A DNA stretch of 48,266 nucleotides from Peptococcaceae bacterium (lineage in GTDB: Bacteria > Bacillota > Peptococcia > DRI-13 > PHAD01), in assembly GCA_024655825.1 (NCBI GenBank), contig JANLFJ010000022.1, positions 1 to 48,266 on the forward strand. The letters are read 5' to 3'. Numbering within the stretch: position 1 is the first letter of the stretch; every line of letters starts with the position of its first letter. A model generated the notes under the pieces. It was not told the origin of the DNA. It saw only the letters and a list, made by a program, of their open reading frames with translations, and ran no database searches. Of this stretch, positions 1-48,266 are shown piece by piece. Made by a program: the position numbers and the translations under genes.

Positions 1-754
1 CAACTTTACTATGGATTTGGTATTTTGCCGTAAATGGATTTGCTTCATATGTAAAATCATTCCTGCCGCCAATGACAACCCCGTCCTGGACGATAAGCAT
101 TTGAGCAGCATAATTTGTCTCTTCTGACTGCTTTACATAGACATATTTTTGATCAATTGTTAAATTGTAAACGGTGTATGTGCCAAATCTCACCGGAAGC
201 TGGTCGGTCGTAACATACATGTACCTGGCCCCAGGTTCATTTGAACCGTAAATTATCTCGTCTGTATTGCCATAAAATTTAAACGTCTTCTCATTCATGG
301 GAGTGCCGGCAAAAGGCGTAACCGGCTTGTCAAGCCTGGTTATATACACCGCCCTTTTGCCGCCGTTCCACTCCACGCCGGCGCCCAGGCATTCGCTGAC
401 AAACCGCAGGGGCACCATCGTCCGGTTATTGGCCAGAGCCGCCGCCGTATCAAGCGCCACATCGCTTGCGTTAACCCTTGCCTTCCTCTCCCCAATCCTC
501 AGGCTAATGCTTTTCTCCTCCTGCCTGACTCTTACCGTTTGTTCCCGCTCGTCCCAGTCAACCTCCGCCCCCAGGTCCTGGGAAACGAACCTCACCGGCA
601 CCATCGCCCTGCCTTCGCCGTTGATGTAAGGGGCCTGGTCAGGAAAAGAAATCCTTATCCCGTCAATATAAACCTTGATCTCGTCGAATGCCCAAACTTG
701 CGCCGGCATGGCCAGGAATAAGAAAAAAGCCAGGATTAAAGCGGTTTTTCGCAA
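1..754 (-). CDS. Copper amine oxidase N-terminal-like domain protein, secreted (partial)
   Basis: The frame stays open from a TTG at 754 to the window edge, giving about 251 residues with the C-terminus missing. A GAGGAG ribosome site lies just upstream; a TTG at 757 is an equal alternative start. The product begins with a signal peptide (basic RK, hydrophobic LILAFFLFL, then a cleavage-like AQVWA near residue 22). Two stalk-type units follow, each with the family signature of the form MVPVRFVSQDLGAEVDW and MVPLRFVSECLGAGVEW. In this family (PF07833) these units form non-catalytic cell-surface or secreted modules common in spore-forming Clostridia. The region after residue 150 shows no motif I recognise; the real function would depend on it. 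Cell-surface location is inferred. Confidence 0.85.
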   Translation of the reverse strand, partial: MRKTALILAFFLFLAMPAQVWAFDEIKVYIDGIRISFPDQAPYINGEGRAMVPVRFVSQDLGAEVDWDEREQTVRVRQEEKSISLRIGERKARVNASDVALDTAAALANNRTMVPLRFVSECLGAGVEWNGGKRAVYITRLDKPVTPFAGTPMNEKTFKFYGNTDEIIYGSNEPGARYMYVTTDQLPVRFGTYTVYNLTIDQKYVYVKQSEETNYAAQMLIVQDGVVIGGRNDFTYEANPFTAKYQIHSKV

Positions 755-810
755 CAACTTCTCCTCACCCGTTCGGTAAAACAGTAAACTCACTCTCTCC
801 ATTAAACGCC

Positions 811-981
811 TCACCACCCTGGCCTGGCTTTTTTCTCCAGAAATTCAAGACGCTTCTCGTGGTCATAAAAGGTGTCATCCACCGAATTCATATAACCTTT
901 GATTTCTTCCAGGCAGTGCTCGAGCTTTTCCAGCTTACCCAACATTTCTTCAAGAACCACCGCCAATTGTTTTTCATTCAT
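811..981 (-). CDS. Small coiled-coil protein of unknown function
   Basis: A 56-residue protein. The ATG at 981 is chosen because an AAGGAG sequence lies at the right distance; a longer in-frame reading to 1062 has no such site. The sequence is mostly charged heptad-like helix (EEMLGKLEKLEHCLEEIKGY, then DHEKRLEFLEKKA) and probably forms a coiled coil. There is no signal peptide or membrane segment. It sits between the PPTase gene and the secreted stalk-domain gene on the same strand. I do not recognise a family. Confidence 0.6.
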   Translation of the reverse strand: MNEKQLAVVLEEMLGKLEKLEHCLEEIKGYMNSVDDTFYDHEKRLEFLEKKARPGW

Positions 982-1081
982 CAAGAATACTCCTTCCACT
1001 TTCTCAAATTTCTTTTCAAAACATCCGCCAATCATTGCGCATATATAAAAAACGCCCTCCATGTTTGTGTACGGAGAGACA

Positions 1082-1870
1082 TCAGTTCACCGCTTCATCC
1101 CGGGTACCGGGCAGTACAAACGACAGTTCCTGGAGATGACTTATAAACTCGACCGGCAGTTCGGTCTCCCTGGGGCAGGCCATCGAAAAAACATAACCGC
1201 CCCAGTCAAAAGAAAAGCAGCAGTACTGGGTAAAATACTTGTAGTGGCTGATCAGGTAACCCTCATGTCCTTCCACCCGGTTGATCTCGTAAATGTGAAA
1301 AGGGGTGGTGAGGCCGGTCTTCAAAACCTTGGACAGGGCCTCTTTCGCCGTCCAAAATGAAGCCAGGGAGACCGCTTTGGAAAAAGGCAAGTCTTTGAGA
1401 ATTTTTTTCTCTTCGCCCGTTGTCTCTTTTTCCATAACCCTGATTCTGTCCGTGCTCACCCTTTCCAGGTCAATTCCCAGCGGATAGGCCCTGGGGAAAG
1501 CGGCTGCCGCTCCCAGGTCATCGCAATGAGTTATTGCCACCTCCAGGCTCTGGACCTGGCAAGTGCCCAAAACTACGGGGTGGTTAAAAACACCCTGCTC
1601 AATGAATATTTTGTCCAATTCGGTCTCTCCGCTTAGAACAGAAAGAGCCATTTTCGCACTGTATCGTCCTAAGAGATAGTCTTTTTTCCTTTTTTCAAAC
1701 TGCATTGATCCGTAGCAGCTTGCCTCTCTGGGATGTAAATACCTGACAAGGGACTTGTAATTATCGTTCTGTGATACCCAGAACAGGCAAAAAGAAGAGT
1801 CGTATTCTTTTTTTCGCCTTCTCAAAACCAGTTTATGGCAAAGTATCAGGGGTGAGCATTGAACCGGCAT
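1082..1870 (-). CDS. 4'-phosphopantetheinyl transferase (Sfp-type)
   Basis: Transfers phosphopantetheine from CoA to a serine of carrier proteins, as Sfp/Gsp-type enzymes do for polyketide, nonribosomal peptide or fatty acid carrier domains. The two family signatures are present: GIDLE at residues 132-136, whose acidic residues bind Mg2+, and FWTAKEALSK at 172-181, with Glu177 and Lys181 as expected catalytic residues. An ITH motif around His115 fits the substrate-binding segment. The length (262 aa as read) suits the Sfp class rather than the short AcpS class. The first 25 residues are basic and poorly family-like, so the true start may be internal. No carrier protein or synthase gene is in the window, so the substrate is unknown. 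Confidence 0.85.
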   Translation of the reverse strand: MPVQCSPLILCHKLVLRRRKKEYDSSFCLFWVSQNDNYKSLVRYLHPREASCYGSMQFEKRKKDYLLGRYSAKMALSVLSGETELDKIFIEQGVFNHPVVLGTCQVQSLEVAITHCDDLGAAAAFPRAYPLGIDLERVSTDRIRVMEKETTGEEKKILKDLPFSKAVSLASFWTAKEALSKVLKTGLTTPFHIYEINRVEGHEGYLISHYKYFTQYCCFSFDWGGYVFSMACPRETELPVEFISHLQELSFVLPGTRDEAVN

Positions 1871-1900
1871 AAAATCATTTCGATCTCCTTCCCGCCTGTA

Positions 1901-2653
1901 TTAAAAAACGCGCTTCAGTTCACGAGCGCTGATCCTTTTTTCGTGCGGATAACCCAGGGCATTATTAATGTATGTTACGTCGTCGATCACCACAGTGGTG
2001 TTCACATGAGTGTGCCCAAAAACATGAATGTCCGCCCCAAGACAGCGGATCTGTTTTTCCAGAAGAGCAGTTCCCAGCACTGGATATATATCACGTTTTT
2101 CAGGTGGTATATAAGACGGCATCAAGTCTATGCGCGGCAGAAAATGTGAAAACGAGATGACCCATTTGTTCCTTTTTTTCAAGTGCTCCCTGTTTATTTC
2201 GATAAAATACCTTGTTGCCTGTTTTTCATCCACGCCTGCCGGCCACCGGCAGGCGTAATAATCCGACCAAATTTCCAGGATTCTTTCGTTAGGTTCGCCG
2301 AAGCTGTAATCGTACCAGGCATATAAAGGAATTATTGAAACATCCCCGTAATCGCCCGGTTCCATCCAAACGCGGCAGCTCCTGGACACGGCCTGTACCA
2401 GTTTATGCTTTTCCAGTGAATCTATCCCCTTTCCATGTCGCACCCACAGGTCATGGTTGCCGGGAATATAATGCACTTGATAAAACCTGTTTTTCAGTTC
2501 CTGAAAGGTCTCTTCCAGGAGATTCAAATCATCGGTCACATCACCGGCCAGAATAAGAACATCTTTCCTGAATTCAGCACGCGGTAAATCATCTACCCAC
2601 CGCCGGTTTTCTTTGTATTCCATATGGAGATCGGAAACAGCATATATGCGCAA
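1901..2653 (-). CDS. Calcineurin-like metallophosphoesterase
   Basis: A 250-residue cytosolic phosphoesterase of the calcineurin-like superfamily. The dinuclear metal site is intact: SDLH (Asp8, His10), LAGDV (Asp38), PGNHD (Asn66, His67) and, near the C-terminus, FGHTH. No signal peptide or membrane segment is visible. The substrate cannot be told from sequence; relatives hydrolyse phosphomonoesters or phosphodiesters. It is the first gene of a minus-strand group and faces the promoter of the LoaP-like gene across an AT-rich intergenic region. Confidence 0.85.
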   Translation of the reverse strand: MRIYAVSDLHMEYKENRRWVDDLPRAEFRKDVLILAGDVTDDLNLLEETFQELKNRFYQVHYIPGNHDLWVRHGKGIDSLEKHKLVQAVSRSCRVWMEPGDYGDVSIIPLYAWYDYSFGEPNERILEIWSDYYACRWPAGVDEKQATRYFIEINREHLKKRNKWVISFSHFLPRIDLMPSYIPPEKRDIYPVLGTALLEKQIRCLGADIHVFGHTHVNTTVVIDDVTYINNALGYPHEKRISARELKRVF

Positions 2654-2705
2654 TTCTATATACCCTCGTAAAATTGTCTAAAAAAGTCAATAAAATAACC
2701 CGCCT

Positions 2706-2727
2706 GGTAAACTAATCGCTGTTTACC
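2706..2727. repeat. Perfect inverted repeat, possible operator
   Basis: GGTAAAC and GTTTACC are separated by 8 bases (TAATCGCT). The repeat lies about 53 bases upstream of the phosphoesterase start, where an operator for that gene could be. It could equally form a small hairpin. No regulator is assigned. Confidence 0.4.
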
Positions 2728-2903
2728 GCTCAACATCTGAATTAATAGACTAAACCACAGACCGCCAACGTGCCTGAACATCGATTGGCTGCCTAGTGAT
2801 TATATATTTCCATATTTTGATTATATTAACTATTTCTAGACATGTCAATAATAAAACTTTGCATTATTTCTACATTATATATAATTTTTCGACATTATTC
2901 CCG

Positions 2904-2932
2904 TTGACATCCTTCCATATACTCCCTAGAAT
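2904..2932 (+). promoter_or_regulatory. Sigma-A type promoter of the LoaP-like gene
   Basis: A perfect -35 (TTGACA, 2904-2909), a 17-base spacer and TAGAAT (2927-2932). The predicted start near 2939 leaves a leader of about 35 nt with a weak GGTGAT ribosome site. Confidence 0.7.
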
Positions 2933-2974
2933 TATCTTAAATAACCATATATTACAATTGCATGGTGATTATCG

Positions 2975-3517
2975 ATGGAATGGTATGTGCTCTTTGTGCA
3001 AACGGGAAAAGAGGAGATGGTCCAAAAAAGCCTGCGTTATTTTTTTGACGAATCTTTTTTGCAGCCTTTCGTGCCCAAAAGGCTGCTCCCCGAAAAACGG
3101 CTGGGAAAACTTGAATACACGTCAAAAACTCTCTTCCCCGGCTATGTTTTCATTAAGACCAACATGGATCAATCACTGTATCATAAACTGAAAAACGTCC
3201 CAGGATATTACCGTGTATTAGGCAACGGTTCTCAGTTTTCCGCAGTAACCGACGAGGAAATGGCTGTCATAAACGAACTGACACGGCATAGTGAAACCGT
3301 TGACATATCGAGGATTTACCTAATCAATTCCAGGGTTGTCGTGAAGTCAGGGCCGCTCCAAGGCCTGGAAGGCATCATACACAAAGTAGACCCCCGGAAA
3401 AGAAGGGCCAAGATATTGCTGAACCTGGCGGGAGAACCAAAGATTGTCGATGTCGGCATTGAAGTTATCACCAAAACAGTAAATGCTTATTACTATACCT
3501 TGCCCTGGTTTGAATAA
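2975..3517 (+). CDS. LoaP/NusG-type processive antitermination factor
   Basis: A 180-residue specialised NusG paralogue that would bind RNA polymerase and suppress pausing or termination in particular long operons. An NGN-like domain spans about residues 1-100, opening with MEWYVLFVQTGKEE and containing LFPGYVFIKT. A KOW domain with SGPLQGLEGIIHKVDP lies at about 123-165. The sequence resembles LoaP of Firmicutes more than housekeeping NusG, which usually sits beside secE and rplK; none of those is here. It has its own strong promoter, but the next plus-strand gene (cysE) is about 10 kb away, so its target is not in cis within this window. Confidence 0.8.
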   Translation: MEWYVLFVQTGKEEMVQKSLRYFFDESFLQPFVPKRLLPEKRLGKLEYTSKTLFPGYVFIKTNMDQSLYHKLKNVPGYYRVLGNGSQFSAVTDEEMAVINELTRHSETVDISRIYLINSRVVVKSGPLQGLEGIIHKVDPRKRRAKILLNLAGEPKIVDVGIEVITKTVNAYYYTLPWFE

Positions 3518-3523
3518 ACAGCC

Positions 3524-4054
3524 TCAATGCTTGTTCTTGTACCAAACCATTAAAAGTATAGCAACCGCTGCAATAATCAACACATACTCAAGATCGGTCA
3601 TCAGCGCGATTCTAACCATTCCCATGCCGGCCAGGGTCACCAGCGCACCGGCCAGCATGACACCCGCGCAGATGGAGATCACGCTCAGGTATAAATCGAA
3701 GCCCAACAGCCAGGCGAGAATTGCTCCAGTCCAGGCTCCCGTTCCGGGTAAAGGAACAGCCACAAACAGTAAAAGACCTATGATTCCGTAATTTTGCACC
3801 TGGGACCCTTTGCGCCTAGTCCTGATCAGGATTTTCTGAAACAAGCTGTCCAGGGCCGGAAACCTCCGCAGTTTCCTGCTCAGCGGTTCCAGCAGCAGCA
3901 TTAAAGGTACGACTGGCAGCAGATTGCCCAGCACGGCCAGGACAAAAGCTTTGACAGGAGCAAACCCTACAGCCAGCGCCAGGGGAATGGTAACGCGCAA
4001 TTCCGTCACCGGCAGCGCTGACATAAAAAAAATCTGCCATCCTGTTACGTTCAT
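3524..4054 (-). CDS. Small multidrug-export family membrane protein (COG2426)
   Basis: A 176-residue integral membrane protein with four or more hydrophobic segments (about residues 5-30, 35-58, 90-115, 120-145, 150-170). The family marks are the N-terminal LPVTELRVTIPLALAVG and the central VAVPLPGTGAWTGAILAWLLG. The family (PF06695) carries a small multidrug export label, but that role rests on thin evidence. It ends 6 bases from the convergent LoaP-like gene and lies 39 bases downstream of the M28 peptidase gene, probably in the same transcript. Confidence 0.8.
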   Translation of the reverse strand: MNVTGWQIFFMSALPVTELRVTIPLALAVGFAPVKAFVLAVLGNLLPVVPLMLLLEPLSRKLRRFPALDSLFQKILIRTRRKGSQVQNYGIIGLLLFVAVPLPGTGAWTGAILAWLLGFDLYLSVISICAGVMLAGALVTLAGMGMVRIALMTDLEYVLIIAAVAILLMVWYKNKH

Positions 4055-4093
4055 TCATCCATTCTCCTTCACTGCTTTGATCAGTAATAATAT

Positions 4094-5068
4094 TTATGTC
4101 AGCAGGGCTATTCTTATGGCTTCCAGCAGTTCAACGAGATACCCGGTTTGTACCCTGTCAGCCGTATCCCGTGGGGTGTGGTTGTCTACCAACCAGTTTG
4201 GGGAAAGTAACGTAAAACCAGCCATGCCTTTTTGGGCAAAAGACGCCTCGTCGCTTTTATGCCCATTGCCTTTCTCCCAGCTGACCTCCCAGCCCTGCTG
4301 CGCCAGCTTATTCAATATTTCCGCGCTCACTTCGTTCTCGCCGGCTTTCCAGCCCAGCAGCTTCTTGTCCGGGCCGAGGTTGCCAATACTGTCCAGGTTG
4401 ACCAGCGCGCTTATCTTTTCCGGCGCCACGGTGGGGGTTTCGCTGAAATGGTCCGACCCCAACAAACCGGCCTCTTCCCCTCCCCAAAAAGCAAATAGTA
4501 TTGTATATTTGGGTTTTTCTTCCCTCAAGGCTAGAGCGAGTTCCAGTACAACAGCAGCTCCTGAGGCGTTGTCGCTGGCGCCGGGATAAAGGTTGCCTTC
4601 CACTATCCCCAGGTGATCGTAATGCGCGCTTACTATTATTACCTCACCGGTTTTTCCCGGCAGCGCCGCCAGCACGTTTTCACTAAAGCCGGCCGGTTCT
4701 GCCGAAGATTGTCTCAAGGTCATGCGCTTGTCTGCCAGTACAGGTTCATACTTGCACACAGGAAAGGCTTGAAAGAAAGTACCTGCATCACCAGCCGGGC
4801 AAAGGCCGGCCTTTTTCAAGTGGCGGGCCAAGTAAAGAGCTGCTCCGGCCTCGCCGCGGCTGCCCACCCTTCTCCCGGCCATTTCTTTTCCAGCCAGTTG
4901 TTCCACATGTGTCATGATTCTCTGCCCAGCCGTTAAATCATCAATTCCCTTATCAGGCATTGCCTCTTCCTGGCCGCAGGAAGAGAACAAAAAAAGAAGG
5001 CATAACATGACGGCGGCTGTTTTTACTTGCTTTGGCCTCTTAAAAACAGTTTCTTCCCTCTGTTTCAT
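4094..5068 (-). CDS. M28-family zinc aminopeptidase, probable lipoprotein
   Basis: A 324-residue exported peptidase. An N-terminal hydrophobic stretch ends in FSSC (Cys31), a lipobox-like site, so membrane anchoring outside the cell is likely. The di-zinc site of M28 enzymes is present: SAHYDHLG (His149), GASDNASG (Asp166), WGGEEAG (Glu198/199), LDSIG (Asp226) and DNHTPRDT (His297). These enzymes release N-terminal amino acids from peptides. The start codon overlaps the stop of the helicase-loader gene by 4 bases, so the two are translated from one message despite unrelated roles. Confidence 0.87.
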   Translation of the reverse strand: MKQREETVFKRPKQVKTAAVMLCLLFLFSSCGQEEAMPDKGIDDLTAGQRIMTHVEQLAGKEMAGRRVGSRGEAGAALYLARHLKKAGLCPAGDAGTFFQAFPVCKYEPVLADKRMTLRQSSAEPAGFSENVLAALPGKTGEVIIVSAHYDHLGIVEGNLYPGASDNASGAAVVLELALALREEKPKYTILFAFWGGEEAGLLGSDHFSETPTVAPEKISALVNLDSIGNLGPDKKLLGWKAGENEVSAEILNKLAQQGWEVSWEKGNGHKSDEASFAQKGMAGFTLLSPNWLVDNHTPRDTADRVQTGYLVELLEAIRIALLT

Positions 5069-6015
5069 TTTCTCATGATTTTTTTCTGGCGGCGGACACT
5101 TTCGCCCGTAAATTTTAGAATTTGGGAGGTGGCCAGCATTCTGTCGCTAAGCCTGTCTTCGTACATGGTACCTATCTCATTAGGCGTAAGGTTAGTGCTG
5201 ATCACCCACGGTAAACGATAGTTGTTCCTTTCATCAAGGAGCAAAAGCAGCTGTTCCCGAACAAAGTCGGTAGAAGTCTCGGTGCCAAGGTCATCTATTA
5301 TTAACAAATCCACGCGGTACAGGGTTTTAAGCTTCTGCTGCTGTCCCTGCTCGTCCCACTCGCGACTGAATTTATACTCGCGAATGAGGTCAAGAAGCTG
5401 TGATATTTTAATGTAAATGACGTTTATCCCGGCCTGCAAAACATAATTGGCTATCGAACTGCAAAGGTGTGTCTTCCCCGTTCCCACCGGCCCATAAAGA
5501 AACAGGTTTTCCACTGGTTGTTTTGCGCAAACCTTTTCCGCAAAAGCAACACATTTTTCCAATATCTGGCGGTGCCTCTCCTTGTCCTGGTACCATTCCA
5601 GCGAAAATGTCCCAAACGTCTGCCTTTCCTGTTCGGGAGAAAGGCCGCTTGTCTGCCAGCGCGCCTTTATTTCCTCCTGAATTCGGCACGAGCATTTCAG
5701 CCCAGGTCCAAGAAACCCCGTATCCTTGCACTTCTCGCAGTCCCACCAAACATCGTAAATGTTTTCCGGGAGATTGTTATTGGCGATGATGCTTTTTCTT
5801 TCCAGCACAAGGGACTCCTGGGTTTTAAGAATATCTTGCCTGCTCATGCCCATTTTACCATTTCCCATTTCCACCAGGACAAGTTCTAAAGACAGGCGGG
5901 CATACAACCTGCTTATTTCCTCCAAACGGGGAAACTTATTATGTAAGAGCTGAATCCTTGTCTCCCACTCCGCTATCCTTTTCTGACGCTTTAATTCCAT
6001 CGACTGCAGCGCCAT
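5065..6015 (-). CDS. DnaI/DnaC-type replicative helicase loader
   Basis: An AAA+ ATPase of 316 residues that loads the replicative helicase at origins or during restart. Walker A (GPVGTGKT) is at 175-182 and Walker B (LLIIDDLG) at about 237-244. The N-terminal part has a Cys cluster, CEKC at 93-96 and CSC at 108-110, matching the zinc-binding segment typical of DnaI-like loaders. A basic C-terminal tail follows. It sits 34 bases downstream of a DnaD-domain gene, the usual partner in Firmicutes primosome assembly. Confidence 0.88.
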   Translation of the reverse strand: MALQSMELKRQKRIAEWETRIQLLHNKFPRLEEISRLYARLSLELVLVEMGNGKMGMSRQDILKTQESLVLERKSIIANNNLPENIYDVWWDCEKCKDTGFLGPGLKCSCRIQEEIKARWQTSGLSPEQERQTFGTFSLEWYQDKERHRQILEKCVAFAEKVCAKQPVENLFLYGPVGTGKTHLCSSIANYVLQAGINVIYIKISQLLDLIREYKFSREWDEQGQQQKLKTLYRVDLLIIDDLGTETSTDFVREQLLLLLDERNNYRLPWVISTNLTPNEIGTMYEDRLSDRMLATSQILKFTGESVRRQKKIMRK

Positions 6016-6049
6016 ATTTTCACTCTCCTACAATAGGTAACCTGTATTT

Positions 6050-6973
6050 TCAAATATCTTCCCAGTTCCTGTGATCTATCCGGTTAATCCTTTTTTTTAT
6101 TACGGCCGGCTTGGGCCCACCATTCTTTTTTTCACGCTCTCGCAGTACTGTTTCCGCATCTTTGAGATTTTTGACCCCTTTTTCATACCAGTCCTGCAAA
6201 ATGGCGTCAATGTATTTGAAGTTTGGGTTATTGGTGCGGACAGTTTCTTCGGCCGCCCTAAGGATCAATTCATGACTAAATTTCCACTGGTTTTGCCATT
6301 TAAGATACATTTCTCTTTGCGGCCTGGTAACCCCTCCGTACTGGCCGATGCATTTTTTTATTTCCGCTGCCTTGTACTGTACCCAGTCCTGTTCATCCAT
6401 GAAATTTATCAAACCCTGAACCGTATCAATCCCGCACTCGTAAACCCTCTTGGCAATAGGCTGGTAAGCATGAACCTGCCTGTTCCCTCGCTCAAAAGCC
6501 AGCTGCAGGAAAATCAGAATAAAATCTGAAGACCAGCCGTACTTCAAATTGAATTCCTGGATTACCTGCTTTTCTCTTAAAGTTATGGAAAGAGTGCCTC
6601 TTTCCGCATCAAGCCATTTTAAAATCTTTTCAAAGTTAAAGTCTCTCTTCTGCCTGCTTGCAGTCATATCATTCTCTTGGCTGCTTTCCTGCCAGATTGC
6701 ATACAGCCTTTCCCATAAAGGCGAAAACGTGATGCTTTTTTCATCCCCTTGCCCCTGCCACCGTGCCCAGCCTTCCGCCAGGCACCATTTTATCCACCTG
6801 TCACGGGCAAGCTCTTCATAGCCCCGTCCCTCCTGGCAACGGGCCATAGCCAAAACCAAGTATCCCAGGTGCTCCGGAGGCAGGTTCAGGCGCTCCGTTT
6901 TCTCCAGCAACTGAACCGGCAGCACCACCTGCCCGCCTTCACAAATCCACCTGGTAAAGGCAGCTTGCTCCAC
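6050..6973 (-). CDS. DnaD-domain primosome protein
   Basis: A 307-residue DnaD/DnaB-type protein acting with the helicase loader in primosome assembly. The C-terminal DnaD-like domain is recognisable around residues 210-270 by YIDAILQDWYEKGVKN, the YxxxIxxxW signature that contacts DNA. The N-terminal half is probably the winged-helix oligomerisation domain, though weakly similar. The extreme C-terminus is basic. It forms a replication pair with the next gene and follows the P-loop/Asp23 gene by 50 bases. Confidence 0.85.
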   Translation of the reverse strand: MEQAAFTRWICEGGQVVLPVQLLEKTERLNLPPEHLGYLVLAMARCQEGRGYEELARDRWIKWCLAEGWARWQGQGDEKSITFSPLWERLYAIWQESSQENDMTASRQKRDFNFEKILKWLDAERGTLSITLREKQVIQEFNLKYGWSSDFILIFLQLAFERGNRQVHAYQPIAKRVYECGIDTVQGLINFMDEQDWVQYKAAEIKKCIGQYGGVTRPQREMYLKWQNQWKFSHELILRAAEETVRTNNPNFKYIDAILQDWYEKGVKNLKDAETVLREREKKNGGPKPAVIKKRINRIDHRNWEDI

Positions 6974-7023
6974 CCGAATTCCCCCATTTCCAAGACAGAT
7001 TGCATCATCTTTATGCCTGTCGT

Positions 7024-7845
7024 CTATTTGTGCTGGGTTTCAAGTGACTTCACAATAACGTGTACCCCATAGACAATCAAGCCGGTAAGGCTTTCCAGGT
7101 TTGTTTCCACCTTTTTTTTAACGGCACGAGCAACATCCGGCAAAAAACACCCGTAGCGCGCCGTTATTTCCAGGCGTATCTTCACTCCTTCGCCGCTCAT
7201 TTCCACCTGGGCTTTCGTGACTTGCCCCACATCAGGGGTTTGTAATGCTACAATGGTTACAATCTGAGCAACCGCATGCTCTGTTATAACCAGCTTGCCG
7301 ATCATGCTGAACTTCGGCCGGATGATCGACTTCTCACCTATTTTGCGACGGTTTTCGTTTTTTTTACTGAAAAAATATTTTAAAGGATCCACAAGGTAGC
7401 CGGGAAAATCCTTTTTTACCTCAACAGTAGGAACAGGAATAACATGCATACCGTATGTTTCTCGCAGTTCCCGGGCCAGTTTTATTTCGCGCTCTGTAGC
7501 CACATCCTCGATCCTGATTACCCTTGTAGGCCGGGGAATTGATAACGAATCGGTGATGCGGCAGACCATTCTTAAAGATGTGCCGAGAACCAGGACACGC
7601 TCGGGATTTTCTTCCCGCAGCCGTTTTTTTACTTCTTCGGCGTGCTCGGGATCAAGGAAGATAGCCCTCTTTACAGCCTGCAGGGCAGTAGCTTCCCTTT
7701 TAGCCGACCTTCCGGCCAGCTTGCACCCGTCCTTAATCAGCAGGCCGTCATCTATTATCGTGTCTATGCCCTCTTGATAGGCAACAATCATGGCCCGGTG
7801 GCTTTTCCCGGTACCGGTCGAACCCACCAGCGCATAAACCTCCAT
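7024..7845 (-). CDS. P-loop NTPase fused to an Asp23/Gls24 (DUF322) domain
   Basis: A 273-residue two-domain protein. Residues 1-150 form a P-loop domain with Walker A GSTGTGKS at 8-15 and a VLVLGTS strand near 84-90. From about residue 176 the sequence is Asp23/Gls24-like: GKLVITEHAVAQIVTIVAL, then a conserved GVKIRLEITARYG and a helical end. Stand-alone Asp23 proteins are envelope-stress or membrane-tethered scaffold proteins; I know of no assigned function for the fusion. It lies between Fur and the DnaD/DnaI pair, all on one strand with short gaps. The N-terminal domain might act on a nucleotide or RNA; this is open. Confidence 0.75.
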   Translation of the reverse strand: MEVYALVGSTGTGKSHRAMIVAYQEGIDTIIDDGLLIKDGCKLAGRSAKREATALQAVKRAIFLDPEHAEEVKKRLREENPERVLVLGTSLRMVCRITDSLSIPRPTRVIRIEDVATEREIKLARELRETYGMHVIPVPTVEVKKDFPGYLVDPLKYFFSKKNENRRKIGEKSIIRPKFSMIGKLVITEHAVAQIVTIVALQTPDVGQVTKAQVEMSGEGVKIRLEITARYGCFLPDVARAVKKKVETNLESLTGLIVYGVHVIVKSLETQHK

Positions 7846-7867
7846 CCTGACACCACACCTTTTGCCG

Positions 7868-8275
7868 CTATTCTAACCCGCCCGCGTTTTTATTCAAACA
7901 GTGACGGCACATGCCGTAAAAAACAAGCTGGTAACTGCTGGCCATGTGGCCTTCCAGCTCAACCGGCCCTTGCCCTTCGTTAAACTCAAACGGGCTGGTT
8001 ACATCAAAAACCCTGTCGCATTCCTGGCATTTAAAATGAGCATGGTTTAGCGGCTTACCGTCATACCTGCTGAACGCGCCGCCGCAGTTAAGCTCCATTA
8101 TTTCACCTTCTGCCTCCAACAAGTGCAGATTGCGGTAAACCGTCCCCAAACTTATTTCCGGCAGGCGTTTTCTGGCCTGTTCATAAACCCACTCGGCGGT
8201 AGGGTGGATTCTGGTGCTGCGCAAAATCTCCAGGATTATCTTTCTTTGCCTGGTCATACGTCGTGCTTTAGGCAT
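7868..8275 (-). CDS. Fur/PerR-family metal-dependent transcription regulator
   Basis: A 135-residue repressor with an N-terminal winged helix (TRQRKIILEIL; SLGTVYRNLHLLEAEGEI) and a C-terminal dimerisation domain. The structural zinc site is complete: Cys83/Cys86 and Cys123/Cys126. NHAHFKC (His78, His80) supplies the regulatory metal site. The arrangement resembles PerR (peroxide sensing) as much as Fur (iron), and sequence alone does not decide. It lies 23 bases after ylbF in a unit that also encodes DNA-replication proteins, so it may be autoregulated with them. Confidence 0.87.
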   Translation of the reverse strand: MPKARRMTRQRKIILEILRSTRIHPTAEWVYEQARKRLPEISLGTVYRNLHLLEAEGEIMELNCGGAFSRYDGKPLNHAHFKCQECDRVFDVTSPFEFNEGQGPVELEGHMASSYQLVFYGMCRHCLNKNAGGLE

Positions 8276-8298
8276 ATCCTCACCCGGTGTACAATAAA

Positions 8299-8649
8299 CT
8301 ATTTCTGCTGGTCAACTTTGGGCAACTCAAGCTCAACGGCTTCGGCCAATATTTTCTGAATATCGGCCATAACCTGGGCCAGCCTGAATTCGGCCTGAAG
8401 AAACTCCCGCACGCTGGGGTGATATGACAGCAGCTCGCCCATCTTCTCATACTCCTGCATTTTCTCAGGAGGTATTTCCTTGCCCATCACCTGCATGGTC
8501 TGTATCTCCAGCTGCTTCATGTGAAAATCCTGCAGTATTTTAATGTTCTCAGGATTCTGGCTGACTTTTTCTTTTGCCTCCTTGAACTGCCTGTATTCCG
8601 GGCTAAACTTGATCGCCCTCGCCAGTTCGTGGGCCTTGTCATAAATCAT
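8299..8649 (-). CDS. YlbF/YmcA-family protein
   Basis: A 116-residue helical protein of the YlbF family (PF06133). In Bacillus subtilis, YlbF, YmcA and YaaT form a complex affecting RNase Y, biofilm formation, competence and sporulation. The ATG at 8649 is chosen because GGGGGAGAAGG lies directly before it; the longer frame to 8751 overlaps the upstream gene. Seen in the sequence are the family's N-terminal helix (AHELARAIKFSPEYRQFKEA) and the internal PENIKILQDFHMKQLEIQ. Confidence 0.82.
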   Translation of the reverse strand: MIYDKAHELARAIKFSPEYRQFKEAKEKVSQNPENIKILQDFHMKQLEIQTMQVMGKEIPPEKMQEYEKMGELLSYHPSVREFLQAEFRLAQVMADIQKILAEAVELELPKVDQQK

Positions 8650-8710
8650 CCTTCTCCCCCCTGTTTTTTTGCTGCTGTGCCGGTATAAGGGTCTTGCCCG
8701 ATATTTGCAT

Positions 8711-9739
8711 TTAACCGATATGTTCCCAGAGCTTTTCCACTCCATCATCAACTACATTCAACACAGGAACGCCGCAACCTGCCGACAGCTCGCTCTTTAG
8801 CTCATCCTTATCCACGTAGGCCGGCTCATAATCACGAGAAACGAAACGATACCTTGGATAAAAGGGATTAACGGTTACGGCAATCAACTTTATTCTTTTC
8901 CTTACAAAAATATGGATATCTTTGCTCTTTAATTCGTCCAGCATCCGGCATACATTCTGCGGATTCCCGGCCACCATTACTTTAATGGGATCAGGCAGGA
9001 CCAGGGCTTTACCTGCCAGCTCGTCCCTTCCCCGCTCCGCGATCATTTGAAAACAGTTTTCGCTGATTACGCCATCTACAAAAACCGCTTCATCTCCCGG
9101 GGCAACCTTTCTCAGGAGTTCGGCCACCGTTGCTTCGGTCAAGAGCGATGAGGTTTTAACCTCCGGCACGCCTGGCCTCTGCCAGAAAGGCAGGCTCAAT
9201 ATTTTCGCCAGGGAACGAGTCTCGCCGGCCAGTTCCTGAATATTGGAAGTCCTGGCCGCTCCCGTGGCCAGTATTAACCCGTCCGTTTCCACCATCGGGG
9301 CCATTCTATTGAGAGCGCCGTCTACCAGGATCAACCGGCAGCCGTGCTCACTAAGAGTCTCGTTGACCATTTTCAACTCCGAACCCTTAATTGGTCCAGC
9401 AAGCACAACCTGGCCCGGTTCTATTACGCGGCCGATGATGACCCTGCCCAGGGCGGTGCGCACCTTGGTCAAGGTCATAACCTCAATACCGGCCGACCCG
9501 GCCTGCAGGCAGCGTTCAGCAGTAGCAATAATCGTGTCTCTTTCGCAGCGGATACGCGGTTTGGGCAAGCCTGTCACGTTGTCCACCGCCTCGCCGTCGT
9601 ATCCAATTCCTGTCAAACCAAGTTTTACTCTTTCCTGGTAAACCCTATCCATCAAAGCGGTCATGGTTGTTGTCTTCCCTGTGTTTTTGGCGGTTCCCGC
9701 TATCCCAATAATTTTTTTCAACAGCTCCCTGCTTTTCAT
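8711..9739 (-). CDS. P-loop protein with dethiobiotin-synthetase-like GTxxxxGKT motif
   Basis: A 342-residue protein with GTAKNTGKT at residues 15-23. The spacing matches the deviant P-loop of dethiobiotin synthetase and CobQ/CbiA-type enzymes rather than the classical Walker A. A strand LILVDGALNRM near residue 135-145 could carry the second metal-binding acid. It has faint similarity in my memory to reactivase subunits associated with B12-dependent aminomutases (KamB-like), but no aminomutase is present and I would not assign that. It lies 61 bases upstream of ylbF. Confidence 0.55.
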   Translation of the reverse strand: MKSRELLKKIIGIAGTAKNTGKTTTMTALMDRVYQERVKLGLTGIGYDGEAVDNVTGLPKPRIRCERDTIIATAERCLQAGSAGIEVMTLTKVRTALGRVIIGRVIEPGQVVLAGPIKGSELKMVNETLSEHGCRLILVDGALNRMAPMVETDGLILATGAARTSNIQELAGETRSLAKILSLPFWQRPGVPEVKTSSLLTEATVAELLRKVAPGDEAVFVDGVISENCFQMIAERGRDELAGKALVLPDPIKVMVAGNPQNVCRMLDELKSKDIHIFVRKRIKLIAVTVNPFYPRYRFVSRDYEPAYVDKDELKSELSAGCGVPVLNVVDDGVEKLWEHIG

Positions 9740-9769
9740 ATCATAAATCTTCCTATATTTCCCAGGTAA

Positions 9770-10627
9770 TTATTTTTTTGGTTTTTCGTTAGTTGGGGCT
9801 TCATACGGCAAAGGAATATACTGTACGGACGGCCTGCGTCCGGACGGCTGCGGATAAAGCTCCATCAGGTGATATACTTCTTCCGGCAGCCCGACTTTTA
9901 CCGGTATCCCCATTTTCTTTAACTCGTCAACTTTTATGGGATAGTCATGGGTCCATAAACCCTCACTGAAAATGCGGCCTATTTCACGCGACTTTTCTTC
10001 CGGCATCTCGTCCACCAGTAAATTGTAAATCGTATTTTCCATCTGGTGGATCGCTTTTTGGCTTATATCGGCCAGGATTAAAGTGGTATCATCTATATCG
10101 TTTATGTCTTTTTCTTTTGTAACCCTAAGTATCGACGCAGCCGGGTACTGACCAATCTGCGGGTCGACCGGGCCCAGGACCGCATTTTCATCCATCAGGA
10201 TTTCATCCGCGGAAAGAGCCAGCAGCGTCCCTCCCGACATGGCATAATGAGGTACCATCACTGTAACCCTGGCCGGGTGCCTCTGCAAGGCGTAGGCAAT
10301 CTGTTCGGAAGCAAGGACCAACCCCCCCGGGGTATGGAGAATGATGTCTATGGGCATGTTTTCGGGAGTAAGGCGAATGGCCCTCAGGATATGTTCGGAA
10401 TCTTCGATGTTGATGTACCGGCTGAAAGCAAAACCTAAAAAGCTCAATGACTCCTGGCGGTGAATCATGGTAATTACCCGTGACCCACGCTTTCTCTCAA
10501 TTGACCGCATCAGCCTGATTCTTTCCATTTCGAGCCGGTGTTGCTTAAGCATGGGCATAAGCGAGGTGATTATTAAAAATAAAAAAAGGAAAAATCCCCA
10601 GTCCACGGCAAACACCCTTTTCTTCAT
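9770..10627 (-). CDS. Membrane-anchored ClpP-fold serine protease (SDH/SppA-like family)
   Basis: A 285-residue protein with one N-terminal transmembrane helix (FFLFLFLIITSLMPML, about residues 12-28) and a ClpP-fold domain. The family motifs are HTPGGLVLASEQIA and HYAMSGGTLLALSADEILM, which supplies the nucleophile Ser, then VLGPVDPQ. The family is annotated as SDH-type Clp-fold serine proteinases (PF01972) and resembles signal-peptide peptidase A. The substrate is not known. It is encoded 19 bases after a metallopeptidase gene. Confidence 0.83.
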   Translation of the reverse strand: MKKRVFAVDWGFFLFLFLIITSLMPMLKQHRLEMERIRLMRSIERKRGSRVITMIHRQESLSFLGFAFSRYINIEDSEHILRAIRLTPENMPIDIILHTPGGLVLASEQIAYALQRHPARVTVMVPHYAMSGGTLLALSADEILMDENAVLGPVDPQIGQYPAASILRVTKEKDINDIDDTTLILADISQKAIHQMENTIYNLLVDEMPEEKSREIGRIFSEGLWTHDYPIKVDELKKMGIPVKVGLPEEVYHLMELYPQPSGRRPSVQYIPLPYEAPTNEKPKK

Positions 10628-10646
10628 TTAATTAATCAATGTTTTG

Positions 10647-11171
10647 TTACTGCAGACCAAAAGCTTTCAGTTTCTTCCGGCAGTCCTGGTAGTTCGGGCA
10701 GGCTTTATTGACCAGCTGCCAAAACCGGTTGTTGTGCGAAGGCTCTTCAAGATGGCAGATCTCATGCGTCACCACATACCACAACAAGTCCAGCGGGGCG
10801 CCCACCAAACGGTGGGAAATATAAATCTGTCCTGTTTTGCGGCTGCATGTTCCCCATGTGCTGTGCTGCCGGTGAAAAGCGGCATTATCCAGGGGGAAGT
10901 TATAGTAAGCGCGGTTAATCGTTTGGGCCAAGTGCCATAAATCTTCGTCCGAACGGACCACGCCCTCCCGGTCCTCGAACCGGTAGTTCCGGGCCCAGGT
11001 CATCTTGTCGATCAGTTTATGGGTCAGCTTTTCTATGTGTTTCTCCCGTTCTTTCTGTTCAAGGCGGCTGGAGATCGCTAGATGGATCACTCCATCAATA
11101 ACCTTGCCGGAAGAATTTTTTTTATTCTTGTATTCGACAATTACTCTTGGTTTATTCTCGAAATCATTCAT
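10647..11171 (-). CDS. YgjP-type (DUF45, WLM clan) metallopeptidase
   Basis: A 174-residue protein with the zinc motif VVTHEICHLEEPSHNNRFW, in which HExxH supplies two His and the Glu, and the following His is a third ligand. The central WGTCSRKTGQIYISHRLV is characteristic of the YgjP/DUF45 family. Length is somewhat shorter than typical members (about 230 aa). No export signal is visible. Its ATG overlaps the acetyltransferase stop codon by one base, indicating translational coupling. Confidence 0.83.
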   Translation of the reverse strand: MNDFENKPRVIVEYKNKKNSSGKVIDGVIHLAISSRLEQKEREKHIEKLTHKLIDKMTWARNYRFEDREGVVRSDEDLWHLAQTINRAYYNFPLDNAAFHRQHSTWGTCSRKTGQIYISHRLVGAPLDLLWYVVTHEICHLEEPSHNNRFWQLVNKACPNYQDCRKKLKAFGLQ

Positions 11172-11773
11172 TAAAAATCATCCCTTATTCTATCAACATC
11201 CGAGTATTTTTTCTTCCACTTGGGAACGATGGGCAGTGTTTCATACTCCTCCTTCAACAGTCCCAATATCCACAGGTCGACGTATTTTCCTTCCACAAAA
11301 GCCTGTTTGCGCATTTTACCCTCCGGGATGAATCCGAAACTGACAGCGCTTTTGCGACCCAATTCATGATTGTCGTAAATACGCAGGTAAGCCTTTTCCA
11401 GCCCAAGTTCGTAGAAAACGATGTCCAAAAGCACAATGAGGATATCAACCCCGTACCCGGCAAGCCGCATATCCCTTTCACCTATACCCAGGACCACTTC
11501 GGCGTTGCCGTTCTGGCGGTCGATACGCCTCAAACAGGCCAAACCAATAGGACGCTGGTCAATTTTTCGTAAAACGAGATAAACGACTTTTTTTGTTTTC
11601 GGGTCGCCGATATCCACCCTGGTCATCTCAATTTCCCTGCGAATGGAATCCAAATCTACGCTTTCGTACTCATCGTAGGCCATGCGGAACTCCTTATCGA
11701 CATACCATCTTTGCAAAATCTCCGCATCAGAGGCTTTCAGCTGGCGTAAAACTATTTTTCTGCCTTTCCACAC
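11171..11773 (-). CDS. GNAT-family N-acetyltransferase (RimJ/RimL type)
   Basis: About 200 residues. The GNAT core is visible as LRQLKASDAEILQRWYVD at the N-terminus, RPIGLACLRRID and EVVLGIGERDMRLAGYGVD (the acetyl-CoA binding segment), and LEKAYLRIYDNHELGRKSAVSFGF. This is the RimJ/RimL branch, acting on protein N-termini or small amines; the acceptor is unknown. A GTG at 11773 is preferred because a GAGGTGG ribosome site precedes it by 6 bases; a GTG at 11779 is too close to it. It is the first gene of the long minus-strand run and has its own promoter. Confidence 0.8.
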   Translation of the reverse strand: MWKGRKIVLRQLKASDAEILQRWYVDKEFRMAYDEYESVDLDSIRREIEMTRVDIGDPKTKKVVYLVLRKIDQRPIGLACLRRIDRQNGNAEVVLGIGERDMRLAGYGVDILIVLLDIVFYELGLEKAYLRIYDNHELGRKSAVSFGFIPEGKMRKQAFVEGKYVDLWILGLLKEEYETLPIVPKWKKKYSDVDRIRDDF

Positions 11774-11796
11774 GCACACCCACCTCGCAGGAGCGT

Positions 11797-11825
11797 TTTA
11801 TAGTTTTATAGTAATAATTCCACAA
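11797..11825 (-). promoter_or_regulatory. Promoter of the acetyltransferase-led unit
   Basis: On the minus strand TTGTGG (11825-11820), a 17-base spacer and TATAAA (11802-11797). It stands in the gap after the DUF1015 gene and probably drives the long run that follows. Confidence 0.5.
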
Positions 11826-11914
11826 ACTGCACTGTTTTTCCTTTCCGACCATTGTCCTATCCTCAATATTTTACGGTTGATATGATCGTTTCGCCCGGAT
11901 AATTCAGGACAATC

Positions 11915-13075
11915 TCAGGTAATCCGATGCTTGTAGATAAAGATTCCCGAAAGTATTTTGGGAACAAAAAACGTTGACTTCTCCGGCATAACAATGCTTG
12001 AGTCGTTTATACCGGCATCGGCCACCGCCATCAATTCTTCAATGGAAACGGGATGCAGGGCCACAGCGATATCGTACTTGCCTGCATTTACAGTTTCCAC
12101 CATCCTGTCCATTTCATACTCAGGGAAATAATCAAAGCGCCGTGGATCCCTGATCATCTCGCGGGTTAGGCCCAGCAGAGGGTAAAGTTCGTTTTCCAGG
12201 ATGCTGCAGTCCAGCCTGCCGACGACATCATCCGGTATATGCCTGGCCTTGATGAGATAACTGCCCTTTTTCGTATACACGGCGAAATGATGCTTGGGCG
12301 GCGTGGCAAAGACCCGGAGCTCAGACAGCTTCAGTCTTTCTTTTATCTCGTCAAATTTTACCGTTCCCTTGATAACCCGGTTATAGGCCTGGATTTCCAC
12401 CTGCCCGGCCTCGCAAATGTAAGCAAGACAGTGAGTCTGCCTGTTTAAAAGGGAGGCATGATACCTGTGGTGTCCATCGGCAATATACAGGGGATTCCCT
12501 TTAATCAGCGCTTTCAGCTGCTGGCTTTCCCTGCTGTCCTCTGTCAAACGATAGATACGGTTGGCAATCCCGTGGAGCTCGGAGGCCCCCTCAAAATCGG
12601 AAATAAATTGGTATTCCGGCTGGTTTAAATCTTTCACCCTTTCCAGTATTTTTCCAACCGGTGCCTTGGTTAAGAGAAAAACCGGTTCAAAGGTGTACCC
12701 GGTTTTAGCGCGCAGTTCTAGCCTGCCCCGGACCTTGTCATCAAAAGTTCTTTCATGCCTGATGATCTCGCCTTCGGCATAATCGTACACCCTGACCGCC
12801 GCCAGAACCCCTGTTCTCGTTCGCCCGGCGAACGACTGTTCGTACACATAAAAACACGGGACCTTGTCTTCTTGCAGGACCCCTTCTTTTATCAGCCTGT
12901 TGAGCACTCCAAGCGGGTCCTGTCCCAGCGTAATATGCGACAGTGCGTTCCTGTTCGCGTTCAACACCATTTCCAGCTTGCTGCCCGCTTTGATCACATC
13001 ATAAGGTGGACAGGTGACACTTTTTATGCTTTCCTTCCCGGGTCTGAGCCCGGTCAAACCTTCTATCTCGGCCAT
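11915..13075 (-). CDS. DUF1015 family protein, possible free-serine kinase
   Basis: A 386-residue protein covering most of the DUF1015 family (PF06245): PPYDVI near the start, NANRNALSHIT, YVYEQSF, RHERTF and the signature YIADGHHRYHASL around residue 195-207. Family members are often encoded with serine-biosynthesis genes in Clostridia, and the fold relates to ParB/sulfiredoxin-type kinases that phosphorylate free serine. Here it is divergent from cysE-cysK, which use serine for cysteine synthesis. A role in serine or O-phosphoserine metabolism is therefore an inference from context. GGGAGGGG precedes the ATG. Confidence 0.75.
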   Translation of the reverse strand: MAEIEGLTGLRPGKESIKSVTCPPYDVIKAGSKLEMVLNANRNALSHITLGQDPLGVLNRLIKEGVLQEDKVPCFYVYEQSFAGRTRTGVLAAVRVYDYAEGEIIRHERTFDDKVRGRLELRAKTGYTFEPVFLLTKAPVGKILERVKDLNQPEYQFISDFEGASELHGIANRIYRLTEDSRESQQLKALIKGNPLYIADGHHRYHASLLNRQTHCLAYICEAGQVEIQAYNRVIKGTVKFDEIKERLKLSELRVFATPPKHHFAVYTKKGSYLIKARHIPDDVVGRLDCSILENELYPLLGLTREMIRDPRRFDYFPEYEMDRMVETVNAGKYDIAVALHPVSIEELMAVADAGINDSSIVMPEKSTFFVPKILSGIFIYKHRIT

Positions 13076-13202
13076 TCTTCATTGACCCCTCCCGGCGGCA
13101 GCTTCGGTAAATAATCTCATGCACGTTCTACTTTACTATGACCAGCTAAAAAAGAAAAGTACCAAAATGGAGTATTTAAACCACGAATAAGATTTAGTTC
13201 GC

Positions 13203-13238
13203 CGCCTGCTTGTCTGTACACGCCTGCTTGTCTGTACT
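13203..13238. repeat. Tandem 18-bp direct repeat next to the cysE promoter
   Basis: Two adjacent copies of CGCCTGCTTGTCTGTAC plus A or T (13203-13220 and 13221-13238), 17 of 18 identical. The second copy ends one base before the -35 box, the position expected for an activator or repressor of cysE. Confidence 0.6.
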
Positions 13239-13239
13239 A

Positions 13240-13268
13240 TTGAAAACACTTTCCGGCTGTTGTATACT
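13240..13268 (+). promoter_or_regulatory. Promoter of cysE-cysK
   Basis: TTGAAA (13240-13245), 17-base spacer, TATACT (13263-13268). Predicted start near 13275, giving a leader of about 79 nt. Confidence 0.7.
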
Positions 13269-13282
13269 TCTCATAATCACAC

Positions 13283-13325
13283 GCCTTCTCCAGGCCAGCA
13301 TTTTTTCTTCATTGAAGAGAAGGGC
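13283..13325 (+). promoter_or_regulatory. cysE leader with alternative hairpins
   Basis: GCCTTCTC (13283-13290) can pair with GAGAAGGGC (13317-13325, one bulge). Alternatively a short GCCT/AGGC hairpin followed by CAGCA and six T residues could form upstream. This might be an attenuator, but it is far too short for a T-box and the evidence is weak. Confidence 0.3.
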
Positions 13326-13353
13326 TTATGTATACCAGGAGGTGCAATGGCGA

Positions 13354-14031
13354 ATGAGCATTTTAGAAACAATTAAACAAGACATCCAGGCGGTTTTTGA
13401 GCGGGACCCGGCAGTCAAGAACGTCCTGGAAGTTATACTGTGTTATCCTGGTTTTCATGCGGTCAATCTCCACCGGGTGGCCCACTGGTTCTACAACAAA
13501 AAATGGTACGTCACCGCTCGCTTCCTGTCCCAGCTTAATCGCTTTTTGACCCAAATCGAAATCCATCCCGGAGCGAAAATCGGCAAAGGGCTGTTCATAG
13601 ACCACGGGTGTGGTGTAGTCATCGGGGAAACCGCGGAAATCGGAGACAATGTAACCCTTTACCAGGGAGTTACCCTGGGCGGAACTGGAAAAGAAAAAGG
13701 GAAACGCCATCCAACCATTGGGAACAACGTGGTAATCAGCACCGGAGCCAAGGTCCTGGGTTCTTTTAAAGTAGGCGACAATTCAAAAATCGGTGCGGGT
13801 TCTGTTGTCCTGAGCGAGGTTCCGCCCAACAGCACAGTGGTGGGTATTCCCGGACGAGTTGTTCCTAAAAGCGTCCCCGGTATGGAAAGCGAAGAGAAAA
13901 AGCATCCGGCCGTCGACCTGGAACACAATAAACTGCCCGACCCTGACCGGGAAATGTTCCAGTCCCTGCTCAACCGTATTCAGGAACTGGAAATGAGACT
14001 TAAAAAACTGGAAAAGGCTGAGAAAGCCTAA
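13354..14031 (+). CDS. cysE: Serine O-acetyltransferase
   Basis: Acetylates L-serine with acetyl-CoA, the first step of cysteine synthesis. The 225-residue protein has the helical N-terminal part and a left-handed beta helix of hexapeptide repeats ([40 protein letters not shown]). [15 protein letters not shown] is the loop typical of CysE, and the His of DHG is the catalytic-type residue. The ATG at 13354 is preceded by AGGAGGTG at 9 bases; upstream in-frame codons lie in the leader. The C-terminus is a charged helix ([21 protein letters not shown]) longer than in many CysE proteins. cysK follows by 36 bases. Confidence 0.93.
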
Positions 14032-14067
14032 AAAACCAGTATTAACCGGATATAAAAAGGAGAACCA

Positions 14068-15003
14068 ATGATGAGAATAGCTAAAACCTTAACCGACCTG
14101 ATCGGCAATACCCCTATGCTTGAGCTGAGCAAATACAGCAGGAGCGCAGGCTTAAACGCAAGGCTCGTCGCCAAGTTGGAATACTTCAACCCTGCGGGAA
14201 GCATTAAAGACAGAACCGCTTATGCCATGCTCAGAGCAGCCGAAGATAACGGAAAATTAAAAAAAGACCCGGTAATCATCGAGCCCACCAGCGGCAATAC
14301 CGGCATCGCCCTGGCTTTTGCCGCTGCTGCCAGGGGCTACAGATTGATCCTCACCATGCCCGACACCATGAGCCTTGAACGAAGGAAACTGTTAAAAGCC
14401 CTGGGCGCAGAGCTTGTTCTTACACCGGGTTCTGAAGGAATGCCGGGCGCGATCAGGAAAGCGGAAGAACTGGGTGCCCAAATTGCCAACTCCTTTATCC
14501 CGCAGCAGTTTAAAAATCCCGCCAACCCGGAAATACACCGCAACACTACCGCCGAAGAAATATGGAGAGACACGGAGGGCCAGGTGGACATCATCGTTTG
14601 CGGCGTTGGAACCGGCGGTACAATTACAGGAATCGGCGAGGTTATCAAGCAGCGAAACACGAAGTGCCAGGTAGTGGGAGTCGAACCTTTCGATTCGCCT
14701 GTGCTTTCCGGTGGGAAACCGGGACCTCATAACATACAAGGAATCGGAGCTGGAATGATCCCGGATGTCTTAAAACTGGAAATAATTGATGAAATATTCA
14801 AAGTCAAGGATGAAGAAGCCTTTTCAACAGTGAGGAAGTTAGCCCGCACTGAAGGGCTGCTTGTGGGAATATCATCAGGGGCCGCAGTCTATGCCGCAAC
14901 CCAGATCGGCAAGAGACCCGAAAATATGGGTAAAACAATCGTGGTTATCCTGCCTGACTCAGGCGAGCGCTATCTTTCCACCGCCCTCTTTCAGGAAACA
15001 TGA
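14068..15003 (+). CDS. cysK: Cysteine synthase (O-acetylserine sulfhydrylase)
   Basis: Converts O-acetylserine and sulfide to cysteine with PLP. The 311-residue protein has [10 protein letters not shown] at the N-terminus, [11 protein letters not shown] with the PLP-binding lysine, [12 protein letters not shown] (substrate loop), GTGGTITG (phosphate-binding glycine loop) and [11 protein letters not shown]. The length is normal. AAGGAG precedes the start. With cysE it makes a complete serine-to-cysteine unit; the two enzymes may form the cysteine synthase complex, although this CysE C-terminus is not the classic short Ile-ending tail. Confidence 0.94.
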
Positions 15004-15042
15004 GACAAGCGCATCAACCCAGTGCGAAACGACACATCCTCT

Positions 15043-16086
15043 TCATGGATAAACAACAAGTTCTTTTCCCTTGATCCTTTCCTTATCGACAAGTCCCTCC
15101 TTGCCCCGCGGGATGGTAATTGTGGACGGATCACCGTCGCTGACATAGCGCTCAGCCGGGTTCTTCCTGAAATAATTCAGCCACTTTTCCAATTCCACTG
15201 TGCTGGCCTGGACCCGCGGAAGCCGCAGCGGATCAAATCCCCTGGTCGCCGGACTGACTGCGGGATTGGCCCCCACCTTCAGGACCGCCCGGTGATGGTA
15301 CCGGTACCCCATGTATTCCCCCTGAACAGCCAGCAGAGCGTTTTGGGGCGATATGCCGTGAGGCAGGGCCAGCGAATCGACCTGGTATCCCGGCACCGCT
15401 TGTTCCACAAGCCTGGCCAGGCCGGCCAGTTCTTTCTGCACGCTCTCGTCGGAAAGCTGGTTCAGTTTGGGATGGGTAAGGGTATGGTTGCCGATGTCGA
15501 AACCAAGCTCCACGAGCTCCTGCAGTTTTTCCTTCCAGCACTCTTTTTGGTCAAACGGGTTTTCATTGATATAAAACGTCGCCGTGCAGCCAAAATCCGG
15601 GTGCTTTTCGGCAAAGTCAAGCATTATCCCCACAGCGCACTCCGGATCGATCTCCTTCTTGCCGTTTTCACCCGTCAAATAGCGAAACTGCCCCGCGCTT
15701 GCGTCGTCAAAGGTAATGATTACCGGCGTCCTGCCGGCCGCGACCCTGATGTCGTTTGCCACAAAATCCCCGAGACTGCAGAGCGAATAACCCTCGTTGT
15801 ACAACGTCAAAAGATCGCGCCTGAAGTTCGCTGCCGTTTGCTTCCAGGGCGCTTCCTTTTCCGCGCCGATGACATGGTACATGAGTATCATGACTTTGCC
15901 CGTTTCATCAACCTTGACGGCTGCTGGATCCGCCTTTGGCGGTTCTATGGACGTGTCGCCAGGTTGCGGCTGTTGGCCCGGAAAAGGGTCCGGCTCACCC
16001 GTCTCAACTGCCGGGCGGCATCCCCCTTGCGCCAGGAGTAGCACCAGCACCGCCGCCAGTAAGAAAACTGCTGTTTTTTTTGTCAT
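15043..16086 (-). CDS. Polysaccharide deacetylase lipoprotein (NodB domain)
   Basis: A 347-residue exported protein. The N-terminal hydrophobic helix ends at AQGGC (Cys23), a lipobox, followed by a Pro-rich linker to about residue 60. The NodB domain then has ILMYHVIG, VIITFDDASAG (catalytic Asp and metal-binding Asp), CTATFYIN, and IGNHTLTHPKL (HxxxH metal ligands). This family removes acetyl groups from peptidoglycan or related glycans. AGGGGGGCTT precedes the ATG. It is convergent with cysK, and a TATAAT-like -10 with a poor -35 lies upstream. Confidence 0.88.
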   Translation of the reverse strand: MTKKTAVFLLAAVLVLLLAQGGCRPAVETGEPDPFPGQQPQPGDTSIEPPKADPAAVKVDETGKVMILMYHVIGAEKEAPWKQTAANFRRDLLTLYNEGYSLCSLGDFVANDIRVAAGRTPVIITFDDASAGQFRYLTGENGKKEIDPECAVGIMLDFAEKHPDFGCTATFYINENPFDQKECWKEKLQELVELGFDIGNHTLTHPKLNQLSDESVQKELAGLARLVEQAVPGYQVDSLALPHGISPQNALLAVQGEYMGYRYHHRAVLKVGANPAVSPATRGFDPLRLPRVQASTVELEKWLNYFRKNPAERYVSDGDPSTITIPRGKEGLVDKERIKGKELVVYP

Positions 16087-16221
16087 AAGCCCCCCTGCTA
16101 AAAACCCAAGCTTGTTGTCGCAATTATATTCGACGCCGGTCTTCCCTTTCCTGTTGGAATATTAAAGCAAAACTGTGTCTTGGAAAACCCCGCCTCATAT
16201 ATCCAACGGCACCGGGCAAGG

Positions 16222-16250
16222 TTGTGAAACCGCCTGAATTCTGTTATACT
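16222..16250 (+). promoter_or_regulatory. Promoter of the DUF1858 gene
   Basis: TTGTGA (16222-16227), 17-base spacer, TATACT (16245-16250). An inverted repeat ATACTC-AAG-GAGTAT at 16246-16260 overlaps the -10 and the expected start, so a repressor could act here. Confidence 0.6.
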
Positions 16251-16281
16251 CAAGGAGTATAAAAAGTGAGGGAGGTCCGCC

Positions 16282-16479
16282 ATGAAAATCACTAAAGAAA
16301 TGTCCATATCGGAAATAGTACAGAAGTACCCCCAGTCCATCGATGTCTTTATTAAACACGGCATGGGCTGTCTAGGATGCGCCGCCGCCCGTTTCGAAAA
16401 CCTGGGCCAGGGCGCGATGGCCCACGGTATTGATGTGGACAAACTGATAGCCGACCTTAACGAAGCTGTCCAGGAATGA
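16282..16479 (+). CDS. DUF1858 redox-disulfide domain protein
   Basis: A 65-residue protein made only of the DUF1858 domain (the hybrid-cluster-protein-associated redox disulfide domain): ISEIVQKYPQSIDVFIKHGMGCLGCAA, with CLGC as the redox or metal site. Domains of this family accompany proteins handling nitric oxide, sulfane sulfur or iron-sulfur clusters. GGGAGG precedes the start. A strong terminator follows, so it is mostly a single-gene transcript. The SQR-like gene is next on the same strand. Confidence 0.85.
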   Translation: MKITKEMSISEIVQKYPQSIDVFIKHGMGCLGCAAARFENLGQGAMAHGIDVDKLIADLNEAVQE

Positions 16480-16502
16480 GAAAAGAGTTAATGGTTATCC
16501 TC

Positions 16503-16536
16503 AAAAGCTGCTGAAACTGTTTTCAGCAGCTTTTTT
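16503..16536 (+). terminator. Intrinsic terminator after the DUF1858 gene
   Basis: GCTGCTGAAA (16507-16516) pairs with TTTCAGCAGC (16521-16530) around a CTGT loop, followed by six T; preceding A residues extend the stem. Confidence 0.9.
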
Positions 16537-16588
16537 ACCGGGCGAATAATCCAGGAATAACACTGGGAAAATAAAATGGTGTTGAAAA

Positions 16589-17737
16589 ATGGCTAAATAT
16601 AAAACCCTTATCCTGGGAGGCGGTATAGGCGGCATCGTTGCCTCCCAGGTGCTGAAAAAAGCCCTGGGAAAGGAAATGCAGGTAACGGTTGTGGATAAAG
16701 AAGAAAACCACTATTTTTCATCTTCCTATCCTTTCTTGTTAATCGGAAAAAGAAAGCCGGAGGAAGTCACAAGAAAACTGGCCAGACTTGAAAAAAAAGG
16801 CATAGAATTCATCCACACGGAAGTGACAGCATTAAATCCCGCTCAAAAGCTTGTAACCACTGACCAGGGAACCATGAGCTGTGACTACTTGGTAATCGCC
16901 CTGGGCGCAGAGTACAACCCTGAAACCGTACCAGGCTTTTCCCGCAACGCTTACAACATTTATGACTTTAAAGAGCTGTTGAAAGCGAGGGAAGCCCTTT
17001 TTAACATGAGAAGCGGGCATGTAGTCCTCTTCATATCCAGCACCCCTTACAAATGCCCGCCGGCTCCCTATGAAATGGTGTTCCTGCTCGACCAGTTTTT
17101 CCGACAGAAGGGTCTGCGCTCAAGAATCGAACTGACCCTGGTAACTCCCGATCTTTCTCCTGAGCCGCTGGCCGGGCCCCTGGTCGGCAGGAGCGTCAGG
17201 AACATGCTGGCGAAGAAAGGCATCAACCTGCTAACGGAAGCGAAGGTAATAAGACTTGAACCTGGAACCCTTGTTCTTGACCACGGGGAAATAAAAGGCG
17301 ACCTCTTCCTGGGCATCGCTCCGCACCGGGCCCCGTCTGTTCTGCGCGAAACCGGCCTGGTGGACGAAGCCGGCTGGGTCAAGGTAGACCCATACCAGCT
17401 CACAACCGGCTGCCCCAGTGTTTACGCCGTCGGTGATGCGACAGCCATCAGGCTTCCCGTCATCGGCGCTCTGGCTCCTAAAGCCGGCATCTTCGCTCAT
17501 TACCAGGCCGAAGTGACGGCAAGGAATATCGCTCTTTTGGCGCGGGGTAAAAAGCCCGTTTACCGCTACACGGGCAAGGGCGCCTGCATAATGAACACCG
17601 GCTTCGGTCGGGCCCGTTATTCAACAGTCCACTACTATCGCCAGCCGGCTCCCTTTATTACCCTGCTCAGGCCGGCCAAGCCAGCCTACTGGGCTAAAAT
17701 ACTCTTTGAAAAATACTGGCTTAACCGGTGGCTCTAA
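16589..17737 (+). CDS. SQR/FCSD-like FAD-dependent sulfide oxidoreductase
   Basis: A 382-residue flavoprotein of the sulfide:quinone oxidoreductase superfamily. The N-terminal dinucleotide fold has GGGIGG at 10-15 and the second FAD motif is VYAVGDATAI. Cys156 in TPYKCPPAPYE and Cys333 in GACIMNTG are spaced like the redox cysteine pair of SQR. The C-terminus (YWAKILFEKYWLNRWL) is amphipathic and fits peripheral membrane attachment. It would oxidise sulfide to sulfane sulfur, passing electrons to quinone; a different acceptor is possible. The ribosome site is weak (GGTG) and no separate promoter is evident, so it may depend on readthrough of the preceding terminator. Confidence 0.8.
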   Translation: MAKYKTLILGGGIGGIVASQVLKKALGKEMQVTVVDKEENHYFSSSYPFLLIGKRKPEEVTRKLARLEKKGIEFIHTEVTALNPAQKLVTTDQGTMSCDYLVIALGAEYNPETVPGFSRNAYNIYDFKELLKAREALFNMRSGHVVLFISSTPYKCPPAPYEMVFLLDQFFRQKGLRSRIELTLVTPDLSPEPLAGPLVGRSVRNMLAKKGINLLTEAKVIRLEPGTLVLDHGEIKGDLFLGIAPHRAPSVLRETGLVDEAGWVKVDPYQLTTGCPSVYAVGDATAIRLPVIGALAPKAGIFAHYQAEVTARNIALLARGKKPVYRYTGKGACIMNTGFGRARYSTVHYYRQPAPFITLLRPAKPAYWAKILFEKYWLNRWL

Positions 17738-17750
17738 GCGCTTCAATCTA

Positions 17751-18542
17751 TCAACTGTCCAGTCCTTTATAAACTCCCGGCACACGATCATGGTAACAAG
17801 TCATGTATTCCCTTACCTTCTTGACCTGTTCCAAGTCTATATCGGCCAGCAACAGTTCCTCGTCCTCCGAACCTTCCGCCAGGACATCACCGGATGGGTC
17901 CACAACCATGGAATGCCCGAAAAAAAGATATCTTCCTTCCTTTCCGACCCTGTTAACGCCAGCCACAAACATTTGGTTCTCGATTGCCCGGGCCTGTATG
18001 AGAATACGCCACGGGTGAATCCTGGGCATTGGCCACTGGGCCGGAACAAACAACACCTGGGCTCCGTCCAAAGCCAGCGCGCGAACCAGCTCCGGGAACC
18101 GCAAGTCATAACAGATGATGACGGCGCATTTAACTCCGTCCAGTTCAAAGACCGCCCTCTGCTCGCCCGCCGCCAGGTATTGATCTTCCCTCATCAGGCG
18201 AAAGAGATGAACCTTGTCATACCTGGCAACATTGCGGCCTTCTCGGTCAAAGACGTAACTGGTATTATAGATACGGCCGTCCCTCATGTCCGCAATGGAA
18301 CCGGCGACTATATTTATTCCGTGACGGCGGGCCAGTTCCCCCATTGCTTCTGCGGACGGAAAACCGGCCCTGTCCGCCAGGTTCGGCACCTCCTTAACGG
18401 CATAGCTGGAATTCCACATTTCCGGTGCAATAACCACATCAGCCTTGTTTTCCACAGCTTTCTCCGCCATCATCCTCATCTTCTCCAGGTTTGCCCGCGG
18501 GTCGCCGAAGACGATCCCGGCCTGCAGCAAAGCCAAGCGCAT
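17751..18542 (-). CDS. Nitrilase-superfamily carbon-nitrogen hydrolase
   Basis: A 263-residue cytosolic amidase with the Glu-Lys-Cys triad: Glu41 in IAPEMW, Lys110 in RYDKVHLF and Cys144 in VIICYDLRFPEL. The pattern is closest to the omega-amidase/YafV-like branch, which hydrolyses omega-amides of dicarboxylic acids, but substrate cannot be fixed. The gene begins one base after the stop of the hydrogenase-like gene, so it is the third cistron of that unit. It is convergent with the SQR-like gene. Confidence 0.85.
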   Translation of the reverse strand: MRLALLQAGIVFGDPRANLEKMRMMAEKAVENKADVVIAPEMWNSSYAVKEVPNLADRAGFPSAEAMGELARRHGINIVAGSIADMRDGRIYNTSYVFDREGRNVARYDKVHLFRLMREDQYLAAGEQRAVFELDGVKCAVIICYDLRFPELVRALALDGAQVLFVPAQWPMPRIHPWRILIQARAIENQMFVAGVNRVGKEGRYLFFGHSMVVDPSGDVLAEGSEDEELLLADIDLEQVKKVREYMTCYHDRVPGVYKGLDS

Positions 18543-18543
18543 T

Positions 18544-19875
18544 CTATTGTTTACCCTCCTTTTGCTTTTTCTCGTTCATCGAAGGCGGCAGTTTGCTGGA
18601 TAGTGCCACCATTCTTTCCGCCAGTTCGGCGACTTTCTCCCGCAGTTTAAAAACACAGTCAACCTCATTGCCCTGCCCGCGGACGATGTCTTCCGCCAGG
18701 GCCCGGCATGTTGGAGCCCCGCATGAACCGCAGTCCAAGCCGGGCAGCGATTTGTGGATTTCATCCAGTGCTTCCATTTTTCTGATCGCTTCGGCCAGAT
18801 CATCATCCAGTTTCAATACGGCCTGCGGCTGCAGATTTTCCGTCCAGGTAAAATCCTGCCATTTAGTCCCTTCAGGCAGCTCCGGCAGCAGGTCCACCGG
18901 CTGGCCTGCCCGTTTAGCCAGAGCCACAATGCGCGTTTTGGCCATAAAAGGATTTTCCACGGTGAGCGGCCCGCCTACGCAGCCGCCAACGCAGGCCAGG
19001 GCTTCGATAAAATCGACCTCTTTCAGTTTTCCCATTACCACATCTTCCAGGACATGGGCCACATTGACAAGGCCGTCAACCGACAAACTGCTGCGTTTGG
19101 GAAGCAATCTCATTTCGCCGCCTGACACAGCCCAGTGAATACCGGAACCAGTTGATTTTTGCAAGCGGGGTGCTCCTTTCATCTCTTCAAGCATACCGTA
19201 CAGCGGCCCATAAATGTCGGAAATTGCTATTACCCCGTCAACGAAAGACTTTCTCCTGCCGATGGGGTTTTTTACTGCCGTAAACTTGGCCGCGCATGGA
19301 GATATAAAAAACACCCCGACCTCATCCAGCGGGCAGCCTTCCTCTTCCATTTCCATCTTGGCCATGCGGGCGGCCGCCTCCATGGGCGAATCAACCGGTA
19401 AAATGTTATTAATCAACTCAGGAAAACGCACCCTGATCAATCTCACCACAGCTGGACAGGCTGAAGAAATTACCGGTTTGGGTAGTTCCTTTTCCCTGAA
19501 ATATTCCCCGCTTACACGGGACACTATCTCCGCTCCTCTTGCCACTTCCCATACCCTGGCAAAGCCCAGTTCCAAAAGCCCGGCAATGACCATGTCAACC
19601 GTGGTCCCGGCCTTAAACTGTCCATACAACGTGGGGGCCGGCAGCGCCACCGGATAGCGGAAACGTTTTATTTCTTCAAGCGTGTTGGTTACCGCCATTT
19701 TGGCATGCTGGGGGCAAATGCGGATACACTCCCCGCAGTCTATACACCGCTCATCAATGATTTTGGCCTTTCCTTCCTTTACCCTGATGGCTTCCGTGGG
19801 ACAGTGCTTGATGCAATTAGTACACCCCACGCATTTATCTTTATTGAGAGTTACCGCATGAAAATAGGAAGTCAT
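18544..19875 (-). CDS. [FeFe]-hydrogenase-like iron-sulfur protein, probable sensory type
   Basis: A 443-residue protein. Residues 10-58 hold two [4Fe-4S] ferredoxin motifs (Cys15/18/21/25 and 44/47/50/54). The hydrogenase large-domain motifs are altered but keep the four H-cluster cysteines: SSACPAV (Cys140), SPCAAK (Cys194), ALACVGGCVGG (Cys295, Cys299). Ala139 replaces the proton-transfer Cys of catalytic enzymes, and the Glu after the second motif is absent. A further Fe-S domain with CGSCGAPTC (Cys382/385/390) and Cys407 closes the core. Such features occur in putative sensory hydrogenases. Its ATG abuts the stop of an anti-sigma-type HATPase gene, supporting a signalling role. Confidence 0.8.
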   Translation of the reverse strand: MTSYFHAVTLNKDKCVGCTNCIKHCPTEAIRVKEGKAKIIDERCIDCGECIRICPQHAKMAVTNTLEEIKRFRYPVALPAPTLYGQFKAGTTVDMVIAGLLELGFARVWEVARGAEIVSRVSGEYFREKELPKPVISSACPAVVRLIRVRFPELINNILPVDSPMEAAARMAKMEMEEEGCPLDEVGVFFISPCAAKFTAVKNPIGRRKSFVDGVIAISDIYGPLYGMLEEMKGAPRLQKSTGSGIHWAVSGGEMRLLPKRSSLSVDGLVNVAHVLEDVVMGKLKEVDFIEALACVGGCVGGPLTVENPFMAKTRIVALAKRAGQPVDLLPELPEGTKWQDFTWTENLQPQAVLKLDDDLAEAIRKMEALDEIHKSLPGLDCGSCGAPTCRALAEDIVRGQGNEVDCVFKLREKVAELAERMVALSSKLPPSMNEKKQKEGKQ

Positions 19876-20328
19876 CTAAGCCTGCTCCTCCGTTTCCCAA
19901 ATAGCCATTTTCACCCTGGTCCCCTTCCCCGCTTGGGACTCTATGGTAAACTCGTTTGCGCAGCTGCGCATATTGGGAAGCCCCATCCCGGCTCCAAACC
20001 CCATTTCCCGGATGTGTTCCGGCGCTGTTGAATACCCCGCTTCCATAGCCAGTTCCACATCCGGTATTCCAGGCCCTTTGTCTTGTGCCGTGATGATTAT
20101 TTTGAGCGGGTTGATCTCCGCCTCCAAAAAGCCCCCCCAGGAATGGATTACAATATTCATTTCCGCTTCATACGTGGCAATTGCCGCACGCCTGATGACA
20201 TCCGCGGAAAAGCCGAGCTGGAGCAGCAACCGCTTGATCTTGGAGCTTGCTTCTCCTGCTCGGACAAAGTCCCCCTGTTCAACTGGAAACCTGATTTTGA
20301 TAGGCTCAACCCGGGATTTGTCGTTCAT
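19876..20328 (-). CDS. HATPase anti-sigma factor-like protein (RsbW/SpoIIAB type)
   Basis: A 150-residue stand-alone GHKL ATPase without a dimerisation-phosphoacceptor domain. The N box is YEAEMNIVIH, G1 is DKGPGIPD and G2 is GFGAGMGLPN. Proteins of this class phosphorylate anti-anti-sigma factors or bind sigma factors; here the partner may instead be the hydrogenase-like protein encoded immediately downstream with no gap. The only plausible ribosome sites (AAAGGAAC, GGCGGC) are imperfectly placed, so expression may be low. Confidence 0.82.
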   Translation of the reverse strand: MNDKSRVEPIKIRFPVEQGDFVRAGEASSKIKRLLLQLGFSADVIRRAAIATYEAEMNIVIHSWGGFLEAEINPLKIIITAQDKGPGIPDVELAMEAGYSTAPEHIREMGFGAGMGLPNMRSCANEFTIESQAGKGTRVKMAIWETEEQA

Positions 20329-20413
20329 CCAGCCGCCGCACGTTCCTTTTATTATTCATTCAACAGAGAGTAACCTGATTGTTTTCAAAGTCGTTAAAGG
20401 TGATCCGTAATTC

Positions 20414-20767
20414 TTGTCGAAAAATATTAACCATAGAATTAATAATTTAATAACATTCGAGTCCGGGGGTGTTTCTTTGAAATCATTAACTTCAAGTTTC
20501 ACTTTTTATCTTACCATAATTCTTGCCTCACTGCTTCTGGGTATGTTTCTCAGAACACGTATCGATGCTTACCGTACCAAAATTTTGATACGGGAACTGG
20601 AAAACCACCTGGGGCAAAAACTGCCTTGCTATAAAAAAAACCGGGATCAGATAAACTGGGAAAAAGTGCTCAAAATGCTGAAAAACGAACCCACGACCCA
20701 GCAGGTCGCCGGCTGGCGGCAGCGTGTAAAAGACAAAATCAAAACAGCGGGAAGAACGAAAAGATAA
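20414..20767 (+). CDS. Single-pass membrane protein of unknown function
   Basis: An open frame of up to 117 residues with one transmembrane helix (FTFYLTIILASLLLGMFL) and a basic cytoplasmic tail ending KDKIKTAGRTKR. The TTG at 20414 has AAGGTGAT upstream; a TTG at 20477 with GGGGGTG before it gives 96 residues and starts just before the helix. I do not recognise a family. Codon use is ordinary for the region, and no competing gene lies opposite, so it is probably real. Confidence 0.5.
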   Translation: MSKNINHRINNLITFESGGVSLKSLTSSFTFYLTIILASLLLGMFLRTRIDAYRTKILIRELENHLGQKLPCYKKNRDQINWEKVLKMLKNEPTTQQVAGWRQRVKDKIKTAGRTKR

Positions 20768-20819
20768 AGAAAGCGCCGGCAACACACATGGAGGGCGCAC
20801 CACAGTCTCGGGGAAGGCA

Positions 20820-21587
20820 TCAAGCCTTCCCCGTAAGCGCATTATAAAGCCTTTCAAGTATTTCCCCGGCACTACCGCGCAGGATCAGGTCCGCCTCATG
20901 ATCCATAACGGTCGGTCCCTTGTTGATAATGGCCAATTTTGCGTCTCTTTCCCTGGCCATAACGGGAAAATAATTGGCAGGGGAAACCTCCAGTGATGAG
21001 CCTATCACCACAAAAAGACGAGCTCTTTTCGTTTCCATTTCCGCCTGCCGCAGCGCCTCATCCGGCAGCCTTTCACCGAACAATATCACTCCCGGTTTAA
21101 TCATCCCGCCGCAGGCCGTGCAGGTAGGAATTTCTTGTTCCTCCAGGACCTCTGCCGGGTAGCCCTTTTTACACTTCAAGCATTGGGCTTCGCGCAAGTT
21201 TCCGTGAAGCTCGATCACCCTGGTGGCTCCGCCCCTCTGGTGCAGGCCGTCCACATTCTGCGTAATTATGGCGTTTAGGAGCCTTTCTTGCTGTAACTTG
21301 CCCAGGATTTCATGCCCGCGGTTCGGCCTGGCTTTGCCGAGATTGGATAAACGCATCCTGTAAAAATTGTAAAAGTCCAGGGGGTTTTCATAGAGAGCTG
21401 AAACCGTGGCTATCCTGCTGGGATCCACACCGCGCCATAACCCTTGGGGAGAGCGAAAATCAGGCAGCCCCGATTCCGTGCTCATACCGGCTCCCGTCAA
21501 CACGACCCGGTAGTCTGCTTCGCGCCACCATTCAACCAGCCTGTCTATTTCTTCCGGCGCATACCCGCCAACCCCAGTCTTAAACAT
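20820..21587 (-). CDS. SIR2-family NAD-dependent protein deacylase
   Basis: Removes acyl groups from protein lysines using NAD. The 255-residue protein has GAGMSTESGLPDFRS (NAD loop), TQNVDGLHQRGG with the catalytic region, ELHGN (catalytic His), a zinc ribbon CLKCKKGY...CTACGG, and IGSSLEVSPANYFP. The ATG at 21587 is preferred since AAAGGAAC precedes it; a frame to 21626 lacks a site. It follows the response regulator by 35 bases, making it the last cistron of the HEAT-kinase-regulator unit. A 10-bp hairpin (20809-20833) overlaps its last codons. Confidence 0.9.
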   Translation of the reverse strand: MFKTGVGGYAPEEIDRLVEWWREADYRVVLTGAGMSTESGLPDFRSPQGLWRGVDPSRIATVSALYENPLDFYNFYRMRLSNLGKARPNRGHEILGKLQQERLLNAIITQNVDGLHQRGGATRVIELHGNLREAQCLKCKKGYPAEVLEEQEIPTCTACGGMIKPGVILFGERLPDEALRQAEMETKRARLFVVIGSSLEVSPANYFPVMARERDAKLAIINKGPTVMDHEADLILRGSAGEILERLYNALTGKA

Positions 21588-21622
21588 ATCGCTGTTCCTT
21601 TCCATACTCTGATAACATGGTC

Positions 21623-22315
21623 TCACTTTACTGCGCGCAGCATATAACCCACTCCGCTGCAGGTTACAATCATTTCGGGATTACCGGGATCTGTTTCGAT
21701 TTTTTGCCTCAACCTCCCGATGCTTACCCGCAGATAATGGGTGCAGTCCTTGTATTCATTGCCCCAGATAGCCTGCAGGAGCTCTTCGTGCGATACAACC
21801 TTTTCCGAATTGCTGGCCAGGATGGTGAGCAGCTTAAACTCTGTCGGTGTAAGATGCACGTTTTGTCCGTTTATGACAACCTGTCTCTGGGCCAGGTCGA
21901 TGAGAATATTGCCAATCCGGATTTTATCCGTGGGCGCCTGTAAAACATTGCTCCTGGCCCTTCGCATCACCGCGTTAATCCGGGCAAGAAGCTCTTCCAC
22001 CGCAAACGGCTTGGTAATATAATCATCAGCCCCCGCGTTAAGACCGTCCACTGAATCCTGAGTATTGTCCTTTGCGGTAATCATGATAATTGGCACATCG
22101 GAAACGCTCCGAATTCGCCGGCACACTTCAAGCCCATCCATTACCGGGAGCATAATATCCAAGATAATTACATTGGGATTCGCCGACTCAAATTGGGCAA
22201 TCGCTTCCGCTCCGTTCGTAGCCGAAACTACTTCATACCCGCTGGCGCGCAAATTGGCCCGCACAAAACGTAAGATATTGGACTCATCGTCAACGACCAA
22301 GGCTACCGGTTTCAA
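21623..22315 (-). CDS. OmpR/KdpE-type response regulator
   Basis: A 230-residue DNA-binding regulator. The receiver has VVDDE (acidic pocket), LDIMLP (phospho-acceptor Asp near 54) and ITKPF (Lys). The winged-helix domain at about 130-228 has LTPTEFKLLTILASN and VSIGRLRQKIE, ending GVGYMLRAVK. The TTG start overlaps the kinase stop by 4 bases, with GGGGG upstream, so the pair is coupled. KdpE-like in overall sequence, but no potassium-transport genes are here. Confidence 0.9.
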   Translation of the reverse strand: MKPVALVVDDESNILRFVRANLRASGYEVVSATNGAEAIAQFESANPNVIILDIMLPVMDGLEVCRRIRSVSDVPIIMITAKDNTQDSVDGLNAGADDYITKPFAVEELLARINAVMRRARSNVLQAPTDKIRIGNILIDLAQRQVVINGQNVHLTPTEFKLLTILASNSEKVVSHEELLQAIWGNEYKDCTHYLRVSIGRLRQKIETDPGNPEMIVTCSGVGYMLRAVK

Positions 22316-25014
22316 CTAACATTACCCCCTTCTTTTTTACATGGTATCGTAAAGTCGAATTGACTTCCCTGCCCTTTATTGCTGGCAACCCAGAGCCTGC
22401 CACCATGGGCTTCCACAATCCCCTTGGATATAGAAAGTCCCAAACCGCTTCCGCCCGCTTCTTTGCCTGCAGCATGGTTGATGCGGTAAAACCTCTCAAA
22501 AATCGCCTCGTAGTACTCTGGATCGATACCAATCCCGTGATCAATCACACTTACCTTCACCATATCCTGTTCTTTTAAATACGCCGTTTTAATCACCAGG
22601 TACGGAGTCTCCTTCGAATATTTTATACCATTTTCCACCAAGTTGCTCAACACCTGTTCAATTCTTCTCTCGTCAACACAAACAAGCGGCAAATCAGGTG
22701 CATGTTCCACGGAAAACTGGACCGGCTGGAACCGCTGCTTGAACCGGCAGAGGACCCGGTGAATGACCTTTCTTATATCAATGACATGAAGGTCAAGCCC
22801 TAAAACCCCGGCCTCAATTTTGGACATGTCCATAATATTGTCAATCAAATCCTGCAGGCGCTTGCTTTCTTCAACGATACCTACCAGGAACTCCCTTTTT
22901 TCTTCCTCCGGCCAGCCAACATCCTTGCGCAAAAGCGACTCAGCGCTGCCTCTGATCGTGGTGAGCGGTGTCCTCAGTTCATGTGAAACTGTGGAAAGGA
23001 TAGAGTTTTTGAGGTACTCAACTTCCTTTTCGCGGGTAATGTCACGGAAAAGATAACCGTAACCAATAAAATTTTGATTGGACATGACGGGAAACCCAAG
23101 TATCAAATAATGACGCGTTTTATCCTTAAGGTTCAACATGGCTTCGCGGTGCTGAAAAGCCTTTTTCTTCTTAAAATCATCCCACAGGTCTTCATAGGGG
23201 ATATTTGCATCAAAATAACTCAAAAAACCCTGCAGCCCTTGGAAAGTAAGCCCTTGCCAGTTAAACTCCTCCATCCCGAATATCCTCGAAAACACCGGGT
23301 TTACGTAAATAATCGTTGCTTTGGCGTCAAAAAGCACAAGTCCTTCATTTATGCTGTCCATCACGGCCAGGAGGGTATTATGTTCTTCATTGATTACATT
23401 AAACAGCGAAACATTGGTAATAACCACGGCCAGCTGGCTGTTGATAGCCTGCATTATCGCCAGTTCCTGCCTGCTGAACCTGTTGGGGAGGCAGCTGGCC
23501 AGGGTTATCGTTCCCAGGATGTTATTGTCGTGGATAATGGGTACGCTGACCAACGAAACAAGCCGTTTCCCGCCCCCGCGAAAGCTCGCCGGTCCTATCT
23601 TTTTATCAAGTTCCTGGATTATTACCGGCTTGCCATCCAGGATCGCTTGTTTCGAGTAGACCTCCAGAAAACGTTCGTATTCCTTTTTTTGCGCGTCCGG
23701 GCAATCAGAAGTGCAGTGAATCAACCTGTCTTCCCTGTCTTTGGTGACCCAAATTGTTACGACCTCCGCTTCAAACAACGACACAATTTCCTGCGCGACA
23801 TTTGCCAGCACATCCGACAGGGCGCGGGTAGTGCTTACAGCGGAGGCAACCGCATAGAGCACTGACAATTCCTTGTTCTTTAATACCAATTCCCGGGTTC
23901 GTTCTTTAACGCGGCTTTCCAGTCCTTCGCTGTGCAGTTTTAAAAGTGTATTGGTATGCTGCATGTTTGCCGCCATATAATTGAATTTTTGAGCCAGCGT
24001 GTTAATCTCAACCGGTAGTTTAGTCCCCTGCAGTTCGACGCGGTGGAACAGGTTCCCTGAAGAAATCTGCTGGCAGGCTTCATTTAAATGGGTCAGCGGT
24101 TTGGCGATATTGTTTTCAAGAAGGCGCCCGATTGACAGGATAACGGCAATGCTAAACGTTATCAAGGCCAGGGATAAGCCGGCCGCCCTGAACAGGGGAA
24201 GCATGACCTCGTACTGGGGAGCGGTAACCCATACGCCCCACCCGAATTCCGGAATTGTGGTGTAACTCGCAATCTCCCAGCGGCCATAAAGCCCGCGGTA
24301 TTCAATCGATCCGCTGTTTTTTTCCTTTAGCTTTTGAAGTACGGGTGAACTCAGTGTAGAAACATTAGGCGCATTGACTTCCGGAAAAGCAAGAAAATGG
24401 CCAATGTTATCTATTAGAATCGTATAGGCTGATGGATAAATCCTGTATTTATCAATAAGAGCGTTCAGATAATTAATATCCAATATGCCCATGATATATC
24501 CGCAAGTGGCGTTTGCTTGCGCAATGGGCACGTAGATAAAAACCGCGGGGCGGCCGGTCCGGTCATAAAAAAAAGAACTAACGAAGGATTTGCCGCTGGC
24601 AGGCAAAGCAGCTTCGTAAATCTGCCGCGAGATTTGTTCTGTTTTTTCGCGGAGGCTTTCTGGTGTTGCCTGCAAAATTTTTGAACTCAGCTGACAGCCC
24701 GGTATGTCTAAATATATTTCGGAAAAGCCCTCGTACTGCCACGCCACCTGTTTGAGAACATCGTTGAGCTCTTCAGGAGAGAGATTCATTCTCCCCACCT
24801 GTTTAGCCAGGGTGTCCACCGCTAAAAGGTGTATTTTCAAGAAGGAAAAAACCTCTTTAGAAATCTGATTAGCCAAAGCAAGATGCTGTTTTTTCAAATT
24901 TTGTCCTTTATTCAGAAAATCATAAGCCAGCATTACCCCCAAAATCAAGGTTGGGATCAAGGCCAAAAGAGCAATGATGCTTACATAATGACGAATCTTC
25001 AGTTTGTATTTCAA
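22312..25014 (-). CDS. Membrane sensor histidine kinase (Cache-HAMP-GAF-PAS-HisKA-HATPase)
   Basis: A 900-residue kinase. Transmembrane helix 1 is at about 10-32; an extracellular Cache-like ligand domain spans about 35-275; helix 2 is about 278-300. HAMP follows (to about 355), then a coiled coil, GAF (about 390-535), PAS (about 545-660), HisKA with SHELRTPLTTIRGSAE, and HATPase with NLVENGIKYS, DHGIGID and GGSGLGLSI. The start is TTG at 25014 with GGAGG 9 bases upstream. The three sensory modules suggest integration of an external small molecule with an internal redox or nucleotide signal; the ligand is unknown. It pairs with the coupled response regulator. Confidence 0.9.
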   Translation of the reverse strand: MKYKLKIRHYVSIIALLALIPTLILGVMLAYDFLNKGQNLKKQHLALANQISKEVFSFLKIHLLAVDTLAKQVGRMNLSPEELNDVLKQVAWQYEGFSEIYLDIPGCQLSSKILQATPESLREKTEQISRQIYEAALPASGKSFVSSFFYDRTGRPAVFIYVPIAQANATCGYIMGILDINYLNALIDKYRIYPSAYTILIDNIGHFLAFPEVNAPNVSTLSSPVLQKLKEKNSGSIEYRGLYGRWEIASYTTIPEFGWGVWVTAPQYEVMLPLFRAAGLSLALITFSIAVILSIGRLLENNIAKPLTHLNEACQQISSGNLFHRVELQGTKLPVEINTLAQKFNYMAANMQHTNTLLKLHSEGLESRVKERTRELVLKNKELSVLYAVASAVSTTRALSDVLANVAQEIVSLFEAEVVTIWVTKDREDRLIHCTSDCPDAQKKEYERFLEVYSKQAILDGKPVIIQELDKKIGPASFRGGGKRLVSLVSVPIIHDNNILGTITLASCLPNRFSRQELAIMQAINSQLAVVITNVSLFNVINEEHNTLLAVMDSINEGLVLFDAKATIIYVNPVFSRIFGMEEFNWQGLTFQGLQGFLSYFDANIPYEDLWDDFKKKKAFQHREAMLNLKDKTRHYLILGFPVMSNQNFIGYGYLFRDITREKEVEYLKNSILSTVSHELRTPLTTIRGSAESLLRKDVGWPEEEKREFLVGIVEESKRLQDLIDNIMDMSKIEAGVLGLDLHVIDIRKVIHRVLCRFKQRFQPVQFSVEHAPDLPLVCVDERRIEQVLSNLVENGIKYSKETPYLVIKTAYLKEQDMVKVSVIDHGIGIDPEYYEAIFERFYRINHAAGKEAGGSGLGLSISKGIVEAHGGRLWVASNKGQGSQFDFTIPCKKEGGNVS

Positions 25015-25064
25015 GCGGTATTACCTCCTGCCGCCCTGATGAGCATTGCTGTGTCAACAACACA

Positions 25065-26702
25065 TCAGGCGAATTGTCCTTTAAATTTTTTCAAGGCGCG
25101 CTTTCTGACCTGCTCCACCTTGGTGCTTCGGTCGCTCTTCATGCCTTTAATAGCGTCAAATGCTTGTGCCGAACCAAGCAGGGCCAAAGTTTCGATACCC
25201 CGGATGCGTATTTCCGCTTTCCGGTCGTTCAAGAGTTTCTTTAAATGCGGCAGGGCCTCTTCACCTATCAATGCCAGCGCGTACTTGGCAAGCGAAGCCT
25301 CGCGCCTGGGGCCCTTAAGGCTGGCTATCAAGGCTGGAATAGCCCTCACGCTTTCAATCATCCCCAGCCCAAGAATGGCCACGGCTTTGAGGGCATGCTG
25401 GTCGGACGAGAGATACGGCAGAAGAAAGGGCTCGATCTTTTCTTTGTGCTTTTCACATAAGGAAACCAGAATCTCATCCATATCCTCGGCCTTAACGCGG
25501 GACAGGTTTTGAAAGACACGCGGCAGATCTTCTTCCCTTCCCCGTTTAACCAGCTGCAGTATTTCTTCCGACGAAAGCGGTTCAACCGAAAACCCGCGTT
25601 TTTCCTGGCGGATTTCTAAAAAATTATAGACCTTTGTTTCCCTTTCATTCGTCTCTTTAGAGTGGAGAACTTTGTGGTAATAGCTTTCATAACCCGGGTG
25701 AGGCAAAAAGTGTTCCTCGAATAACTCATTGGCGAGAGCATAAAACCGGCGCGACAAATGGATGCGGGAAAGAAAGCCGTTCCGCAAAACAACCAGGGGG
25801 ATGCTTTCCTCCGCAAGGGGAGATACCCAGTACGGCATGATAAACTCAGGAATCTCTTTGAGGACGTCTTCCATAATTTTACACGCGTAATCTCTGTCCC
25901 TATTCCCCGTAAATAATTCACCCGACAAATAAATGCTGTAGAACTCGGAGGGCACGTTATTTTTGTTAACCTTTACCCTTCTTCCTAACCATAAAACAAC
26001 CACGTCATTTTTAATATTGGGTCTTCTGCTGTGCTGAATCCTGTGGAGGGCGTGAAGAATATGCCGCGTCACAATTTCTTCGGCTTCTTCCAAGTTGCCG
26101 GCTCTTTTCAAAAAAGCAGTAAAGTCCATGTAAAAACCCCAGGCTTTGCGCAAGAGAACTTCTTTATTGATAAAGCTGTCATCTGCCTGGTCATTTGAAA
26201 ACGAAGGTAGAAGCAGTGGTTTTTGGCCGTCCATGTGGCGCTGGAGATCATAGCAAAGCATTCCCGGCAAGTATACGGTCTTTATTCCAGAGCATACGAA
26301 TTCTCTTTCAAACCGGTAAATATAATATATGTTAATGCTTTTTTTCTCCAGTACACACCGGAGATTGTGGGTATCCATAGGGTTGTTCAGGTCAAAACAA
26401 AAAATGCCCTTTATTATATTATCATAATACAGTTCCAGTTCAATCTTGTACCGCTGGCTGATGTTTAAGGCAAACTCTTCATGAGCGCTGGGCATTTCCT
26501 CAATATCGTCATCATCTGATAAAAGAAGATAAAAGTCCACCTCTCCACCTGAATTCAGAGCATGGCAGGCATTTCCCTTCCTGTCAAAATGCTTGATAAT
26601 CCGGCTGTGCCTGAACGGATGAAGAAAGGGGTCCTGTTGGGTAGGCGGCATGCTTAAAGAATAGACCTTTTTCTTGTTGTTTTCTTTTGAAAGGTAGCTC
26701 AT
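25065..26702 (-). CDS. HEAT-repeat protein with unknown N-terminal region
   Basis: A 545-residue soluble protein. About residues 1-370 match nothing I recognise. From about 375 to the end there are HEAT-like helical repeats, clearest in LKAVAILGLGMIESVRAIPALIASLKG, YALALIGEEALPHLKKLLNDRKAEIRIRGIETLALLGS (C-terminal third). HEAT repeats form protein-binding solenoids. The ATG at 26702 has GGAGG 4 bases upstream. It lies 50 bases before the histidine kinase gene, so it may be a signalling partner, for instance a regulator of the kinase; this is inference from position. No signal peptide is present. Confidence 0.7.
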   Translation of the reverse strand: MSYLSKENNKKKVYSLSMPPTQQDPFLHPFRHSRIIKHFDRKGNACHALNSGGEVDFYLLLSDDDDIEEMPSAHEEFALNISQRYKIELELYYDNIIKGIFCFDLNNPMDTHNLRCVLEKKSINIYYIYRFEREFVCSGIKTVYLPGMLCYDLQRHMDGQKPLLLPSFSNDQADDSFINKEVLLRKAWGFYMDFTAFLKRAGNLEEAEEIVTRHILHALHRIQHSRRPNIKNDVVVLWLGRRVKVNKNNVPSEFYSIYLSGELFTGNRDRDYACKIMEDVLKEIPEFIMPYWVSPLAEESIPLVVLRNGFLSRIHLSRRFYALANELFEEHFLPHPGYESYYHKVLHSKETNERETKVYNFLEIRQEKRGFSVEPLSSEEILQLVKRGREEDLPRVFQNLSRVKAEDMDEILVSLCEKHKEKIEPFLLPYLSSDQHALKAVAILGLGMIESVRAIPALIASLKGPRREASLAKYALALIGEEALPHLKKLLNDRKAEIRIRGIETLALLGSAQAFDAIKGMKSDRSTKVEQVRKRALKKFKGQFA

Positions 26703-26847
26703 ATTGCCTCCGCTTTTTCGACAAATAGAATAGAAAAACATTAATTTTTATTCTTTTGCTTCAAGTTTTTTACTTCTACAAATATGAAAATTTCCCTGCA
26801 AAAGGGTAAATTAATTTTCTCTCTTCTCTTTCGTTCGAGTTTGTATA

Positions 26848-26871
26848 AAATGTGATTTTAATAACACATTT
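26848..26871. repeat. Inverted repeat in the HEAT/DUF1657 divergent intergenic region
   Basis: AAATGTG and CACATTT flank ten A/T bases. Downstream, TTCATA (26875-26880) and GATAAT are spaced by 17 bases, a possible promoter for the DUF1657 gene; this could be sigma-A or a forespore sigma-G type (GATAATA resembles CATnnTA). The region 26703-26945 holds nothing else I can support. Confidence 0.35.
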
Positions 26872-26945
26872 CCATTCATACATACTTTAAAAATGAAGAT
26901 AATACAAATGAACCATTTATATTTCTCAACTGGAGGTAGGTACTC

Positions 26946-27221
26946 ATGACAGTCGGCACCAAAATCCACCAGACGCTGGCAAGCCTTGAGGCGGCAACAG
27001 CCGAAATGAAAACGTTTGCCCTGGAAACAGAAGATAAAGCGGCCAAGCAAATGTTCAGCCAGTTTGCCCAGCAGCTGGATTCCATCTGCCATGGACTGAG
27101 CGCCCGTGTCAATTATATTGAGCAGCAAGAACCTCAATATAAAGTATTTAATAATGCCATCCAGCAGGGAAATCAGCAAAATGCACAGCAAAACAAAATG
27201 AACCAGACAAAATTGCAATAA
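26946..27221 (+). CDS. DUF1657 domain protein
   Basis: A 91-residue helical protein covering the DUF1657 family: TVGTKIHQTLASLEAATAEMKTFAL, then an EDKAAKQMFSQFAQQLDSI stretch and a Gln/Asn-rich tail. In spore-forming Firmicutes, DUF1657 genes often occur with spoVA or DUF421 genes and are forespore-expressed; neither neighbour is here. GGAGGTAG gives a strong ribosome site. The whole opposite strand is also open (26811-27218), which I regard as a shadow. A terminator hairpin begins at its stop codon. Confidence 0.85.
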   Translation: MTVGTKIHQTLASLEAATAEMKTFALETEDKAAKQMFSQFAQQLDSICHGLSARVNYIEQQEPQYKVFNNAIQQGNQQNAQQNKMNQTKLQ

Positions 27222-27240
27222 GGGGACGAAAGGTCCCCTT
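27220..27240. terminator. Bidirectional hairpin terminator
   Basis: AAGGGGAC (27220-27227) and GTCCCCTT (27233-27240) around GAAAG, lying between the convergent DUF1657 and Mrr-like genes. The T-tract is moderate on either side. Confidence 0.65.
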
Positions 27241-27245
27241 ATTGT

Positions 27246-28154
27246 TTAGAAGACAAGTTTTTCTTCATCCCTGGGCTGCTTATTGATTAATGATAAAACG
27301 GCCAGAATTGCCAGTAAAACGGCAAAAAACAGGTTCAGACAGGAAATGCCCAGGCCGAACCTGTCCATCACAAGCAGGACAGCGCTGTAAGCCAGGTACT
27401 GGCCGTATTTATTGCTATCCAGCATCTCTTTTTTAATAACAGCGATTTTTCTTTGCCTGTTTGCACTTTCTCGCTTGAGAATTGCGTCTATCTCCTGTTC
27501 CGACGGGTAAAAACGGCTCCTGCGCAATAAGCCTTTCAGTTTGCTCCCGTTGTAAAGTTTTAGATCAACGCCGTAACGCTCGCCAAGAAGGCTAGCTTTG
27601 TGGCTGAATTCACCATTGGTAAAAATGCGCGCCTTTTTAATCTCGTGCTGCCGGCAGTAATGCAGGATTTGCATAACATCCCTGGTTTCTACAAGTCCTC
27701 CGTCAACCAGGTAACGAAAAAATACGCCCGTTTTCTCGTTTTCATAAAGACCTGTTAAAACATCTCCTTGCAGTTCCATAGAATTAACGGAATACATGCG
27801 GCCTATTTCTTCTTTCAACGCTTCCATCACTTCATGGTGGTCCGCCTTATCGATTCTCCGGTTATACTCACCTTCAGCCAGCTTTTGACGATATTTCGCA
27901 ATTAACCTGCGGATTTTGATTTTATTCAAGAAGCAGATACCTACAACCAGGATGAAAAAGACCAGAGTCATACTACACACAGCCTGCCGGTAAGTGTCGG
28001 TGTTGTGGAAAACAAAAAACCCGGTTGCCGTAAAAATAAGCAAATGGTTGAATATCCCGGCGCCGCGAGGCCTTCGCTCCTGGCTCAAACAAAAATCCCT
28101 GAGCAACCGCCTTTCTTTCCATCCAGCATACCACTTTTTCCATCTCACAACCAA
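27246..28154 (-). CDS. Membrane protein with degenerate Mrr-like nuclease fold
   Basis: A 302-residue protein with hydrophobic segments at about 38-75 (LLIFTATGFFVF and MTLVFFILVVGICFL) and 250-292. Between them, about 118-225, is a restriction-endonuclease-like fold of the Mrr_cat type: ELQGDVLTGL, VFFRYLVDGGLVETRDVMQIL, ARIFTNGEFSHKASLLGERYGVDLKLYNGSKLKGLL. The tail resembles the usual TNGxFT...A...gi.LidG..L pattern, but the catalytic Q/ExK is replaced by FFR, so nuclease activity is doubtful. Start is TTG with GGGGG upstream. The function is unknown. Confidence 0.55.
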   Translation of the reverse strand: MVVRWKKWYAGWKERRLLRDFCLSQERRPRGAGIFNHLLIFTATGFFVFHNTDTYRQAVCSMTLVFFILVVGICFLNKIKIRRLIAKYRQKLAEGEYNRRIDKADHHEVMEALKEEIGRMYSVNSMELQGDVLTGLYENEKTGVFFRYLVDGGLVETRDVMQILHYCRQHEIKKARIFTNGEFSHKASLLGERYGVDLKLYNGSKLKGLLRRSRFYPSEQEIDAILKRESANRQRKIAVIKKEMLDSNKYGQYLAYSAVLLVMDRFGLGISCLNLFFAVLLAILAVLSLINKQPRDEEKLVF

Positions 28155-28256
28155 ATAACCCCCTGTCTCCAGTGTGACCAGTTAATCTCCAGGATATTCA
28201 AATGAGCCGCACCGCCCCGCAGGTTTTAAACGCATAAACACACCACAAAGGCGTGT

Positions 28257-29204
28257 TTACGCGTTCAACTCTATTCGCCTGGAAAGGCTGAATGGCTGCA
28301 AGACTGCTTCTTCCACTTTCAAGTCCCGGTCCAGCACGAGTGTTCCGTTATGCAAAAACCTTTCCTCGACCAGATAACGCAGGTCCATAAAATGCCCCAC
28401 GTATTTGTCTTCCACCACATCGCACTCGACATGATAAAAAGGCGTAAAATCGCGGAAAAACCTGCCCAGCACAGACTCCTGCATCGCCATCCTCAGGTCG
28501 CCTTTCGCGGGGTGAAGGCGGCGCACTATTTTGAACTTTCTTTTTAAAACGTTGACGGTTCCCACCACGTTCTTGCCGGGAAAGCGCATAATAAAGTTCC
28601 AGACAAAGAAGTAGCGCATGGAAGGCAGGATGTAAATCCTGGCTTGCGGGTACCGGCGAGCCAGGCGCGATTTCACCATGCGGTGAGCCCAAAGACGCAT
28701 TAACCATCGTATAAAAAGATAAATACCTATAAGCCCAAGCGCAATAAGGTTATAACGAGCCTGTTCCCCCGCGGCTGCCAGCAAAACGCACAAGCCAAAA
28801 ATAACCGGATCAAAGATCAGCAGCAGGTTGAAGGACCATTTTTCCTTTTTAAGCGGCCAGAGGAGATTAACCCCGTAAGAATTGAACAAATCAAGCAGGC
28901 TGTGCGAAAGCGCCCCGAAAAAAGCCCAAAATACCAGTACATTGAATCCCTGCTCCGGATAAAAAGGGGCCAGGACAGCCCCGGTGACCAGGGCTAGAAA
29001 AGCAAGTCCGGGCAGTGAATGAGACATTTTGCGGTGCTGTTTCAAATAGGCGTAATCGCCCCAAAAACGGGCTGCAATGTCCACGTCCGGGGCGATCGCA
29101 CCCAATGTGCTCGCCATCATAATCCCGTTGCTTAACGAAAAACCTGATCCCGCTTTGCTTCCAATAACCAGTCCCGCCAAGGCATGAGTTACCGGGTCCA
29201 TCAT
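28257..29204 (-). CDS. YdjM-type membrane-bound metal-dependent hydrolase (DUF457)
   Basis: A 315-residue polytopic membrane protein. The family's motifs are DPVTHALAGLVIGS at the N-terminus, LGAIAPDVDIAARFWG, HRKMSHSLPGL and LSHSLLDLFNSYGVNLLWP, together giving the His/Asp metal-site residues. Four or five transmembrane helices lie between residues 20 and 175; a soluble C-terminal half follows, without recognised motifs. The family (PF04307) is called metal-dependent hydrolase, but no substrate is established. Confidence 0.85.
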   Translation of the reverse strand: MMDPVTHALAGLVIGSKAGSGFSLSNGIMMASTLGAIAPDVDIAARFWGDYAYLKQHRKMSHSLPGLAFLALVTGAVLAPFYPEQGFNVLVFWAFFGALSHSLLDLFNSYGVNLLWPLKKEKWSFNLLLIFDPVIFGLCVLLAAAGEQARYNLIALGLIGIYLFIRWLMRLWAHRMVKSRLARRYPQARIYILPSMRYFFVWNFIMRFPGKNVVGTVNVLKRKFKIVRRLHPAKGDLRMAMQESVLGRFFRDFTPFYHVECDVVEDKYVGHFMDLRYLVEERFLHNGTLVLDRDLKVEEAVLQPFSLSRRIELNA

Positions 29205-29307
29205 CCTGCTCCTTTGTGGCCATAATTAGCCCGAACAATACCGGGCCGGATAACCCGCAGCAGTCATTATAACATACCTTTTTGCAGATAATAACTGGTA
29301 CTTGTTG

Positions 29308-30945
29308 CTACTGCATACTCATCATATAACCGCTGTACCCGCCGCTTAAGTTATAGACATCATACCCTTTTTGTTTGAGAAAGCGGTAAGCGACATATGA
29401 CCTGTAGCCCACACCGCAGTACAGGACGATCTTTTTCCTTGAATCCAGCTCCCGGTAGCGCTGGCGCAGTTCATCAAGGGGAAGGTTTAGCGCCCCTTTC
29501 ACAGAGCCTTTCTCATTTTCCGCCGGCGTCCGAACATCAACTACCGTGACTTCTTCTTTTTCCAGCATTTCTTTAAGCTGGGCAGGTGTTACGTGCCGGA
29601 CATCCCCCCGCAGGATATTGGCAGCCACCATGCCGGCCATTATGGCCGGGTCTTTGGCCGAAGCAAACGGCGGTGCATACGGCAAATCAAGGTGTTCCAG
29701 GTCAAGTACGCTGAGATTAGCGTAAACAGCCACAGCCAGAGCGTCAATTCGCTTGTCCACACCTTTCCAACCCACTCCCTGGGCTCCCAGGACCCTGCCG
29801 GTGTGTTCCTCGACAACGATTTTAATTATCATGCGTCTGGCTTCTGGATAGTAAGTGGCGTGATCATGCGAAGGGGTATAAGACACATAACAGTTCATCC
29901 CCAGTTCCCTGGCTTCTTTTTCGCTCAAACCGGTACGGGCTGCCGTCAGCTCACCCACTTTTATGATGGCCGATCCCATGACCCCCTTGAACAGGAGTTT
30001 ACCGCCCGCGGCATTGGCTCCGGCAATTCGCCCCTGCTTGTTGGCGCTCCCCGCCAGCGGTATTCTTACTTTTTTACCCGAAACCAGGTGTACGGATTCA
30101 ACAATGTCGCCCGCCGCGTAGATGTCGGGATCGCTGGTCAGCATTGTGGCATCGGCAACCACTCCCCCGGCTGTCCCAACAGCAAGTCCCGCTTTACGGG
30201 CCAAATCGAGACGCGGCTTTGCGCCGATGGCCAGTATGACCATCTCCGTCTTAATCCTCGTGCCGTCTTCCAGGATAACCTCTTCCACTTTGCCGTCGCC
30301 AAGTATGGCCTGCAGTGAATTCCCCAGGCAGATTCTCAAGCCCATATCCTTAAGGTGCGATTCAAGCGGAAGGGAAAACTCCGGATCGAAATTGGGAATG
30401 AGTTGGGGCATTTTTTCCACCAGCGTGGTAACAAGACCCCTCTTGAGAAGCGCTTCCGCCGTTTCCAGGCCAATGAATCCGCCGCCTACTATCACCGCGG
30501 ATTTAAGCCCCTCCTGAATGTTTTCTGTAATCTTCTCCACGTCGGGTACTGTAAAAACAGCATGCACCTGCGGCAGGTCAACTCCAGGCAGCGGCGGAAT
30601 GATAGGTTCGCTTCCGGGGGCCAGGATGAGCTTGTCATATGTCTCTTTTACCGTTTCTCCAGCAGCCTTGACGGTTACTGTTTTCCCCTGCGGGTCTATA
30701 TCCGTAACCTCGTGGTTAATGCGAACATCAATATTAAAACGTTTCTTAAAAAGCTCGGGGGAAACAAGAATCAGGGATTCTCTTTTCTGGATTTCGCCCC
30801 CTACGTAATAGGGAAGCCCGCAGTTGGCGAACGACACGTACGGACCTTTCTCCAGGATAACGATCTCCGCCTCCTCGTTAACACGCCGTGCTTTGGTCGC
30901 GGCGGATGCCCCGGCCGCCACCCCGCCCACGATGACAATCTTCAT
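29308..30945 (-). CDS. cdr: CoA-disulfide reductase fused to rhodanese
   Basis: A 545-residue NAD(P)H-dependent flavoprotein with a C-terminal rhodanese domain. FAD and NAD folds are marked by GGVAAGASAATKARR at the start, VIVGGGFIGLETAEAL, and YAAGDIVE. Cys42 in SFANCGLPYY is the single redox cysteine that forms a CoA mixed disulfide in this family. The rhodanese domain (about 455-540) has VVDVRTPAEN and catalytic Cys510 in YCGVGYRS. Such fusions reduce CoA persulfide or polysulfides, linking it to sulfur handling by the cysEK and SQR-like genes. A promoter and palindrome lie upstream. Confidence 0.9.
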   Translation of the reverse strand: MKIVIVGGVAAGASAATKARRVNEEAEIVILEKGPYVSFANCGLPYYVGGEIQKRESLILVSPELFKKRFNIDVRINHEVTDIDPQGKTVTVKAAGETVKETYDKLILAPGSEPIIPPLPGVDLPQVHAVFTVPDVEKITENIQEGLKSAVIVGGGFIGLETAEALLKRGLVTTLVEKMPQLIPNFDPEFSLPLESHLKDMGLRICLGNSLQAILGDGKVEEVILEDGTRIKTEMVILAIGAKPRLDLARKAGLAVGTAGGVVADATMLTSDPDIYAAGDIVESVHLVSGKKVRIPLAGSANKQGRIAGANAAGGKLLFKGVMGSAIIKVGELTAARTGLSEKEARELGMNCYVSYTPSHDHATYYPEARRMIIKIVVEEHTGRVLGAQGVGWKGVDKRIDALAVAVYANLSVLDLEHLDLPYAPPFASAKDPAIMAGMVAANILRGDVRHVTPAQLKEMLEKEEVTVVDVRTPAENEKGSVKGALNLPLDELRQRYRELDSRKKIVLYCGVGYRSYVAYRFLKQKGYDVYNLSGGYSGYMMSMQ

Positions 30946-30968
30946 TTCTCCATGCTCCTTTCAAGTTG

Positions 30969-31010
30969 ATTAGCGCTAATTTTTCTGCTAATTATTATAT
31001 ATCAATTATA
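30969..31010 (-). promoter_or_regulatory. CoA-disulfide reductase promoter and palindromic operator
   Basis: On the minus strand a TATAAT box (31010-31005) with a poor -35 precedes the gene. A perfect 12-bp palindrome ATTAGCGCTAAT (30969-30980), with a further GCTAATT half-site beside it, lies between start site and coding region. A redox- or persulfide-responsive repressor is plausible; none is encoded nearby. Confidence 0.5.
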
Positions 31011-31062
31011 CGATATGAGGAAACTTTTTGCACATGTTTTCACAAATTTTGGAGAATAACAA

Positions 31063-31083
31063 GACCTGCCTCCATTGCAGGTC
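31063..31083 (-). terminator. Hairpin after obg
   Basis: GACCTGC and GCAGGTC around a 7-base loop, followed on the minus strand by TTGTTATT. A moderate intrinsic terminator. Confidence 0.55.
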
Positions 31084-31086
31084 CTG

Positions 31087-32948
<1,862 letters not shown>

Positions 32949-32971
32949 ATGTCGCAGCGTTCCAGATACGC

Positions 32972-33000
32972 AAAAAAGTCCCGGATTTTAGCCCGGGACT
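32972..33000 (-). terminator. Terminator between rpmA and spo0B
   Basis: Minus-strand AGTCCCGG pairs with CCGGGACT around an 8-base loop, followed by T residues. Confidence 0.85.
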
Positions 33001-33017
33001 CTATCCATCAGATTTGT

Positions 33018-33296
33018 TTAAGCGTAAACGCTGACCTGTTTTCTTTCCTTATCCTTTCGCTCAAATTTAACGTGACCGCTGATTAAGGCAAACAGGGTAT
33101 CATCTTTTCCTCTGCCCACGTTTTCGCCGGGATGGATCTTTGTGCCCCTCTGCCTGACCAGGATATTACCCGCATTTACAAACTGACCATCGGACCTTTT
33201 TGCTCCGAGCCTCTTCGCTTCGCTGTCCCTGCCGTTCCGGGAACTGCCGACACCTTTTTTATGAGCAAAAAGCTGCAAATTTATTTTGAACAGCAT
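33018..33296 (-). CDS. rpmA: 50S ribosomal protein L27, with Prp-cleaved N-terminus
   Basis: 92 residues. It begins [15 protein letters not shown], the Firmicutes N-terminal extension that ends in LQLFA and is removed by the Prp protease to expose the mature HKKG end at the peptidyl-transferase centre. The rest ([14 protein letters not shown]) is standard L27. The ATG at 33296 has AGGAGGTGG upstream, inside the end of prp, with which it overlaps by 16 bases. Part of the rplU-prp-rpmA transcript. Confidence 0.96.
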
Positions 33297-33688
33297 TTGG
33301 TCCACCTCCTCTTTTTTACTTTAAGATAAGTTCCGTACTCCTCGGCGATGCTCTCCAATCCCAGCTCCATTGTGCGGATTATCGCCTGCGCCAGGCTCAT
33401 TTCTTCCGCGGGAAGCTGGTCCGGAAGCCAGCATTCCAGGTACCCCTCATTGTCAATTTTCCAGCCAGGCTTTTGGCTGAGATGGGCATCAAGCCCCAGC
33501 AAAGCTGCCTGAGCAAGCGCAGAAACGCTGGCACAAACCAGGTCATAACCCGGCTCGGCCATCCCGGCATGCCCCTCGATCACGTAACCCTTGATCAGCC
33601 TCTTTTTTCCCCCGCCGGCTTCTCTTCCGGCGTTATACCCCTCTGGAGCACAACCCGGTTCCACATAATAGATTATGGCTTCGATCAT
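33281..33688 (-). CDS. prp: Ribosomal-processing cysteine protease Prp
   Basis: A 135-residue protease that cleaves the L27 N-terminal extension. [28 protein letters not shown] has the catalytic His and Cys of Prp (the H in GHAG, the C in VCASVSA). The extra C-terminal tail after residue 105 is slightly longer than common. Its ATG overlaps the rplU stop codon by 4 bases, which couples translation. The substrate is encoded by the next gene. Confidence 0.9.
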
Positions 33689-33999
33689 TTTGCTTCAATC
33701 TTTTCAACAATGACCCTCGTATAAGGCTGCCTGTGGCCGTGCATCCGGCGATAGTTTTTTTTGGGCTTGTATTTGAAAACCAATATTTTCTCGCCTTTGC
33801 CGTGTTCCAGCACTTTCAGGACAACTTTCGCCCCTTCCAGCACAGGTCTGCCTACGTCAATTTTACCGTCCTTAACTACAGCCAAAACACTGTTTACCTC
33901 CACGGTTTCATCTATGCCGGCATTTAGCTTCTCGACCTGAAGGATGTCTCCTTCCCGGACTTTGTACTGTTTTCCGCCAGTTTCAATAATGGCATACAT
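33685..33999 (-). CDS. rplU: 50S ribosomal protein L21
   Basis: 104 residues of normal length: [18 protein letters not shown] at the start and [19 protein letters not shown] at the end. First gene of the rplU-prp-rpmA operon, preceded by an L21-type leader and its own promoter. Confidence 0.97.
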
Positions 34000-34002
34000 T
34001 AC

Positions 34003-34121
34003 GTTTACACCTCCCTGACCTGTACTCGCCAGCCACCAGGCAGCGGCGCGGGTTCACACCCTTGCCCAGGGCCGCATTTGAGCCCGTGGTGAGCGGTTTG
34101 GCAGGCACGCGACGCCTACGA
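34003..34121 (-). ncRNA. L21 leader (rplU 5'-UTR autoregulatory RNA)
   Basis: The minus-strand leader of about 120 nt can fold into several hairpins. First, GTAGGC pairs with GCCTGC. Then GGGC pairs with GCCC, and GGGT-GTGA-ACCC has a GNRA tetraloop. CGCC and GGCG enclose GCTGCCTGGTGGCT, after which comes the ribosome site. Position and sequence resemble the Rfam L21 leader of Firmicutes, through which L21 is thought to control its own synthesis. The match was judged by eye. Confidence 0.65.
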
Positions 34122-34127
34122 TAGTTA

Positions 34128-34156
34128 ATTTTATTACATCAATCCCCTGATGTCAA
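34128..34156 (-). promoter_or_regulatory. rplU promoter, -35 embedded in the rng stop codon
   Basis: TTGACA (34156-34151), 17-base spacer, TAAAAT (34133-34128). The TGA stop of rng (34155-34153) is part of the -35 box. Confidence 0.75.
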
Positions 34157-35655
34157 CAAGTATCGAATTCAATTAAATCTTGAACAGCCCTTATTTCGTA
34201 TTTTTCAAGCATAAACTGTTCTTTTGCCTTTATAACAAGGCTTTTCCCGAGTTCCCTTTCCAGTTCTCGCTGCCTGTCCCCGTTCGGTCCGGTTAAAAGC
34301 GCCGTAACCAGCGGGTGCGCAGTTACTTCCAACGTCCCGGCAGAAGTGACGGCAGCCTTTTCTCGAAGCTCCTTTCGCAGGGTAAGAGAGATCGTTTCTT
34401 CGGAAACAACTCTACCTTTCCCCTCGCAGCACGGGCAGGTCTTTTCAAAAATACTGCTTAATGACAGCCTCGCTTTTTTCCTGGTCATTTCCACCAGACC
34501 CAGAGGCGTAATCCCCAAAACATGGGCTTTCATTTTATCCTTTTTCAACTCTTCTTCCAGGATGCTGATGATTTCCTCCCGGTGAGCGGAATTCTGCATG
34601 TCGATGAAGTCGATCACGATGATTCCCCCAATGTTGCGCAGCCGCAGCTGCCTGGCAATTTCCCGGGCGGCTTCGGAATTCGTTCTGAAAACCGTATCGG
34701 CCAGGTCGGTGCTTCCCGTATACTTCCCGGTGTTCACATCAATGACCGTCAGGGCTTCCGTTTCGTCAATGACAAGGTACCCGCCGCTTTTTAACCAGAC
34801 CTTCCGTCTTAAAGCCTGGGCGATCTCGTGGTCAACGGCATATTTCGCGAAAAGATCGGCCGTATCGCTCAGGAATACTTTTCCTTTAAGATCAACACCC
34901 ATCACCTCTAGGAACTCAATAACCCTGTCCATCACTTCCCGCGAGTTCACCCTGATCTTCTTGACATCATCGCTGAAAACGTCTCTTAAAATACGCTGGA
35001 CCAGTTCAAGGTCCTTATGTATCAATGCGGGCGCTGAAACACGCTTTGCTTTCAGTTTAATTGCCTGCCAGATCTTCATCAGGCCTTCAATGTCCTGTTT
35101 AAGCTCTTCCACAGCGGCTCCTTCGGCCGCCGTTCTGACAATTATTCCCATATTTTCCGGTTTTATTTGCCATGCGGCTGCTTTAAGCCGTTCTCTTTCC
35201 TTTTCATCGTTAATACGCCTTGAAACGCCGATATAATCAACGGCCGGCACCAAAACTAGGTAGCGACCAGGTATGGTCAAATGGGTGGTAACCCGGGCCC
35301 CCTTTGTACCCGCTGCTTCCTTGGTTATCTGGACGACAATTTCCTGGCCTTCTTTTACGACATCGCGAATACTTGGATGAACCCCATCTCTTAATTGTTC
35401 GACATTGTTTTCCTCTTGCCAGTTGGAGCAGGCAAGGGCGTCTTCAACAAATAAAAAGGCGTTTTTTTCCATTCCAATGTCTATAAACGCGGCCTGCATT
35501 CCGGGAAGCACATTCCTGACAATCCCTTTATAAATATCTCCCACTAACCTGTCATTGGAACCTCTTTCCACGTAAATTTCCGCCAGTCTCCCCTCTTCAA
35601 GCACAGCTACCCTGGTCTCACAGTCAGCTGTTTGAACCAATATTTCTCTACCCAT
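34153..35655 (-). CDS. rng: Ribonuclease G/E family endoribonuclease
   Basis: A 500-residue 5'-end-dependent endoribonuclease. The S1 RNA-binding domain is at about 30-110 (VGDIYKGIVRNVLPGMQAAFIDIG). The catalytic domain has VIDVNTGK and GGIIVIDFIDM, supplying the metal-binding aspartates. A zinc-link CPCC follows, then a shorter C-terminus than RNase E. The ATG at 35655 has GAGGCGGG upstream. It sits between the TIGR03936 gene and rplU, the standard order in Clostridia. Confidence 0.92.
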   Translation of the reverse strand: MGREILVQTADCETRVAVLEEGRLAEIYVERGSNDRLVGDIYKGIVRNVLPGMQAAFIDIGMEKNAFLFVEDALACSNWQEENNVEQLRDGVHPSIRDVVKEGQEIVVQITKEAAGTKGARVTTHLTIPGRYLVLVPAVDYIGVSRRINDEKERERLKAAAWQIKPENMGIIVRTAAEGAAVEELKQDIEGLMKIWQAIKLKAKRVSAPALIHKDLELVQRILRDVFSDDVKKIRVNSREVMDRVIEFLEVMGVDLKGKVFLSDTADLFAKYAVDHEIAQALRRKVWLKSGGYLVIDETEALTVIDVNTGKYTGSTDLADTVFRTNSEAAREIARQLRLRNIGGIIVIDFIDMQNSAHREEIISILEEELKKDKMKAHVLGITPLGLVEMTRKKARLSLSSIFEKTCPCCEGKGRVVSEETISLTLRKELREKAAVTSAGTLEVTAHPLVTALLTGPNGDRQRELERELGKSLVIKAKEQFMLEKYEIRAVQDLIEFDTC

Positions 35656-35712
35656 ATCCCGCCTCACCATCCAAAAAAAGCGTCATACACATTCAGCCTC
35701 GAGTCTAATCTC

Positions 35713-36399
35713 TTAGTCCACGGGTGTTTTTATCCCCTCATCATCTTTAATAAAGAGTCCTATTCTATGAATACTCAATCGATCCCCCAGCGGGATATTC
35801 CCTACCCGGGCCAACATTTCCACAACTTCCTCCGGTCTTACATTTCTTTCACTTCCAGTCCGGATATCCATTTCAATTACAAGTATTTCCCCCCTGGGTT
35901 CCGCCTTCAGAGAATAAATACCTTCTTTAATGTTCACCTGTCGTTTTCCCTTTTTTCCCTCGCGGACCACATTAAAAAATGGTTGTGACACAGCCCTGGC
36001 GACAGCCAACTCCAGTTCTTTTTTCCCTAGAGGTAAAAGCAGCTTTGTTTCTACCACATAGCGGGCCATGTTTATTTGAGCCGCAAGGCTTTTTCCCTTG
36101 CTTACAAGCCTTTTCACGCCCAAAATTTTTATCCCTGGCGGCATGGCGCAATCCAGCTTTTGCCTGATCAGGGAAAGCGGGACCTCTTCCCTTAGCTCTA
36201 CGTCGAGGTATTCCCCGTCGCTGGTTACGCCCACAGCCAGGGCAGAGGCGTACGAAACCCGGGGATGAGGATTATATCCCTCGCTGAAAGCCAGAGGCAG
36301 GCAGGCCCGGCGAAAAGCCCTTTCCATAGTTCTCAACAGGTCAAGGTGGGAAAGGAAACGGCCAGCCGCGGTTTTAGCATATTTAATTCGAAGCAGCAT
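35713..36399 (-). CDS. TIGR03936-family (DUF2344) protein
   Basis: A 228-residue protein of the family that always accompanies the adjacent radical SAM protein. It begins LLRIKYAKTAAGRFLSHLDLLRTMERAFRRA and has FSEGYNPHPRVSYASALAVG. Its function is unknown; a tRNA- or rRNA-modification partner role is often suspected from its co-occurrence. It overlaps the radical SAM gene by 17 bases, with GAGGGG before the ATG. Confidence 0.85.
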   Translation of the reverse strand: MLLRIKYAKTAAGRFLSHLDLLRTMERAFRRACLPLAFSEGYNPHPRVSYASALAVGVTSDGEYLDVELREEVPLSLIRQKLDCAMPPGIKILGVKRLVSKGKSLAAQINMARYVVETKLLLPLGKKELELAVARAVSQPFFNVVREGKKGKRQVNIKEGIYSLKAEPRGEILVIEMDIRTGSERNVRPEEVVEMLARVGNIPLGDRLSIHRIGLFIKDDEGIKTPVD

Positions 36400-38281
36400 G
36401 GCTTTTCCCCTCGCTCTTTAAAACCTTATCCACTTCCAGGACCTGGCAAACGCCGCACAAAACGCAGCTTTCAAAACGACAGTCGCCCGTAACGGCAGTT
36501 TGATAAGCCTTTTCCCTTTCTTGCCAGAGGTACTTTTTGGTCACTCCCATATCCAGGTGTTCCCAGGGCAGCACATCTTCATAATTCCTGGCAGAACAGG
36601 CAATTTCGGCCGGCTCAATCCCTTCCTCTCTGAATGCTTCCAACCAGGCCTGCCAGTTAAAGTGTTCCGTCCAGCTGTCAAATTTGCAGCCTTTTTGCCA
36701 GGCTTTCATCAAAACGGCGCTCAAACGCCTGTCTCCTCTGGCGAAAACGGCTTCCAGCAGGCTCAGCTCGGCCTGATGATAATGATAAGCGATTCTCCTG
36801 TCCCTAATTCTTTCTTTTAAATACTGCTGTTTTTCCCGCAGCCGGTGAAGATTGTCCTGGGCTTCCCACTGAAAAGGAGTATGGGCTTTAGGCACAAACG
36901 AGGACACACTGACAGTGATTTTTGGCTGCCTGGAACCGCTCTTTTCGCGTAAGATCTCCAAACCGCTGCGCAGCACCCTGCGGGCCAGTTCGGCAATGCC
37001 GTCAAGGTCGGCTGTTGTTTCAGTGGGCAGGCCAATCATAAAATAAAGTTTGATCTGGGTCCAACCGGCGTGAAATGCCGCCGCGGTCACTTCCAGCAAG
37101 TCCTCTTCCGTGACTCCCTTGTTTATAACATCACGCAGCCGCTGTGTTCCCGCCTCCGGAGCAAAAGTCAGGCCCGTTTTACGCACGCGCTGCACCTGCC
37201 TGGCCAGTTCCAGGGAAAAGGAATCTACACGCAAGGAAGGAAGGGATACCCCGACCTTTTCTTTCTCGTACTTATCCAAAAGCCCTTTTACCAGGGATTC
37301 CACACAAGTGTAGTCACTCGTGCTCAGCGAAGTGAGGGATATTTCGTTGTACCCTGTCCCGGCCACCAGTTTCTCCGCCTGTTTTTCCAGAAGTGCACGG
37401 CTTCTTTCCCGTACTGGCCTGTAAATCATACCCGCCTGGCAAAACCGGCATCCCCGCGTGCAGCCGCGCAGAACCTCAAGCATGACCCGGTCGTGAACCA
37501 CTTCTATATACGGTACAATTGGGTTCAAGGGGAAATAGGCCTCATCAAGATCACGCACCACCCGTTTAACCACGCGGCTGGGAGCCGCTGTTTCGATAAC
37601 CCTAATCTCTTTTAGGACGCCGCCTGCCAGGTAAACAGGCTCATAAAAAGCAGGCACGTAAATTCCCTCAAGGCGCGCCAGTTCTTTGAGGAGGGTTCTT
37701 TTATCCTGCCTGCCGCCGCGTTCCAGGCGGTGGCGGGAAATAAGCTCGAAGACTTCCAGGATCGCTTCTTCGCCCTCTCCGAGCACGAAAAAATCAAAAT
37801 AATCGGCAATTGGTTCAGGGTTAGAGGCGCACGGCCCTCCTCCCATAATGAGGGGATAATCGTCATTCCGGTCCTTTGACCTGAGCGGTATCCTGCCCAA
37901 ATCAAGCATATTAAGGATGTTGGTGTAGCTCATTTCGTACTGCAGCGTAAACCCGATACAGTCGAAGTCGGCAATAGGCCGGCAGGATTCCAAGCTGAAA
38001 AGTGGAATATTTCTCTCTCTCAGGGCCTTTTCCATATCCGTCCACGGCGCAAAAACCCGTTCCATCAAGTAGCCGGGCTGGTCATTTACCAGGTGATAAA
38101 TAATGCTAAGACCCAGGTGAGACATGCCCACCTCGTACAGGTCGGGAAAAGCGAAAAGGCTTCTCAGTTTAACCGCGGACCAGTCCTTTTTCACAGCGTT
38201 GTACTCGTTGCCGACGTAACGCAGCGGCTTGAGCACTCCGGGTAGAATCTCGCTATCCAGAATGCGTTTAATCTCTTCCAT
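36383..38281 (-). CDS. TIGR03960-family B12-binding-like radical SAM protein
   Basis: A 632-residue protein with an N-terminal B12-binding-like domain (about 1-200) and a radical SAM core with CTRGCRFCQAG, the CxxxCxxC motif for the [4Fe-4S] cluster that cleaves SAM. A C-terminal cysteine group (CRFESCVLCGVC) could bind a further cluster. The reaction is unknown. The ATG at 38281 has GGGAGGAC upstream; a TTG two codons earlier is less likely. It is co-transcribed with the TIGR03936 gene. Confidence 0.88.
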   Translation of the reverse strand: MEEIKRILDSEILPGVLKPLRYVGNEYNAVKKDWSAVKLRSLFAFPDLYEVGMSHLGLSIIYHLVNDQPGYLMERVFAPWTDMEKALRERNIPLFSLESCRPIADFDCIGFTLQYEMSYTNILNMLDLGRIPLRSKDRNDDYPLIMGGGPCASNPEPIADYFDFFVLGEGEEAILEVFELISRHRLERGGRQDKRTLLKELARLEGIYVPAFYEPVYLAGGVLKEIRVIETAAPSRVVKRVVRDLDEAYFPLNPIVPYIEVVHDRVMLEVLRGCTRGCRFCQAGMIYRPVRERSRALLEKQAEKLVAGTGYNEISLTSLSTSDYTCVESLVKGLLDKYEKEKVGVSLPSLRVDSFSLELARQVQRVRKTGLTFAPEAGTQRLRDVINKGVTEEDLLEVTAAAFHAGWTQIKLYFMIGLPTETTADLDGIAELARRVLRSGLEILREKSGSRQPKITVSVSSFVPKAHTPFQWEAQDNLHRLREKQQYLKERIRDRRIAYHYHQAELSLLEAVFARGDRRLSAVLMKAWQKGCKFDSWTEHFNWQAWLEAFREEGIEPAEIACSARNYEDVLPWEHLDMGVTKKYLWQEREKAYQTAVTGDCRFESCVLCGVCQVLEVDKVLKSEGKSHAASN

Positions 38282-38520
38282 GCGCAAAGTCCTCCCACAG
38301 CGCCCACGGCTTCATCTCTCGCCACCAGCTGTTTCTCCGATTCATTAACTATTGTACCCTTATAATATACAATTATTTCTAAATCATGGCAACGACCCCA
38401 CTCCCAAAATCTTTTCCTCTTCTCCGCTGTTACGGCCGTAGAATTAAAAAGACCGCATTAACGCGGCATTCAAGCAGTTATTGGCGCGGCCACGGCCAGG
38501 ACCTGCACTGCACCTATATT

Positions 38521-39255
38521 TTAAGTTTTATCCGCAGCCGGAAGAAAAAGTTTTGTCGGGTCCAGCGGTTCGCCCTGCTGCAATACCCTGAAATAAAGCT
38601 GAGGTCCGGCAGCTTTGCCGGTTTTGCCAACCTTGGCAATAACCTGTCCCGTGAGAATGCTGTCGTTTAAATTCACAAGTATCTCCTTGCAATGGCCGTA
38701 TGTAAAAACAAGCCCGCCTTCGCTGGTGATTTCTATTGTCCTCCCTATTTCCTCGTCATTGGCGAGCCTGGTGACAACTCCCCGGAACGCGGCCTTAACA
38801 GGCGTTCCCTCCGGAGCGGCAATTATTATCCCGTCATTGATTCTCTGGGCCGCACCCGTACCGGTAATTCCGCCGAAGGGACCGGTTACCTGGCCTGAAA
38901 CGGGAACAGCCAAAGAGACCTGGTTCTGAGAAAAACTTGAGGCTTCAAAAGCCGCCCGATCAAATGTATCTCCCCACAAACCTACTTCCGAAAAAAACTT
39001 GAGCACCGGCGTGATACTACAGTCTTCTGTAAACCAGGCCCTTATCCTGGCCTGAACAGGCTGCAGCGCGGGTGTATCAACCTGGAAAACGGCCCAGATC
39101 AAGAAAAACAGGACTAAAGAAATGCCGCTCTGCCACAAAATGCTTTTCCAGGCTGTTCTTTCCCTGCTGCGTTCATGCAACGGCTTTTTTTTCCCATAAT
39201 TCCCATAATAACGAGAAACTGACGGCCGTTCCCCTGGTTCCCATAACTTCCCCAT
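38521..39255 (-). CDS. SpoIVFA-like M23-fold protein with lost zinc site
   Basis: A 244-residue protein with a basic, Pro-poor N-terminus, one transmembrane helix (SGISLVLFFLIWAVF, about 45-60) and a LytM-type domain at about 130-240. The metallopeptidase residues are replaced: the expected HxGxD segment reads INDGIII, and GPHLHF reads GPQLYF; only the His of YGHC remains. It should be a non-catalytic scaffold like SpoIVFA or SpoIIQ, which act in the mother-cell/forespore membrane. The ATG at 39255 follows GAGGGTGG. Usually a SpoIVFB peptidase gene follows, but here the next gene is the radical SAM gene, 239 bases downstream. Confidence 0.75.
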   Translation of the reverse strand: MGKLWEPGERPSVSRYYGNYGKKKPLHERSRERTAWKSILWQSGISLVLFFLIWAVFQVDTPALQPVQARIRAWFTEDCSITPVLKFFSEVGLWGDTFDRAAFEASSFSQNQVSLAVPVSGQVTGPFGGITGTGAAQRINDGIIIAAPEGTPVKAAFRGVVTRLANDEEIGRTIEITSEGGLVFTYGHCKEILVNLNDSILTGQVIAKVGKTGKAAGPQLYFRVLQQGEPLDPTKLFLPAADKT

Positions 39256-39363
39256 GAAAACCACCCTCATAAACCATTTTTAACTAAAATATATTGTCCC
39301 AACCTCAATAATATGACTGATGAAATGATTTATCTGCCGCAAACATAACACAGGCCAGGGCAA

Positions 39364-39392
39364 TTGACTTCCCCGCCATCTACGGCTAAAAT
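39364..39392 (+). promoter_or_regulatory. metH promoter
   Basis: TTGACT (39364-39369), 17-base spacer, TAAAAT (39387-39392). The leader is about 34 nt, too short for a riboswitch. Confidence 0.65.
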
Positions 39393-39431
39393 GATTGAAA
39401 CAAGATTATCCGGTTAACGGAGGTGTTTATA

Positions 39432-41852
39432 TTGTCTGGTTTTTTAGATAAACTGCGCGAACAGGTGCTGATAGGAGACGGGGCAATGGGCACCATGCTG
39501 GCCGAACAAGGTCTTGGCCGCGGCGAAAGCCCGGAACTGTGGATGCTTGCACATCCCGAAGAAATAAAAAAGATTCACTGTTCTTACCTTGAAGCAGGCT
39601 CACAGGTTATACAAACCAACACCTTCGGAGCCAACCGGCTCAAACTTGGGGAATACGGCGCATCCGATAAGGTAGCGCTCATCAATAAGAAAGCAGCCAG
39701 GCTGGCCAGAGAGGCCGCCGGGAAAAAAGCCTTTGTAGCCGGGATCGTTGGCCCTACCGGGCACTTTCCCGCCCCATTGGGCGACATTGAGTGGTCGGAG
39801 CTCGTGGATGTTTTTGGTGAACAAGTAACAGCCCTGGCGGAAGGCGGCGTTGACTTCATCTTCCTCGAAACTTTCTCCGACCTGGGAGAAATCAGGGCAG
39901 CCCTTTTTGCCGCTAAAACCATGACCTCCCTGCCTGTGGCCTGCTCAATGACATACAGCGGCGGCCGGACCCTTACCGGCACCTCTCCCGAGATCGCGGC
40001 TACCGTTTTATCCTCCCTGGGCGCCCAGTTGATAGGAGCCAACTGCTCAACGGGTTCCCGTGAACTGCTTGAAGTGATGAAATCTTACCGGGCAGCCACC
40101 CGTTTGCCTCTCCTGGTGGAGCCGAATGCAGGCATGCCCGAATTAATAGGCGGTAAAACGGTATTTCGGGATACCCCTGAATTTATGGCTTCCTATGCGG
40201 AGGCTTTTCGCCAGGCGGGAGTAAACCTTATCGGCGCTTGCTGCGGGAGCACGCCCCGCCACATTGAAGCAATAGCCAAAGCCCTCACCTCCCGGCAGCC
40301 CGTTTTTCCACCTTCTACCAGCACACCTGTTACCCGGCTGGCCAGCCGTTCCTGCCTCGTATCCCTCGGTCCCGGCTGCCTCCCCGTCCTGATCGGCGAA
40401 AGAATTAATCCGACCGCAAGGTCCGCTGTTGCAGGTGCCCTGCGCAAAGGAAACTGGGCGTTCATCGTTCAGGAAGCGACCGCCCAGGTGGAAGCGGGCG
40501 CCCAGCTCCTGGATTTTAACGTGGGAGTTCCCGGCCTGGAAGAGGATTCCCTGCTGAAAGACGGGGTACAGCAGCTTCAACAGGCGCTTGATGTCCCCCT
40601 CGTCCTCGACTGCACACGGCCCGAAGCGCTGGAAAAAGGGCTGAGAGAATTCCAGGGCAGGGCTTTAATCAATTCAGTAAACGGCGAGGAAAAAAGCCTC
40701 TCCGCAATCCTTCCGCTGGCTAAAAAATACGGTGCCGCTGTTATTGGACTTTGCCTTGATGAAAAAGGCATCCCCGAGAGCGCCAAACAGCGCCTGGCCA
40801 TCGCCGAACGAATTGTAAACCGCGCTTTCGAACACGGCCTGGCCAGGGAAGACGTTCTCATCGACTGCCTGACGCTCACCGCCGCAACTTCTCCCGCCCA
40901 GGCCATGGAAACCATACGCGCCGTCTCGCTGGTGAAAAAGGACCTCCGTGTCGCCGTCGTCTTGGGTTTAAGCAACATCTCCCACGGCCTGCCGCAGCGT
41001 TCCTGGCTCAATGCCGCTTTTCTCGCCCTCGCCCTTGGCGCCGGGCTGGATGCCGTCATCGCTAATCCTGCCGACAGCAGAATCACGGAAACCCTTGCTG
41101 CGGCGTCCCTGCTTGCCGGCAGGGACAAAGGAGCCCAAAACTATCTTTCGGTTGCCGGCCGCGCCGTGTCTTTGCCGTTGCAGGCACCCCCGCCCGGCAA
41201 AAAGGAGGACATCTCTTTAGATCATCTTCAATCGCTGGTCTTTCACGGCCAGGTAGAAACAATCGTCCCGCTTTTAAAGAAGCTCCTGGAAACCGAAGAG
41301 CCGTTGAGCATCATCAACCGAGGAGTCATCCCGCCCCTGGAAAAAATGGGCGACCTTTTTGCCAGGGGAGAGGTTTTTCTACCCCAGCTTATGCTGGCCG
41401 GAGGCGCGGCCAAACAGGCACTCGCTTTTCTCAAGAAACACCTGCCCGCGCAGGCATCTGGGAACAAGGGGACCGTCGTGATCGGCACGGTAAAGGGAGA
41501 TATCCACGACATCGGCAAGAACATCACGGCCGCCATGCTGGAAAACCACGGGTACAGGGTAATAGATTTAGGTAAAAACGTGCCCGGCGAAAAATTTCTC
41601 GCCGCCGCAATACAGGAAAAGGCAGGCATTGTGGGGCTTAGCGCTTTAATGACTACCACCATGGTGGAAATGGGGCCCATAATCCGGATGATCAAAAAAG
41701 CGGATAGCAGGATCAAGGTTATTGTGGGAGGCGCTGTCGTCACCGAGGAATATGCCCGGTCCATAGGAGCGGATGGCTACGGCAAAGACGCTGTCGCCGC
41801 CGTAAAACTGGTGCAATCCTTATTTAAAGAAATAGAAAACATCGAGGCATGA
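39432..41852 (+). CDS. metH: Cobalamin-dependent methionine synthase, short form
   Basis: Transfers methyl from methyl-tetrahydrofolate through cobalamin to homocysteine. Of about 806 residues, the homocysteine domain covers 1-300 with zinc ligands Cys205 (GANCSTG) and Cys270/271 (GACCGSTPRH). The pterin-binding domain (about 320-570) contains LLDFNVGVPG, followed by the cap (about 600-680) and the B12 domain with VKGDIHDIGKNI, whose His binds cobalt. The C-terminal activation domain of the Escherichia coli enzyme is absent, as in many anaerobes. The TTG at 39432 follows GGAGG by 8 bases; a GTG at 39423 overlaps that site. Confidence 0.92.
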   Translation: MSGFLDKLREQVLIGDGAMGTMLAEQGLGRGESPELWMLAHPEEIKKIHCSYLEAGSQVIQTNTFGANRLKLGEYGASDKVALINKKAARLAREAAGKKAFVAGIVGPTGHFPAPLGDIEWSELVDVFGEQVTALAEGGVDFIFLETFSDLGEIRAALFAAKTMTSLPVACSMTYSGGRTLTGTSPEIAATVLSSLGAQLIGANCSTGSRELLEVMKSYRAATRLPLLVEPNAGMPELIGGKTVFRDTPEFMASYAEAFRQAGVNLIGACCGSTPRHIEAIAKALTSRQPVFPPSTSTPVTRLASRSCLVSLGPGCLPVLIGERINPTARSAVAGALRKGNWAFIVQEATAQVEAGAQLLDFNVGVPGLEEDSLLKDGVQQLQQALDVPLVLDCTRPEALEKGLREFQGRALINSVNGEEKSLSAILPLAKKYGAAVIGLCLDEKGIPESAKQRLAIAERIVNRAFEHGLAREDVLIDCLTLTAATSPAQAMETIRAVSLVKKDLRVAVVLGLSNISHGLPQRSWLNAAFLALALGAGLDAVIANPADSRITETLAAASLLAGRDKGAQNYLSVAGRAVSLPLQAPPPGKKEDISLDHLQSLVFHGQVETIVPLLKKLLETEEPLSIINRGVIPPLEKMGDLFARGEVFLPQLMLAGGAAKQALAFLKKHLPAQASGNKGTVVIGTVKGDIHDIGKNITAAMLENHGYRVIDLGKNVPGEKFLAAAIQEKAGIVGLSALMTTTMVEMGPIIRMIKKADSRIKVIVGGAVVTEEYARSIGADGYGKDAVAAVKLVQSLFKEIENIEA

Positions 41853-41875
41853 TAAATCACTTTTACCTAAAATCC

Positions 41876-41904
41876 TTGACACTCTCCACAAAATTCCATA
41901 TATT
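41876..41904 (+). promoter_or_regulatory. Promoter of the ANTAR regulator gene
   Basis: TTGACA (41876-41881), 17-base spacer, TATATT (41899-41904). The leader runs from about 41911 to 42007 and can form a GCCG/CGGC hairpin around GTGTCCCAA; I recognise no known riboswitch in it. Confidence 0.7.
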
Positions 41905-42007
41905 AAAGGATAATATCCAGGTAATTCAAGCCAAAATGTTGCCAGGGAAATCAGCCGGTGTCCCAACGGCGAATTCTTGTGTTTTACCTTTATAGGGGAG
42001 GTTCTTT

Positions 42008-42583
42008 ATGGTCACGGTAATGGTTTGTTGTTCAGATACAAAACGCCGCAACAGGATTACCTCCCTTTTGCAGTCCATGGGCCTAACGGTTGTAGCGGAA
42101 GCATCCGACGCCCATCAGGCCTTGCGGTTGGTCCGTTCCTCCCAGCCTCGCCTCGTCGTGTTTGATATTGAAAGGTACGATTACTCCGAGATGGACACCG
42201 CCTCCCTTATCGCCAGGGAAAAGCTGGCCCCCGTGATACTGGTCACCGTTCCCCACCAGCAGAATGTGATTGACGCTATTAAAGAGGAATACGTCATGTC
42301 CTACGTGGTAAAACCGCTCAACAAGTGGGCGTTGGAATCCGCCGTTAATACCGCCCTGGCCAACTTTAACAAGATGGAACAAAAAGAATCCGAAATCAAA
42401 AAACTCAAAGAATCACTGGAAACGCGCAAACTCGTGGAGCGTGCAAAACACATCATCATGCGCGACCTTAAACTCTCTGAAGCCGAAGCGTTCCGGCGCC
42501 TTCAAAAACAGAGCATGGACAAGGGAATACCCATGAAAGAACTGGCCCAGGCCATTCTTCTGAACGAGGAACTCAAAAAGTAG
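42008..42583 (+). CDS. ANTAR-domain response regulator, RNA-binding antiterminator
   Basis: A 191-residue regulator with an N-terminal receiver (phospho-acceptor Asp53 in VVFDIE, Lys in YVVKPL). The acidic pocket is reduced to a single Asp (CSDTK), so phosphorylation may be altered. A coiled-coil linker (MEQKESEIKKLKESLE) leads to the C-terminal ANTAR domain (about 130-185): AKHIIMRDLKLSEAEAFRRLQKQSMDKGIPMKELAQAI. ANTAR domains bind paired small RNA hairpins in leaders and prevent terminator formation. The target is very probably the leader immediately downstream, before amt. GGGGAGG precedes the start. Confidence 0.9.
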   Translation: MVTVMVCCSDTKRRNRITSLLQSMGLTVVAEASDAHQALRLVRSSQPRLVVFDIERYDYSEMDTASLIAREKLAPVILVTVPHQQNVIDAIKEEYVMSYVVKPLNKWALESAVNTALANFNKMEQKESEIKKLKESLETRKLVERAKHIIMRDLKLSEAEAFRRLQKQSMDKGIPMKELAQAILLNEELKK

Positions 42584-42689
42584 CAAATAGATCAGCTGTG
42601 GGAAGGCTCTTGACCTGCAGAAACCGCTATGCCGCCCCGGCTCATCAGGTTTGATGACCCAGATATACAATATATTTTCGCCGCGGCTC

Positions 42690-42718
42690 TTGAATTTTAA
42701 ATACATTGCCGCTAAAAT
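42690..42718 (+). promoter_or_regulatory. amt promoter
   Basis: TTGAAT (42690-42695), 17-base spacer, TAAAAT (42713-42718); start near 42725. The -35 lies in the second copy of a GGCTCTTGA repeat (42605-42613 and 42685-42693). Confidence 0.65.
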
Positions 42719-42725
42719 GAAAAGC

Positions 42726-42762
42726 GATACGAAGGCGTATCCTTTTTAGGACAAAGGCGTCC
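42726..42762 (+). promoter_or_regulatory. ANTAR-target dual hairpins of the amt leader
   Basis: Hairpin 1: GATAC (42726-42730), loop GAAGGC, GTATC. After a 7-nt linker, hairpin 2: GGAC (42749-42752), loop AAAGGC, GTCC (42759-42762). Both loops have six bases with G at position 4. The 3' half of hairpin 2 is also the 5' arm of terminator 1, so the two folds exclude each other. Confidence 0.75.
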
Positions 42763-42795
42763 ATAGACAGGCAGAACCGGTCTGTGGGCGTTTTT
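42756..42795 (+). terminator. amt leader terminator 1
   Basis: GGCGTCCATAGAC (42756-42768) pairs with GTCTGTGGGCG and the following T residues (from 42780), with an 11-base loop and five T at 42791-42795. It is prevented if hairpin 2 forms. Confidence 0.75.
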
Positions 42796-42828
42796 CATTG
42801 TTTCCTTAACAAACAAACGGTTGAGAAC

Positions 42829-42876
42829 GAAGGCGTTCTCGGCGGGAAAATCCTGTCCGGGAGCGCCTTTGTTTTT
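42829..42876 (+). terminator. amt leader terminator 2 with overlapping ANTAR-like hairpin
   Basis: GAAGGCGTTCTCGG (42829-42842) pairs with CCGGGAGCGCCTTT (42857-42870), 14 pairs, then GTTTTT. The competing hairpin 3 is GAGAAC (42823-42828), loop GAAGGC, GTTCTC (42835-42840). No second hexaloop hairpin sits beside it; only a TTGTTT/AAACAA stem with a 7-base loop occurs just upstream. Confidence 0.7.
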
Positions 42877-42910
42877 ATAAATAATATAATGAAAGGAGAA
42901 ATAAAAAACC

Positions 42911-44260
42911 ATGAGAAAAAAATCACTGTCAACCTGCTTGCTTTTACTTTCTTGCGCCGCTGTCTTTCCCTTTCCGGCGCTGGCCGCCGAATCATCCGTC
43001 GACCCGGGCGACACCACGTTTATCCTTATCTCCTCCGCCCTGGTTATGCTGATGACTCCAGGCCTGGCTCTCTTCTACGGCGGGATGGTTCGTAAGAAAA
43101 ATGTGCTTAGCACCATCATGCAGAGCTTTTTCATCATTGCTCTCATATCCGTCCAGTGGGTTCTGGTAGGCTACACCTTAGCCTTCGGCCCAGATAAGGG
43201 CCACCTGATAGGCTCTTTTCAGTGGCTCGGCTTCCGCGGCGTGGGTATGGACCCCAACCCTGATTACGCCGCAACAATACCCCACCAGGCTTTCGCCGCC
43301 TTCCAGTTAATGTTTGCCATCATAACACCGGCCCTGATTACAGGAGCATTTGCCGAGCGCATGAAATTTTCGGCGTTTGTTCTGTTCACCCTCTTCTGGT
43401 CAACATTCGTTTATGACCCGCTGGCTCACTGGGTCTGGGGCGTGGACGGCTGGCTCAGAAACCTTGGAGCCTTGGATTTTGCCGGGGGTACCGTGGTTCA
43501 CATCAGTTCAGGCGTCTCCGGTCTCGTGGCCGCTTTCGTCCTCGGTAAAAGAAAGGGGCACGGTTCCGGTTCCTTGACCCCCCATAATATACCCATGACC
43601 GTTATGGGTGCAGGGTTGCTCTGGTTCGGCTGGTTCGGTTTCAACGCTGGGAGCGCCCTGGCTGCCGGAAGCCTGGCCGCAAGCGCCTTCATTGTTACCA
43701 ATACCGCAGCGGCGGCCGGCGCAATTTCCTGGGTGGCTTGCGAAAAGGCCCGCAACGGCAAAGCGACTGTCCTTGGCGCGGCCAGCGGAGCTGTGGCAGG
43801 ACTTGTGGCGATCACCCCGGCTTCCGGGTTTGTAGGTCCCCTTTATGCCATTTTAATTGGGCTAGCCGCGGGTGCTTCCTGTTATTTAGCCGTGGCCGTC
43901 GTAAAAGCCAAACTGGGATATGACGATTCCCTGGATGCTTTCGGTATTCACGGGGTAGGAGGCGTCCTGGGTGCCCTGGCCACCGGTATCTTTGCTTCCA
44001 CGGCCATTAACGAAGCCGGCGCAAACGGGCTTATCTTTGGAAACCCGCAGCAGCTGGCGATACAGGGCCTAGCCGTGCTGGTCACCATCGTTTTCGTGGG
44101 TGCGAGTACCTTCTTGATTTTGAAACTTGTCTCCTTCCTCTGTGGCGGGCTGCGGGTCAGCGCCAAAGAAGAGGATGTCGGCCTCGACCTGACCCAGCAC
44201 GGTGAAGACGCGTATGACAGCGCAGGTCTTGGCACCAGCGCGCTTTATTCCACCAATTAA
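42911..44260 (+). CDS. amtB: Ammonium transporter
   Basis: A 449-residue Amt channel that conducts ammonium across the cytoplasmic membrane. An N-terminal signal-like segment (SLSTCLLLLSCAAVFPFPALAA) precedes the mature protein, followed by about eleven helices: FILISSALVMLMTPGLALFYGGMV, AFAAFQLMFAIITPALITGAFAERM and WFGFNAGSALAAGS. GVGGVLGALATGIFA near residue 350 follows the conserved His of the twin-His pore. The cytoplasmic tail is acidic. Expression is controlled by the leader with two terminators, and glnK follows by 29 bases. Confidence 0.95.
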   Translation: MRKKSLSTCLLLLSCAAVFPFPALAAESSVDPGDTTFILISSALVMLMTPGLALFYGGMVRKKNVLSTIMQSFFIIALISVQWVLVGYTLAFGPDKGHLIGSFQWLGFRGVGMDPNPDYAATIPHQAFAAFQLMFAIITPALITGAFAERMKFSAFVLFTLFWSTFVYDPLAHWVWGVDGWLRNLGALDFAGGTVVHISSGVSGLVAAFVLGKRKGHGSGSLTPHNIPMTVMGAGLLWFGWFGFNAGSALAAGSLAASAFIVTNTAAAAGAISWVACEKARNGKATVLGAASGAVAGLVAITPASGFVGPLYAILIGLAAGASCYLAVAVVKAKLGYDDSLDAFGIHGVGGVLGALATGIFASTAINEAGANGLIFGNPQQLAIQGLAVLVTIVFVGASTFLILKLVSFLCGGLRVSAKEEDVGLDLTQHGEDAYDSAGLGTSALYSTN

Positions 44261-44289
44261 TATTAAAAGTAAAAGGAGGTTTGAACTCG

Positions 44290-44628
44290 ATGAAAAAAGT
44301 CGAGTGTATCATCCGCCCGACCAGGCTGGATGAAGTCACCAGCGCCCTGAACAAGTTCGGAGTGCACGGGATGACCGTAACCCAGGTCATGGGCTGCGGG
44401 CTGCAGAAAGGCCGTCGGGAAGTATACCGCGGGACGGTCTATGACATTCAATTGCTCCCCAAGCTAAAAATAGAAATCGTTGTTCCAGACCATCAAGTGG
44501 ATGAACTCGTAAAAATTGTCACCGGCAATGCCTGGTCGGGGGAAATCGGGGATGGCAAGATTTTTATCTATGAGATCGAAGATGCCATCCGCATCAGGAC
44601 CGGCGAGCGAGGAGAGGCCGCCATCTAA
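44290..44628 (+). CDS. glnK: PII signal-transduction protein
   Basis: A 112-residue PII protein that senses 2-oxoglutarate and ATP/ADP and blocks Amt by inserting its T-loop. It has MKKVECIIRPTRLDEVTSALN, the T-loop RGTVYDIQLLPK with the Tyr often modified in other bacteria, and the C-terminal GDGKIFIYEIEDAIRIRTGERG. The T-loop is shorter than in enteric GlnB. The ATG at 44290 has GGAGG at 10 bases; a TTG at 44281 is too close to it. Pairing with amt is the common arrangement. Confidence 0.93.
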   Translation: MKKVECIIRPTRLDEVTSALNKFGVHGMTVTQVMGCGLQKGRREVYRGTVYDIQLLPKLKIEIVVPDHQVDELVKIVTGNAWSGEIGDGKIFIYEIEDAIRIRTGERGEAAI

Positions 44629-44650
44629 ACGCGACTTTCTTGTTATGTGC

Positions 44651-44723
44651 TTGCAAAAACATATCCCTGTTGCTAAAATATACCTAATGTACATTCATTC
44701 TTAGCACATGAATCCACATTAGG
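44651..44723 (+). promoter_or_regulatory. glnA promoter and 5' hairpin
   Basis: TTGCAA (44651-44656), 17-base spacer, TAAAAT (44674-44679). An inverted repeat TATGT/ACATA (44644-44648, 44659-44663) flanks the -35. At the start site, CCTAATGT (44683-44690) pairs with ACATTAGG (44716-44723), with an inner ATTCAT/ATGAAT stem; its 3' arm reaches into the GGGAGGG ribosome site (44722-44728). Both a DNA operator and translational control are possible. Confidence 0.55.
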
Positions 44724-44736
44724 GAGGGTAACCGGT

Positions 44737-46071
44737 ATGCAAAGGCTTAGCAAAGAGGATATAGTCCGCCTGGTCTCAGAAAACAATGTCAAATTCATCC
44801 GGCTGCAGTTTACCGACATCATGGGCGTCCCCAAAAATGTCTCCATAACCGTCAAACAGCTGGAGAAAGCCTTGAACAACGAGTTGATGTTTGACGGTTC
44901 TTCCATCGAAGGCTTTGTGCGCATTGAGGAATCGGACATGTATCTTTATCCCGATCCCGACACCTTTGTCATTTATCCCTGGCGCGCTTCTGAAGAAGGA
45001 GGAGTGGCCAGGTTAATATGCGACATCTATAACCCTGATGGAACGCCTTTCGCCGGAGACCCGCGCTTCGTCCTGCGCCGGGCGCTCAAAGAAGCGGCCA
45101 GCATGGGATATACATTCAATGTCGGTCCTGAAGCGGAGTTTTTCCTCTTCCATACCGCCCCCGACGGTTCCCCTACAACCAATACCCACGACCGGGCCGG
45201 GTATTTTGACCTTTCGCCAATTGACCTGGGAGAGAACGCTCGCCGCGATATTGTGCTAACCTTGGAAAAAATGGGCTTTGAGATAGAAACTTCTCACCAT
45301 GAAGTAGCTCCTGGCCAGCACGAAATTGATTTCAAATACTCCGATGCCCTGAATATCGCCGATAAAATCATTACCTTCAAAATGGTTGTACGCATCATTG
45401 CTCAACGCCACGGCCTGCATGCCACTTTTATGGCTAAACCCATCTTTGGCGTAGCCGGCAACGGAATGCACATGAATCAATCCCTCTTTAAGGACGGCCA
45501 AAACGCCTTTTACGATCCCGAGGCCCCTGACCAGCTCAGCGAAACAGCAGTACACTATATCGCCGGCATCCTCAAGCACGCCAGGGCCATCACCGCTGTT
45601 ACCAACCCGACAGTCAACTCTTACAAACGCCTGGTTCCCGGCTATGAAGCGCCGGTCTACATTGCCTGGTCCTACCGCAACCGCAGTCCTCTCATTCGCA
45701 TACCGGCAAAAAGAGGCCTTTCCACCCGGATCGAGCTTCGCAATCCCGATCCCAGCTGTAACCCGTACCTGGCCCTGGCCGTAGTGCTGATGAGCGGGCT
45801 GGACGGTATAAAAAACCGGCTTAAGGCCCCGGCTCCCTGCGACCGCAATATTTACGAAATGACCCCCGTGGAGCGCTGGGACCTGGGAATCGGCAGCCTT
45901 CCCGGAACACTGCAGGAAGCCATTGAGGAATTGTCAAAGGACGAGGTCGTAAAACAAGCCCTGGGGCCGCATGTTCTTGACCGTTACCTGGAAGCCAAGA
46001 TCCGCGAATGGGACGAATACCGCACCAGGGTACACCAGTGGGAACTGGACAGGTATCTCTCGATATATTAA
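44737..46071 (+). CDS. glnA: Glutamine synthetase type I-alpha
   Basis: A 444-residue enzyme joining ammonia and glutamate. The beta-grasp N-terminus has [14 protein letters not shown] and [18 protein letters not shown]; the catalytic part has [51 protein letters not shown] and RIPAKRG. The length and lack of the adenylylation-type insert fit the GSI-alpha form of Firmicutes, controlled by feedback rather than adenylylation. It can be made from its own promoter and by readthrough from amt-glnK. A strong terminator follows. Confidence 0.96.
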
Positions 46072-46096
46072 AACAAATTGCGCACCACCACCACCT

Positions 46097-46127
46097 AAAA
46101 GGCTGGAACATTCTGTTCCAGCCTTTT
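46097..46127. terminator. Bidirectional terminator between glnA and the chemoreceptor
   Basis: AAAAGGCTGGAACA and TGTTCCAGCCTTTT form a perfect 14-bp stem around TTC. A- and T-runs at both ends serve both converging genes. Confidence 0.93.
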
Positions 46128-46140
46128 AATCCACCTTTTT

Positions 46141-48144
46141 TCACACCTTGAATTTTTGGACCATCGAGTTTAAATTTTCGGCCATTAGCGTTTGATTCTG
46201 GGCCGCCTTGGCCACATCGCCCGCCGCCGTCGCTGACTGGGCCACGCTTGAAGCTATTTCCTGCGACCCGCTTGCCGCCTGCTCGACAGCCTTGGCCACC
46301 GAACCGATGGCCTCATTGACCTGGTTGATCGAAGCCATGATTTCCTCGGCACCGGCAGCGAATTCCTCTACAAGGTCCCCCATTATTTCCGCATCATCCC
46401 GGTACTGCCGTCCAGTTACGACCAACGTCTCATAATCTGCAGCGACCTTGTTATTGATAAATTCGAGAATATCGCTGGCGTTCGCCGAGAGGTTTTCAAA
46501 CGCGCCTTTAACCTGCTTAATAACCCTTTGAATGTCACCGACCGTCCGGGACGACTGTTCGGCAAGTTTTCTCACTTCCTCCGCCACTACGGCAAAGCCG
46601 CGCCCTTGTTCGCCCGCCCTGGCCGCTTCAATCGCGGCGTTGAGAGCCAGCAGGTTTGTCTGGTCGGCGATTTCCGAAATCGCATCGGTCATTATAACGA
46701 TCTCTTCCACCACCCTGCCTTCCTCGATAACCCGGCGAATGCGCTCCTGCTTCTCCTCATACATGCTCCTGGCCAGTTCCCTGGATTTTTCCGCATCCTC
46801 TCTCATTTTCTGGGCCTTTTTCTCGATTTCCTGAACAGTAAGGCTCCCCTCCCCGGCTTTTTTAGCCAATTCGGATGCGGACCGGGTTATCTCCTGCCCG
46901 GAAGCGGCGACTTCTTCTGCGGAAGCGCTTGTTTCCTCCATCAGGCTGGCAATTTCCTGCGTGCTCGCGTTAATTTGCTGGACCGACGAACTCAGTTCCT
47001 CCGAGTATGCCGCCATTTCCTCGGACGTGGCGGCCAGTTCCCCGGCGCTTGTCAAGGCCTGTTTCACGATCGCCGCCTGGTTGGCGATCATTTTATTGAA
47101 CGATTCCCCGAGGACCTCGACTTCATCCCCGGTTTTTATTTCCGACCTGATGGTCAAATCGCCGTTTCCCGCTTTTTCCATCAGCCGCTGCAGCTGCTGA
47201 ACCGGTCTTACTATGCCCGAAGTGATGAAAAAGGCCAGGACAATAGCAATGACAAGGGCTGCACCGCCGGTAACGGTGATTATCCTCCCGATCTGCACAG
47301 CTGCAGCCATGTATTCATCGCAATTCGCGGTTACGGCTACCGACCATTCCCCTACCGGTCTAAAAGCCAAAAATTTATTGATGCCTTCATAGGTGTAAAA
47401 CCCGCTGGAGGATTCGCCGGCGGTCATCTTCTGGGCCAACTCTCTTAAACCGGCGCTCTCCGATTGGAGCAGGTTTTCGGTCATCACTTTTTCCTTTTTG
47501 GGGTGATAAATCAGTATCCCCTCCCTGTTTACCATAAAAGCATACCCGTTTTCGCCAATTTTGACCTCCGAAACATACCTGGTAATCTTTTTAAAATTGA
47601 TGGTTCCGACAAGCACTCCCACCACCTGACCGTCTATTAACAGGGGATTTGCTAAAGCGATCACAGGATTGCCGGTTATTTTGGAGACGATGACATCGCT
47701 CCTGCTCTTTTTCCCTGCCAGCGCTTGGGTGACGTAATACCTGTCTGTCAGATCAAGGTTTTCCTCTTGCTTTGAATCGGTTATTATCCCGCGCGCTATA
47801 TTATCAACAAGGACAAGATTCTCCAGCATCTCGCCTTTCTCTTTACGGGCTTCTGACAAATACTGGTATGCCTCAAGCCTGCTCGACTCATCGCCGGCCG
47901 CAGCCTGCGCCAGCACCGTGGCCTTGCTAAGAGCCGCCAGGTATCCTTCCACCCCGTCCAGCACCTGTCCCGTCAGGTCAGCCGTCAGCTTGGCCGTATT
48001 GTTCAACTCCTGTTCAATTGTTACCTGCAGGGTGGAAGAAGCCCTGGAATACGAAAGGTAACCCAAAACAACCATCGGTACAGTAAGAAGAATCAAAAAG
48101 CTTGAAACCAGCTTTACCCTCAGACTGCGCATTTTTATTCTCAT
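46141..48144 (-). CDS. Methyl-accepting chemotaxis protein (dCache type)
   Basis: A 667-residue transducer. Transmembrane helix 1 is at about 10-32, followed by an extracellular double-Cache domain (about 35-280; [14 protein letters not shown] and [16 protein letters not shown] are typical). Helix 2 is at about 285-308, then a HAMP domain (about 308-362), and a long cytoplasmic coiled coil. The highly conserved tip is [44 protein letters not shown]. Ligands of dCache receptors are usually amino acids or organic acids; not assigned. The ATG at 48144 has GGAGGG upstream; a second ATG 4 codons on is possible. Confidence 0.93.
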
Positions 48145-48179
48145 CCAAACAAACCCTCCTCTATTTATTTTTCACAGCT

Positions 48180-48208
48180 TTTCTATACCGGCCGGCAAGA
48201 ACTGTCAA
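48180..48208 (-). promoter_or_regulatory. Candidate chemoreceptor promoter
   Basis: TTGACA (48208-48203), 17-base spacer, TAGAAA (48185-48180). The same stretch contains GCCGGTAT (48192-48185), one base from the sigma-D -10 GCCGATAT, but no TAAA -35 at the right distance. Confidence 0.45.
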
Positions 48209-48266
48209 GAACTACCCTGAAAACCATAGACCGTAAAAAGGCAACACAAAAACAAGACTGCGGAAA

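Follow-up and report, generated by a model that had tools for sequence, protein, structure and literature searches.

The closest known counterparts of the leader studied here are the dual-hexaloop RNAs of the EutV/eut, NasR/nasF and AmiR/amiE systems (Ramesh et al. 2012, PMC3369931), which serve as our reference for both of its attenuators. In E. faecalis eut, antitermination in vivo requires both hexaloops (PMC3369931), and the distance between the two hairpins, P1 and P2, is limited: a 14-nt linker causes a drastic loss in vivo, and an additional 20 nt a loss in vitro (PMC3369931, PMC8934654). Yet in the EutV-RNA structure one ANTAR dimer contacts a single hexaloop, with G4 as the sole base-specific contact and A1 uncontacted; EutV has similar affinity for isolated P1 and P2, and the minimal motif has been redefined as one hexaloop (PMC8934654). 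The attenuator mechanism, and the use of several ANTAR attenuators in one transcription unit, are already known: Desulfotomaculum acetoxidans has at least 13 ANTAR attenuators in six transcription units, and E. faecalis eut has four terminators (PMC3369931).

Here we describe a leader in which a dual-hexaloop attenuator (unit 1) is followed by one with a single hexaloop (unit 2) before the ammonium transporter gene amt. With a probability of roughly two in three, we read it as a two-stage ANTAR antitermination gate whose second stage acts on the single hexaloop. In the literature that we covered, which included subscription journals only thinly, single-hexaloop attenuators were not reported beyond the minimal-motif proposal, and we found neither a conserved single-hexaloop class nor back-to-back mixed gates.

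Locus and regulator

The window (the whole 48,266-nt stretch analyzed) comes from a 3.16 Mb draft genome that is 99.5% complete, labelled G000. The gene order is a metH-like gene, an ANTAR response regulator, a 327-base intergenic leader, amt, glnK and glnA. All window coordinates below are on the + strand. The amt gene (42911..44260; PF00909, 4.1e-131) is the only ammonium transporter gene of the genome; it is followed by glnK, encoding a P-II protein (44281..44628; PF00543, 3.8e-29), and by the glutamine synthetase gene glnA (44737..46071; PF00120, 2.1e-144). The interval between the ANTAR gene and amt holds the two attenuators in succession, ahead of amt-glnK-glnA.

The neighboring regulator is an ANTAR protein. 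The gene (42008..42583) encodes 191 amino acids comprising a receiver domain, a coiled coil and an ANTAR domain (Pfam PF03861, 1.6e-20; PF00072, 5.2e-11), and it is the sole ANTAR match genome-wide. The protein aligns with EutV (6wsh) and Rv1626 (1s8n). The EutV RNA contacts R142, K149, E160, Y164 and M172 correspond to R140, K147, E158, F162 and M170, with F replacing Y164, and the genome in this sense has an ANTAR protein with the RNA-contact residues. The receiver domain retains a phospho-acceptor-like residue, D53. Receiver domains usually have a pair of acidic residues, of which this one has only D10, and we saw no gene for a histidine kinase adjoining the ANTAR gene. Activation of this regulator may be unusual.

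A sigma-70-type promoter-like site (TTGAAT-17-TAAAAT, 42690..42718), recognized solely by its match to the consensus at 9 of 12 positions, predicts a start at about 42725, at the foot of the first hairpin, so the leader RNA would open with P1. A promoter search between unit 1 and unit 2 found no internal promoter.

A dual-hexaloop and a single-hexaloop attenuator in one leader

Unit 1 is a dual-hexaloop ANTAR antiterminator of the kind described by Ramesh et al. (2012, PMC3369931). Its P1, GATAC[GAAGGC]GTATC (42726..42741), resembles the P1 of three other loci (L003, L005 and L006). After a 7-nt linker comes P2, GGAC[AAAGGC]GTCC (42749..42762), which carries both A1 and G4 and overlaps terminator 1 (42754..42794; -23.4 kcal/mol, z -5.7). 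The likeness to the reference RNA thus includes two adjacent hexaloop hairpins, a 7-nt linker, the overlap of P2 with the terminator, the adjacent ANTAR gene and the downstream nitrogen genes. Unlike the reference, the leader has two units, and the loops of P1 and of hairpin 3, the lone P2 of unit 2, begin with G rather than A.

Hairpin 3, GAGAAC[GAAGGC]GTTCTC (42823..42840), folds at -9.8 kcal/mol (z -3.9), and no shuffled sequence was as stable. It overlaps terminator 2 (42829..42877), in which 14 outer pairs (42829-42842 with 42857-42870) are followed by GUUUUUA; the first-pass claim of a GAAGGC hairpin overlapping a second, 14-bp terminator before amt is therefore confirmed at 42823-42840 and 42829-42870. 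The terminator fold has a predicted energy of -31.3 kcal/mol for 42829-42876, and positions 42821-42880 fold at -40.1 kcal/mol (z -8.1; 0 of 200 shuffles as stable), so that terminator 2 is predicted by energy to be stronger than terminator 1. Terminator 2 draws its 5' arm from the loop and 3' arm of hairpin 3; the two folds are mutually exclusive. In both units, then, a P2-type hairpin overlaps an intrinsic terminator, and both the anatomy and the fold energies support the earlier description of two successive terminators that are each accompanied by a hexaloop hairpin of the ANTAR type. We also considered unit 2 as a recent tandem duplicate of unit 1, an origin that is not favored; by eye, the two terminators are alike only in their core.

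The three hairpins of the leader share the closing ..AC[loop]GU.. reported for eut, and G4 is present in all three loops. Hairpins 1 and 3 have the same loop, GAAGGC, and hairpin 2 has AAAGGC; A1 therefore occurs in P2 alone, and G1 in P1 and hairpin 3. Loops with G1 were also found in relatives, in 9 of 130 P2-type loops and in the P1 loops of G002 and G009. Rfam gave no real match in the leader at either gathering or permissive thresholds.

Hairpin 3 had been described as lacking an adjacent hexaloop partner, and our scored search for G4 hexaloops found none above background in the 60 nt upstream. The best candidate, a 2-bp CA[AACGGU]UG, scored 7, where the background has its median at 6 and its 95th percentile at 12.8. 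Unit 2 consequently does not have the two adjacent hexaloops (linker about 5-12 nt, the range reported in eut) that unit 1 has; by sequence it is a single-hexaloop unit, with one G4 hexaloop on a terminator and no 5' partner. It resembles the reference RNA in placing a P2 hairpin on the terminator and differs from it in having a single hexaloop. With the minimal motif of the EutV-RNA structure (NAR 2022, PMC8934654) it shares one G4 hexaloop as the protein-binding element; that paper, based on structure and SPR, keeps both hairpins for antitermination, whereas the natural leaders considered here do without the second.

It is conceivable that unit 2 is instead a degenerate dual motif with a non-canonical partner, such as the AU-rich UUGUU[UCCUU]AACAA just upstream of hairpin 3. 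Local folding does predict this hairpin, about 10 nt of linker separating it from hairpin 3, and unit 2 of another amt leader (G004) has, read by eye, an ACUUU[AAAGC]AAAGU pentaloop directly 5' of P2. The element in the window, however, has no G4, is not six bases long and closes on a weak AU stem, and nothing similar is conserved in the lone-unit leaders of type III glutamine synthetase (GSIII) genes discussed below. We consider a degenerate dual motif very improbable.

Detection of units and their link to ANTAR proteins

Our detector required a hexaloop hairpin with G4 and a closing C-G pair, together with a terminator starting in the loop or 3' arm of that hairpin. Applied to 630 kb around ANTAR genes, it returned 73 units; shuffled versions of these loci gave none. 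From 45 detected units we built a covariance model, R1. In a whole-genome search R1 recovered unit 1 at E 1.6e-6 and unit 2 at E 5.1e-5, values that show consistency rather than an independent test, both units being among the training rows. The top three matches of the genome were the two window units and a GSIII unit (C8:3555, E 7.6e-6). Pair counts on the R1 alignment are inflated by selection, because the sequences had been picked for pairing. A search of the genome with a 14-base pattern allowing 3 mismatches was dominated by chance, with 135 forward and 172 reversed matches.

In a sample of 398 genomes from the phylum, 121 had units at E <= 0.001. An ANTAR protein was present in 118 of these 121, comprising 93 found by protein search and 25 of the remaining 28 by PF03861, whereas among 28 sampled genomes with neither a unit match nor a protein-search match 5 passed the PF03861 cut-off and one more was weak; this cross-table is approximate, as it draws on two phylum samples with slightly different completeness limits.

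Within the window's own genome, a lone unit precedes the GSIII gene (G000:C8:3555-3611, L259), and a weaker one (E 0.033) precedes the asparagine synthetase gene asnB (G000:C24:10329-10384, L260), with equivalents in G005, G009 and G002. In four genomes (L260, L272, L276 and L277) the asnB unit retains GGAC[AATGGC]GCCC, including a conserved A-C mismatch immediately beneath the closing pair. The GSIII and asnB units suggest a small nitrogen regulon in this genome.

Single-hexaloop units as a possible class

We scored the best G4 hexaloop upstream of each of 130 distinct units and counted P1 as present when its score exceeded the 95th percentile of shuffles. The scores were bimodal: about 54 of the 130 units had a P1 and about 76 were at background, although a partner with another type of loop would escape this search. 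A few assignments are arguable, such as that of the second unit of G029, which scores only via the P2 of the unit before it. The scored search against a shuffled background took the place of a stricter P1 detector, which had inflated the lone count by missing mismatched or bulged stems (L161, L157).

Lone and dual units also differ in architecture. The median distance from a promoter-like -10 to P2 was 25.5 nt for lone and 46.5 nt for dual units (p 8e-6), the P2 stem was 5.1 bp in lone and 4.1 bp in dual units (p 2e-5), and lone units favored GGGC..GUCC cores; in these comparisons related sequences are not independent, and promoter assignments are heuristic and cover about half of the units. 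In G276 the first hairpin lies about 10 nt past the -10 box, which leaves no space for a partner. The lone unit is conserved in the GSIII leaders of eight genomes from several families, where the 5' stretch is AU-rich and we found no consensus pairing between the -10 and P2. Some genomes, among them G000, G001, G002 and G005, have one ANTAR gene each and units of both kinds, so paralogues cannot explain the two classes in those genomes.

On balance we slightly favor the view that lone ANTAR attenuators are a distinct class, widespread in the phylum and accounting for over half of the units in our sample, which uses the same ANTAR protein as dual-hexaloop units and is stacked in tandem, either with such units or by itself, into multi-stage gates on nitrogen genes. 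Earlier work on finding ANTAR RNAs took two stem-loops as a requirement (PMC3369931, PMC8164766); such searches would miss single-hexaloop units, and ANTAR regulons may therefore be under-counted. Of the options first raised for hairpin 3, working alone has the best support, since units without a partner are frequent in other leaders and conserved there. Pairing at a distance, another of those options, is unlikely in the form of a canonical pair, given the published inter-hairpin limits (PMC3369931, PMC8934654) and the 60-nt gap between P2 and hairpin 3.

Tandem units in other leaders

The first-pass annotation had proposed a comparison of related amt leaders, and the outcome was mixed. The nearest ANTAR-amt leaders have the equivalent of unit 1 only: in G001 (amtA) P1 is CGATAC[AATGAC]GTATCG and P2 is GGAC[AAAGAT]GTCC, and in G005 they are TGACAC[AATGAG]GTGTCA and AGAC[AATGAT]GTCT. 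The doubling in the window is thus not ancestral to them. Doubling does, however, recur on other leaders. Taking as tandem any two same-strand units whose starts are no more than about 170 nt apart, we found such pairs in nine genomes (G000, G001, G002, G009, G004, G029, G276, G089 and G243), with starts about 54-165 nt apart. They precede amt in the window, at the second amt locus of G001, and in G004 and G029; nifH in G002 and G009 (L275 2874-3075, L274); GSIII in G276; in G089 a gene that looks gltB-like by eye, the stretch tested having no Pfam match; and glnA in G243. The nitrogenase of G002 and G009 may therefore be double-gated too. The order is dual-lone in the window and G243, lone-dual in G001 and the nifH leaders, and lone-lone in G004, G029, G276 and G089. 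In G089 the two units are near-identical, and local duplication as their origin is visible in the sequence. These patterns suggest that within-leader doubling and the single-hexaloop form both occur repeatedly in nature as variants of an already known nitrogen switch.

The order of units bears on whether hairpin 3 depends on unit 1. An ANTAR dimer at P1/P2 might pass to hairpin 3 once polymerase is beyond terminator 1 and P2 refolds into that terminator; unit 2 itself lacks a P1, and in the published successive-binding model one hairpin likewise recruits the protein before a second brings about antitermination (PMC8934654). Such a transfer would have to span 60 nt, while 20 additional nt abolish eut antitermination. 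Moreover, a lone unit comes first in the G001 and nifH leaders, and there is no clear canonical P1 in those of G029, G004, G276 and G089, so that tandem lone units need no upstream dual unit. Hand-over is in our view unlikely, and hairpin 3 probably acts independently of unit 1.

Tandems might also be left by the loss of a gene between two attenuators, in which case unit 2 (or unit 1) would be a relic, serving as a plain terminator or mostly read through. Several loci lend themselves to this history. G002 and G009 have the order ANTAR-unit-glnA-unit-amt-glnK-glnA, both units dual, with glnA between the ANTAR-proximal unit and the amt unit, and the P2 of the latter, AAGAAC[AARGGC]GUUCUU, resembles hairpin 3. 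In G243 (L343, G243:C107:428-646) a short C-terminal remnant of an ANTAR gene lies between the dual and lone units before glnA; loss of an ANTAR gene once between two attenuators is a possible origin of this tandem, as is an assembly effect, the locus being near a contig end. The single unit of the nearest amt leaders agrees with a relic as well. In the window, however, unit 2 has both its hairpin and its terminator intact, as mutually exclusive folds, a strong unrelieved terminator upstream of the only amt would be costly, and GSIII and asnB of the same genome use lone units. A relic is accordingly quite unlikely, and we return to the two-stage gate.

Operation of the proposed two-stage gate

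When no active ANTAR protein is present, a polymerase would meet terminator 1, and any leakage would meet terminator 2. The active regulator, presumably a dimer, would bind the P1/P2 hexaloops and open the first stage. The same or another dimer would then hold hairpin 3, depriving terminator 2 of its 5' arm and opening the second stage. This stage lacks a separate recruitment hairpin and would depend on direct ANTAR binding at one hexaloop. Since G4 is the only base-specific contact and A1 is uncontacted, a lone G4 hexaloop is a plausible target in which G1 is tolerated. Given that eut needs both hairpins at a strict spacing, a single-hexaloop mode would have to use a stronger P2 stem, higher regulator activity, or both, or else hand-over.

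Serial gates would multiply read-through, giving amt-glnK-glnA a lower leak and a wider dynamic range, and may, as the first-pass annotation proposed, sharpen a response to nitrogen starvation. If relief is efficient, the leak would fall as the square and the maximum output only slightly, which is a matter of arithmetic and not of data. Against the two-stage gate, hairpin 3, at -9.8 kcal/mol, falls far short of the stability of terminator 2 (-31 to -40 kcal/mol), pairing of G1 with C6 could cut the loop of hairpin 3 to four bases, a G1 being rare among P2 loops, and unit 2 is absent from the closest amt leaders.

Like the multi-attenuator ANTAR regulons already described (PMC3369931), the window has several attenuators in one transcription unit; the eut attenuators are interspersed between genes, whereas the pair in the window stands back to back before one gene. 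Back-to-back gates would be a simple natural low-leak design, and a leader with presumed dual and single targets for one ANTAR protein makes a direct comparison of the two possible.

An AT-rich element upstream of ANTAR-attenuated promoters

An AT-rich element, AGATATACAATATATT (42661..42680), lies upstream of the -35 of the promoter-like site and is common to other ANTAR-attenuated promoters. The motif occurs in 29 of 130 unit upstream regions, compared with 32 of 2175 random windows (1.5%). In those 29 leaders an element close to GTATACAATATT precedes P2 by about 70-135 nt and lies immediately 5' of the -35; it may serve the nitrogen regulon as a common operator or UP element.
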